From the NCBI GenBank assembly GCA_902774035.1, contig CACYHA010000021.1:1-36631 (forward strand): a DNA stretch of 36,631 nt, in the 5' to 3' direction. This stretch comes from Oscillospiraceae bacterium (GTDB taxonomy: Bacteria > Bacillota > Clostridia > Oscillospirales > Acutalibacteraceae). Made by a program: the position numbers and the translations under genes. Of the stretch, positions 1 through 36,631 are shown in pieces. Position 1 is the stretch's first letter. Each line of letters begins with the position of its first letter. The notes beneath the pieces were generated by a model. The model did no database searches. It worked only from the letters and a program-made list of their open reading frames with translations, and was not told the DNA's origin.

Positions 1-450
1 CACGGCGTACATCAGCAGCGTTTTGCACAGCGTGACCGCGCCGAAGACCGCACCGGTCTGCGGCGTCAGGCAGGCGGGATCGCGCAGCATCAAAAATGTG
101 CAGGTGTTTTCGGCAAAGTCAGCAAAGGCGAGCAGAGCGGGGAGGATGAGGAACGCCTTTGACGCAAACAGCCGCCGCAGCACCAGAACGAAAAACACGG
201 TGTAGACGACGAGGAAGACCGTGTCCACGGGGAGCTGAACGCACAGATAGAGCCGCTGGCCCTCTGCGGAAAGCGCGTCCAAAAATGCCTTTGCCGTTTC
301 ATAGCCGTAGCCGAAGGTCTGCAGGTCAAAGCAGCGCAGCCCCCCGGCCGCACGCTCGACGGCAGGGAGCAGAAAGAGATCCATCACGGCAAGGATGAGG
401 ACGGTCAGTGCGCCGCTGATCCAAAGGGGAAGATTCGATTTTTTCTGCAT
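1..450 (-). CDS. Multi-pass membrane protein, 3' end cut off by the window
   Basis: Reading the minus strand from the ATG at 450-448 gives 150 codons with no stop before the window edge, so the gene is partial at its C-terminus. The ATG follows a good ribosome binding site (GGAGG, 6 bases upstream). The protein begins MQKKSNLPLWISG and has about four hydrophobic segments (roughly residues 9-27, 70-95, 100-115 and 130-150) separated by short polar loops, which indicates an integral membrane protein. I recognise no catalytic motif or family. It lies downstream of the LCAT-like hydrolase on the same strand with a hairpin between them, so it may be co-transcribed at reduced level. Function unknown. 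Confidence 0.75.
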   Translation of the reverse strand, partial: MQKKSNLPLWISGALTVLILAVMDLFLLPAVERAAGGLRCFDLQTFGYGYETAKAFLDALSAEGQRLYLCVQLPVDTVFLVVYTVFFVLVLRRLFASKAFLILPALLAFADFAENTCTFLMLRDPACLTPQTGAVFGAVTLCKTLLMYAV

Positions 451-473
451 GAGATCGCCTCCGTGAAAGAGTG

Positions 474-509
474 ACAGCATTTCGCCGCGACCTTGCAGCG
501 AAATGCTGT
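474..509 (-). terminator. 12-bp stem-loop after the LCAT-like gene
   Basis: ACAGCATTTCGC (474-485) pairs perfectly with GCGAAATGCTGT (498-509) around a 12-base loop. It lies 10 bases past the stop of the hydrolase gene. No strong T run follows on the minus strand, so it may be a weak terminator, or a processing or mRNA-stability hairpin ahead of the downstream membrane-protein gene. Confidence 0.5.
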
Positions 510-519
510 TGACTTGTTT

Positions 520-2034
520 TTACTTTTTGAAGATCAGGCTGAGCAAAAGTTTCAGTTCGGCAAAGAGGCTGCGCAGATGGTCTATGATGCTTCGCGCTTT
601 GGCGAGGCCGGAGTTTGTGTCGCCGGCGCTGCTTTGTGCGGGCTGCAGGCTGCCGGTTTTGGGGTCGATCGTCAAAAAGCGGGGATATTGCTCGAAGGTG
701 TTCACGTCGGCCTGGGTCGGGGAGGAGAGCAACGTTCCGATCATGACATCCAACGATTCGTAGTGCGGAGCGTGTTTCGCGCCGCGCAGGAACCAGGTCT
801 GTTCGGGAAACAGGCAGGTGGAAGCGTCAATGTCCTTTTCCGGCGAGATCATGGCCGGATCCTTGCCGGCAAGGGCGCTTTCGGGCAGTTGCTTGCCGTA
901 GTCGGCTGTGGTTGCGCCGAAAGAGGAATACATCGTGTCCACGGTGCCGTCGCTGAGATTCGCGTGCGACGGAGTGATGGGGATCGAGGCGTAGCCGGTG
1001 CGCGAGAGCACATAGACGTTGGCCTTTTCGTTGAGCGCCTTGAGCGTTTCGGCCTTATAGGGGCGGATCTGCGTGTTGTAGACTTCGACCTTTTCGCGCA
1101 GGGCGGAGCGGTCCTCGTCCTTGCAGAGCTCGTCAAACACAAAGTGCATCGCCGCATCCACGTCCTTGTCGGGGAGCATGGCCCAGATCGACAGCCAGTT
1201 GGCAAACATCGGCAGCAGCAGCTCGCGCATGACCCGCTCGGCCTGGGCGTCGATCAGCTCGCTGCCGAGCTTTGTCAGCAGCTTGGTCAGACCCGAAACT
1301 CGCGCTGTTTTCAGCAGATCGAAGATCAGGGTGCTGTATTCGCTGCCTTCAAAGGAGTACTTCAGATAATCCTCAAGCGCCTGGGCGTCGATGGTGATGT
1401 GACCGGTCATCAGATCGCCGGTGTAGGCTTCGCCGAAGACGGCGGTGGCGTCAAACGCGGCGGCGCGGACTTTTTCGTTGCCGTAAAGGGTGAGGTAGGT
1501 CGTCAGCACAATGCCGCCGTAGCTGTGGGCGTGGATGTTGACCTGCGACACGCCGGCCTGTTCACAGACGTAGTTGATAAAGTCGTTGAGGTCGGCGGCG
1601 CTTTTCATCGGATCTTCGCGCCAGTCATAGCGGAACGCGACGGCGCTGTTTTTATCGACATATTCCGGATAGACGAACCAGACGCCGGAGCTGTTGCCCG
1701 GGGTGCCGTCGTCCGCATAAAAGGCCGGGGTGAAATAGGGTTCCAGGACTTCCAGCGCTTTGTCGACGAAGCGTTCCCAGTTTTTGAGCGCAAGCGACGT
1801 AACCAGCGATGGCAGGGCGCCCTTCACGTCGCCGAGCAGAGCGTTCATATCTGGACCCCAGACCACCTTGGAATCCGGGTCGTTGCGGTCAGCCAAAATG
1901 TCGCTGCCCATGAACCCGTGCACATAGATCGAGGGCACCGCATCTTCCGGCGCGGCGGCAAAGGCGGAAGCGGCGCAGAGCAGCGTCAGCACAACTGTCA
2001 GCAGGACAGCCAGCGGTTTTCTCAGGGTTTTCAT
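520..2034 (-). CDS. Secreted LCAT-like alpha/beta hydrolase (putative lipase/acyltransferase)
   Basis: The 504-residue product starts at the ATG at 2034, which has a GGAGG site upstream. The open frame extends further but without a ribosome binding site. Residues 1-27 are a Sec signal peptide ending ASAFA-A. The mature part opens with a typical lipase strand and oxyanion segment (SIYVHGFMGSD, about 35-45), then a YDWRED stretch (about 136-141) as in lecithin:cholesterol acyltransferase relatives. The nucleophile elbow is AHSYGG with Ser171; Ala replaces the first Gly of GxSxG, as in some Bacillus lipases. SDGTVDT and HAPHYES near residues 390 and 445 are candidate Asp and His triad members. 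The last 25 residues form a basic, hydrophobic amphipathic tail ending SLIFKK. Likely an extracytoplasmic esterase or lipase; substrate unknown. Confidence 0.75.
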   Translation of the reverse strand: MKTLRKPLAVLLTVVLTLLCAASAFAAAPEDAVPSIYVHGFMGSDILADRNDPDSKVVWGPDMNALLGDVKGALPSLVTSLALKNWERFVDKALEVLEPYFTPAFYADDGTPGNSSGVWFVYPEYVDKNSAVAFRYDWREDPMKSAADLNDFINYVCEQAGVSQVNIHAHSYGGIVLTTYLTLYGNEKVRAAAFDATAVFGEAYTGDLMTGHITIDAQALEDYLKYSFEGSEYSTLIFDLLKTARVSGLTKLLTKLGSELIDAQAERVMRELLLPMFANWLSIWAMLPDKDVDAAMHFVFDELCKDEDRSALREKVEVYNTQIRPYKAETLKALNEKANVYVLSRTGYASIPITPSHANLSDGTVDTMYSSFGATTADYGKQLPESALAGKDPAMISPEKDIDASTCLFPEQTWFLRGAKHAPHYESLDVMIGTLLSSPTQADVNTFEQYPRFLTIDPKTGSLQPAQSSAGDTNSGLAKARSIIDHLRSLFAELKLLLSLIFKK

Positions 2035-2067
2035 ACAGATTCCTCCAATCCGTTTTGTTGCATAAAA

Positions 2068-2096
2068 ATAGTAGCACCAAGGAAAGAAAAATGCAA
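2068..2096 (-). promoter_or_regulatory. Promoter for the LCAT-like hydrolase
   Basis: On the minus strand TTGCAT (2096-2091) and TACTAT (2073-2068) are separated by 17 bases, a reasonable sigma-A promoter about 35 bases upstream of the hydrolase ATG. Confidence 0.5.
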
Positions 2097-2279
2097 CGAA
2101 CAAATTGTTAAAAGTACCTGTTGCGGTAAAGATGGGGCTGCTGCATTTACCTTGTCGGTTTTCTTAATGCCGTTAGCGTGGAAAAGAGGCGTTTTTCAGG
2201 CAAATCCTCGTTATGGGACGCTATCGTTTGATGAAAACGGCGAGGCAAAGCAAACAAGCCTACTTCTTTTGAGAACCAA

Positions 2280-2345
2280 AAAGCAAAGAAAGCGCTATTT
2301 TCACAGAACAAGTCTGCAAAAAGCGCTTTCTCTTTCTTTTGCTTT
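2280..2345. repeat. Imperfect inverted repeat with AAAGCGCT/AGCGCTTT core
   Basis: The left arm, 2280-2296, and the right arm, 2322-2345, are inverted copies with small insertions. Both share the AAAGC...AAAGCGCT core. It sits in the non-coding gap between the LCAT-like gene and the oxidoreductase operon, directly beside the structured element at 2352-2524. The T/C-rich right arm could also act as a plus-strand terminator, but no plus-strand gene lies upstream. Confidence 0.6.
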
Positions 2346-2351
2346 GACGTT

Positions 2352-2524
2352 GTTCGCTGAATGCAACAGCCCCCCCGGGCGGGCGCGCAGGGACCCGTGC
2401 CCCGGCACGGGTCAACCGTGGGCGCAGCCCCCGGTTTGCGCGGCGTACCGCCGCGCACCTGCGCGCCCGCTTCTGCGCACGGCGGAGCCGTGCGCAGAAA
2501 AAGGGGCAGTTGCATTTTGCGAAC
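2352..2524. mobile_element. Small structured element with terminal inverted repeats (MITE-like)
   Basis: Positions 2352-2373 and 2503-2524 are inverted copies of a 22-base sequence of the form GGGGC(A/T)GTTGCATT, two variable bases, then GCGAAC. By hand count they match at 19 of 22 bases. Between them lie a four-way cloverleaf (2379-2470) and a 13-bp hairpin (2471-2483 with 2487-2499). No real gene lies inside; the frames through it have low-complexity, unlikely translations. The architecture (TIRs, no coding capacity, extreme palindromy) suggests a non-autonomous mobile or REP-like element. I see no clear target-site duplication. A structured RNA or a complex bidirectional terminator are alternatives. 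Confidence 0.5.
2379..2470. repeat. Cloverleaf (four-way junction) palindrome
   Basis: An outer 13-bp perfect stem (2379-2391 with 2458-2470) encloses three hairpins that abut each other and the stem with no unpaired bases: 2392-2413 (GACCCGTGCC/GGCACGGGTC), 2414-2436 (AACCG and GGGC stems, one mismatch, GCA loop) and 2437-2457 (9-bp perfect stem, TAC loop). A fifth hairpin (2471-2499) starts at the next base. Such gap-free nesting is unlikely by chance even in GC-rich DNA. Confidence 0.75.
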
Positions 2525-2535
2525 GCAACTGCCCC
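2498..2535 (-). terminator. Rho-independent terminator of the minus-strand oxidoreductase operon
   Basis: On the minus strand an 11-bp perfect stem (GGGGCAGTTGC, 2535-2525 with 2513-2503) is followed by five T residues (2502-2498). It lies about 35 bases after the stop of the 937-residue oxidoreductase. Its arm is shared with the right terminal repeat of the structured element. Confidence 0.7.
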
Positions 2536-2569
2536 AAAGAAATCGATGATTCTGTTTCCCAATACCCGA

Positions 2570-5383
2570 TCACTGTTCGCTCGGATACTCGCCCTTGCCG
2601 GTGATCTTGCGCTTGATGATCTTGCCCATGCGCTTGAGGGCATAGGGGCCGACGAGCTTCATCATCTCTTCCGCCGTGTGCATGTCGGAGCAGGCGGGCA
2701 GGTCGCGCGTCAGATGGATCGCGTCGAACTCGCACCGCGTGGTGCAAAGGCCGCAGCCGATGCACATGTTGAAATCCACAGTCGTTGCGCCGCATTTGAG
2801 ACAGCGGGCGGCTTCGGTTTTGATCTGTGCTTCCGTCAGCGGCAGACGCAGGTCGTCAAAGCTCTTACGCGGATCGCCGGGTTTGAGACCGGGCGCCTGG
2901 CGCGGAGCGTTGTCGTAGGATTCGATCTTGATGTCGTCCTTGTCCAGCTCGATGAATTCGCGCCTGTCGCGGCCGATGGTCAGCGACTGCCCCTCGTGTA
3001 CAAAGCGGTTCAGCGAAACCATGCCCTCGCGGCCGTCGGCGATCGCGTCGATGGCAAAGCGTGCGCCGTGGAAGATGTCGCCCCCGACAAAGATGTCGGG
3101 TTCTGCGGTCTGCAGGGTCACGGGATCGGCAACCGCCGTACCGTTCGGGCGTAGTTCGACCTTGCTGCCTTTGAGCAGATCGCCCCATTCGGCGCTTTGG
3201 CCGATGGCCATCAGCACGTTTTCGCAGGGGACGGTGATCGTGTCGTTTTCGTCGTACTGCGGGGCGAAGCGATGGTTCTCATCGAAGACACGGGTGCATT
3301 TTTTGAACACCACGCCGGTGACGGCGCCGCCTTCGGAGAGGATCTCCTTCGGGCCCCAGCCGTTTCGGATCTCAATGTTTTCCGCGAGGATCTCGGCGAC
3401 CTCGTCTTTAGCCGCCGGCATCTCGTCGCGGCTTTCGAGGCAGAGCATGGTGACTTTGCCGTCGGTGCAGCGCAGGGCAGTGCGCGCTACGTCGGCCGCC
3501 ACGTTGCCGCCGCCGATGACGACCACGTCGCCGGAAAGGGCGGTGTTGCCGCCGAGGTTGACGTCCTTCAGGAAGGCCACGCCGCTTTGTACGCCTTTGG
3601 CGTCTTCTCCCGGAACGCCCGCAAGGCGTCCGCCCTGCAGGCCGATGGCCACAAAGAAGCCTTTGTAGCCCTGTGCGCGCAGCTCGTCAAGGGTGACGTC
3701 CCTGCCGACCTCAACGCCGCATCTGATCTCGGCGCCCATGCTTTCGATGAGGTCGATCTCTTTTTGCAGCACATCTTTTTCCAGCCGGAAATTCGGGATG
3801 CCGTTCATGAGCATACCGCCGGGTTTCGCTTCTTTTTCGAACACGGTGACCGGGTAGCCTTCGGTGCGCAGATACCACGCGGCGGAAAGGCCGGCCGGGC
3901 CGGCGCCGATGACGGCGATCTTATAATCGCTCCACTGATTGCCCTCGCCGTTTTCGCTGGGCACGGTGCATTCCGCCGGGTTTTCCAGCTCCCACTGGGC
4001 AAGGAACTTTTTGATCTCGTCGATGGCGACGGGCTTGTCGAGCTTGCCGCGGGTGCAGGCGTCCTCGCAGCGACGGTTGCAGACTGCGCCGCAGACCGCC
4101 GGGAACGGGTTGTCCTGGCGGATGAGCTTCACCGCGTCGGCATAGCGGCCTTCGCCCGCCATTTTGACATAACCCTGCACGGCGATGTGCGCGGGGCAGG
4201 CGGTCTTGCACGGGGAGGTGCCGCTGGCGTAACAGTTGATCTTGTTGGAATCGCGGTAGTTTTTGTCCCACTTATCCTCGCCCCAGACATGGTCGTCGGG
4301 CAGGTCGTGGACGGGATACATGACCTTGCTGCCGTCTTTTTTGCAAAGCTTCTGGCCGAGCTTGGCCGCGCCGGCCGGGCAGACCTCCACGCATTTGCCG
4401 CAGGCCACGCATTTTTCCGTATCCACATGGGCGCGGTAGGCGGAGCGGCTCATGTTCGGCGTGTTGAAGAGCTGGCTGGTGCGCAGACCGTAGCAGGAGC
4501 CGGCCGAGCAGTTGCAGATGCCGACAATGCGGTTCGGGCCGTCAAGGTTCGTGATCTGGTGCACATAGCCCTTGCGTTCGGCGCGCGTGATGATCTCCAG
4601 TGCCTCTTCCTTGGTGATGTATTCGGCGTCCTTGCCGCTTTCCACCAGAAATTCCGCAATGTCGTTGAGACCGATGCACATCTTGCCCTCGATATCGCCC
4701 ACGCCTTCGCCGCGCACACGCTGAGCCTTGCGGCAGGCGCAGACCATTTTGCACAGCTTGGTGGAATTGTTGATCCAATGGGAAAGATGCTCCACACTGG
4801 CGCTCTCGATCTGCGGATCAATGGCTTTTTCCACGGGGATGACATGCATACCGATGCCTGCGCCGCCCGGAGGAACGAGCTTTGCCGCCAGTTCCAGCGG
4901 TTCCTGGGGCGCGAGGTTGAACATGGTTGCCACTTCGGGGTTCGTCTCACACAGGGTTTTGTGCTCCACCATGTATTCGCCCGAGCCGACGACCCACTTC
5001 GGGATCCAGTACTGGATGTGCCCGTCGGCGTTGTCGCGGTTCTGCTCGATGATGCCGATCCACACCAGATGGTCGATGACCTTCTGGGCCTCTTCCTCGC
5101 GCATGCCGTTGCGTTCGGCGAGCTCTTTGGTGGTCAGGCCGACGCGGCGCGCCTTGAACGAGAGCATGAACTTGACTTCGTCCTTGGTCAAAAGGCGGTC
5201 AAGGATCCAGAAGTCCATGTGGTTTTCCTTCATCTTGCCCGGAAGCTTGCGCGGAATGGAGTCCGTGATCAGCACGGCGAGCTTTTTGACAAGCTTCGCC
5301 TTTTCCGGGTCGTCGCACCGGTGGTCGTCTACCGGATAGTCGCGTTCGTTGACGTGAATGTTGGGATTGACTTCTTTAACCAT
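2570..5383 (-). CDS. GltD-like FAD/NAD(P) oxidoreductase with multiple Fe-S clusters (paralog A)
   Basis: The 937-residue, probably cytoplasmic protein starts at the ATG at 5383, with a GAGG site overlapping the previous stop. In order: a winged-helix-like segment (about 60-115); a Cys-rich domain with CxxxCxC (Cys211, 215, 217), Cys236 and CNCxxxxC (Cys290, 292, 297); a ferredoxin motif CVACGKCVEVC (325-335); a glutamate-synthase-small-subunit-like Cys region (392-443); an FAD site GAGPAG (about 493) and a second dinucleotide site (VVVIGGGNVAADVA) as in GltD/NfnB; and a C-terminal ferredoxin motif CIGCGLCTTRC. It probably moves electrons between NAD(P)H and a redox partner through FAD and Fe-S clusters. 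It is last in the isomerase operon, 10 bp after the reductase, and has a close paralog at 13547-16327. The partner is not shown by the sequence. Confidence 0.85.
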   Translation of the reverse strand: MVKEVNPNIHVNERDYPVDDHRCDDPEKAKLVKKLAVLITDSIPRKLPGKMKENHMDFWILDRLLTKDEVKFMLSFKARRVGLTTKELAERNGMREEEAQKVIDHLVWIGIIEQNRDNADGHIQYWIPKWVVGSGEYMVEHKTLCETNPEVATMFNLAPQEPLELAAKLVPPGGAGIGMHVIPVEKAIDPQIESASVEHLSHWINNSTKLCKMVCACRKAQRVRGEGVGDIEGKMCIGLNDIAEFLVESGKDAEYITKEEALEIITRAERKGYVHQITNLDGPNRIVGICNCSAGSCYGLRTSQLFNTPNMSRSAYRAHVDTEKCVACGKCVEVCPAGAAKLGQKLCKKDGSKVMYPVHDLPDDHVWGEDKWDKNYRDSNKINCYASGTSPCKTACPAHIAVQGYVKMAGEGRYADAVKLIRQDNPFPAVCGAVCNRRCEDACTRGKLDKPVAIDEIKKFLAQWELENPAECTVPSENGEGNQWSDYKIAVIGAGPAGLSAAWYLRTEGYPVTVFEKEAKPGGMLMNGIPNFRLEKDVLQKEIDLIESMGAEIRCGVEVGRDVTLDELRAQGYKGFFVAIGLQGGRLAGVPGEDAKGVQSGVAFLKDVNLGGNTALSGDVVVIGGGNVAADVARTALRCTDGKVTMLCLESRDEMPAAKDEVAEILAENIEIRNGWGPKEILSEGGAVTGVVFKKCTRVFDENHRFAPQYDENDTITVPCENVLMAIGQSAEWGDLLKGSKVELRPNGTAVADPVTLQTAEPDIFVGGDIFHGARFAIDAIADGREGMVSLNRFVHEGQSLTIGRDRREFIELDKDDIKIESYDNAPRQAPGLKPGDPRKSFDDLRLPLTEAQIKTEAARCLKCGATTVDFNMCIGCGLCTTRCEFDAIHLTRDLPACSDMHTAEEMMKLVGPYALKRMGKIIKRKITGKGEYPSEQ

Positions 5384-5393
5384 AATCTACCTC

Positions 5394-6578
5394 TTATTCG
5401 ATCGGGATCTTGATCGTCAGATCGCTTGTGGGATAGGCTGCGCAGGCGTGGACGTAGCCGAAGTCCTTGTCGGCGCTGCGGCGGCCGTCATTTTCCGGAC
5501 AGACATAGACCGAGCCGGAGAGGACCTTCGTGCGGCAAAAACCGCATTCGCCGCTGCGGCAGGCGGTCTCGATGCGGATGCCGGCGCGTTCCAGCGCCAC
5601 GACCAGGCTTTCTGTCGCTTTGGCCGGGATCACGTCTTCGCGGACGCCGCGGCGCACGGTCAGATTGAACACATGGTTCGTCAGCGCCACGGGATAGCCC
5701 GCAAATTTGGTGATGTCCTTCGCCTGGCCGAAAACCTCAAAGCGCACACGGCGCTGCGGCGCGCCGAGCTTTTTCAGCTCTTCGCGCAGATAGAGATACA
5801 TCGCCTGCGGGCCGCAGATGAAATAGGTCGTGTCGGGGGCGGAATACTTTTGAATCAGCTCCGCGGAAAGGAAGCCGCGCTCGCCCTGCCAGTCGGGTTC
5901 GTCGCCGGAAAGGACGTGGACCACATGGACCTTGTCACTCTGAATGGCGTTCAGTTCATCTTTGAGAATGATGTCGTCGGAGGCGACAGAGCCGTAAAGG
6001 ATGGTCAAATCAAAATCCAGCGTGCCGTTTGCGATTTCCTTGGCCATGGAGGCGAAGGGCGTGATGCCCACGCCGCCGGCAAGGGCGACCACATGCTTTG
6101 CGTCGCGCAGCGGTTCATAGTAGAACTGGCCGCAGGCCATGCGGGCGGTGAAGGTGTCGCCGACTTTGACGCTGTCGTTGACGAGATCGGCGATGAAGCC
6201 GTCGCCTTTGGAGCGGCGGACGGTGATCTCCGCAAAGCCGTTTTCCATCCGCGCCTGATACGGGGCGGAGGAGATGGAATAGGGGCGGGAGATGACGGAA
6301 TCGCCGACGGTGAAATCCAGCACGATGAACTGACCGGCATAAAAGAACGGGAGTTTCTGCCCGTCGGAACGCACAAAGCGCACGGTCTTTGCCGTGGGGC
6401 TGGCGTCGCGGATCTCCGTGACGGTCACGTCGAATTTTTTCGGGTGCCACTGGGCGACCACATCGGCGATGGGGTCGTTCGTTTCGGGCACAGGCGACGC
6501 GCTTTCAAAGGCGTTCAGCCTTGCTTTGGTCACACGGGACGCGCCCGTGACGTCTTTCAAAAACCCTTTGATCTTCAT
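5394..6578 (-). CDS. NAD(P)H:flavin/[2Fe-2S] reductase (FNR family)
   Basis: 394 residues. After an N-terminal extension of about 45 residues comes a ferredoxin-reductase beta barrel with the FAD motif RPYS (98-101), then an NAD(P) domain with GGVGITPF (168-175) and CGPQAM (255-260), and a C-terminal plant-type [2Fe-2S] domain with Cys340, Cys345, Cys348 and Cys379. This order matches phenol-hydroxylase-reductase and Hcr-type electron-transfer proteins, which pass electrons from NAD(P)H via FAD and [2Fe-2S] to an oxygenase or reductase partner. The start overlaps the stop of the upstream CrtI-like gene by 4 bp, implying translational coupling. The flavoproteins encoded upstream are natural candidate partners. 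No signal peptide. Family assignment is firm; the partner is inferred. Confidence 0.9.
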   Translation of the reverse strand: MKIKGFLKDVTGASRVTKARLNAFESASPVPETNDPIADVVAQWHPKKFDVTVTEIRDASPTAKTVRFVRSDGQKLPFFYAGQFIVLDFTVGDSVISRPYSISSAPYQARMENGFAEITVRRSKGDGFIADLVNDSVKVGDTFTARMACGQFYYEPLRDAKHVVALAGGVGITPFASMAKEIANGTLDFDLTILYGSVASDDIILKDELNAIQSDKVHVVHVLSGDEPDWQGERGFLSAELIQKYSAPDTTYFICGPQAMYLYLREELKKLGAPQRRVRFEVFGQAKDITKFAGYPVALTNHVFNLTVRRGVREDVIPAKATESLVVALERAGIRIETACRSGECGFCRTKVLSGSVYVCPENDGRRSADKDFGYVHACAAYPTSDLTIKIPIE

Positions 6579-8107
6579 TTGAGCGCCTCCTCTGCTGCCA
6601 TGGTGTCCAGCACGTTCTTTGCCGCTTTTCTGCCGTTGGTCACGGCGGGGCCCATGCCGTCGCCGGAGATCGCGTGGGCGCCGGAAAATTCAAGATGTTT
6701 GATAAAGCTTTCTTCCTCGGCTGTCTGCAGCCGCGCGATGATGTGGTCTTCCATCGTGTGGGCGTAACCGTAGATGCAGCCGTTCCAGGCGTTGGTGTAG
6801 CGGTTGACGGTCATCGGCGTTTCAATGACGATCTCGAGAATGTGATCGCGAAGCTTGACGCCGAGGTATTCCGACATATCGTCGATCATCTGCGCGGCGA
6901 CCTGGTGCTTGACCTTATCGTAATCTTCGGCTTTGACGGTCTTCCAGCCGTCCACGCGCGGCAGCGTCGTGATGGAATAGGAACAGGTCCCCGGCGGGGT
7001 GGCGGTGTCGTTGCCGAGGTTGTGGCAGATGCAGGTCAGATAGCGGTAGGGGCCGAGACCGGCGAGGTCTTCATACAGCGCGTCGGTGTCCATCGTGTCG
7101 CCGCGGAAGACGCTGTAATCCCGAATGCCGAGATGCTCGGCGGTGTCGTCGAGGATCATGATGACCGAGAAGGCCGTCAGGCTCAGCCGGCGGCCGTTGA
7201 CCATTTTGATGGCCTTGGCCGGAACCGCCGAGGCCGGTTCGATCATCGAGGTATAGACCTTGTTGGGATAGGACGAGGAAATGACGTAGTCGGCGTAGAT
7301 CTCGTCGCCGCGCGCTGTGCGCACACCGTAAGCCTGCCCGTCCCGGACAAGGATCTTGTCCACGTGCTGGCGGTATTCGATCTGCACGCCCATCGCCTCG
7401 GCGCGTTCCGCCATTTTGAGGCTCATCTCATGGCTGAATTTGCGAGGAATATAGGAGCCGAAGCCCACATAGTCCGCCATCAGCACGGCATAGATCGTGA
7501 ACGGCAGGGTGTTGAAGCCGGAGCCGACGTAGATCCAGTACGGCGCGAGCAGATCCTGCGCCTTTTTCGGCAGATCGAACGAGTCGATGACCTCCTGCGC
7601 GGTGTAGCCGGCGGTCTTGACGAAGGCTTCGTGTTTGAGCAGCATCTTCGCCTTGCTCATCGGATGGATGGACAGCTCGTTGACGCTGTTGAACACGGTG
7701 GTGCAGAGATTCAGCAGATCCAGCACCTTCCGATAGGTGCCGGGCACGGCTTCGTCCACTTCTCTGGCGAAGGTCTCGAGCCCGGGGTGCAGCGTGACCT
7801 CGAGGCCGGGCAGGGAGGCGTGGTAAGCTTCGGGCACCTTCAGCCATTCGATGTCCACGCCCATGTCATCAAAGAATTTGCCGACCTTCAGGCGGTTGTC
7901 CTTTTCGCCGATGCTCATCATCTCGTGGAGCGCCGCTTCGATCTCGATGCCGCCGCGCACAAAGGAGGACGCGATGCCGCCGGGGAGATTGTGGCGTTCG
8001 AGCACCAGCACGTCCTTGCCCTTTTCGGCGAGCATCAGCGCCGAGGAAAGCCCGGCAAGCGCACCGCCGATGACAATGACGTCATAATGGTCTTTGTAAA
8101 AATTCAT
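6575..8107 (-). CDS. CrtI/retinol-saturase-like FAD oxidoreductase
   Basis: 510 residues. The N-terminal Rossmann motif is VIVIGGALAGLSSALML with GGALAG at about 14-19, followed by the ADP-ribose-binding acidic residue in LVLERHNLPGG. Near the C-terminus GDGMGPAVTNGRKAA matches the second FAD-contact motif of the phytoene desaturase, carotene isomerase and retinol saturase superfamily. These enzymes desaturate, isomerise or saturate C=C bonds in hydrophobic polyenes. Beside a fatty-acid-isomerase homolog and NAD(P)H reductases, a double-bond reductase acting on a conjugated fatty acyl chain is a plausible inference, not shown directly. Start chosen at the ATG at 8107 with GAGAAGG upstream. 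It is second in the operon, after a short intercistronic hairpin. Confidence 0.8.
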   Translation of the reverse strand: MNFYKDHYDVIVIGGALAGLSSALMLAEKGKDVLVLERHNLPGGIASSFVRGGIEIEAALHEMMSIGEKDNRLKVGKFFDDMGVDIEWLKVPEAYHASLPGLEVTLHPGLETFAREVDEAVPGTYRKVLDLLNLCTTVFNSVNELSIHPMSKAKMLLKHEAFVKTAGYTAQEVIDSFDLPKKAQDLLAPYWIYVGSGFNTLPFTIYAVLMADYVGFGSYIPRKFSHEMSLKMAERAEAMGVQIEYRQHVDKILVRDGQAYGVRTARGDEIYADYVISSSYPNKVYTSMIEPASAVPAKAIKMVNGRRLSLTAFSVIMILDDTAEHLGIRDYSVFRGDTMDTDALYEDLAGLGPYRYLTCICHNLGNDTATPPGTCSYSITTLPRVDGWKTVKAEDYDKVKHQVAAQMIDDMSEYLGVKLRDHILEIVIETPMTVNRYTNAWNGCIYGYAHTMEDHIIARLQTAEEESFIKHLEFSGAHAISGDGMGPAVTNGRKAAKNVLDTMAAEEALK

Positions 8108-8127
8108 AACTTACCTTCTCTCGTAAA

Positions 8128-8155
8128 GCAGGAGGGACAGCGTTGCCCCTCCTGC
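8128..8155 (-). promoter_or_regulatory. Intercistronic 9-bp hairpin
   Basis: GCAGGAGGG (8128-8136) pairs with CCCTCCTGC (8147-8155) in the 65-bp gap between the isomerase and CrtI-like genes. On the minus strand only TTTA follows, so full termination is unlikely. It may tune expression or stabilise the upstream message. Confidence 0.45.
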
Positions 8156-8172
8156 CGGATTGTGTTGCGTGA

Positions 8173-9561
8173 TTAGAAGAAGCGTTCCACCAGCTCGCGG
8201 GAATATTCCGCGGTCTCGTCCATGTCGCCGAAGCTCATGATCTCGCCGGCGTAGAAGGTGTCGTACTTGCCCTGCATGGCTTCCACTTTTTCATACCAGC
8301 CGTTTGCATAATCTTCGGAGAAGACATGGGGGAAGTAATAGACGCTCCACTCATTGACCACATTGGTGGCCGGGTTCTTCATGGTCTTGAGGTCGTCGAG
8401 CACCATCTGCTTGCAGGTGTCGTAGGGGATTTCTTCGGTGTCCTTGTGCTTGCGCAGCGCATAGGTGGTGATGACCTGATCCTTTGTGTCCTTCCAGCGG
8501 CGGTAATAGACCATCAGATGGCCGAGCTTTTCGGGCACCATATTGTCGAACACATAGTAGGAGATCTCCGGGTGATCCTCGGGCTTGGTCTCCACGGCGA
8601 GAACGTCGTAACGCTCGTAGTCGATCTTGGAGAACAGGGCTTTTTCGTCCTCGCGGGCGTCGAAGTAATCCACCATACCGACCTGGCCGTCGGCGCGCTT
8701 GTTCGGGATGTACAGCGGCGCGGTGACGATGATCTTGTCGTATTCCTCCACTTCGCCGTTGACGGTCACATAGACCTTGCCGTCTTTCCGCTCCACCTTG
8801 TCGATTTTGCTGTTCAGGCGGGCGGGGTTCTTCAGATGGTTGTTCAGGCTTTCCCAGATGAACTGGGTGCCGTTCTTCCAGGTCCACAGGTTGATCTTCA
8901 CGAAGTTCATGCAGGTCTGGAAGTCGAGATACTTCAGCACATAGGCGGCCGGGATCTCGTCAAAATAGCCGTAGCCGAAGGAGGTGAAGGGGCCGATCCA
9001 GACATCCTGCGTCAGTTCCACGCCGTTCATTTTGCAAAACTCGTTGAAGGGCAGGCAGAGGTCTTTCAGGTTCGGGTTCACACCGGAAACGGGCTCACGC
9101 TTTGCGCTCTTCTGCGAAAAACCTTCATAGCGGCCTTCGCACACGCCGCGGTGACCGTTGAGGTCATAGCCCTGATACTTGGTCTCGAGGATCTCGCCGA
9201 GCTTTTTGATCTGCTTTTTCATCTTCAAAAGACGCGGGATCTTGAGGATGTTCTTCTTCGGCTCAAACGGCTCGATGACGTTGCCGTTGCCGTCTTTATA
9301 GTTGCGGTTCAGAGCCGGGCCGTCGTGGGTGATGCCGCAGAACTCTTCCACGTCGTGGACAGCGTAATAGGAGGGCACGCCCATGATGGCGCCCATTTCA
9401 TAGCGTTTGCCGTTGTAATGCGGCGACCAGCATTTGCCGCCCACGCGATCCAGACGTTCGAGGATGGTGTAATTGTTGTAGCCCTTCTGCTCCAGGTACA
9501 TGCCTGCGGAAAGACCGGCGGGGCCCCCGCCGACGATGCAGATGCGGATGTTCTTGTCCAT
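8173..9561 (-). CDS. Polyunsaturated fatty acid isomerase-like flavoprotein (linoleate/CLA isomerase homolog)
   Basis: 462 residues, FAD-dependent amine-oxidase fold. The N-terminal GGGPAG (11-16) is followed by AGMYLEQKGYNNYTILER, VGGKC and YEMGAIMGVPSY. Later blocks are ETKYQGYD, FGYGYFDEIPAAYVLKYLDF, LGHLMVYYRRW, YYFPHV, and a C-terminal MQGKYDTFYAGEIMSFG, the FAD-closing motif. From memory these blocks match the Cutibacterium acnes polyunsaturated fatty acid isomerase, which converts linoleic acid to trans-10,cis-12 conjugated linoleic acid, nearly in register. This protein is somewhat longer than that enzyme, partly through an insertion around residues 78-90. It is first in the minus operon, has its own strong promoter and a GGAGGAATTCTT ribosome site. 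Substrate and double-bond positions are not predictable here. Confidence 0.85.
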   Translation of the reverse strand: MDKNIRICIVGGGPAGLSAGMYLEQKGYNNYTILERLDRVGGKCWSPHYNGKRYEMGAIMGVPSYYAVHDVEEFCGITHDGPALNRNYKDGNGNVIEPFEPKKNILKIPRLLKMKKQIKKLGEILETKYQGYDLNGHRGVCEGRYEGFSQKSAKREPVSGVNPNLKDLCLPFNEFCKMNGVELTQDVWIGPFTSFGYGYFDEIPAAYVLKYLDFQTCMNFVKINLWTWKNGTQFIWESLNNHLKNPARLNSKIDKVERKDGKVYVTVNGEVEEYDKIIVTAPLYIPNKRADGQVGMVDYFDAREDEKALFSKIDYERYDVLAVETKPEDHPEISYYVFDNMVPEKLGHLMVYYRRWKDTKDQVITTYALRKHKDTEEIPYDTCKQMVLDDLKTMKNPATNVVNEWSVYYFPHVFSEDYANGWYEKVEAMQGKYDTFYAGEIMSFGDMDETAEYSRELVERFF

Positions 9562-9608
9562 AAGAATTCCTCCAATTAAGATGTAATCAGGTAGGTCATA
9601 CCAAATCT

Positions 9609-9636
9609 ATTATATATTTTTCTCAAAAAAAATCAA
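9609..9636 (-). promoter_or_regulatory. Promoter of the isomerase operon
   Basis: On the minus strand TTGATT (9636-9631) and a consensus TATAAT (9614-9609) are spaced by 16 bases, within an AT-rich tract about 48 bases upstream of the isomerase ATG. Just downstream, GGTAGGTCATACC (9591-9603 region) has a short interrupted dyad (GGTA...TACC) that could be an operator; that part is weak. Confidence 0.7.
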
Positions 9637-9761
9637 TACGATTTTGCTGCCTTTAATAAAATTCCATAAAAAAGTTTAAACAATTCTAAATTCATAGACA
9701 AATGTCGCAAAATGGAGATCCGTAAACATCGGCCAGCCCCGGTTTTTGATAAAAATCCCGG

Positions 9762-9820
9762 CGGAGAAAAAAGAATTTCCATTCGGGCTTTCTTTTTTTC
9801 TCCGGTTGTGTTATGATAAT
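9762..9820 (+). promoter_or_regulatory. Inverted repeat and putative promoter of the ligase operon
   Basis: CGGAGAAAAAAGAA (9762-9775) is mirrored by the arm at 9789-9804 with one bulged base, ending eight bases before a likely -10 box TATGAT (9812-9817). No good -35 box is visible where expected, where the repeat arm lies instead, so the promoter may need an activator or be blocked by a repressor on the dyad. A second imperfect dyad (CCGGTTTTT...AAAAATCCCGG, about 9739-9761) lies next to it. Confidence 0.5.
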
Positions 9821-9850
9821 GATGAATAAACTGGAACAGGGGAGCGAACC

Positions 9851-11176
9851 ATGCGTTTTTCATCGTTTGCGCAGATGCTGCGCCACTTTGCCGCGCTGTC
9901 GCCGGACGCCCCGGCGTTCAAAACCGAAGCGCACGGCGTTTTGACGGAGGTTTCCTATGCCGCGTTCTGCGCGGCTGTGGAAACGCGCGCGGCCGAACTG
10001 CAACGGGACGCGGGCACCTGCCTTGGCGTCCTTTGCGACGGGAGCCTTGCCTGTGTGACGGAGATCTTTGCCGCTGTGCAGGCGGGCAGGCAGGTGGTGC
10101 TGCTGAACGAAGACGCAACGCCCGATCTGCTGCAGGCGGCCGACGCGGACTGCCTTTGGGGCGACGGAGATTTGACCGAAGCGCTTTCTCCGGCGCTGAC
10201 CGGCGGCGTTAAGGACGGCAGAGGAAAGCTCCTGTTTTTTACCTCCGGCACCACGGCGAAAACCAAGGCCGTGGTTCTTACAGAACAGAGTCTTTGCGCC
10301 AGTGCCTTCAACGGCGGCGCGCTGCTGCCGCTGCAAAAGGACGATGTGCTGCTGTGCATGCTGCCGCTTGACCATGTGTTCGGCTTTGTGTGCGGCCTGT
10401 TGTGGGGGCTTTCCTGCGGGGCGTGCGTCGCCCTCGGTAGAGGGGCGCGGCACTATTTTGACGACTGCGCGTTTTTCCGGCCGACGGCGCTTTCCGCCGT
10501 GCCGCTGCTGCTGGGCTTTCTTTTGCAAAAGGACCTGCTGGGCGATACGCTGCGTCTGGTGCTGATCGGCGCCGGCGACTGCCCGCCGCAGATCCCGGCT
10601 GCGCTGAAAGCGAAGGGCGTCCGCGTGTCCTTCGGATACGGACTGACGGAGACAAGCTCCGGTGTGGCGCTGTCGCTCGGCGACGACCCTTATGCCATGA
10701 CGGTCTGCCCCGACGACAGGATCACCCTTGCCGAAGACGGCGAGATTTTGATCGAGGCGCCGACCTGCATGATGCAGGGCTACTACAAAGACGCTGCGGC
10801 AACAAAGGCCGTGCTGTACGACGGCGTGCTGCACACCGGCGACCTGGGTTCCTTTGACGAACAGGGTCTGCTGCATATCCGCGGCCGCAAAAAAGAGATC
10901 CTTGTGCTGCGCGACGGAACAAAGATCTTTTTGCCGGATTATGAAAAAGCGCTGCTGCCCGCGCTGCAGGGCCGCGACTTTGCCGTGACCGAACAGGACG
11001 GCGTGCCCGTCCTTATCCTTTGCGGCAGCGAAGACGAGCGCGAAGCGCTGACCGCCGCGCTGGAACCGCTGATGCGCGATCTTCCGCTCGGCCGTCGGCT
11101 GCGTGCGATCCGCTTTGTCCGTTCACCCTTGCCGCGCACGGCAACGGGTAAGATCAAACGCTGGGCAATCCAGTAA
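9851..11176 (+). CDS. Compact acyl-adenylate-forming ligase (AMP-binding family)
   Basis: 441 residues, shorter than typical acyl-CoA synthetases (500-650). ANL-superfamily core motifs are present in order: TSGTTAKTK (131-139, phosphate loop), YGLTET (263-268), HTGD (328-331), the hinge region GRKKEILV (about 345-352), and the C-terminal catalytic lysine in ATGKIKRW (Lys434). The enzyme should activate a carboxylic acid with ATP and pass the acyl group to a thiol. With an acyl carrier protein gene 14 bp downstream, the acceptor is probably that ACP rather than CoA. The start follows AGGGGAG. It is first in a tightly packed plus-strand operon divergent from the fatty-acid-isomerase operon, which makes a fatty acid the leading guess for substrate. 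Confidence 0.88.
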   Translation: MRFSSFAQMLRHFAALSPDAPAFKTEAHGVLTEVSYAAFCAAVETRAAELQRDAGTCLGVLCDGSLACVTEIFAAVQAGRQVVLLNEDATPDLLQAADADCLWGDGDLTEALSPALTGGVKDGRGKLLFFTSGTTAKTKAVVLTEQSLCASAFNGGALLPLQKDDVLLCMLPLDHVFGFVCGLLWGLSCGACVALGRGARHYFDDCAFFRPTALSAVPLLLGFLLQKDLLGDTLRLVLIGAGDCPPQIPAALKAKGVRVSFGYGLTETSSGVALSLGDDPYAMTVCPDDRITLAEDGEILIEAPTCMMQGYYKDAAATKAVLYDGVLHTGDLGSFDEQGLLHIRGRKKEILVLRDGTKIFLPDYEKALLPALQGRDFAVTEQDGVPVLILCGSEDEREALTAALEPLMRDLPLGRRLRAIRFVRSPLPRTATGKIKRWAIQ

Positions 11177-11190
11177 AAGGAGAGAATGCT

Positions 11191-11436
11191 ATGACAAGAC
11201 AGGAAATCATGGACACGACGATCACCATCGTCTATGAATGCGTACCCGAGCTGGAGGGGAAGCCGCTGGAGGAATCCACGGTCATCAACACCGACACGGG
11301 CATCGACTCCATGGGCTTCACGCTGATCATCTGCCGCCTGGAGGCGACGTTCGACGTCAAGATCCCCGACCGCCAGTGGAAAAAGCTCTACACCCTCGGC
11401 GACGTGGTCTCGGCGATCGAAAAACGGCTGAAATGA
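11191..11436 (+). CDS. Acyl carrier protein
   Basis: 81 residues, the usual ACP length, acidic, with the phosphopantetheine attachment serine in GIDSMGF (Ser40), where DSM replaces the common DSL. The flanking helices fit the four-helix ACP fold. Preceded by AGGAGA and placed between an acyl-adenylate ligase and an acyl-ACP thioesterase whose start codon overlaps its stop (ATGA), so it is most likely a pathway-dedicated carrier rather than the housekeeping fatty-acid-synthesis ACP. No phosphopantetheinyl transferase is present in the window. Confidence 0.9.
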   Translation: MTRQEIMDTTITIVYECVPELEGKPLEESTVINTDTGIDSMGFTLIICRLEATFDVKIPDRQWKKLYTLGDVVSAIEKRLK

Positions 11437-12182
11437 GCGCGGAGATCTACCGCAAGGAGTATCGGATCCTTTCGTCCGACACGGACTGCCTGCGCCGCCT
11501 TCGGCTGAGCCGGCTGTTCACTTTTTTGCAGGAGGCCGCCATCGCCCACACGGAAGCGCTGGGCATGGGCCGCGCAAAGACGCTGGACAGGGGTCTTCTC
11601 TGGATCGTGACGCTCCAGCAGGCGAAGATCAAGCGCCTGCCGGTCTATGACGAGCGCGTGATTCTGGAGTCGGTGCCCGGACAGACGATGCATACCTTCT
11701 TCCCGCGTTATTACCGGCTGACGGACGAAAACGGAAACGAGCTGGTGAACGCGGCGGCCCTCTGGGCGCTGATGGACTGCAGAACGCGCACGATGGTCTT
11801 TCCCGAAAAGTTCGGCGTAAGGATCGACGCGCAGCAGACTTCGTGGAAGACGTTTCTGCCCCGGCCGCCGAAGCTGCCGGAAAACGCAGAGGCGCGCGCC
11901 TTTACCGTGCCCTACAGCTACGTGGATCTCAACGGCCATATGAACAATACCCGCTATTTCGACCTTGCCGAAGATTTGCTGCCCGACGAGGTGCGCCGCG
12001 GCAGTGTGCGCGAGATCCTGACGGAGTACACGGGCGAAGCGAAGGACGGCGAAACGCTGCGGCTGGAGCTTTCGCGCTGCGGCGGGGAAGTCCGCCTTTG
12101 CGGCACGGGCAGCAAGCGGCTGTTCCGCATTTCGATGCAATATGATTTGGAGGGAGATCCCCTTGGACTATCAAATTCTTGA
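11433..12182 (+). CDS. Acyl-ACP thioesterase (FatA/PF01643-like)
   Basis: 249 residues, starting at the ATG that overlaps the ACP stop (ATGA at 11433-11436); the longer open frame upstream is only the ACP gene read in another frame. The length fits two tandem hot-dog domains. The first opens with IYRKEYRILSSDTDCLRRLRL and QEAAIAHTEALG. The second carries YVDLNGHMNNTRYFDLAEDL, matching the plant and bacterial acyl-ACP thioesterase catalytic segment with the Asp-x-Asn-x-His arrangement. It should hydrolyse acyl-ACP to free fatty acid and ACP. Having both a loading ligase and a release enzyme for one ACP suggests a load-modify-release cycle. Confidence 0.88.
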   Translation: MSAEIYRKEYRILSSDTDCLRRLRLSRLFTFLQEAAIAHTEALGMGRAKTLDRGLLWIVTLQQAKIKRLPVYDERVILESVPGQTMHTFFPRYYRLTDENGNELVNAAALWALMDCRTRTMVFPEKFGVRIDAQQTSWKTFLPRPPKLPENAEARAFTVPYSYVDLNGHMNNTRYFDLAEDLLPDEVRRGSVREILTEYTGEAKDGETLRLELSRCGGEVRLCGTGSKRLFRISMQYDLEGDPLGLSNS

Positions 12183-12834
12183 AACCAAAGAGCGCGTACT
12201 GGCCGACAACGAAAGAGCCGCCGCGCAGACCAGAGAAGCGCTGCAAAAGAGCGGTGCGCTGCTGGTGAATCTCATGGGTTCGCCCGGCGCGGGCAAAACG
12301 ACCACGCTGCTGCAGCTCATCGAACGGCTGGGCAAAGACTTCCGGATCGGCGTGATGGAGGCCGACGTGGATTCCGACGTGGATTCGAAAACGATCGCCG
12401 CCACGGGCACGAGGGTCATCCAGCTCCACACGGCAGGCCTTTGCCACATGGACGCCGACATGACGGCGCGTGGGCTGGAAGCGATGGACACGCGCGGGCT
12501 GGATCTGATCTTTCTGGAAAACATCGGGAACCTTGTTTGTCCGGCGGAATTTGAGATCGGCGCCGATCTGCGCCTGATGCTGCTTTCCGCGCCGGAGGGC
12601 GACGACAAGCCGCTGAAATATCCGCTGATGTTCCAAATCAGCGACGTGCTGCTGCTGACAAAGATGGACACGGCCGAGGTCTTTGGCTTTGACGCCGAAA
12701 AAGCGGCCGCCCGCGCAAAGGCGCTCAACGGAAGCCTTCGGGTGATCCCGGTCAGCGCCGTCACCGGCGAGGGCTACGACGAAGCCGCGGCGCTGCTGAA
12801 AGAAAAACTGGCTTTGAGGAGGACGGGCGCATGA
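12163..12834 (+). CDS. hypB: HypB-like nickel-binding GTPase, copy 1
   Basis: Start chosen at TTG 12163 (MDYQILETKE), 7 bases after GGAGGGAG; an ATG at 12142 in the same frame lacks such spacing and lies deeper in the thioesterase gene. 223 residues. Walker A GSPGAGKT (39-46), switch-region Asp residues in EADVDSDVDS, and the HypB metal site: Cys94-His95 in AGLCHMD plus Cys126 in ENIGNLVCP. HypB hydrolyses GTP to hand Ni(II), received with HypA, to [NiFe]-hydrogenase or other nickel enzymes. No N-terminal His-rich or CxxCGC nickel-storage sequence. It overlaps the thioesterase by 20 bp and the second HypB by 4 bp, so it belongs to this operon despite the unrelated neighbours. Confidence 0.88.
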   Translation: MDYQILETKERVLADNERAAAQTREALQKSGALLVNLMGSPGAGKTTTLLQLIERLGKDFRIGVMEADVDSDVDSKTIAATGTRVIQLHTAGLCHMDADMTARGLEAMDTRGLDLIFLENIGNLVCPAEFEIGADLRLMLLSAPEGDDKPLKYPLMFQISDVLLLTKMDTAEVFGFDAEKAAARAKALNGSLRVIPVSAVTGEGYDEAAALLKEKLALRRTGA

Positions 12835-13496
12835 AGATCATTGAACTCGGCGCGAGCGTGACGGCCTCCAACGACCGCGACGCCGAAGCGCTGCGCGCGA
12901 GGCTGAAAGCGAAGGGCATTCTGCTGGTCAACGTCATGAGCGCGGCCGGCAGCGGCAAAACGACCCTGCTCTCGCGCATTGTGAAAGACATGAAAGACCT
13001 GCGTTTCGCCGTGCTCGAGGCGGACATTGCCTCGGATGTGGACGCGCTGACCATGGAACAGGCCGGCGCAAAGAGCGTGCAGGTGCATACCGGCGGCATG
13101 TGCCACATGGACGCCGGCATGACGGCGGCGGCCTTTGACGCGCTGGAGTCGACCGATTTCGACATTGCCTTTCTCGAAAACGTGGGCAATCTGATCTGTC
13201 CGGCGGAATACGACACCGGCGCGGCGCTCAAGCTGATGATCCTCTCCGTGCCGGAGGGCGACGACAAGCCGCTGAAATATCCGCTGATGTTTGCCGAAAG
13301 CGACATCCTCGTAATCTCCAAGACCGACGCGCTGCCCTATTTTAACTTTGACGTTGAAAAGTGTATCTCCAGAGCGAAAAAGCTGAACCCGGGCATTGCC
13401 GTTTTTCCCGTGTCCGCCAAAACCGGCGCGGGCATGGAGGCGCTGGAAAGCGCGCTGCGGACAATTCGGAATTCCGAATTCCGAAATCCGAATTAA
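12831..13496 (+). CDS. HypB-like nickel-binding GTPase, copy 2
   Basis: 221 residues, start codon overlapping the stop of the first HypB (ATGA). Walker A is SAAGSGKT (37-44). The metal residues Cys91-His92 and Cys123 in ENVGNLICP are kept, as are the NKxD-like SKTD and the DDKPLKYPLMF block shared with copy 1. The two are clearly homologous but far from identical, so the duplication is old or they come from different sources. HypB works as a dimer, so a heterodimer or division of labour is possible. The last ten residues (RNSEFRNPN and neighbours) are encoded by a palindromic heptamer repeat and do not look like native HypB sequence, suggesting the original C-terminus was altered by insertion of that repeat. 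Confidence 0.85.
   Translation: MKIIELGASVTASNDRDAEALRARLKAKGILLVNVMSAAGSGKTTLLSRIVKDMKDLRFAVLEADIASDVDALTMEQAGAKSVQVHTGGMCHMDAGMTAAAFDALESTDFDIAFLENVGNLICPAEYDTGAALKLMILSVPEGDDKPLKYPLMFAESDILVISKTDALPYFNFDVEKCISRAKKLNPGIAVFPVSAKTGAGMEALESALRTIRNSEFRNPN
13463..13493. repeat. Palindrome plus heptamer repeat at the end of hypB copy 2
   Basis: AATTCGGAATTCCGAATT (13463-13480) is a perfect 18-bp palindrome. From 13471 the sequence runs as three heptamers (ATTCCGA, ATTCCGA, AATCCGA) followed by ATT. It supplies the last codons and part of the stop of the upstream gene. Its composition differs from the surrounding GC-rich coding DNA. Confidence 0.75.
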
Positions 13497-13546
13497 ACTC
13501 AATTTCGTGTACCGAGGAAACCTAACAGATAGAAAGGATGAGTTTC

Positions 13547-16327
13547 ATGAAACCGCAAAAGAACCGCATGGTCAACGAGCGCGACTACGCGCAGGATCCC
13601 AATTACGTTGCCCCCGACAAGGAAAAGGAAAAGCTGGTGCTCAAGCTCGGCTCGATGATCACCGACCGCTACCTTGTCAAGTACACCCACACCATGGGTA
13701 CCGACGACCCGGAGTACTGGGCGCTGGATCAGATCCTGAACAAAGACGAGGTCAAGTTCCTGCTGAACTTCAAAAAGACCCGCGTGCCCTATGACATTCC
13801 GACCCTTGCGCAGATGAACGGAATGAGCGAGGAAGACACGCAGAAGATGGTCGATCATCTCTGCTGGATCGGCCTTGTGGAAATGACCCGCGAAGGGCCG
13901 GAAAAGACCAAGCACTACAACCTGCCGATCTTCGTGCCCGGTTCCGCCGAGTTCATGATGATGAACGACAAGCTGACCGAAGAGCACCCGAACCTTGCGA
14001 CCTTCTTCAACCTTATGACCCAGATGCCGCTGGAGGGCATCACGCAGATGGTGCCGCCGGGCGGCGCCGGCGTCGGTATGCACGTCATTCCCGTGGAAAA
14101 GGCCATCGAGCACGAGAACCACTCCGCCTCCGTGGAGCACATCTCCCACTGGCTGAGCAAGTATGACAAATACTCCGTCGGCCAGTGCACCTGCCGCAAG
14201 CAGCAGACCATGCGCGGCGAGGGCAGCGGCGAGATCAACGGCGAATTCTGCATGGGCGTGGGCGACATGGCGGAATACTCGGTCGACCGCGGCATGGGTC
14301 GTTACATCACCTATGAGGAGGCGCTGGAGATCCTTGAACGCGCCGAGCGCCACGGCTTTGTGCACCAGATCACGAACATCGACGGCGAAGAAAAGATCGT
14401 CGCCATCTGCAACTGCGCTCCGGGCGTGTGCAACGCCATCCGCACCAGCCAGCTTTACAACACCCCGAACATGAGCCGTTCGGCTTACCGCGCCCATGTG
14501 GAAAAAGAAAAGTGCGTGGCCTGCGGCAAATGCGTGGAGGTCTGCCCCGTCGGCGCGGCAAAGCTCGGCCAGAAGCTTTGCACGAAGCACGGCGAACAGC
14601 AGTACCCTGTCTCTGAGCTGCCCGACGCCAAGAAGTGGGGCGCCGACAAATGGAACCCGAACTACCGCGAGGACGCGAAGATCAACTGCTATGACACCGG
14701 CACCGCGCCCTGCAAAACCGCCTGTCCGGCGCACCTTGCCGTGCAGGGCTATGTGAAGATGGCCGCCGAGGGCCGCTATCTCGACGCGCTGAAGCTCATC
14801 AAGCAGGACAACCCCTTCCCGGCGGTCTGCGGCGCGGTCTGCAACCGCCGCTGCGAGGACGCCTGCACCCGCGGCACGGTGGATCAGCCGATCGCCATCG
14901 ACGAGATCAAGAAATTCATCGCCGCGCAGGAGCTGCACGCAGAGGGACGCTTTGTTCCGCTGTGTGAAAAGGACGACGGCGGCATGTGGGGTCCGGACTA
15001 TAAAATGGCGATCATCGGCGGCGGCCCGGCCGGCCTTTCCTGCGCCTATTATCTGCGCACCCGCGGCTACGATGTGACCGTGTTTGAAAAAGAGGAGCGC
15101 CCGGGCGGTATGCTCGTTTACGGCATTCCGAATTTCCGGCTGGAAAAAGATGTGATCGACGCCGAGATCGACGTGCTGCGCCGGATGGGCGTGGAGTTCC
15201 GCTGCGGCGTGGAGGTCGGAAAAGACGTGACGATCGCCTCGCTGCGCGAGGAGGGCTACAAAGCCTTCTATCTTGCCATCGGTATGCAGGGCGGCCGCAA
15301 GGCCGGCGTTCCGGGCGAAGACGCAAAAGGCGTGCAGTCCGGCGTGGAATTCCTGCGGGATATCAACGCGGATCCTACCCTGAAGCTCGGCGGCGACGTG
15401 GTCGTCATCGGCGGCGGCAACGTGGCCGTGGATGTGGCGCGTTCCGCTGTGAGAGCAACGGACGGCAAGGTCACCATGCTTTGTCTGGAGGGCGAAGGCG
15501 AAATGCCGGCGGCCGACGACGAGGTTGCCGAAGCGAAGGAGGAGGGCATCACCGTGCGGAACGGCTGGGGCCCGAAGGAGATCCTGACCGAAAACGGCGC
15601 CGTCACCGGCGTGGTGTTCAAAAAATGCACCCGAGTCTTTGATGAAACCCACCGCTTCGCCCCGCAGTATGACGAAAACGAAACGATCACGGTCAACTGC
15701 GCCAACGTGCTGCAGGCCATCGGCCAGAGCGCCGTCTGGGGCGATCTGCTCAAGGGAACCAAAGTCGAGCTGCGCCCGAACGGAACGGTCGTCCACGATC
15801 CCGTGACCTTCGAGACCGCCGAATCCGACATCTTTGTCGGCGGCGACATCGGCCACGGCGCGCGCTTTGCCATCGACGCCATCGCCGACGGCAAGAAGGG
15901 CTGCGAGAGTATGCACCGCGCCGTGCATCCCGGCCAGTCCCAGACCGTTGCCCGCGACAAGCGCGAATTCATCGAGCTCGACAAGGACGACATCATCCTC
16001 GAATCCTTCGACAACGCCAAGCGCCAGATCCCCGGCAGCAAGCCCGGCAAGGCCACCGAGACCTTTGCCGACCTGCGTCTGCCGCTGACGGAAGAACAGG
16101 TCAAGATCGAAGCCGCCCGGTGTCTGGGCTGCGGCGCGACCGTGGTCGACCTCAACCGCTGCATCGGCTGCGGCCTTTGCACCACCCGCTGCGAGTTCGA
16201 CGCGATCCACCTGAGCCGCGATCTGCCCGAATGCTCCAAGATGGTGAAATGCGAAGACAAGATGCTTGCCGTCGGCCCCTACGCGCTCAAGCGCATGGGC
16301 AAGATCGCCTTCGGCAGAAAGAAATAA
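13547..16327 (+). CDS. GltD-like FAD/NAD(P) oxidoreductase with multiple Fe-S clusters (paralog B)
   Basis: 926 residues from the ATG at 13547, which is properly spaced from AGAAAGG; the ATG at 13538 abuts that site. Same plan as the protein at 2570-5383: winged-helix-like N-terminal part, Cys-rich domain (CTCRKQQ, then CNCAPGVC), ferredoxin motif CVACGKCVEVC, GltD-type Cys region (CKTACPAH...CGAVCNRRCEDAC), FAD motif GGGPAGLS, second dinucleotide motif VVVIGGGNVAVDVA, and C-terminal CIGCGLCTTRC. Long stretches are identical to paralog A (for example NTPNMSRSAYRAHV). Paralog A has CxxxCxC where this has CxC, so cluster ligation may differ. Sitting between hypB copy 2 and hypA in one operon, it probably supplies reducing power to the same pathway as paralog A. 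Confidence 0.85.
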   Translation: MKPQKNRMVNERDYAQDPNYVAPDKEKEKLVLKLGSMITDRYLVKYTHTMGTDDPEYWALDQILNKDEVKFLLNFKKTRVPYDIPTLAQMNGMSEEDTQKMVDHLCWIGLVEMTREGPEKTKHYNLPIFVPGSAEFMMMNDKLTEEHPNLATFFNLMTQMPLEGITQMVPPGGAGVGMHVIPVEKAIEHENHSASVEHISHWLSKYDKYSVGQCTCRKQQTMRGEGSGEINGEFCMGVGDMAEYSVDRGMGRYITYEEALEILERAERHGFVHQITNIDGEEKIVAICNCAPGVCNAIRTSQLYNTPNMSRSAYRAHVEKEKCVACGKCVEVCPVGAAKLGQKLCTKHGEQQYPVSELPDAKKWGADKWNPNYREDAKINCYDTGTAPCKTACPAHLAVQGYVKMAAEGRYLDALKLIKQDNPFPAVCGAVCNRRCEDACTRGTVDQPIAIDEIKKFIAAQELHAEGRFVPLCEKDDGGMWGPDYKMAIIGGGPAGLSCAYYLRTRGYDVTVFEKEERPGGMLVYGIPNFRLEKDVIDAEIDVLRRMGVEFRCGVEVGKDVTIASLREEGYKAFYLAIGMQGGRKAGVPGEDAKGVQSGVEFLRDINADPTLKLGGDVVVIGGGNVAVDVARSAVRATDGKVTMLCLEGEGEMPAADDEVAEAKEEGITVRNGWGPKEILTENGAVTGVVFKKCTRVFDETHRFAPQYDENETITVNCANVLQAIGQSAVWGDLLKGTKVELRPNGTVVHDPVTFETAESDIFVGGDIGHGARFAIDAIADGKKGCESMHRAVHPGQSQTVARDKREFIELDKDDIILESFDNAKRQIPGSKPGKATETFADLRLPLTEEQVKIEAARCLGCGATVVDLNRCIGCGLCTTRCEFDAIHLSRDLPECSKMVKCEDKMLAVGPYALKRMGKIAFGRKK

Positions 16328-16330
16328 GCC

Positions 16331-16675
16331 ATGCATGAGATGGGGATCGTGCTGCACCTTGCAAAAACGCTGGACGAGACCGCCGAACAGGAGAAACTGA
16401 CAAAGATCGGCCGGGTCGTTCTGCAGGTGGGCGAGGTGTCCGGCATCATGACGGATCTGTTCACCGACGCGTGGAACTATTTCAAAGGTCGTCACCCGGT
16501 GCTCAGCGAGAGCGAGCTGGTGCTGGAGACCATTCCCGCCGTGACCTGGTGCGACAACTGCAAGCGTACGTATGAAACCGTGAAATACGGCAAGGAGTGC
16601 CCGCATTGCGGCAGCGCAGAGACCTGGCTGCTCAAGGGCAACGAATGCATCATCAAAGAGATCGAGGCCGAATAG
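16331..16675 (+). CDS. hypA: HypA-like nickel metallochaperone
   Basis: 114 residues, the usual HypA length. It begins MHE, the N-terminal nickel-binding motif (His2), and has the zinc site Cys74-x2-Cys77 and Cys90-x2-Cys93 (WCDNC...CPHCG). HypA binds Ni(II) and works with HypB in loading hydrogenase or urease. It starts 3 bp after the stop of oxidoreductase paralog B and is last in the operon, before a strong hairpin. HypC, D, E and F, needed for the Fe(CN)2CO part of [NiFe]-hydrogenase, are not in the window, so the client protein is unknown. Confidence 0.9.
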   Translation: MHEMGIVLHLAKTLDETAEQEKLTKIGRVVLQVGEVSGIMTDLFTDAWNYFKGRHPVLSESELVLETIPAVTWCDNCKRTYETVKYGKECPHCGSAETWLLKGNECIIKEIEAE

Positions 16676-16698
16676 AACGCGCCTTGCTGCTTAACGGA

Positions 16699-16738
16699 CA
16701 GCCGCCCCGCCGCGCAAAAAAACGCTGCGGGGCGGCTG
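16699..16738 (+). terminator. Hairpin terminating the plus-strand ligase-hyp operon
   Basis: CAGCCGCCCCGC (16699-16710) pairs perfectly with GCGGGGCGGCTG (16727-16738), a very stable 12-bp stem 23 bases after the hypA stop. Only CTTTC follows instead of a long T run, so termination may be incomplete. Confidence 0.6.
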
Positions 16739-16841
16739 CTTTCGGCCGGGGAAAAACGCTCGGTTTTCCACACCGGAAACCTCACCGAAATCGTTCAAGA
16801 AATTTTAAGAATTTTTGTCAGAAAAACTTAAGAAAGAGGGC

Positions 16842-16870
16842 TTGATTTTTTTTGAAAACCACCCTATAAT
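16842..16870 (+). promoter_or_regulatory. Sigma-A-type promoter of the SGNH hydrolase operon
   Basis: TTGATT (16842-16847) and TATAAT (16865-16870) with a 17-base spacer, ending 37 bases before the ATG at 16908. The first 14 bases, TTGATTTTTTTTGA, are identical to those of the isomerase-operon promoter. Confidence 0.8.
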
Positions 16871-16907
16871 AGTCTCAGATTTTCAAAGTGGAAACAGGGG
16901 ACGTGCT

Positions 16908-18386
16908 ATGGAAAAACGACAACTTCGATGGATCAGTGGTCTGCTTAGCGTGCTGCTGGTCTTTTTGCTTGCCTTGCCTTCTTTTGCGGCGCAGGAAACG
17001 GATGAAGCCTTGACCGCGGCGGCGCAAACGCAGGAAGAACCGCCGACGGAATCGGAAGCGGAGCCCACGACCGAACCCTCGACCGAACCCGCAACGGAAC
17101 CGGCGCACAAGCATACGTTCGGCGCGTGGACGCTGACGCGCAGGGCAACCAACAAAAAGAACGGCCAGCTCCGGCGCACCTGCAGCGTCTGCGGCGAAGC
17201 GCAGACAAAAGCCATTCCCCGCATCGCGGGCGCAAAGCTCAACCGCACGGAAAAGACCTACAGCGGCAAGCCTCTCACGACGGGCGTGACCGTGACGGAC
17301 CAGGCGGGCAAAAAGCTGCGCGAGGGCAGAGACTACAAGCTGCAGTTCCGAAACAACAAAAACGTCGGCGTTGCCGAGGTCGTCATCACCGGCATCGGAA
17401 ACTACAAATGCCGCGTGACGCGCTCGTTCCGTATCCTGCCCCGAAGCACAAAGTTCACCAAAGCGCTGGCGAGCGTGACCAAGGTGATCCTGCGCTGGAA
17501 GCCGGTGGAAACCCAGGCGGACGGCTACCAGATTCAATACGGCCCCGACGCGACCTTCAAAACCGGCGCAAAGACTTTGACGGTCAAGGGTGCGTCGACC
17601 GCGTATCAGGTGCTTTCCGGTCTGCGGCGAAACGCTGTCTGCGCGGTACGTATCCGCACGCTGCGCACGGTGAACGGGCGCACCTTCGCTTCCGGATGGT
17701 CCCCGGCAAAGACGCTGACCACCATGACGGCGGGCGCGCATACGATCGACGGCCAGCTTCCGAAAAGCGCGCGCGTGAAGTCCGCTTATTTTGACGACGC
17801 GGTCTTTGTGGGCGACTCCATCAGCGAGGGCCTGAAATTTTATGAGGCGGCGAACGACAAGCTGGGCAAGGCGCAGTTTTTGACAGCCGTCAGCCTGAGC
17901 GCCACCAACGCGCTTTGGAACGTCTCCGACCGCTCAAAGCATCCGCGGCTGAACGGGCAGAAAATGAAGCTCGAGCAGTCCGTGCCGCTGACCGGGGCAA
18001 AGAAGGTCTATATCATGCTCGGCATGAACGACATCACCTCCGTCGGTGTGGACCGGTCGGCCGCAAACTTCGAAACCCTGTGCGGCAAGATCCTCGCCGC
18101 CGCGCCGAATGCGCAGCTCTATGTGCAGTCCGTCACCCCGCGCGCCAATGTGCAGGCCGCCGACATCGGCGTGCTCAACAACGCCTCCATCACGCGCTAC
18201 AACCAAAAGCTCGCCGCGCTGTGCCTGAAACACGGCTGGTACTTCGTCAATGTGGCGGAGGACCTGTTCGACAGCAGCGGCTATCTCAAGACCGCCTACT
18301 GCAGCGACCCGAACGGCATGGGGATGCATTTCACCTTTTCCGGCTGCGCCGCGTGGGTAGACTATCTCTATACGCACACGGCCTGA
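16908..18386 (+). CDS. Secreted SGNH/GDSL-type hydrolase with N-terminal Ig/FN3-like region
   Basis: 492 residues from the ATG at 16908 (AGGGGAC upstream); the frame is open further 5' but that part overlaps the promoter. Residues 1-27 are a signal peptide ending SFAA. A Glu/Pro/Thr linker (about 40-66) precedes a Cys-x2-Cys segment (CSVCGEA) and beta-rich repeats, one resembling FN3 (WKPVETQADGYQIQYG). The C-terminal 200 residues are an SGNH hydrolase: FVGDSISEG (nucleophile Ser), MLGMND (Asn block) and SDPNGMGMHF (candidate Asp and His). Such enzymes deacylate surface glycans or esters. The catalytic half is closely related to the next gene, and the block also has O-acyltransferase genes, suggesting control of polymer acetylation. 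Confidence 0.8.
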   Translation: MEKRQLRWISGLLSVLLVFLLALPSFAAQETDEALTAAAQTQEEPPTESEAEPTTEPSTEPATEPAHKHTFGAWTLTRRATNKKNGQLRRTCSVCGEAQTKAIPRIAGAKLNRTEKTYSGKPLTTGVTVTDQAGKKLREGRDYKLQFRNNKNVGVAEVVITGIGNYKCRVTRSFRILPRSTKFTKALASVTKVILRWKPVETQADGYQIQYGPDATFKTGAKTLTVKGASTAYQVLSGLRRNAVCAVRIRTLRTVNGRTFASGWSPAKTLTTMTAGAHTIDGQLPKSARVKSAYFDDAVFVGDSISEGLKFYEAANDKLGKAQFLTAVSLSATNALWNVSDRSKHPRLNGQKMKLEQSVPLTGAKKVYIMLGMNDITSVGVDRSAANFETLCGKILAAAPNAQLYVQSVTPRANVQAADIGVLNNASITRYNQKLAALCLKHGWYFVNVAEDLFDSSGYLKTAYCSDPNGMGMHFTFSGCAAWVDYLYTHTA

Positions 18387-18417
18387 GCCGATCTCCATAG
18401 AAAGAAGGAAGTTTCAC

Positions 18418-19176
18418 TTGAAAAAAAGAATCATTGCGCTGGCAGCCCTGCTTTGCCTGCTGCTTTCTCTGTGTGCCTGCAAAAAAGACGCCGAAGAGCC
18501 TGTGACCGAACCCACCGAGGAACCGACCACGATGAGCGCCGTTGTGCCGTTGAGCGAACGTGCTGCGCCGGCCTATTTTGACGACGCGCTCTTCATCGGC
18601 GATTCCATCAGCGAAGGCCTTGCCACCTTTGAGGCGGCAAAGGACGTTTTGGGCGCGGCGCAGTTTTTGACCTCGGTCAGTCTGAGCGCCACGAACGCCC
18701 TCTGGGACGTTTCCGCCCGCTCGGTGCATCCGCGTTTTCAGGGCGAAAAGCGGAAGCTGGAGGACGCGGTGCCCCTGTCCGGCGCAAAAAAAGTTTACCT
18801 CATGCTCGGCATGAACGACATCATCGCCGTGGGCGTGGAACGCGCGGCGGAAAAATTTGAGATCCTTTGCGGAAAGATCCTGGAAAACGCCCCTGACGTG
18901 GAGCTGATCGTGCAGTCCGTGACGCCGCTTGCCGGCGAGGGAAAGACCAGCGGTGAGCACACGCTGAACAACACGACGGTCAACGAATACAACGGCCTGC
19001 TGGAAAAGCTTTGTCTGGAGAACGGCTGGCATTATCTCAACGTCGCCGAGGCTCTGCGCGGCCCGGACGGCCGTCTGCAGCGCGACTTTTGCAGCGATCC
19101 GGACGGCATGGGTATGCACCTGACGTTCACCGGCTGCGAAGCCTGGGTCGATTATCTTTACACCCACACCGTTTGA
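18418..19176 (+). CDS. SGNH/GDSL-type hydrolase lipoprotein
   Basis: 252 residues, starting at TTG 18418 with AGAAGGAAG upstream. The signal peptide ends in a lipobox, SLCAC, with Cys21 as the predicted lipidated residue. After a short Pro/Thr/Glu linker comes an SGNH domain with FIGDSISEG, MLGMNDI and SDPDGMGMHL, sharing most residues with the C-terminal domain of the upstream gene, for example SLSATNALW and GCEAWVDYLYTHT. This is a tandem duplication in which one copy is a secreted multidomain protein and the other a minimal membrane-anchored lipoprotein. Likely removes acyl groups from an extracellular polymer. 13 bp separate it from the next lipoprotein gene. Confidence 0.8.
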   Translation: MKKRIIALAALLCLLLSLCACKKDAEEPVTEPTEEPTTMSAVVPLSERAAPAYFDDALFIGDSISEGLATFEAAKDVLGAAQFLTSVSLSATNALWDVSARSVHPRFQGEKRKLEDAVPLSGAKKVYLMLGMNDIIAVGVERAAEKFEILCGKILENAPDVELIVQSVTPLAGEGKTSGEHTLNNTTVNEYNGLLEKLCLENGWHYLNVAEALRGPDGRLQRDFCSDPDGMGMHLTFTGCEAWVDYLYTHTV

Positions 19177-19189
19177 GGAGGCGCTTTCC

Positions 19190-19933
19190 ATGAAAAAAAG
19201 ACTGTTTGCAGCTTTGCTGCTTTGCTGCGCGGTGCTGAGCCTTTGCGCCTGCAAGGGGAAGGACACCACCGACACCACGGCCGCTTCGACCGCATTGCCG
19301 GTCTCCGCTTCCACGGAGCTGACCGCGGAGCCGACGACTGAAGCGCCGACAACGACCGCGCCGACAACGGCCAAGCCGACCACGACTGCGGCGCCGACCA
19401 CAACGGCGAAACCGACCACAACGGCGAAACCGACCACCACGGCCGCGCCGACGACCACAAAGCCGACCACGACTGCCGCGCCGACAACGGCCAAGCCGAC
19501 CACAACGGCGAAGCCGACGACGACTGCCGCGCCGACCACCGTCAAAAGCGTCGATCTCGCTGCGCTGAGCAACCGGATCATCGCGGGCAACGGCATCCAG
19601 GGCGCCATGTCGCTGGACAAAAGCCAGTTGACCAATCTTTACGGCATTGCCCAGAGCGACATCGCCTCATCGGGCTGCTTTGTGACCATGGCCGGTTCCT
19701 TCCCGGACGAGGCGATCATGATCGAGGCGAAGGACGCTGCGGCAAAGAACCGCATCGTTTCCGCGCTGAACACCCGTTTGAACGATGTGATGGTACAGGC
19801 GCAGAACTATGATCCCGAAGACTATGACCTTGCCCGCCAGTGCAAGGTCATCACCTCCGGCAACTATGTGGCGCTGTTCATTTCGCCGTCCCACGCCGCC
19901 ATGGAATCCGCGTTCCGCGCCGCGGTCGGCTGA
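19190..19933 (+). CDS. DUF4358-type lipoprotein with Thr/Pro/Ala/Lys repeat linker
   Basis: 247 residues. Signal peptide with lipobox SLCAC (Cys21). Residues 47-119 are a low-complexity spacer of PTTTAK, PTTTAA and PTTTK units that would extend the domain from the membrane and could be O-glycosylated. The C-terminal part, about 120-247, matches what I know of DUF4358 (IMIEAKDAAAKNRIVSALNTR and surrounding pattern), a domain often found beside MBOAT and DHHW genes in Firmicutes. Biochemical role unknown. GAGGAGG precedes the ATG. A strong terminator follows, closing this three-gene unit before the MBOAT gene. Confidence 0.75.
   Translation: MKKRLFAALLLCCAVLSLCACKGKDTTDTTAASTALPVSASTELTAEPTTEAPTTTAPTTAKPTTTAAPTTTAKPTTTAKPTTTAAPTTTKPTTTAAPTTAKPTTTAKPTTTAAPTTVKSVDLAALSNRIIAGNGIQGAMSLDKSQLTNLYGIAQSDIASSGCFVTMAGSFPDEAIMIEAKDAAAKNRIVSALNTRLNDVMVQAQNYDPEDYDLARQCKVITSGNYVALFISPSHAAMESAFRAAVG
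19328..19546 (+). repeat. Coding repeat for the Thr/Pro-rich linker
   Basis: About eleven imperfect 15-18-bp units with the pattern CCGACCACGACG plus GCG or AAG codons encode PTTTAA and PTTTAK. Units such as CCGACCACAACGGCGAA recur nearly exactly, so copy-number slippage between strains is likely. Confidence 0.8.
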
Positions 19934-19949
19934 GACTGAAAAAGACAGA

Positions 19950-20008
19950 GGGGATGCGGTCTTGGGGCGCTTTCCGTAAGGAGCCCCTTGGTTGCATCCC
20001 CCTTTTTT
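19950..20008 (+). terminator. Strong intrinsic terminator before the MBOAT gene
   Basis: GGGGATGC (19950-19957) pairs with GCATCCCC (19994-20001), a second inner stem (TTGGGGC with GCCCC) lies inside, and TTTTTT follows at 20003-20008. The MBOAT ribosome site starts at 20009, so this hairpin could also act as an attenuator for that gene. Confidence 0.8.
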
Positions 20009-20022
20009 GAGGTATAAAAAAG

Positions 20023-21420
20023 TTGGTTTTTTCAAGTTTACCGTTTCTGTTTTTCTTTTTGCCGGCAACGCTGATTCTCTATTTTGCCGTGCCGGACAAG
20101 GCAAAGAACGCCGTGCTGCTGGTCATGAGCCTGCTGTTTTACGGCTATGGCGAGCCGATCTATATCCTGCTGATGCTCGCGTCCATTCTGCTCAACTACG
20201 CCGCCGGGCGGCTGCTGGGCGTTTTTGACGCGCACGAAAAGCGGCGCAGGGCGGTGCTTGCGCTGTGTGTGGCCGCCAACCTCCTGCTGCTGGGCTTTTT
20301 CAAGTATGCGGGCCTTTTTGTTTCCACGGTGAAGCTGCTGCCGGCCTTTTCATTTTTGCCGGATCCGCAGATCGCGCTGCCCATCGGCATCTCATTTTAT
20401 ACCTTCCAGAGCATGTCCTATGTGATCGACACCTACCGCCGCAACTGTGCGCCGCAAAAGAATCTGATCACCTTCGGCACCTATGTTGCGCTGTTCCCCC
20501 AGCTCATCGCCGGCCCCATTGTGCGCTATGTAGATGTGGAAAAGCAGCTTCAGCGCCGCACCCATTCCTGGGAGAAGACGACGAACGGCGTGCGCCTGTT
20601 TTTGTTCGGCCTTTGCAAAAAGGTTTTGCTGGCCAACGCCCTCGGCGCCGTCTGGGAGCAGTGCAAGGCCGCGCCGGGAGAGAACACGACTCTTGCCGCC
20701 TGGGTGGGCATCTTCGCCTTCACCTTCCAGATCTTCTTTGATTTTTCCGGCTATTCCGATATGGCCGTCGGTCTCGGCAAGATCTTCGGCTTCGAGTTTG
20801 TGCGCAACTTCAATTACCCCTACACGGCGGACAGCATCACCGATTTCTGGCGCCGGTGGCACATCTCCCTTGGCACCTGGTTCCGGGAATACGTCTACAT
20901 CCCCCTCGGCGGCAACCGCAAGGGCAGAGCGCGGCAGTGTCTGAACATCTTCATCGTCTGGGCGCTGACCGGCATCTGGCACGGCGCGAGCTGGAACTTC
21001 CTGCTTTGGGGTCTCTATTTCGGCGTGCTGCTGACGGTCGAAAAATTCGGCCTGCTGGCAAGACTGAAAAAAGCGCCCCGCGCGCTTGCGCATCTATACA
21101 CCCTGTTCTTTGTGGTGCTCGGCTGGGTGATCTTCGATTTTACCTCCGTCGGCGACATGGGCGCTTACTTCGTTTCCCTGTTCACGGCAGGGAACGGGCT
21201 GGTCTCCGGCGATGCGCTGGCGCTGCTGATGACGCACCTGCCGCTGCTTGCGGTCTCGGCGCTCTTTTCCGTTCCGACGGCCCGCGCCGCGTTCGGCCGC
21301 CTGCACGGCAGACGCGGCTGGCGCTTTCTGGAACCGGTGCTCGGCGTTGCCGCCTTCGTTCTCTGTGTGGCCTCGCTCGTCAGTTCGACCTACAACCCGT
21401 TTTTGTATTTCAGATTTTAG
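20023..21420 (+). CDS. MBOAT O-acyltransferase (AlgI family)
   Basis: 465 residues starting at TTG 20023; the opening MVFSSLPFLFFFLP is the standard start of AlgI-like proteins, which supports the unusual codon, with GAGGT upstream. Many membrane helices. MBOAT signatures: GISFYTFQSMSYVID (about 125), FDFSGYSDMAVG (about 240), DFWRRWHISLGTWFREYVYIPLGGN split across 270-300, and GIWHGASWNF with the catalytic His. AlgI passes acyl groups from the cytoplasmic side to a periplasmic or extracellular acceptor, commonly acetylating a polysaccharide. It pairs with the DHHW protein 12 bp downstream, as AlgI does with AlgJ/AlgX. Confidence 0.92.
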   Translation: MVFSSLPFLFFFLPATLILYFAVPDKAKNAVLLVMSLLFYGYGEPIYILLMLASILLNYAAGRLLGVFDAHEKRRRAVLALCVAANLLLLGFFKYAGLFVSTVKLLPAFSFLPDPQIALPIGISFYTFQSMSYVIDTYRRNCAPQKNLITFGTYVALFPQLIAGPIVRYVDVEKQLQRRTHSWEKTTNGVRLFLFGLCKKVLLANALGAVWEQCKAAPGENTTLAAWVGIFAFTFQIFFDFSGYSDMAVGLGKIFGFEFVRNFNYPYTADSITDFWRRWHISLGTWFREYVYIPLGGNRKGRARQCLNIFIVWALTGIWHGASWNFLLWGLYFGVLLTVEKFGLLARLKKAPRALAHLYTLFFVVLGWVIFDFTSVGDMGAYFVSLFTAGNGLVSGDALALLMTHLPLLAVSALFSVPTARAAFGRLHGRRGWRFLEPVLGVAAFVLCVASLVSSTYNPFLYFRF

Positions 21421-21432
21421 GAGGTGCGCCCC

Positions 21433-22560
21433 ATGCAAAAAAAGAAACGCGCCCGGGCGCTGCCTTTGTGCTTCTTTCTGATGATCGCGGCGCTGACCGC
21501 CGCCTTCTTCCTGCTGCCGAAGCAGTCCTTCGCCGAAAACGAAAAGCGTGTGCTCGCCGAGCCGCCGCAGTGGTCGTGGCGTGCGCTGCTGGACGGTTCG
21601 CTGACCGAGCAGGCGCAGACCTACATCGCCGACCATTTCCCGCTGCGGGAGGCGTTTGTCGGTTTGGATTCCTACGCGCAGCAGCTCTTTGGCCGGAACG
21701 GAGACAGCGGCGTTTACCGCGGTAAAAACGGCTTTCTCTTTGCCGCGCAGGGAGAGGTCAGCACCCGAAAGACTGCGGAAAACGTTCGGAAGATCCGCGA
21801 TTTTGCCGCGCGGAACGGCCTTGCCGCGACATGGATGCTTGTGCCCTGTTCCGGTTACACCCTCGGCGACTGCCTGCCGCGCTTTCACAAAACCTACCGC
21901 GACGGCGAGATCCTTGACGCGGCGAAGGATGCCGCGGAAGGCGACACGTTCCTCGATGTGCGCGACGCTTTTGCCGTACCGGATCAGACGCAGCTTTATT
22001 ACAAAACCGACCACCATCTGACGTCAAAGGGCAGCCTTGCGCTCTATGAGGCCTACTGCGCCGCCGAAGGGCTGCAGACGCAGACCTTCACGCTGACGCA
22101 GACGAGCGACGGCTTTTACGGCACGGCCTATTCCAAAAGCGGCCTGTGGCTGACAAAGCCCGACACGGTGGAGCTTTACACCGAGGACGGCGGCGACTAC
22201 ACCGTGACGATCACCGAGGGCGCACAGGAAACGACCTTCAGCTCTCTCTATTTTCCGGAGCATCTGAAGGACAAGGATCAGTACCCGGTTTTTCTCGACG
22301 GCAACCATTCCGTCGTCAAAATCGTCAACAACCGCTGCAAAAACGGAAAGAAGCTGCTGATTCTCAAGGACTCCTTTGCCCATTGCTTTACGACCTTCCT
22401 CGCCGCGAACTACGAGACGATCCTGATGGTCGATCTGCGCTACTGCCGCACACCTCTCACGGCGACGATCGCCGAGGAGGGCATCCGCGATTTGCTGGTG
22501 CTTTACGGCGCGGAAAATCTGGCGACGAGTACGGATATCGCCTGGCTGGCGCTGTTGTAA
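21433..22560 (+). CDS. DHHW/AlgJ-AlgX-like surface protein, partner of MBOAT
   Basis: 375 residues from the ATG at 21433, 7-8 bases after AGGAGG; a GTG 9 bases earlier overlaps that site and is unlikely. One N-terminal membrane anchor (about residues 7-30), then an extracytoplasmic SGNH-like domain. The YYKTDHHLTSKG segment is the DHHW-type signature (Asp-His-His) of AlgJ/AlgX relatives that finish transfer of acetyl groups to exopolysaccharide. KNGFLFAAQGE, LVPCSGYTLGDCLPRF and LLILKDSFAHCFTTFLA are also typical, the last carrying the Ser region. Works with the MBOAT protein in acetylating a secreted or wall polymer; polymer unknown. Confidence 0.85.
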   Translation: MQKKKRARALPLCFFLMIAALTAAFFLLPKQSFAENEKRVLAEPPQWSWRALLDGSLTEQAQTYIADHFPLREAFVGLDSYAQQLFGRNGDSGVYRGKNGFLFAAQGEVSTRKTAENVRKIRDFAARNGLAATWMLVPCSGYTLGDCLPRFHKTYRDGEILDAAKDAAEGDTFLDVRDAFAVPDQTQLYYKTDHHLTSKGSLALYEAYCAAEGLQTQTFTLTQTSDGFYGTAYSKSGLWLTKPDTVELYTEDGGDYTVTITEGAQETTFSSLYFPEHLKDKDQYPVFLDGNHSVVKIVNNRCKNGKKLLILKDSFAHCFTTFLAANYETILMVDLRYCRTPLTATIAEEGIRDLLVLYGAENLATSTDIAWLALL

Positions 22561-22617
22561 ACGGCGCGAGGCGCTGCAGCGGTTAGCTGTCAGCGGATAC
22601 ATAGCAGTCAGAATTAT

Positions 22618-22653
22618 GCCCGACGCGGGATCTGAGCCGCGCCGGGCGCTTTT
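22618..22653. terminator. Terminator between convergent DHHW and alkaline phosphatase genes
   Basis: GCCCGACGCGG (22618-22628) pairs with CCGCGCCGGGC (22637-22647) with one A/C mismatch, followed by GCTTTTC on the plus strand. It lies between two converging genes and may serve both. Confidence 0.65.
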
Positions 22654-22673
22654 CTATTATCTGCAGAGAAAAT

Positions 22674-23924
22674 CTATCTGCTGAAAAAATCTATGATCCA
22701 CTGCCACAGGCGCAGGAAAAAGTCGCGGAGCTTTTCGACGAAGCTTCCGGACGTCTCAGGCTTTACGGGCGTCTCCGGCTCAGCCGGCGGTGCGGCGATC
22801 GTGCCGACAGGGTCTTCGACCGGGAAACGCTCCGTCCAGCCCAGCGTTTTTGCAACGAGGTTCGGTATGTCGCGGTTGTCCATCTCGGCGCCGTCTTCAA
22901 ACAGATCGCTTGCGCCGTAGACAAAAACGGGAACATTGGCGGCGGTGTGAGAGGCGGAATGGAAGGTCATACGGCCGTTTTCTTCCTCAAAGCGCAGATC
23001 GCCGGTTTCGTGGTCGGCGGTGATGAGCACCAGCGTGTGACCGTCCTTTTCGGCAAAGTCTACGGCGGCGCGCACGGCGTTATCGAAGGTTTTGACGGCG
23101 ACGGACGTGTTTTCCACCTTCTCCGGGTAATCCTTCAGGCCGTCTTTGGAGTCGTCGGCGTTCTTGTCGATGTGGGCGCCCTCGACCATCAGGAAAAAGC
23201 CTTTTTTGTTGTTCGTTGTCAGCAGAGAGACCGCCTTTGCGGTCATCTCGGCGAGGGAGGGCGTGTTTTCGGAAAGGCTCAGCTTCCAAAGGCTATGGGT
23301 AAACTGGCCGTAGCTGCGCGTGCCGGGCGTGAGCGCCGCGAGCGCCTTCTGCGTGGCAACATAGCGGAACCCTGCGTCTTCCACAGTCTCCTGCGGCGCG
23401 AGACTTTCGTCGCTGCCCCAGATCAGATCGATGTTGCTCTTCAACTGCTGGGCGACAATGCTCTCGGTGTCGCCCCGGTCAAGGGTATGGACGCTGAAGC
23501 CGGAGGGCGTGGCGCCCGTGGTGAGGTCGGTCGTGACGATGCCGGTCTTCATCCCGTGCAAAACGGCGTTTTCGGTGAGAGAGCGGGGCTGCACGGTTTC
23601 GCGCTGCGCTTCGTCGGGGAAGACGGCAAGCATCCGGTTGTTTGTGCGAACACCGCAGGCGAGCGCGGTTGCGCCGGCGGCGCTGTCGGTCACGTTCTTG
23701 TTTGCCGAACGGGTGCGCGACCAGCCCTGCAGGTCGGGCGCGTCGTCCATGAAGATCTCATAGCCCTGTTCTTCGGCGAGCTTGAGGTGGTTGTAGCCCA
23801 TGCCGTCGCCGATCATGAAAATGACGTTGCGGATCCTGCCGTCCGCCGCGTCGGCAAAGACCGCCGAAGACAGCAGACAGCAAAGGCACAGCAGCAGCGA
23901 AAGCAGCTTTGCGGTTCGTTTCAT
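22674..23924 (-). CDS. Secreted alkaline phosphatase
   Basis: 416 residues with a signal peptide (1-24, ending AVFA). Alkaline phosphatase motifs: FMIGDGMGYNH (Asp40 metal ligand), VTDSAAGATALACG (Ser81 nucleophile; Gly replaces the usual Ser after the Ala pair), LMVEGAHIDKNADD (metal ligands), LVLITADHETG, and SASHTAANVPV (last His ligand). Hydrolyses phosphate monoesters outside the membrane. After the catalytic domain, a Pro/Glu/Thr linker leads to a C-terminal amphipathic tail rich in Phe and Trp (FVEKLRDFFLRLWQW and on), unlike classical PhoA and probably used for surface attachment. GGGAGG precedes the ATG; the promoter is consensus-like. No Pho regulator is visible. Confidence 0.92.
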   Translation of the reverse strand: MKRTAKLLSLLLCLCCLLSSAVFADAADGRIRNVIFMIGDGMGYNHLKLAEEQGYEIFMDDAPDLQGWSRTRSANKNVTDSAAGATALACGVRTNNRMLAVFPDEAQRETVQPRSLTENAVLHGMKTGIVTTDLTTGATPSGFSVHTLDRGDTESIVAQQLKSNIDLIWGSDESLAPQETVEDAGFRYVATQKALAALTPGTRSYGQFTHSLWKLSLSENTPSLAEMTAKAVSLLTTNNKKGFFLMVEGAHIDKNADDSKDGLKDYPEKVENTSVAVKTFDNAVRAAVDFAEKDGHTLVLITADHETGDLRFEEENGRMTFHSASHTAANVPVFVYGASDLFEDGAEMDNRDIPNLVAKTLGWTERFPVEDPVGTIAAPPAEPETPVKPETSGSFVEKLRDFFLRLWQWIIDFFSR

Positions 23925-23969
23925 AAAAGAGACCTCCCATGTGCAGTCTTTTCTATATTATTATAGATT

Positions 23970-23997
23970 ATTATAGTCCTTTGCGGCGCAATGTCAA
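23970..23997 (-). promoter_or_regulatory. Promoter of the alkaline phosphatase gene
   Basis: Minus-strand TTGACA (23997-23992) and TATAAT (23975-23970) are both consensus, 16 bases apart. A short dyad, TTGCGCCGCAA, sits in the spacer, and TATAATAAT repeats downstream toward the start codon. The dyad may be an operator but is weak evidence. Confidence 0.75.
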
Positions 23998-24046
23998 GGT
24001 GATTGGTGAATACCTTGACCGCCGCAGAAAAACTTCGGCAAACCCC

Positions 24047-24075
24047 TTGCTTTTTCAAAACGACTGTGCTATACT
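24047..24075 (+). promoter_or_regulatory. Promoter of tRNA-Gly
   Basis: TTGCTT (24047-24052) and TATACT (24070-24075), 17-base spacer, 12 bases upstream of the mature tRNA 5' end. Confidence 0.75.
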
Positions 24076-24087
24076 ATCCTCACATCT

Positions 24088-24163
24088 GCGGCTGTAGCTC
24101 ATCCGGTAGAGCGCCACCTTCCCAAGGTGGATGTGGCGGGTTCGAGTCCCGTTAGCCGCTCCA
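24088..24163 (+). tRNA. tRNA-Gly (anticodon CCC)
   Basis: 76 bases folding as a full cloverleaf. Acceptor stem GCGGCTG with TAGCCGC (one G-T pair), D arm GCTC/GAGC, anticodon stem CCACC/GGTGG with loop TTCCCAA giving anticodon CCC, five-base variable loop, T arm GCGGG/CCCGT with TTCGAGT, discriminator T and an encoded CCA. It reads GGG glycine codons. Own promoter and terminator flank it. Confidence 0.95.
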
Positions 24164-24168
24164 TCCGA

Positions 24169-24208
24169 AAAGCGCCTTTTGCCGAGCGGCAAAGGGCGCT
24201 TTTGTTTG
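24169..24208. terminator. Terminator after tRNA-Gly
   Basis: A 15-bp stem with one G-T pair (24169-24183 with 24188-24202, GAGC loop), followed by TTTGTTT on the plus strand. On the minus strand it also ends in TTTT and may help end the fructose-bisphosphatase transcript. Other small dyads lie between 24217 and 24289. Confidence 0.85.
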
Positions 24209-24289
24209 ATGTAAAGGACATGCGCTTCGCGCAGAGCCGCCTTCGGCAATGATTGTGTCTGCGGCACAGAAAAGGGCAGCTTTTCTGCT

Positions 24290-26233
24290 TTATCCGATCT
24301 CCTGCTTGCCGCGCTCCTTGATGCTTCCGGCGCGGTAAGCGTTCATCAGCATTTTCAGATCCTCGATCCGGGAAAGCAGCTCCCTGCCCTTGTCGGTGTC
24401 CGCGATGTTCATTCGCCGGTCAAACCGTTCCACAAGGCTGACGTTCGGCGTGTGCTCGCTTTCGCCCGAGATAAAGGGCTTGTGCTCGGCAAGGATCAGA
24501 CTGTGGGAATCGCAGATCAGGGTGTAGCCGGCGATGCCCGTTGAGCTCTGGTATGCCTTGGAAATGCCGCCGTCGATCACGAACAGTTTGCCGCCGGCCT
24601 TCACGGGGCTTTCGCCGTTTTTGATGCGGACCGGCACATGGCCGTTGACGATGTGGCCCTTTTCGGGGTCGAGCCCGAACATTTCGAGCAGCGTCCTGCA
24701 GACCTCCTCTTTTTCCGCGTATTGATAATAGGGGTTGTAGGTTTCGGCCTGCAGCGTCTCATTGTCCAGAAAATACCGTTCAAAGAACGCCATTTTATCC
24801 TTGCCGTAAAGGGGTGAGCCGGCGCCGCACCAGAGGTACCAGAGAACGTCAGCGGCGGTTTCTTTTTCTTCTCCGGGCGCGAGGAAGTAGGCGCGGTTTG
24901 CGATCTCGTCGAGCTTATCCAGCAGCGCTCTGCCGGAATAGGTCTTGTCTGCGATGCATACGCCCTGCAGCTCGCCGTCTTCGGTGAAGGGAATGCAGCC
25001 GTGGAACAGCAGATTTCCGTTGATCACCTTGTACATGGAGCCGTTGGAATACAAAAACCGGATCTGCGCGTTCAGCCGTTCGCTGTGCCGGAAGGAGTTT
25101 GCAAGCACCATCATCAGCTCGTTTTCCGCGTCGCTCAGCGCAAGTGGAGCGGCGGGGTCCACGGTCGGGAAGTAGGTGTCCAGAAGCGGATAGGTTTTTC
25201 CCTGAATGTCCACTGTGCCGCGGATAAAATCCGTTTTGCCGAACAGATCGCGGTCGCCCATCTTCCACTCGGGATGGCGCGCGATCAACTGCCCTTCGAG
25301 CTTGAGCTGGATCACGGTGATCGCCTTGTGCATTTTTGCGGCCAGCTTTGCGTCCACGGGATCGTAGATGTTGTCGTCCAGCGTATGCGGCATAAACAGG
25401 GCGCAGTCGTCCTGTTTGTAGGTCTCCGACGCAAAGACCGCAAGCGCGCGCAGATTCAGCCCATAGCCGTCTTCCAGCAGATCGAAATTGTTATAGCGCA
25501 TGGAAATGCGGATCACGTTGGCGATCAGCGCCCGGTTGCCCGACGCGGCGCCCATCCAACTGATGTCGTGGTTGCCCCACTGGATATCCACGTCGCGCAG
25601 CTTCATCAGCTCGTCCAGAATGATGTCCGCGCGGGGGCCGCGGTCAAAAATGTCGCCGATGATATGCAGACTGTCGATTGCGAGGGACTGAATCAGCTCA
25701 CACAGCGATTTGATAAAGCGGTCGGCGATGCCGGTCTCCAGCACGGTGGAGATGATCTCATCATAGTAGTATTCCTTTACGATATCATCCGTGACGTTCA
25801 GCAGCTCGTCAAGGATATACACCATGTCGCCGGGGATGCTTTTGCGCACGCGGGAGCGCGTGTATTTGGCGGAGACGAGCTCGCACACGAGGATCAGCCG
25901 GTAGATGGCGATCCTGCGCCATTCGTCGCTGATCTCGCCGCTCTGCTGCATTTTTTTCAACTGCTTGTCGGGATAATAGATCAGGTAGGCCAACTGTTCG
26001 CGCTCCGCTGCCGAAACCGCTTTGCCGAGGGCGAGGTCCACCTTTTTCCGGATCATGCCGGACGCGCTTTTCAGCATATGCAAAAACGCCTCGTGCTCGC
26101 CGTGGATGTCGCTGAAAAAGCATTCGGTGCCCTTCGGCAGACTGCGCACCGCCGAAAGATTCACGATTTCCGAAGCCGCGCTGTTGATCGTCGGAAAATC
26201 TCTCGAAAGAAGCTTTAAGTATTTGTTTTCCAT
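24290..26233 (-). CDS. fbp: Class III fructose-1,6-bisphosphatase
   Basis: 647 residues, the normal size for the Firmicutes-specific class III enzyme. It opens MENKYLKLLSRDFPTINSAA, typical of the family. Metallophosphoesterase motifs: FFSDIHGEHEAF (about 40-51), IIGDIFDRGPRAD (metal Asp), WGNHDISWMGAASGN (GNHD), HGCIPFTEDGEL and NGHVPVRIKNGESP. Converts fructose 1,6-bisphosphate to fructose 6-phosphate in gluconeogenesis, in the cytoplasm. GGAG precedes the ATG at 26233. It overlaps the upstream PHP phosphatase by 19 bp, so the two are co-transcribed. Confidence 0.95.
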   Translation of the reverse strand: MENKYLKLLSRDFPTINSAASEIVNLSAVRSLPKGTECFFSDIHGEHEAFLHMLKSASGMIRKKVDLALGKAVSAAEREQLAYLIYYPDKQLKKMQQSGEISDEWRRIAIYRLILVCELVSAKYTRSRVRKSIPGDMVYILDELLNVTDDIVKEYYYDEIISTVLETGIADRFIKSLCELIQSLAIDSLHIIGDIFDRGPRADIILDELMKLRDVDIQWGNHDISWMGAASGNRALIANVIRISMRYNNFDLLEDGYGLNLRALAVFASETYKQDDCALFMPHTLDDNIYDPVDAKLAAKMHKAITVIQLKLEGQLIARHPEWKMGDRDLFGKTDFIRGTVDIQGKTYPLLDTYFPTVDPAAPLALSDAENELMMVLANSFRHSERLNAQIRFLYSNGSMYKVINGNLLFHGCIPFTEDGELQGVCIADKTYSGRALLDKLDEIANRAYFLAPGEEKETAADVLWYLWCGAGSPLYGKDKMAFFERYFLDNETLQAETYNPYYQYAEKEEVCRTLLEMFGLDPEKGHIVNGHVPVRIKNGESPVKAGGKLFVIDGGISKAYQSSTGIAGYTLICDSHSLILAEHKPFISGESEHTPNVSLVERFDRRMNIADTDKGRELLSRIEDLKMLMNAYRAGSIKERGKQEIG

Positions 26234-27021
26234 CTCTGATCACTCCAAATGCTGTTGATCTCGTCGGTCACCTGCAGCCCGAGGGAGCGCAGGTAGGCTT
26301 CGCTTGTTTCAAACAGGGCTTTGTCGCGGTAGGCGTCGGGGCGGTGGGCGTCGATGCCGAGAATGGCCGTCGCGCCGGCTTCCCCGGCGAGCTTCCAGAA
26401 CGCCGGGTAGGGATAGCCGGGCCTTCCGTTGTGCTTTCCGCGCACATATCCGAGCAGATTGAATTCCAGCGGCGTGTTTGTCCGCACGGCTGCTTCGATG
26501 ACGGCGCGGGAAACGGCTTCGCTGTGCTCGTCAAATTCCTGATACCCGTTCATGAAAAGATCCGGGTGGGCAAGATAGGCGAACAGACCCGATTCCATGC
26601 CGGCGATCACATCGTCGCGGTAATACGCCAATTGTTCCGTCGTTCGCAGATTGCCGTTATAAAAGCCGCTGATCTCCGAGGGCGAAAAGTGGTGGCCGAG
26701 GATCAGATAGTCCAGCGCATAGGTCTCTATCTGCTGCTTCAGCCAGGGGAAATACGCCGGAAAGTATTCGCATTCGAGGCCGAGCAGGATCTCGATCTTT
26801 CCCCGGTATTTTTCCTGCAGGGCGCGGATGGAGGCGACATAGTCCGGCAGCTCGGACGCTTCCATCCGCATTCCGGAAACAAAGTCTTTGTACGGCCAAG
26901 GGGTGTGGTCGGAAAACCCGATTTTTGAAAAGCCGTTTTCCAGCGCGGCAAGCACATAGGCCTCGTCTTCGCCGTCGGCATGCAGACATCGAAAGGTGTG
27001 GGTGTGGAAATTGTGTTTCAT
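26215..27021 (-). CDS. PHP-domain phosphatase, HisK-type histidinol-phosphatase-like
   Basis: 268 residues from the ATG at 27021 (MKHNFHTHTF), 9 bases after AAGGAAGG. PHP metal motifs: HTHTFRCLHADG, IGFSDHTP, a metal-ligand Glu in LGLECEYF, LILGHHF, YLAHPDLF and LGIDAHRP. The closest family I know is HisK-type L-histidinol-phosphate phosphatase, but no his genes are nearby, so it may act on another phosphate ester. A likely -10 box, TATACT, lies at 27053-27048 on the minus strand with no clear -35, divergent from the promoter of the FN3-repeat gene. Followed directly by fbp with overlapping frames. Confidence 0.82.
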   Translation of the reverse strand: MKHNFHTHTFRCLHADGEDEAYVLAALENGFSKIGFSDHTPWPYKDFVSGMRMEASELPDYVASIRALQEKYRGKIEILLGLECEYFPAYFPWLKQQIETYALDYLILGHHFSPSEISGFYNGNLRTTEQLAYYRDDVIAGMESGLFAYLAHPDLFMNGYQEFDEHSEAVSRAVIEAAVRTNTPLEFNLLGYVRGKHNGRPGYPYPAFWKLAGEAGATAILGIDAHRPDAYRDKALFETSEAYLRSLGLQVTDEINSIWSDQRWKTNT

Positions 27022-27080
27022 GGGCGGCATCCTTCCTTTCCGGCAACAGTATAGCACAAAACCGAAAAAATAGAAATAGT

Positions 27081-27109
27081 TTGCAAAAAAAAAGAAAGTG
27101 TGTTATACT
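27081..27109 (+). promoter_or_regulatory. Promoter of the FN3-repeat gene
   Basis: TTGCAA (27081-27086) and TATACT (27104-27109) with a 17-base, A-rich spacer, 33 bases before the TTG start. Confidence 0.7.
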
Positions 27110-27142
27110 TATATAATCTATAAACCCCGGGGAGGGATCCAC

Positions 27143-28027
27143 TTGAGCGCGGAACTCAAAAACAGGATCAAAGGCAAGCCTGAAATCTGGAAAGCAGCGG
27201 AAACCGAGGAGGGCGTTGTGGCGTTGTTCTGGAAGGAAACGCCCGGCGCGCAGGTCTATATCATTGAAAAATTCGACGAGGCGCTGCAGCGGTTTTTGAA
27301 GATCGCCCGTGTGCCGGAGACCGAGGAGCTGACCTATCTTGACGCCGACGTCGTGCCAGGCGGCGTTTACCGCTACCGTGTGATCTCCAAGCGTAAAAAT
27401 CCGGACGGGGAGATTTTGCTCAAGCGCGGCGCACCCGTGGTTGCAACCGTTTCGGTGTCCTACAGCGTGGAGCTGACCAAGGTGATGCACCCCCAGTTCG
27501 GCGTGACTTATCTGGAATGGGAAAAGGACGAGAACGCCGACGGCTACTGCATCAACCGCCGCCTTGCGGAAACAAGATCCACCCTGCCGCTGGCCTTTGT
27601 GGAGGGTCAGATACTGAAATATACCGACAAGACGCCGGTGTCCGGCCAGATCTATTTTTACTGCGTCCAAAGCTTTCGCCGCACGACGGAGGACGACGAG
27701 CTGCTGTTCAGCCACGCCGGAAAAGAGCACATGGTCGTCAATCTGGATACGACGGAGATCCTGCGCGTCAAGCGCGGCCCCGACCGCAAGGTCACGGTCT
27801 TTGTGCGTGTGACCGCCGGCGCCGACAGCTATCTTTTGCTGCGCGCTGAACATGAGGACGGTCCCTTCAAGGAGGTTGCCCGCAGCAAGGGCAACACCGA
27901 CCTGGAACTGACCGACCACGGGCCGCGCGGCCAGCGCGAGGCGTTTTACGCCGTGAAGTGTATGCGGCGCTATGCCGGAGAAGAATATTTCGGGGAAATG
28001 ACAAAGGCCGTCAGAGTGAAATACTGA
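27143..28027 (+). CDS. Cytoplasmic protein made of FN3-like beta repeats
   Basis: 294 residues, starting at TTG 27143 (MSAELKNRIKG) 6-7 bases after GGGGAGG; the longer frame upstream runs through the promoter. There is no signal peptide or membrane segment. Three segments, about 8-98, 105-200 and 200-294, each show the fibronectin-III-like pattern: an early Trp or aliphatic strand (VALFWKE, TYLEWEKD, VTVFVRV), a G/A-x-x-Y strand (AQVYIIEKF, DGYCINRR, DSYLLLRA) and a late Y-x-Y/V strand (YRYRVIS, YFYCVQS, FYAVKC). FN3 is usually extracellular in bacteria, so a cytoplasmic all-FN3 protein is odd. No catalytic motif seen; perhaps a scaffold. Not recognised as a named family. Confidence 0.7.
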   Translation: MSAELKNRIKGKPEIWKAAETEEGVVALFWKETPGAQVYIIEKFDEALQRFLKIARVPETEELTYLDADVVPGGVYRYRVISKRKNPDGEILLKRGAPVVATVSVSYSVELTKVMHPQFGVTYLEWEKDENADGYCINRRLAETRSTLPLAFVEGQILKYTDKTPVSGQIYFYCVQSFRRTTEDDELLFSHAGKEHMVVNLDTTEILRVKRGPDRKVTVFVRVTAGADSYLLLRAEHEDGPFKEVARSKGNTDLELTDHGPRGQREAFYAVKCMRRYAGEEYFGEMTKAVRVKY

Positions 28028-28089
28028 GCAGGCGCCCGAGCGAAACATCGGTTACGCGGAAATCTTTCCGATTTTCCGACAAAAAGGGG

Positions 28090-28118
28090 TAGACTTTTCC
28101 TGCGGTTCGTGCTAAAAT
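28090..28118 (+). promoter_or_regulatory. Putative promoter of the radical SAM gene
   Basis: TAGACT (28090-28095) and TAAAAT (28113-28118), 17-base spacer; each box matches consensus imperfectly. Confidence 0.5.
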
Positions 28119-28154
28119 AACAAGAATCCGAAAAGAAGAAAGCGAGGTGGGTCA

Positions 28155-29570
28155 ATGACAAAAAAAGAACAGCTCCAGCGAAAAGCGGTCGATCTTGTGC
28201 TGAAACGGCTGCTGAACTATGTGGACAGGGACCCGCAGCGCAACATTCTGCGTGTGCTGAAAATTGCCGGAAGGCTCGCCGGAAACACCTTTCCGAAGAC
28301 GTATATGGACAGTATGCAGCGCACGATCGCTTCCGGCGAGGGCGCATACTATGCGTTCGCGCTGAACATTCTGCGCGACACCGACCGCGGCTATCTGCGC
28401 AAGCTGATTCTTGCGCTGGCGCTCGGCGCGGGGCTTCACGGCACACGGGCTGTGCGCGCCAACCGCGAAATATATCACTGCAACATTCCCTTTTTGATCC
28501 TCATGGATCCCACCAGTGCGTGCAACTGCCGCTGCAAGGGCTGCTGGGCCGCGGAATACGGCCATAAAAACAGCCTGACCTTTGACGAGATGAACAGCGT
28601 TGTGACCCAGGGCAAGGCCCTCGGCACCCACGTCTATATGTTCACGGGCGGCGAGCCGCTGCTGCGAAAGAAGGATCTCATCCGCCTGTGTGAAGCGCAC
28701 CCGGACTGCGCCTTCCTTGCCTATACCAACGCCACCCTCATTGACGAGGCCTTTTGCGACGAGCTGCTGCGCGTGGGCAACATGACCCTCGCCATCAGCA
28801 TCGAGGGCACCCAGAAAACGACCGACGCCCGCCGGGGCGAAGGGATGTATGACGCGGCCGTGCGCGCGATGGAACTGCTGCGCAAAAAGGGCGTCCTCTT
28901 CGGTATGTCGGTCTGCTACACGCGCGAGAATGTGGAGATGGTCACCAGCGACGCCTTTCTGGACAGGATGGTCGAGCTGGGCGTGAAATTCGGCTTTTAC
29001 TTCAACTATATGCCCGTCGGCAAAAGCGCCCCTGCAGAGCTGATCCCGACGCCGGAGCAGCGCGCCCACATGTACCGCTGGATCCGTAAAACAAGGAACA
29101 ACGCCACCGGCAAGCCCCTGTTCGTCATGGACTTTCAGGATGACGGCGAATTCGTCGGCGGCTGCATCGCCGGCGGACGCAACTATTTCCACATCAACGC
29201 CGCGGGCGATATGGAGCCCTGCGTGTTCATCCACTTCTCCGATTCCAACATCCGCGAAAAAACGCTGCTCGAGGGGCTGAAAAGTCCGCTGTTTCTGGCC
29301 TATTACCACAACCAGCCGTTCAACGACAACCATCTGCGCCCCTGCCCGATGCTGGAAAATCCCCAGTGTCTGCGAAAGATCATTGCCGAGACCGGCGCGA
29401 AGTCCACGAATCTGGAGGGCGAGGAAACGGCGGAGAGCCTTTGCAGCAAATGCGACCGTTTTGCCGCCGCCTGGGCGCCCGTTGCCGAAGAGCTCTGGGC
29501 AGCCACACCGCACCCGCATCCGAAGACCCAGTTCTACCGGGACACCCCCGAGGGCAAGGCCGGAAAATAA
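28155..29570 (+). CDS. Radical SAM enzyme with Cys-rich SPASM-like C-terminus
   Basis: 471 residues, ATG after GAGGTGG. The radical SAM CxxxCxxC motif is Cys123-x3-Cys127-x2-Cys130, inside an even denser cluster, CNCRCKGCW. MFTGGEPLL is the SAM-binding GGE motif. About 110 helix-rich residues precede the core, including a hydrophobic stretch (LILALALGAG). The C-terminal third has many Cys (GGCIAGG, EPCVF, RPCPMLENPQCL, LCSKC) as in SPASM or twitch domains binding extra [4Fe-4S] clusters. No peptide substrate gene is adjacent, and the 170-residue neighbour is a secreted protein with its own promoter. Reaction unknown; modification of a lipid or peptide are both open. Confidence 0.82.
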   Translation: MTKKEQLQRKAVDLVLKRLLNYVDRDPQRNILRVLKIAGRLAGNTFPKTYMDSMQRTIASGEGAYYAFALNILRDTDRGYLRKLILALALGAGLHGTRAVRANREIYHCNIPFLILMDPTSACNCRCKGCWAAEYGHKNSLTFDEMNSVVTQGKALGTHVYMFTGGEPLLRKKDLIRLCEAHPDCAFLAYTNATLIDEAFCDELLRVGNMTLAISIEGTQKTTDARRGEGMYDAAVRAMELLRKKGVLFGMSVCYTRENVEMVTSDAFLDRMVELGVKFGFYFNYMPVGKSAPAELIPTPEQRAHMYRWIRKTRNNATGKPLFVMDFQDDGEFVGGCIAGGRNYFHINAAGDMEPCVFIHFSDSNIREKTLLEGLKSPLFLAYYHNQPFNDNHLRPCPMLENPQCLRKIIAETGAKSTNLEGEETAESLCSKCDRFAAAWAPVAEELWAATPHPHPKTQFYRDTPEGKAGK

Positions 29571-29609
29571 TGCGCAGTTGTCACGGATTTGTAAAAAACA
29601 ATTATCCGA

Positions 29610-29638
29610 TTGACAAACGCGAAAAAAACGGCTATAAT
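29610..29638 (+). promoter_or_regulatory. Full-consensus sigma-A promoter
   Basis: TTGACA (29610-29615), 17-base spacer, TATAAT (29633-29638). Exact consensus predicts strong constitutive expression of the small secreted protein downstream. Confidence 0.9.
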
Positions 29639-29680
29639 CAAGCTACAGGAAAACTGAATCCGTTTATGGAGGTTATTTTT

Positions 29681-30193
29681 ATGAAAAAGATCATTGCATT
29701 GCTGCTTTCCGTTCTGATGCTGCTCTCCGCGGTCTGCGTGTTTGCCGCAGCCGAAGACGAAGAACCCGCAGCGGAACCTGCGGCCACCTACACCATTGTC
29801 TACGTCGTCAACGGCGCGACGATCAAGACCGTGCAGGTCGCCGAGGGCGAAAAACCCGAAGCGCCCGAAGAGCCCCAGCCCTACACCGACGCTGACGGAA
29901 AAATCTGGGAGTTCCACGGCTGGATCTCCTCGGTCGAATCCGACCCGGAAAAGCGCTATTATCCCGGCACCATGCCGCCGGCAACCTGCGACGTGACCTA
30001 TACGGCGGAATTCTACATCACCTATGAACCTTCTCAGAAGCCGACGGTCACGCTGTTTGCATTCCTGCAGGGCATCTTCCAGAACCTCACGAAGATCTTT
30101 GCCGCCGCAACGGATACGGTGAAGACCTGGACGAGCCACATCGGCATCGCCAGCGATTTCGTGAAGGAACTGTTTACGAATGTGATTGACTGA
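29681..30193 (+). CDS. Small secreted protein with InlB B-repeat-like domain
   Basis: 170 residues from the ATG at 29681 with GGAGG upstream; the in-frame ATG at 29666 overlaps that ribosome site. Signal peptide 1-23 (ending VFAAA). Residues about 36-110 follow the Listeria-Bacteroides (InlB B-type, PF09479-like) repeat pattern: TIVYVVNGATIKT, VAEGEKPEAPEEP, WEFHGW, YTAEF. After a short linker the last 50 residues are a helical, amphipathic tail (LFAFLQGIFQNLTKIF, then SDFVKELFTNVID). No catalytic residues; likely a surface-associated adhesive or structural protein. The consensus promoter and a strong terminator make it a separate, probably highly expressed unit. Confidence 0.78.
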   Translation: MKKIIALLLSVLMLLSAVCVFAAAEDEEPAAEPAATYTIVYVVNGATIKTVQVAEGEKPEAPEEPQPYTDADGKIWEFHGWISSVESDPEKRYYPGTMPPATCDVTYTAEFYITYEPSQKPTVTLFAFLQGIFQNLTKIFAAATDTVKTWTSHIGIASDFVKELFTNVID

Positions 30194-30208
30194 CATTTGA
30201 ATCGAACC

Positions 30209-30239
30209 GGCCGCGGGATTTTTCCCACGGCCCTTTTTT
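30209..30239 (+). terminator. Intrinsic terminator
   Basis: GGCCGCGGGA (30209-30218) pairs with TCCCACGGCC (30223-30232) with one mismatch and a TTTT loop, followed by CTTTTTT. Confidence 0.88.
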
Positions 30240-30296
30240 ATCGGGGAAAGATCGCGTCGGTCGGTGAACATACTATGAATTTTTATCCGTTGGGTC

Positions 30297-30325
30297 TTGC
30301 AGTTCGCGTATGGATTTGCTATACT
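30297..30325 (+). promoter_or_regulatory. Promoter of the MFS transporter operon
   Basis: TTGCAG (30297-30302) and TATACT (30320-30325), 17-base spacer, 36 bases before the ATG. Confidence 0.7.
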
Positions 30326-30361
30326 AAACTATATAATGTTTAATGAAAGCAGGCGCGGGTC

Positions 30362-31636
30362 ATGGACAAGAAAGCCAGACAGTCGTCAAAACTCATCATC
30401 TTCCTGTGCTGGGCTGCTTATACGGTTGCTTATCTCGGCAGACTGAACTTCAACGCCTACATTGAACCGATCCGCGACCAGCTCGGCGCGAGCAAGACGG
30501 AGCTGGGTCTGGTCAGTTCGTTTTTCTTCTTTTCCTATGGCGCAGGCCAGCTCATCCATGGCATTCTCTCGCGCAAATACAACACCCGCTGGTCCGTGGC
30601 GGTCGCGCTGATCGGTTCGGCTGCCGTGAATGTCGGCATGACCCTTTGCCCCGGCGTTTCCGCCATGAAATATGTCTGGCTGCTGGGCGGCATGTTCCAG
30701 TCCGTTCTCTGGAGTTCTCTGATCAAGACCCTTTCCGAACGGCTGCCGGACGAGATGCTGCCGAAGGCGGTGGTCGTGATGAGCACCACTGCCGCCCTGG
30801 GTACCTTTTTGTCCTACGGACTTGCGGCGCTGTTCTCCTCCTTCGGCGCGAATTACCGCCTGATCTTCTATGTGCCCGCCGTGCTGCTGACGCTTGTCGG
30901 CCTCGGCTGGTTCGTTCTGCTCGGCAAGGCCGACCGCACCGCGCGGGAAAGCGAATCGCCCGCCTATGTGCCGGCGCCGAAAAAGCGCCCCTCCCTGACG
31001 CCTGTTTTCGTCGTCACCTCGCTCTTTCTGGTCTTTGCCGCCATCGCCAACGGCTTCATCAAGGACGGCGTGACCACCTGGACGCCTTCGATCCTCAAGG
31101 AGAGCTACGGGATGCCGGAATCGCTTTCCATCTTTATCACGGTTCTGCTGCCGCTGATCGCGATCTTCGGCGCAACGCTTTCCGCAACGCTCTATAAACG
31201 TATGCAAAGCACCTCCAAGCTCGATGCCATGTTCTACGGGGTCGAGGCTGTCGTGCTGCTGGCGGTCTTCCTGCTGGCGCGTGCGCGTGAAGCCGGCGGC
31301 GCTCCGAACAGCCCCGTGTTTTTGATCGTGCTGTTCGGCTTTTCCGCCATGCTGATGGCTGCCGTCAACAACGTGATCACCAGCATCATCCCGCTGACCA
31401 TGCGCGACAGCATGGATTCCGGCCTGCTTGCCGGCGTGCTGGACACCTTCTGCTACGTCGGCTCCACCATGAGCACCGCGCTGCTCGCCTACATCGCCGA
31501 CCACGGCTCCTGGAACGGTGTGTTCCTGTGTCTGTTGCTGTTCGGCGCGATGGCCTGCCTGCTTTGCACAATTTCTGTTTTCCTCGGCAAAAAAGCGCCC
31601 GCTTCAACGGCGGACATTTCAAATACAAATTCTTGA
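30362..31636 (+). CDS. MFS transporter, organophosphate:phosphate antiporter-like
   Basis: 424 residues with about 12 membrane helices in two halves joined by a basic, Pro-rich loop near residue 205 (VPAPKKRPS). LGRLNFNAYIEPI, SSFFFFSYGAGQLIHG and KDGVTTWTPSILKESYG resemble the GlpT/UhpC branch of the major facilitator superfamily, which exchanges glycerol 3-phosphate or hexose phosphates for phosphate, or senses them. Followed 15 bp later by an NAD-dependent epimerase-like gene, so the pair may import and process one substrate. The start has a weak ribosome site (GGCGCGGG). Substrate not predictable. Confidence 0.85.
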   Translation: MDKKARQSSKLIIFLCWAAYTVAYLGRLNFNAYIEPIRDQLGASKTELGLVSSFFFFSYGAGQLIHGILSRKYNTRWSVAVALIGSAAVNVGMTLCPGVSAMKYVWLLGGMFQSVLWSSLIKTLSERLPDEMLPKAVVVMSTTAALGTFLSYGLAALFSSFGANYRLIFYVPAVLLTLVGLGWFVLLGKADRTARESESPAYVPAPKKRPSLTPVFVVTSLFLVFAAIANGFIKDGVTTWTPSILKESYGMPESLSIFITVLLPLIAIFGATLSATLYKRMQSTSKLDAMFYGVEAVVLLAVFLLARAREAGGAPNSPVFLIVLFGFSAMLMAAVNNVITSIIPLTMRDSMDSGLLAGVLDTFCYVGSTMSTALLAYIADHGSWNGVFLCLLLFGAMACLLCTISVFLGKKAPASTADISNTNS

Positions 31637-31651
31637 AAGGAGCAAATCCCC

Positions 31652-32674
31652 ATGAAAGTCTTTATGATCGGCGGCACCGGCCTGCTTGGCTGCGAAGCCG
31701 CAACCACCCTGATCGCCCGCGGCCACAGCGTGACCTCCGTCGCCCTGCCTCCGCTGCCGGAAGGCGCCCCCATCCCGCCCGAGATGGAGATCATCTTCGG
31801 CGACATCAACAAAAAGACCGACGCCGAGATCGAAGCGCTGCTGGAAGGCTGCGACGCTTTCATCTTCGCCGCCGGCGTGGATGAGCGCGTGGAATTCCCC
31901 GCGCCCGTGCTGGAGTATTATCACAAGTACAACATTGCGCCGCTCGAGCGCATCCTGCCGCTTTGCAAAAAGGCCGGTGTGAAACGCGCCGTTGTCCTCG
32001 GCTCCTATTTTGCCTATCTCGCCAAGCTGCGTCCCGACATGAAGCTGACCGCGCGCAACAAGTATTTCAAGTCCCGCATCATGCAGGAGGAGGTCTGCGC
32101 CGCCTTTGCCGACGACACCTTCGGCGTGGCCGTGCTGGAGCTGCCCTACATCTTCGGTACCCAGCCGGGCAGAAAGCCGGTCTGGACGATCCTCATCGAG
32201 CAGATCGGCATGATGGACAAATGGCCGTTCACCATGTATCCGAAGGGCGGCACGGCGATGTTGACCTGCCGCCAGGTCGGCCAGGCGATCGCCGGCGCCG
32301 CCGAGCGCAACCGCACCGGCTTTGAGGCGATCCCCATCGGTATGTATAACCTCAAATGGACCGAGTTCCTCTCCATCGTCTATGAAGCCCGCGGCATGGG
32401 CGCCGACCGCAAGATCGTTTCCGTGCCCCCGTGGATGATGAAGATGGGCATGATCAAGGTTGCCGCCGACTACAAAAAGCGCGGCATCGATTCCGGTATG
32501 GATCCCTTCGGTCTGCCCGAGATCATGGATCTCGACCTGTTCATCAACAACGCCTACTGCCGCGCCCTCGGCGTGGAGGACGACGATATCAAAGACGCGA
32601 TCATGGATTCCATCCGCGTGTCCGAAGCCGCCTATAAAGGCACGGTCAAACTGCTGGATATGAAGGGCGAATAA
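31652..32674 (+). CDS. NAD-dependent epimerase/dehydratase-like (extended SDR)
   Basis: 340 residues with AAAGGAG upstream. N-terminal Rossmann motif FMIGGTGLLG (GxxGxxG) and FAAGVDE as in extended short-chain dehydrogenases. The region where the catalytic Tyr-x3-Lys should lie reads NKYFKSRIMQEE, so the motif is Tyr-x3-Arg or shifted, and activity as a classical epimerase is uncertain. ELPYIFGTQPGRKP matches the substrate-loop region of the family. It follows the OPA-like transporter gene in the same operon, pointing to a sugar- or polyol-phosphate-related substrate (inference). Confidence 0.8.
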   Translation: MKVFMIGGTGLLGCEAATTLIARGHSVTSVALPPLPEGAPIPPEMEIIFGDINKKTDAEIEALLEGCDAFIFAAGVDERVEFPAPVLEYYHKYNIAPLERILPLCKKAGVKRAVVLGSYFAYLAKLRPDMKLTARNKYFKSRIMQEEVCAAFADDTFGVAVLELPYIFGTQPGRKPVWTILIEQIGMMDKWPFTMYPKGGTAMLTCRQVGQAIAGAAERNRTGFEAIPIGMYNLKWTEFLSIVYEARGMGADRKIVSVPPWMMKMGMIKVAADYKKRGIDSGMDPFGLPEIMDLDLFINNAYCRALGVEDDDIKDAIMDSIRVSEAAYKGTVKLLDMKGE

Positions 32675-32700
32675 CCTTTTCTTCCGAAAGGAGCATCATC

Positions 32701-33264
32701 ATGTATTGCAAAAACTGTAACGCCTTCAATGAGGACGGCAACCGCTTCTGTGCTTCCTGCGGCGCGCCGCTGAACGCCGAACCGCAGCGGCCGGCCGAAC
32801 CGCCGCTGCAGGGGCAGTATGTCCCGCCGCAGGGCGCGTATCAGCAGCCATTTTACGGCGCCCAGCCCTCCGGGGAGCTGAGCCGGCCGCTTTCGATCGC
32901 GCTGCCCGTCATTGCGCTGATCGTCGGCATCCTCACGGTGAATTTGATCGGCATTCTGCTCGGCGCGTTCGCGCTGGTCAATTTCAACCGCTACACCGAC
33001 GCGGTGCGCGCCGGTGATTTCGCCGCGGCCGAGACCTTCAAAGGCAAGAGCCGCCGTCTGGCTGTCGCCGGCATCGTCGTCACAGTCGTTCTGACGCTGA
33101 TCATGATCGTTTTTCTGGTTGCCGGCGTTGCGATCTTCGGATTCCGGGTCGTGGAAAACGGCGGGATCGACGCTCCGCTGGTGCAGTTCAACGGCGATTC
33201 CTTCACGGCCGCGCCGTATGAAGCGATCCCCGATGTTCCGGCAATGCTGCACGCGCTGTTTTGA
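32701..33264 (+). CDS. Zinc-ribbon membrane protein
   Basis: 187 residues, ATG after AAAGGAG. It starts with a zinc ribbon, MYCKNCN...FCASCGAPL (two Cys-x2-Cys pairs), then a Pro/Gln/Tyr-rich linker, two membrane segments (about 66-95 and 117-144, the second VAGIVVTVVLTLIMIVFLVAG) and a short tail of about 40 residues. This layout is common in Firmicutes proteins with DUF4190-like membrane parts; function unknown. 26 bp after the epimerase-like gene, so possibly in the same transcript. Confidence 0.75.
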   Translation: MYCKNCNAFNEDGNRFCASCGAPLNAEPQRPAEPPLQGQYVPPQGAYQQPFYGAQPSGELSRPLSIALPVIALIVGILTVNLIGILLGAFALVNFNRYTDAVRAGDFAAAETFKGKSRRLAVAGIVVTVVLTLIMIVFLVAGVAIFGFRVVENGGIDAPLVQFNGDSFTAAPYEAIPDVPAMLHALF

Positions 33265-33310
33265 TCGTTCGAACGAGGGGAAAAGATAAAAGGACAGGAA
33301 CGTGTGAGCT

Positions 33311-34621
33311 TTGGAAAAGTTTGTTTGTATTGATGTGGAGATGCCGAACGGCGAAAGCAACCGGATCAGCGCCATCGGCCTGAGTATCTTCGAAAACGGC
33401 GTTCTCACAAAACAGTTTTATTCGCTGGTCAACCCGGAGACCTGGTTTCAGCCCTACGTGGTGCGTCTGATCGGCATCACGCCCGACATGGTCAAGGACG
33501 CGCCGAATTTTGCCGCCCTCTGGCCGACGCTGGAACCGCTGCTCTCCGACTGTGTGCTTGTGGCGCACGGCGCGGGGAACGACCTCAAGGCGCTCGGACG
33601 ATGTCTGCGGCATTACAAGATCCCGTGGAACACCGAGGTGCCCTATATCTGCACCGTGGAGGCGTGCACCTCGCTGTATCCCCAGCGAAAGGGCTACTCA
33701 CTGGACGTGCTGTGCGACGATTTCGGCATCGCGCTGGAGCATCACCAAGCGCTGAGCGATTCCGAAGCCTGCGGACGGCTGCTGCTGCACTGCATGGCCG
33801 ACGGGCTGGACCCGGAAAGCTGCATCAAGCAGTTCGATCTGCAGCGCTGCCGCAACAAAAAGAAAAAGCGTACCCGCGCACCGCAGAGCGCGAACGCCGT
33901 GGAGGCTGCCGCTGCCGTGATCCGCGAGGATCTGCTCGCCCTTGCGCAAAAACGCGCCGCAAAAACCGGCGTGGAACCGACCGAGACACATCTCGGCCTG
34001 CGCGACAGCGATCTGCTCAACTATTACCGCGACAACGCCACCGACGCCTGCTTGCACACGTTCATTCACGACCTGCCCCATAAATATGACGAGGAAAACC
34101 GTCTGCACGCCATCGTGATCTCCAACCGCAGCCGCTTTTCCTTCACCGTGCAGTGCATCGACGCGTTTCTCCCCTTTGTGGAGGACGCTTCGACCCTTGC
34201 GCTGCTGCGGCCGAAGCTGTTCCGGCGCAAGCAACCCGAGCTTGCCGACCACCTGCGCCGCTGGCTGCTGAGCGACGAGCGCATGGAGGTGCTGTTCGGC
34301 CTGCAGACGCTGTGCGTCTATTACATCAAGGCGCCGACGCTGCCGATGTTTCTGGAGATCGTTGCCGCCCTTGCGGACGACGATCCGCTGCTCAGCGAAG
34401 AGAAGACGGCGTTCTTCGCCGCCGCGCTCAAACGTGCGCCGCGCCGCACGGTGCAGTTTTTGCAAAACCATGTGCGCACCGAGGCGGAAAGCCGCGCCAT
34501 CTCGCTGGTGCTGGAGGGTGAGCTGCCCGAGCGCTATGCTGACGCCATTCGCGCTCTTGCCCGGGACAGCGACGAAGAAGACGGACAACCGGCTGCGGCT
34601 GCAGCCGACGTGATCGGATAG
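33311..34621 (+). CDS. DnaQ-like DEDDh 3'-5' exonuclease fused to an AlkD-like HEAT domain
   Basis: 436 residues, TTG start at 33311 (MEKFVCIDVE), weak AGGAA site. Residues 1-165 are a DEDDh exonuclease: Asp8 and Glu10 (CIDVEMPN), Asp91 (VAHGAGNDLKAL), His145 and Asp150 (HQALSDSEA). A Lys/Arg-rich linker (KKKKRTR, 183-189) leads to residues about 205-425 that follow the DNA alkylation repair (AlkD) HEAT-repeat pattern: GVEPTETHLGLRDSDLLNYY, FIHDLPHKYDEENRLHA, FLPFVEDAS, RPKLF. In AlkD the Trp-x3-Asp of the active site should fall at VEDASTLALL, but here Ala293 and Ala297 occupy those positions. So the second half is probably a DNA-binding module without glycosylase activity. The AlkD match is from memory. 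Confidence 0.75.
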   Translation: MEKFVCIDVEMPNGESNRISAIGLSIFENGVLTKQFYSLVNPETWFQPYVVRLIGITPDMVKDAPNFAALWPTLEPLLSDCVLVAHGAGNDLKALGRCLRHYKIPWNTEVPYICTVEACTSLYPQRKGYSLDVLCDDFGIALEHHQALSDSEACGRLLLHCMADGLDPESCIKQFDLQRCRNKKKKRTRAPQSANAVEAAAAVIREDLLALAQKRAAKTGVEPTETHLGLRDSDLLNYYRDNATDACLHTFIHDLPHKYDEENRLHAIVISNRSRFSFTVQCIDAFLPFVEDASTLALLRPKLFRRKQPELADHLRRWLLSDERMEVLFGLQTLCVYYIKAPTLPMFLEIVAALADDDPLLSEEKTAFFAAALKRAPRRTVQFLQNHVRTEAESRAISLVLEGELPERYADAIRALARDSDEEDGQPAAAAADVIG

Positions 34622-34631
34622 GAGATTGCTT

Positions 34632-35078
34632 ATGAAGTCGATTTCGGCGCTTTTTCAAAGGATCGCTGCGCTTTTTCTGGCGATTCTCTCCTTCTTTTCC
34701 TTCGGCAGGGGAACGCCTGCTCCCGAATCGCCTGCCGGCGACGTGCTTCTGGTGCTTCCGGTCGTGACAACGGCGACGGAAAGCTTTGACGTGACGATCG
34801 AAAATCGCGGGAAAAGCGAGATTGGCTACGGCGTGGACGATTTTTCCATTGAAAAAGAAACGGCGGCCGGCTGGGTGCTTTTGCCAAAGACCGGCAACTA
34901 CGCCGTGATCGAAATCCTGATGCTGCTGGAACCCGGCAAAAGCACGGCGTTCCATGTGGATCTCAAGCTCTGCTACGGCAAGCCGCTGGTAAAGGGAAGC
35001 TACCGCTTCAACTTCAGCTATTATGCCCAGAATGGCGACCGCAGCAGCGCAAGCGCTGTATTTCAAGTGGAAACCTGA
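34632..35078 (+). CDS. Membrane-tethered bacterial Ig-like protein
   Basis: 148 residues from the ATG at 34632 with GGAG 7 bases upstream; a TTG two codons earlier is less well placed. The N-terminus MKSISALFQRIAALFLAIL is a hydrophobic, partly amphipathic signal anchor or signal peptide. Residues 38-148 form a beta-rich domain (FDVTIENRGKSEIGYG, then EPGKSTAFHVDL, GSYRFNFSYY) resembling the Big_14-type Ig-like fold (PF20251). No enzymatic motif. It lies 10 bp after the exonuclease gene and 27 bp before the metallophosphoesterase, so all three may be co-transcribed, but only the latter is a likely functional partner at the surface. Confidence 0.72.
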   Translation: MKSISALFQRIAALFLAILSFFSFGRGTPAPESPAGDVLLVLPVVTTATESFDVTIENRGKSEIGYGVDDFSIEKETAAGWVLLPKTGNYAVIEILMLLEPGKSTAFHVDLKLCYGKPLVKGSYRFNFSYYAQNGDRSSASAVFQVET

Positions 35079-35105
35079 TTCTTTTGAAAGGCGGAGATGA
35101 ACCTG

Positions 35106-36488
35106 ATGAAACAACGATGGATTGCTCTCGTCGCTGCGTTGCTTCTGCTGCTCGGTCTGTGTGCGTTCGGCGCCGCCGCTGAAGCGGAAGCCCCCTTCGT
35201 GCCTGTGGTGCGCTTCGTCGCGTCCTCCGACACCCATGTCAAGGGCGACGACGACGTGAACCTGCTGCGCATCGGCAAAATGCTGAACCAGGCCTACGCC
35301 CTTGCCGAGAGCGACGAACACTATCAAAACCTCGACGCGCTGCTGGTCTGCGGCGATCTGACGCACAACGGAACAAAAGAAGAATTCGACCGCTTCTGGA
35401 ACGCTGTCAGCGAAGGGCTGCGCGGCGAGACAAAATTTCTCGGCATCGTCGCGAAGAACCACGACGGCTGGACCGTCGGACGTGAAGAGCTGCGCGCGAT
35501 GTATTCTTCGCTCACCGGCGCAGCGCCGGATTTCCACACGGTGGTGAACGGTTACCATTTCATCGGCCTGTCCGTTTCCGCCGACAAGCGCTATCATTAC
35601 GACAAGGGTCAGAAGCAATGGCTGAAAGAGCAGTTGGATCAGGCGGTCGCCGAAGACCCGAACAAGCCCGTGTTCGTCATGCACCACGAGCACAACCGGA
35701 ACACGGTCTACGGCAGCTCCACCTATGACGGCTGGGGCGTGAAGCACCTTCGGGGCATCCTCAGAAAATATCCGCAGGTGGTGGATTTTTCCGGCCACTC
35801 CCATTATCCGCTGAACGATCCGCGTTCGGTCTGGCAAAAGGAATATACCGCCATCGGCACCGGCGCGATCTATTACACCGAGGTCACAACGGCCGGCATT
35901 CGCGCCTACGATCCGCCGGACTGCAACGAGGTCGGCACATACTGGATCGTGGAGCTGGACGCCGGACACAACATGCACCTGCGCGGCTTTGACGTGGAGG
36001 CGAACAAACAGCTCTGCGAATACACGATCGAAAATCCCGCCGACCCCGCAAACCGGGCGCACACGGTGAAGGCGCACAAAGCGGCGTCCCAAGCGCCTGC
36101 TTTTGCGGCCGATGCTGCGCTGACGGTCACGCCGGACTTCGGAAAATGCACGATCTCCGCACCCGCTGCTCAGTCTGTGGACGGCACGCCGGTCGTGCTG
36201 TATCGGGCCAAAGCGAAGAACCGCTTCGGCTATACGGTCGCGAAGGACTGGGCGCTGCCGCAGTATTACCGCGCAGACACCCCTGACACGGTGGAGCTTT
36301 CGCTGGATACGCTTGCCGCCGGCGTCTACACGGTCTCTGTGGTTGCCGAAACTGCCTACGGCGAAGCCTCGGAGCCGCTGGAAGCGGTCGTGACGGTGGA
36401 GGGAAAGAAGGGCTTCGGCCATTTCTTCGAATCCGTCGGCAAAGGCTTCCGCGCGGTGAAGGAGTTCTTCAAGCAGTTGTTCTGGTAA
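35106..36488 (+). CDS. Secreted calcineurin-like metallophosphoesterase
   Basis: 460 residues from the ATG at 35106, correctly spaced from GGCGGAG; an ATG at 35097 abuts that site. Signal peptide 1-25 (LCAFGAAAEA). Metallophosphoesterase motifs: ASSDTHV (Asp-x-His), CGDLTHNG (GDxxxxG), KNHDG in place of GNHD, VMHHEHN and SGHSHYP (GHxH). A C-terminal beta domain (about 355-440, YTVSVVAETAYGEASEP, Ig/FN3-like) is followed by an aromatic, basic tail (FRAVKEFFKQLFW). Probably hydrolyses phosphomonoesters or diesters outside the membrane. Gly to Lys at the GNHD motif is unusual, but the metal-binding Asn and His are kept. Confidence 0.85.
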   Translation: MKQRWIALVAALLLLLGLCAFGAAAEAEAPFVPVVRFVASSDTHVKGDDDVNLLRIGKMLNQAYALAESDEHYQNLDALLVCGDLTHNGTKEEFDRFWNAVSEGLRGETKFLGIVAKNHDGWTVGREELRAMYSSLTGAAPDFHTVVNGYHFIGLSVSADKRYHYDKGQKQWLKEQLDQAVAEDPNKPVFVMHHEHNRNTVYGSSTYDGWGVKHLRGILRKYPQVVDFSGHSHYPLNDPRSVWQKEYTAIGTGAIYYTEVTTAGIRAYDPPDCNEVGTYWIVELDAGHNMHLRGFDVEANKQLCEYTIENPADPANRAHTVKAHKAASQAPAFAADAALTVTPDFGKCTISAPAAQSVDGTPVVLYRAKAKNRFGYTVAKDWALPQYYRADTPDTVELSLDTLAAGVYTVSVVAETAYGEASEPLEAVVTVEGKKGFGHFFESVGKGFRAVKEFFKQLFW

Positions 36489-36504
36489 AGCTGGAATCAA
36501 CGAA

Positions 36505-36536
36505 AAAACCGGTTGCCGGCGACAGCAACCGGTTTT
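36505..36536 (+). terminator. Intrinsic terminator after the metallophosphoesterase
   Basis: AAAACCGGTTGC (36505-36516) pairs perfectly with GCAACCGGTTTT (36525-36536); the 3' arm ends in TTTT. Symmetric, so it may also act on the minus strand. Confidence 0.82.
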
Positions 36537-36631
36537 CTGCATTTAGTCGCACAGCAGAGAAAACAAAAGGAGATACAAGATATGGTGTAAAAATGTGAGG
36601 GATACACAAAAACACCCGGCGGGGTTTACCA
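36537..36631 (+). other. Window end without a recognisable gene
   Basis: A strong ribosome-site-like AAAGGAG (36566-36572) precedes an ATG at 36582, but the frame stops after one more codon (ATG GTG TAA). The last 25 bases have a small dyad (ACACCC...GGGGTTT). It may be the leader of a gene or element beyond the window, or simply intergenic DNA. Confidence 0.4.

Follow-up and report, generated by a model that had tools for sequence, protein, structure and literature searches.

The polyunsaturated fatty acid (PUFA) isomerase of Cutibacterium acnes (PAI) acts on free fatty acids, requires a methylene-interrupted diene and works by intramolecular hydride transfer. An excerpt of PMC2885616 gives its characterised product as trans-10,cis-12 conjugated linoleic acid (CLA). 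According to an excerpt of PMC7339423, C. acnes made this isomer and no trans-10 18:1, and was the sole maker of trans-10 intermediates among 28 species, the trans-10 producers being described there as unclear. The linoleate isomerase and CLA reductase of Butyrivibrio fibrisolvens isomerise and then reduce their substrate (PMC12254105, in excerpt), and a linoleate isomerase gene was not found in Butyrivibrio genomes, as an excerpt of PMC6249431 has it. In Lactiplantibacillus plantarum, CLA-HY/DH/DC/ER convert linoleic acid through conjugated or enone stages to hydrogenated acids (Kishino 2013, as cited in an excerpt of PMC13365329). PAI homologs have been found in rumen MAGs by earlier work, and biohydrogenation enzymes are called well characterised in an excerpt of PMC9533493.

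Here, we analysed a window (the whole stretch of DNA under study) of 36,631 nucleotides from an Oscillospiraceae bacterium (GCA_902774035.1, contig CACYHA010000021.1), in which a PAI-like gene is clustered with a reductase pair and a ligase-acyl carrier protein (ACP)-thioesterase triad, unlike C. acnes PAI. We consider it rather probable that this is a PUFA-biohydrogenation cluster of ruminant-gut Clostridia. Such a cluster would share its overall chemistry with B. fibrisolvens, which differs by its trans-11 route and membrane-bound isomerase. The hydration, oxidation and enone reductase steps excerpted for L. plantarum set that pathway apart from the present one, and a Pfam scan of the 11 cluster proteins detected no oleate hydratase (MCRA) family. 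The open-licence literature yielded no description of this cluster.

Results

Organization and recurrence of the cluster

The cluster spans 2570..16675 and consists of two divergent, tightly packed operons, as their coordinates confirm (Table 1); the reductase gene (5394-6578) overlaps the CrtI-like gene (6575-8107) by 4 bp on the minus strand. All genes named in the initial annotation are present, and Pfam domains corroborated its NAD(P)H-[2Fe-2S] reductase, acyl-adenylate ligase, ACP and acyl-ACP thioesterase; its inventory had omitted three Hyp genes, of which two encode HypB and one HypA. In an alignment of close relatives, the intergenic region at 9562..9850 was poorly conserved and contained no clear common operator.

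Table 1 Features of the cluster in the window
Feature	Position	Strand	Details
Fe-S/GltD-like flavoprotein 1, unclassified Cys-rich N-terminal domain	2570..5383	-	937 aa
NAD(P)H reductase, FAD + [2Fe-2S] domains, proposed electron donor of CrtI-like enzyme	5394..6578	-	
CrtI/carotenoid-isomerase/RetSat-like flavoprotein, proposed conjugated-diene reductase	6575..8107	-	510 aa
PUFA double-bond isomerase, PAI-like FAD enzyme	8173..9561	-	462 aa; homology to 2B9W
Intergenic region with the presumed promoters of the two divergent operons	9562..9850	.	between opposing start codons
Acyl-adenylate ligase, proposed fatty acid:ACP ligase	9851..11176	+	441 aa; PF00501
Acyl carrier protein	11191..11436	+	81 aa; PF00550
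Acyl-ACP thioesterase	11433..12182 (refined start)	+	249 aa; PF01643, PF20791
HypB-type GTPase 1	12142..12834; real start possibly slightly downstream	+	TIGR00073
HypB-type GTPase 2	12831..13496	+	TIGR00073
Fe-S/GltD-like flavoprotein 2	13538..16327	+	929 aa
HypA-type metallochaperone	16331..16675	+	114 aa; PF01155

Related loci were fetched by the isomerase alone, and the named loci are the best 80 of 199 relatives. Within this named set, the CrtI-like gene stood beside PAI in 75 of 76 testable loci and the reductase followed CrtI in 67 of 68. The triad likewise kept fixed company with PAI (divergent ligase, 69/74; thioesterase, 60/64; ACP, 61/64 testable loci). Among genes outside the cluster, only one open-frame similarity family, unannotated and at scattered positions, exceeded 4 of 87 loci, occurring in 13. 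Since the core recurs in most of the isomerase-fetched named loci and flanking frames almost never do, the arrangement goes beyond chance; the neighbourhood on which the initial annotation had rested its proposal is thus conserved in other genomes.

In the five loci where the ligase was missing beside PAI, the triad lay approximately 6 kb away (L086) or elsewhere in the genome (L037, L052, L063 and L076, 4/4); among these four displaced triads, one has its ligase cut at the contig start and one shares its contig with CrtI at a distance of approximately 12 kb. L085 carries PAI, ligase, ACP and a displaced thioesterase, and no CrtI match was found in its genome. L017 has PAI with the triad and no adjoining CrtI; as its genome holds CrtI-reductase pairs at other places (49% and 33%), it is not an isomerase-only genome.

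A separable GltD-HypA-HypB module

The 937-aa and 929-aa GltD-like proteins are 66% identical, and the former contains Fer4, Fer4_20 and Pyr_redox_2 domains. The GltD-like subunit of the electron-bifurcating transhydrogenases NfnABC/StnABC resembles in fold the GltD-like part of the 929-aa protein and, by homology, that of the 937-aa protein; the proteins of the cluster differ in their unclassified Cys-rich N-terminal domain and their HypA/HypB neighbours. For one GltD-like protein (P0011), this domain had no family match in the Pfam and TIGR models, its sequence gave ferredoxin-like PDB matches only, mostly to a 4Fe-4S part at approximately 318-345, and in a fold search with a weak model (pLDDT 64) the GltD part filled the match list. 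HypB 1 and HypB 2 scored 221.8 and 235.5 bits against TIGR00073 (cut-off, 121.2), and HypA scored 103.6 bits against PF01155, above the cut-off, and 71.8 bits against TIGR00100, under its cut-off of 88.1.

The initial annotation had counted the two GltD-like proteins among the enzymes of the pathway. Both are present, but we rejected their membership of the core: among loci flanked by 7 kb or more on each side, GltD occurred in 26 of 38, HypA in 20 of 38 and HypB in 18 of 38. Of 13 other regions read, 10 also have HypA and HypB adjoining GltD, and nine of these 10 show no PAI in the stretch (the genome of one of the nine, L155, has PAI on another contig). GltD-HypA-HypB is therefore a separable redox module, found also in Clostridia whose stretches read contain no PAI. 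The same counts favour the view that the module is an unrelated neighbour outside the fatty-acid pathway, which we hold to be a substantial minority possibility; against this, PAI or a PAI-like gene repeatedly accompanies it, in L019 and L154 a very distant one (27-30% identity), and GltD/Hyp genes stand on the strand of the triad in the window.

HypD and the NiFe large subunit were unmatched in G000 (85% complete), G043 (96%) and G098 (99%); across the 15 genomes searched, HypD was present in 4 and the NiFe family in 3. The occurrence of the module in genomes without a detected [NiFe] hydrogenase hints at a new client of nickel chaperones. A more specific reading, that the GltD partner is a new HypA/HypB-dependent, possibly nickel-containing Fe-S flavoenzyme that would couple exergonic hydrogenation to ferredoxin reduction, seems to us improbable when taken as a whole. 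We found no report in the open-licence literature that brings together HypA, HypB, nickel and glutamate synthase in Clostridia.

The PAI-like isomerase

The 462-aa protein matched C. acnes PAI (2B9W) over nearly its full length in phmmer (E 8.9e-138), with 226 of 416 aligned chain residues identical (54%) and the FAD fold and clamp residues in common. R86, F195 and F220 were unchanged in 80 of 80 named loci (best 80 of 199) and align with R88, F168 and F193 of PAI, which we take to be its carboxylate clamp and active-site residues. The closest solved homolog of the 8173-9561 protein is thus a fatty-acid isomerase, which bears out the homology first proposed for it. Sequence does not reveal regiochemistry, and 54% identity allows it to change, which would suit a trans-11 route (via cis-9,trans-11 CLA) or action mainly on linolenic acid. 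We consider this alternative unlikely, if still plausible, given the invariance of the residues aligned with the presumed clamp and active site. The trans-10,cis-12 product excerpted for the characterised PAI (PMC2885616) also speaks against it. The PAI-like enzyme probably conjugates linoleic or linolenic acid to trans-10 isomers, as judged from its homology.

The CrtI-like flavoprotein and its reductase

The 510-aa protein has the fold common to CrtI, carotenoid isomerase and retinol saturase. It had been proposed as a CrtI-like saturase; the family fold held, but the closest solved homolog and nearest fold of the 6575-8107 protein proved to be a carotenoid desaturase, a result that counts against the initial proposal. 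It differs from CrtI-family enzymes in its pairing with an FNR-type reductase and in falling under the curated cut-offs (TIGR02734, 91.2 versus 238.1 bits; the carotenoid isomerase model TIGR02730, its best family score, 110.2 versus 586.9 bits). Given the desaturase homolog and these scores, the saturase role is a putative one.

The reductase contains FAD_binding_6, NAD_binding_1 and Fer2 domains, with Cys340, Cys345 and Cys348 kept in 73 of 73 aligned loci and Cys379 in 72 of 72. CrtI and the reductase occur as two types, divided by low/high cut-offs of our own choice: 26 loci were low for both, 48 high for both and 1 mixed (n = 75), and PAI stayed at 84-94% across both types. The reductase also adjoined CrtI in every distant CrtI region read (7/7), with no PAI beside them. 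This covariation and adjacency point to the two as partners, a co-inherited pair that occurs also without PAI. In view of the distant pairs, the pair may act on something other than a conjugated fatty acid.

From the genomic context and the reductase partner, we infer that the CrtI-like protein saturates a conjugated double bond. It could instead be a cis/trans isomerase or a desaturase, giving conjugated products and no hydrogenation; the best family score and the nearest fold point this way, and isomerases of the family depend on reduced FAD, which would also account for the reductase. We judge this improbable, because a closely paired NAD(P)H reductase fits an electron-consuming enzyme and retinol saturase belongs to the same branch of the family. 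For retinol saturase in bacteria, the open-licence literature gave nothing relevant among the matches listed.

The ligase-ACP-thioesterase triad

The residues expected of the triad are nearly invariant in the aligned loci. The ligase (AMP-binding, PF00501, 117 bits) keeps T131 in 73/73, D331 in 71/71 and the catalytic Lys, K434, in 70/70; the ACP (PP-binding, PF00550, 27.2 bits; cut-off, 20.8) keeps Ser40 of the DSM motif in 70/70; and the thioesterase (PF01643, 75.9 bits; PF20791, 32.1 bits) keeps D168/N170/H172, which we take to be FatA/FatB-type catalytic residues, in 69/69 and E201 in 66/69. The adjoining ACP and acyl-ACP thioesterase suggest that the ligase passes the acyl group to ACP and not to CoA. 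As PAI works on free fatty acids, the ACP step may serve another purpose. That the cluster instead builds a special acyl chain on its own ACP for a lipid or small metabolite, dietary PUFA not being the substrate, is improbable: specialised fatty-acid synthesis commonly has its ligase, ACP and thioesterase genes linked, as they are here, but none of the 11 cluster proteins matched a ketosynthase or acyltransferase family in the Pfam scan, only the one flanking family noted above, among partly annotated flanking genes, exceeds 4 of 87 loci, and PAI needs a methylene-interrupted diene, whereas Clostridia are not known to make cis-9,cis-12 chains.

Carriers and spread

Among the named records (best 80 of 199), all are MAGs or uncultured; a ruminant host appears in 32 of 80 titles and a 'RUG' name in 32 of 80, raw counts uncorrected for the collection's share of ruminant MAGs. 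Where a source was given, it was mostly the digestive tract of cattle, sheep, goats or deer. The initial annotation looked to gut Clostridia at large; the carriers named here are MAGs from ruminant guts, a pattern that carries the same base-rate caveat. PAI is accessory, being present in 5 of 34 genomes in the genus and 4 of 150 in the family sample, own genome counted.

Recent spread by plasmids was rejected: searching plasmids with tblastn produced a single match, at 28%, and the isomerase is strongly diverged at its fourfold-degenerate sites (46 gap-free of 87 loci, two of the 46 being unnamed copies of named loci; median identity, 0.51; lowest among those listed, 0.30). FBPase was matched in 10 of 17 genomes asked; in nine of these its identity was 45-49%, against 84-91% for PAI of the same hosts, and in the tenth it was 88%. 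This contrast, to which strong constraint on PAI could also contribute, suggests horizontal transfer.

Discussion

Drawing on gene content, homologies, catalytic-residue conservation, co-inheritance and recurrence, we propose a model in which the ligase would activate free PUFA (linoleic or linolenic acid from feed lipids, the predicted substrates) and load it onto ACP, a tethering suggested by the gene neighbours. The PAI-like FAD enzyme would then shift a double bond, forming a conjugated diene that is most likely of the trans-10,cis-12 type, the regiochemistry predicted from its homolog. The CrtI-like flavoprotein, held reduced by the NAD(P)H-FAD-[2Fe-2S] reductase, may reduce the conjugated system by two hydrogens, the reductive direction being the putative part of this step, and the thioesterase would free a less toxic product. 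GltD-HypA-HypB may act as an optional redox supply or sink. Of the biohydrogenation-like pathway in the initial annotation, PAI homology, neighbourhood, triad and a largely ruminant source all lend support; its saturase half and the GltD-like proteins as core enzymes do not share in this.

Ruminal biohydrogenation sets the polyunsaturated, trans and saturated fat that reaches milk and meat. That the named records (best 80 of 199) are all MAGs or uncultured could explain why pure-culture surveys have missed the cluster. With a sequence signature for a candidate isomerase-reductase cluster, the question of the genes and producers becomes directly testable.

Results

The cluster at 2570-16675 consists of two divergent operons, carried on a 36.6-kb contig of a host genome that is 2.3 Mb in size and 85% complete. 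All genes tabulated below had been named in the initial annotation, apart from HypA and both HypB genes.

Genes of the divergent cluster and the N-terminal domain of its GltD-like proteins
Operon	Feature	Position	Strand	Length
Leftward	Fe-S/GltD-like protein	2570-5383	-	937 aa
Leftward	FNR/[2Fe-2S] reductase	5394-6578	-	
Leftward	CrtI-like flavoprotein	6575-8107	-	
Leftward	PAI-like isomerase	8173-9561	-	462 aa
Rightward	Acyl-adenylate ligase	9851-11176	+	
Rightward	ACP	11191-11436	+	
Rightward	Acyl-ACP thioesterase (TE)	11433-12182	+	
Rightward	Two HypB GTPases	12142-13496	+	
Rightward	Fe-S/GltD-like protein	13538-16327	+	929 aa
Rightward	HypA	16331-16675	+	
Both	GltD N-terminal domain	13538-14470 and matching part of 2570-5383		~300 residues

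The isomerase matched the Cutibacterium acnes polyunsaturated fatty acid (PUFA) isomerase (PAI; 2B9W) with an E value of 8.9e-138, the next match reaching only 1.7e-10, and 226 of 416 aligned residues were identical to the 2B9W chain. A single scan of species genomes with the isomerase detected 199 relatives; the analysis covered the 80 best, at 84-94% identity. The positions aligned with PAI R88, F168 and F193, functional residues of that enzyme, were unchanged in all 80.

The architecture recurred around the isomerase. Among these best 80 of 199, counting loci with sufficient flank, CrtI lay 3' of PAI in 75 of 76 and the reductase came next in 67 of 68; a divergent ligase was present in 69 of 74, ACP in 61 of 64 and TE in 60 of 64. 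When cluster genes and the shadow frames on their opposite strands were set aside, the open frames at 87 loci included one family of similar sequences that occurred at 13 loci in scattered positions, and all remaining families were confined to four or fewer of the 87.

Loci departing from the standard layout are informative. At four of them (L037, L052, L063 and L076) no ligase adjoined PAI, and all four genomes held a ligase-ACP-TE triad elsewhere, one with its ligase truncated by the contig start and one sharing a contig with CrtI at a distance of about 12 kb; at L086 the triad lay about 6 kb away. At L017, PAI was accompanied by ligase, ACP and TE with no adjoining CrtI. Yet two further sites in that genome hold a CrtI-FNR pair (49% and 33% identity), which counts against a simple isomerase-only reading. 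L085 is the clearer case of an isomerase without the reductase, having neither CrtI nor reductase beside PAI and no CrtI match found in its genome. Genome G047 has two PAI genes (L016 and L017), one adjoining the triad and the other near a 673-aa AMP-binding protein. At L020:9455-9784, all that is left of PAI is an open frame of 109 aa, neighboured by CrtI, FNR, GltD, HypA and HypB genes, and a TetR regulator sits between GltD and FNR.

By identity to the window, CrtI and the reductase fell into two types (cut-offs of 65% and 62% were our choice): both were low at 26 loci, both high at 48, mixed at one and reverse-mixed at none, over which the isomerase kept to 84-94%. Distant CrtI relatives (31-39%) had an adjoining reductase in all seven regions read, with no PAI in those stretches. 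One of the seven is a second pair in the window's own genome (L161:3594-5081; 32% and 41% identical). CrtI and reductase thus have the look of a stable enzyme of two proteins, which in this cluster has been joined to the isomerase.

In Clostridia, proteins related to GltD (47-73% identity) adjoined HypA and HypB in 10 of 13 regions read, from 25 match places excluding the window's own; the other three were 73% identical copies from one genus. In 15 genomes selected because they carry genes of the cluster or the module, searches detected HypD in four and the NiFe large-subunit family in three. Neither had a match in the window genome (85% complete) or its near-complete relatives G043 (96%) and G098 (99%), so HypA and HypB most likely serve a client other than [NiFe] hydrogenase, for which the GltD protein is the obvious candidate. 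Of its Cys and His residues, 26 are invariant across 28 homologs, a few of which share a genome; seven of the 26 lie in the unclassified N-terminal domain, in the invariant pattern CxC...C...H...CxC...C, and this domain had no match in Pfam or NCBIfam. At distant loci L019 and L154 the GltD-Hyp module occurs together with PAI-like proteins of 27-30% identity. A DUF5692 protein (PF18948) adjoins HypA in the modules of L019, L149 and L154.

The isomerase is an accessory gene: in the genus it occurs in 5 of 34 genomes, and it was found in 4 of 150 of the family sample and 5 of 391 of the class sample (three of these five being distant or partial matches), each count including the window's own genome. 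In nine hosts, FBPase identity was 45-49% versus 84-91% for PAI, which suggests exchange of the gene between lineages. Its synonymous sites are strongly diverged; the exchange would therefore not be recent, and constraint may explain part of the contrast. Two Sphaerochaetaceae-labelled loci, L044 and L061, carry cluster genes (PAI identity 90% and 88%), through either transfer to spirochaetes or misbinning.

All titles of the best 80 of 199 denoted MAGs or uncultured organisms. A ruminant (goat, sheep, roe deer, red deer, dairy cattle or water buffalo) was named in 32, a raw count that may partly mirror the overall share of ruminant MAGs in the collection, with body sites, where stated, from forestomach to ileum. 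A further 32 bore RUG-type names, which we take to be rumen uncultured genomes, and 16 had no readable source; none of the 80 named a human, pig, bird or mouse host.

Discussion

The novelty lies in this combination of genes and in the way they fall into modules, since rumen MAGs have already been reported to contain PAI homologs (Zhang et al., PMC10019597); no mention of the cluster was found in the part of that paper available. According to the available parts of the other sources, trans-10 intermediates came from C. acnes alone among 28 species, its products lacked trans-10 18:1, and it was judged unlikely to be the sole or main agent in vivo (PMC7339423); markers and candidates for the trans-10 shift were the [Eubacterium] coprostanoligenes group, Muribaculaceae and the Lachnospiraceae NK3A20 group (PMC9853040); and Butyrivibrio genomes had no detected linoleate isomerase gene (PMC6249431). 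By contrast, rumen lipolysis and biohydrogenation enzymes have been termed well characterised (PMC9533493), and the gut linoleate isomerase has been described as MCRA-like (PMC11271093).

What the sequences establish is the gene layout, the homologies, the conserved residues and the co-inheritance. In the mechanism that we infer from them, the ligase would put a PUFA onto ACP, PAI would form a conjugated diene, of the trans-10,cis-12 type by analogy, the CrtI-like enzyme in its reduced state would saturate one double bond, and the thioesterase would release the product. Its main weak points are whether the true substrate would be ACP-bound and the presumed direction of the CrtI reaction, since the nearest solved relative of that protein is a carotenoid desaturase. 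The tie of HypA and HypB to the GltD-like Fe-S flavoprotein, in the window and at L146-L155, taken with the lack of HypD and NiFe hydrogenase matches in the window genome and two near-complete relatives, suggests that these nickel chaperones have an unrecognised client. For the cell, the benefit of the pathway would likely be PUFA detoxification together with electron disposal.
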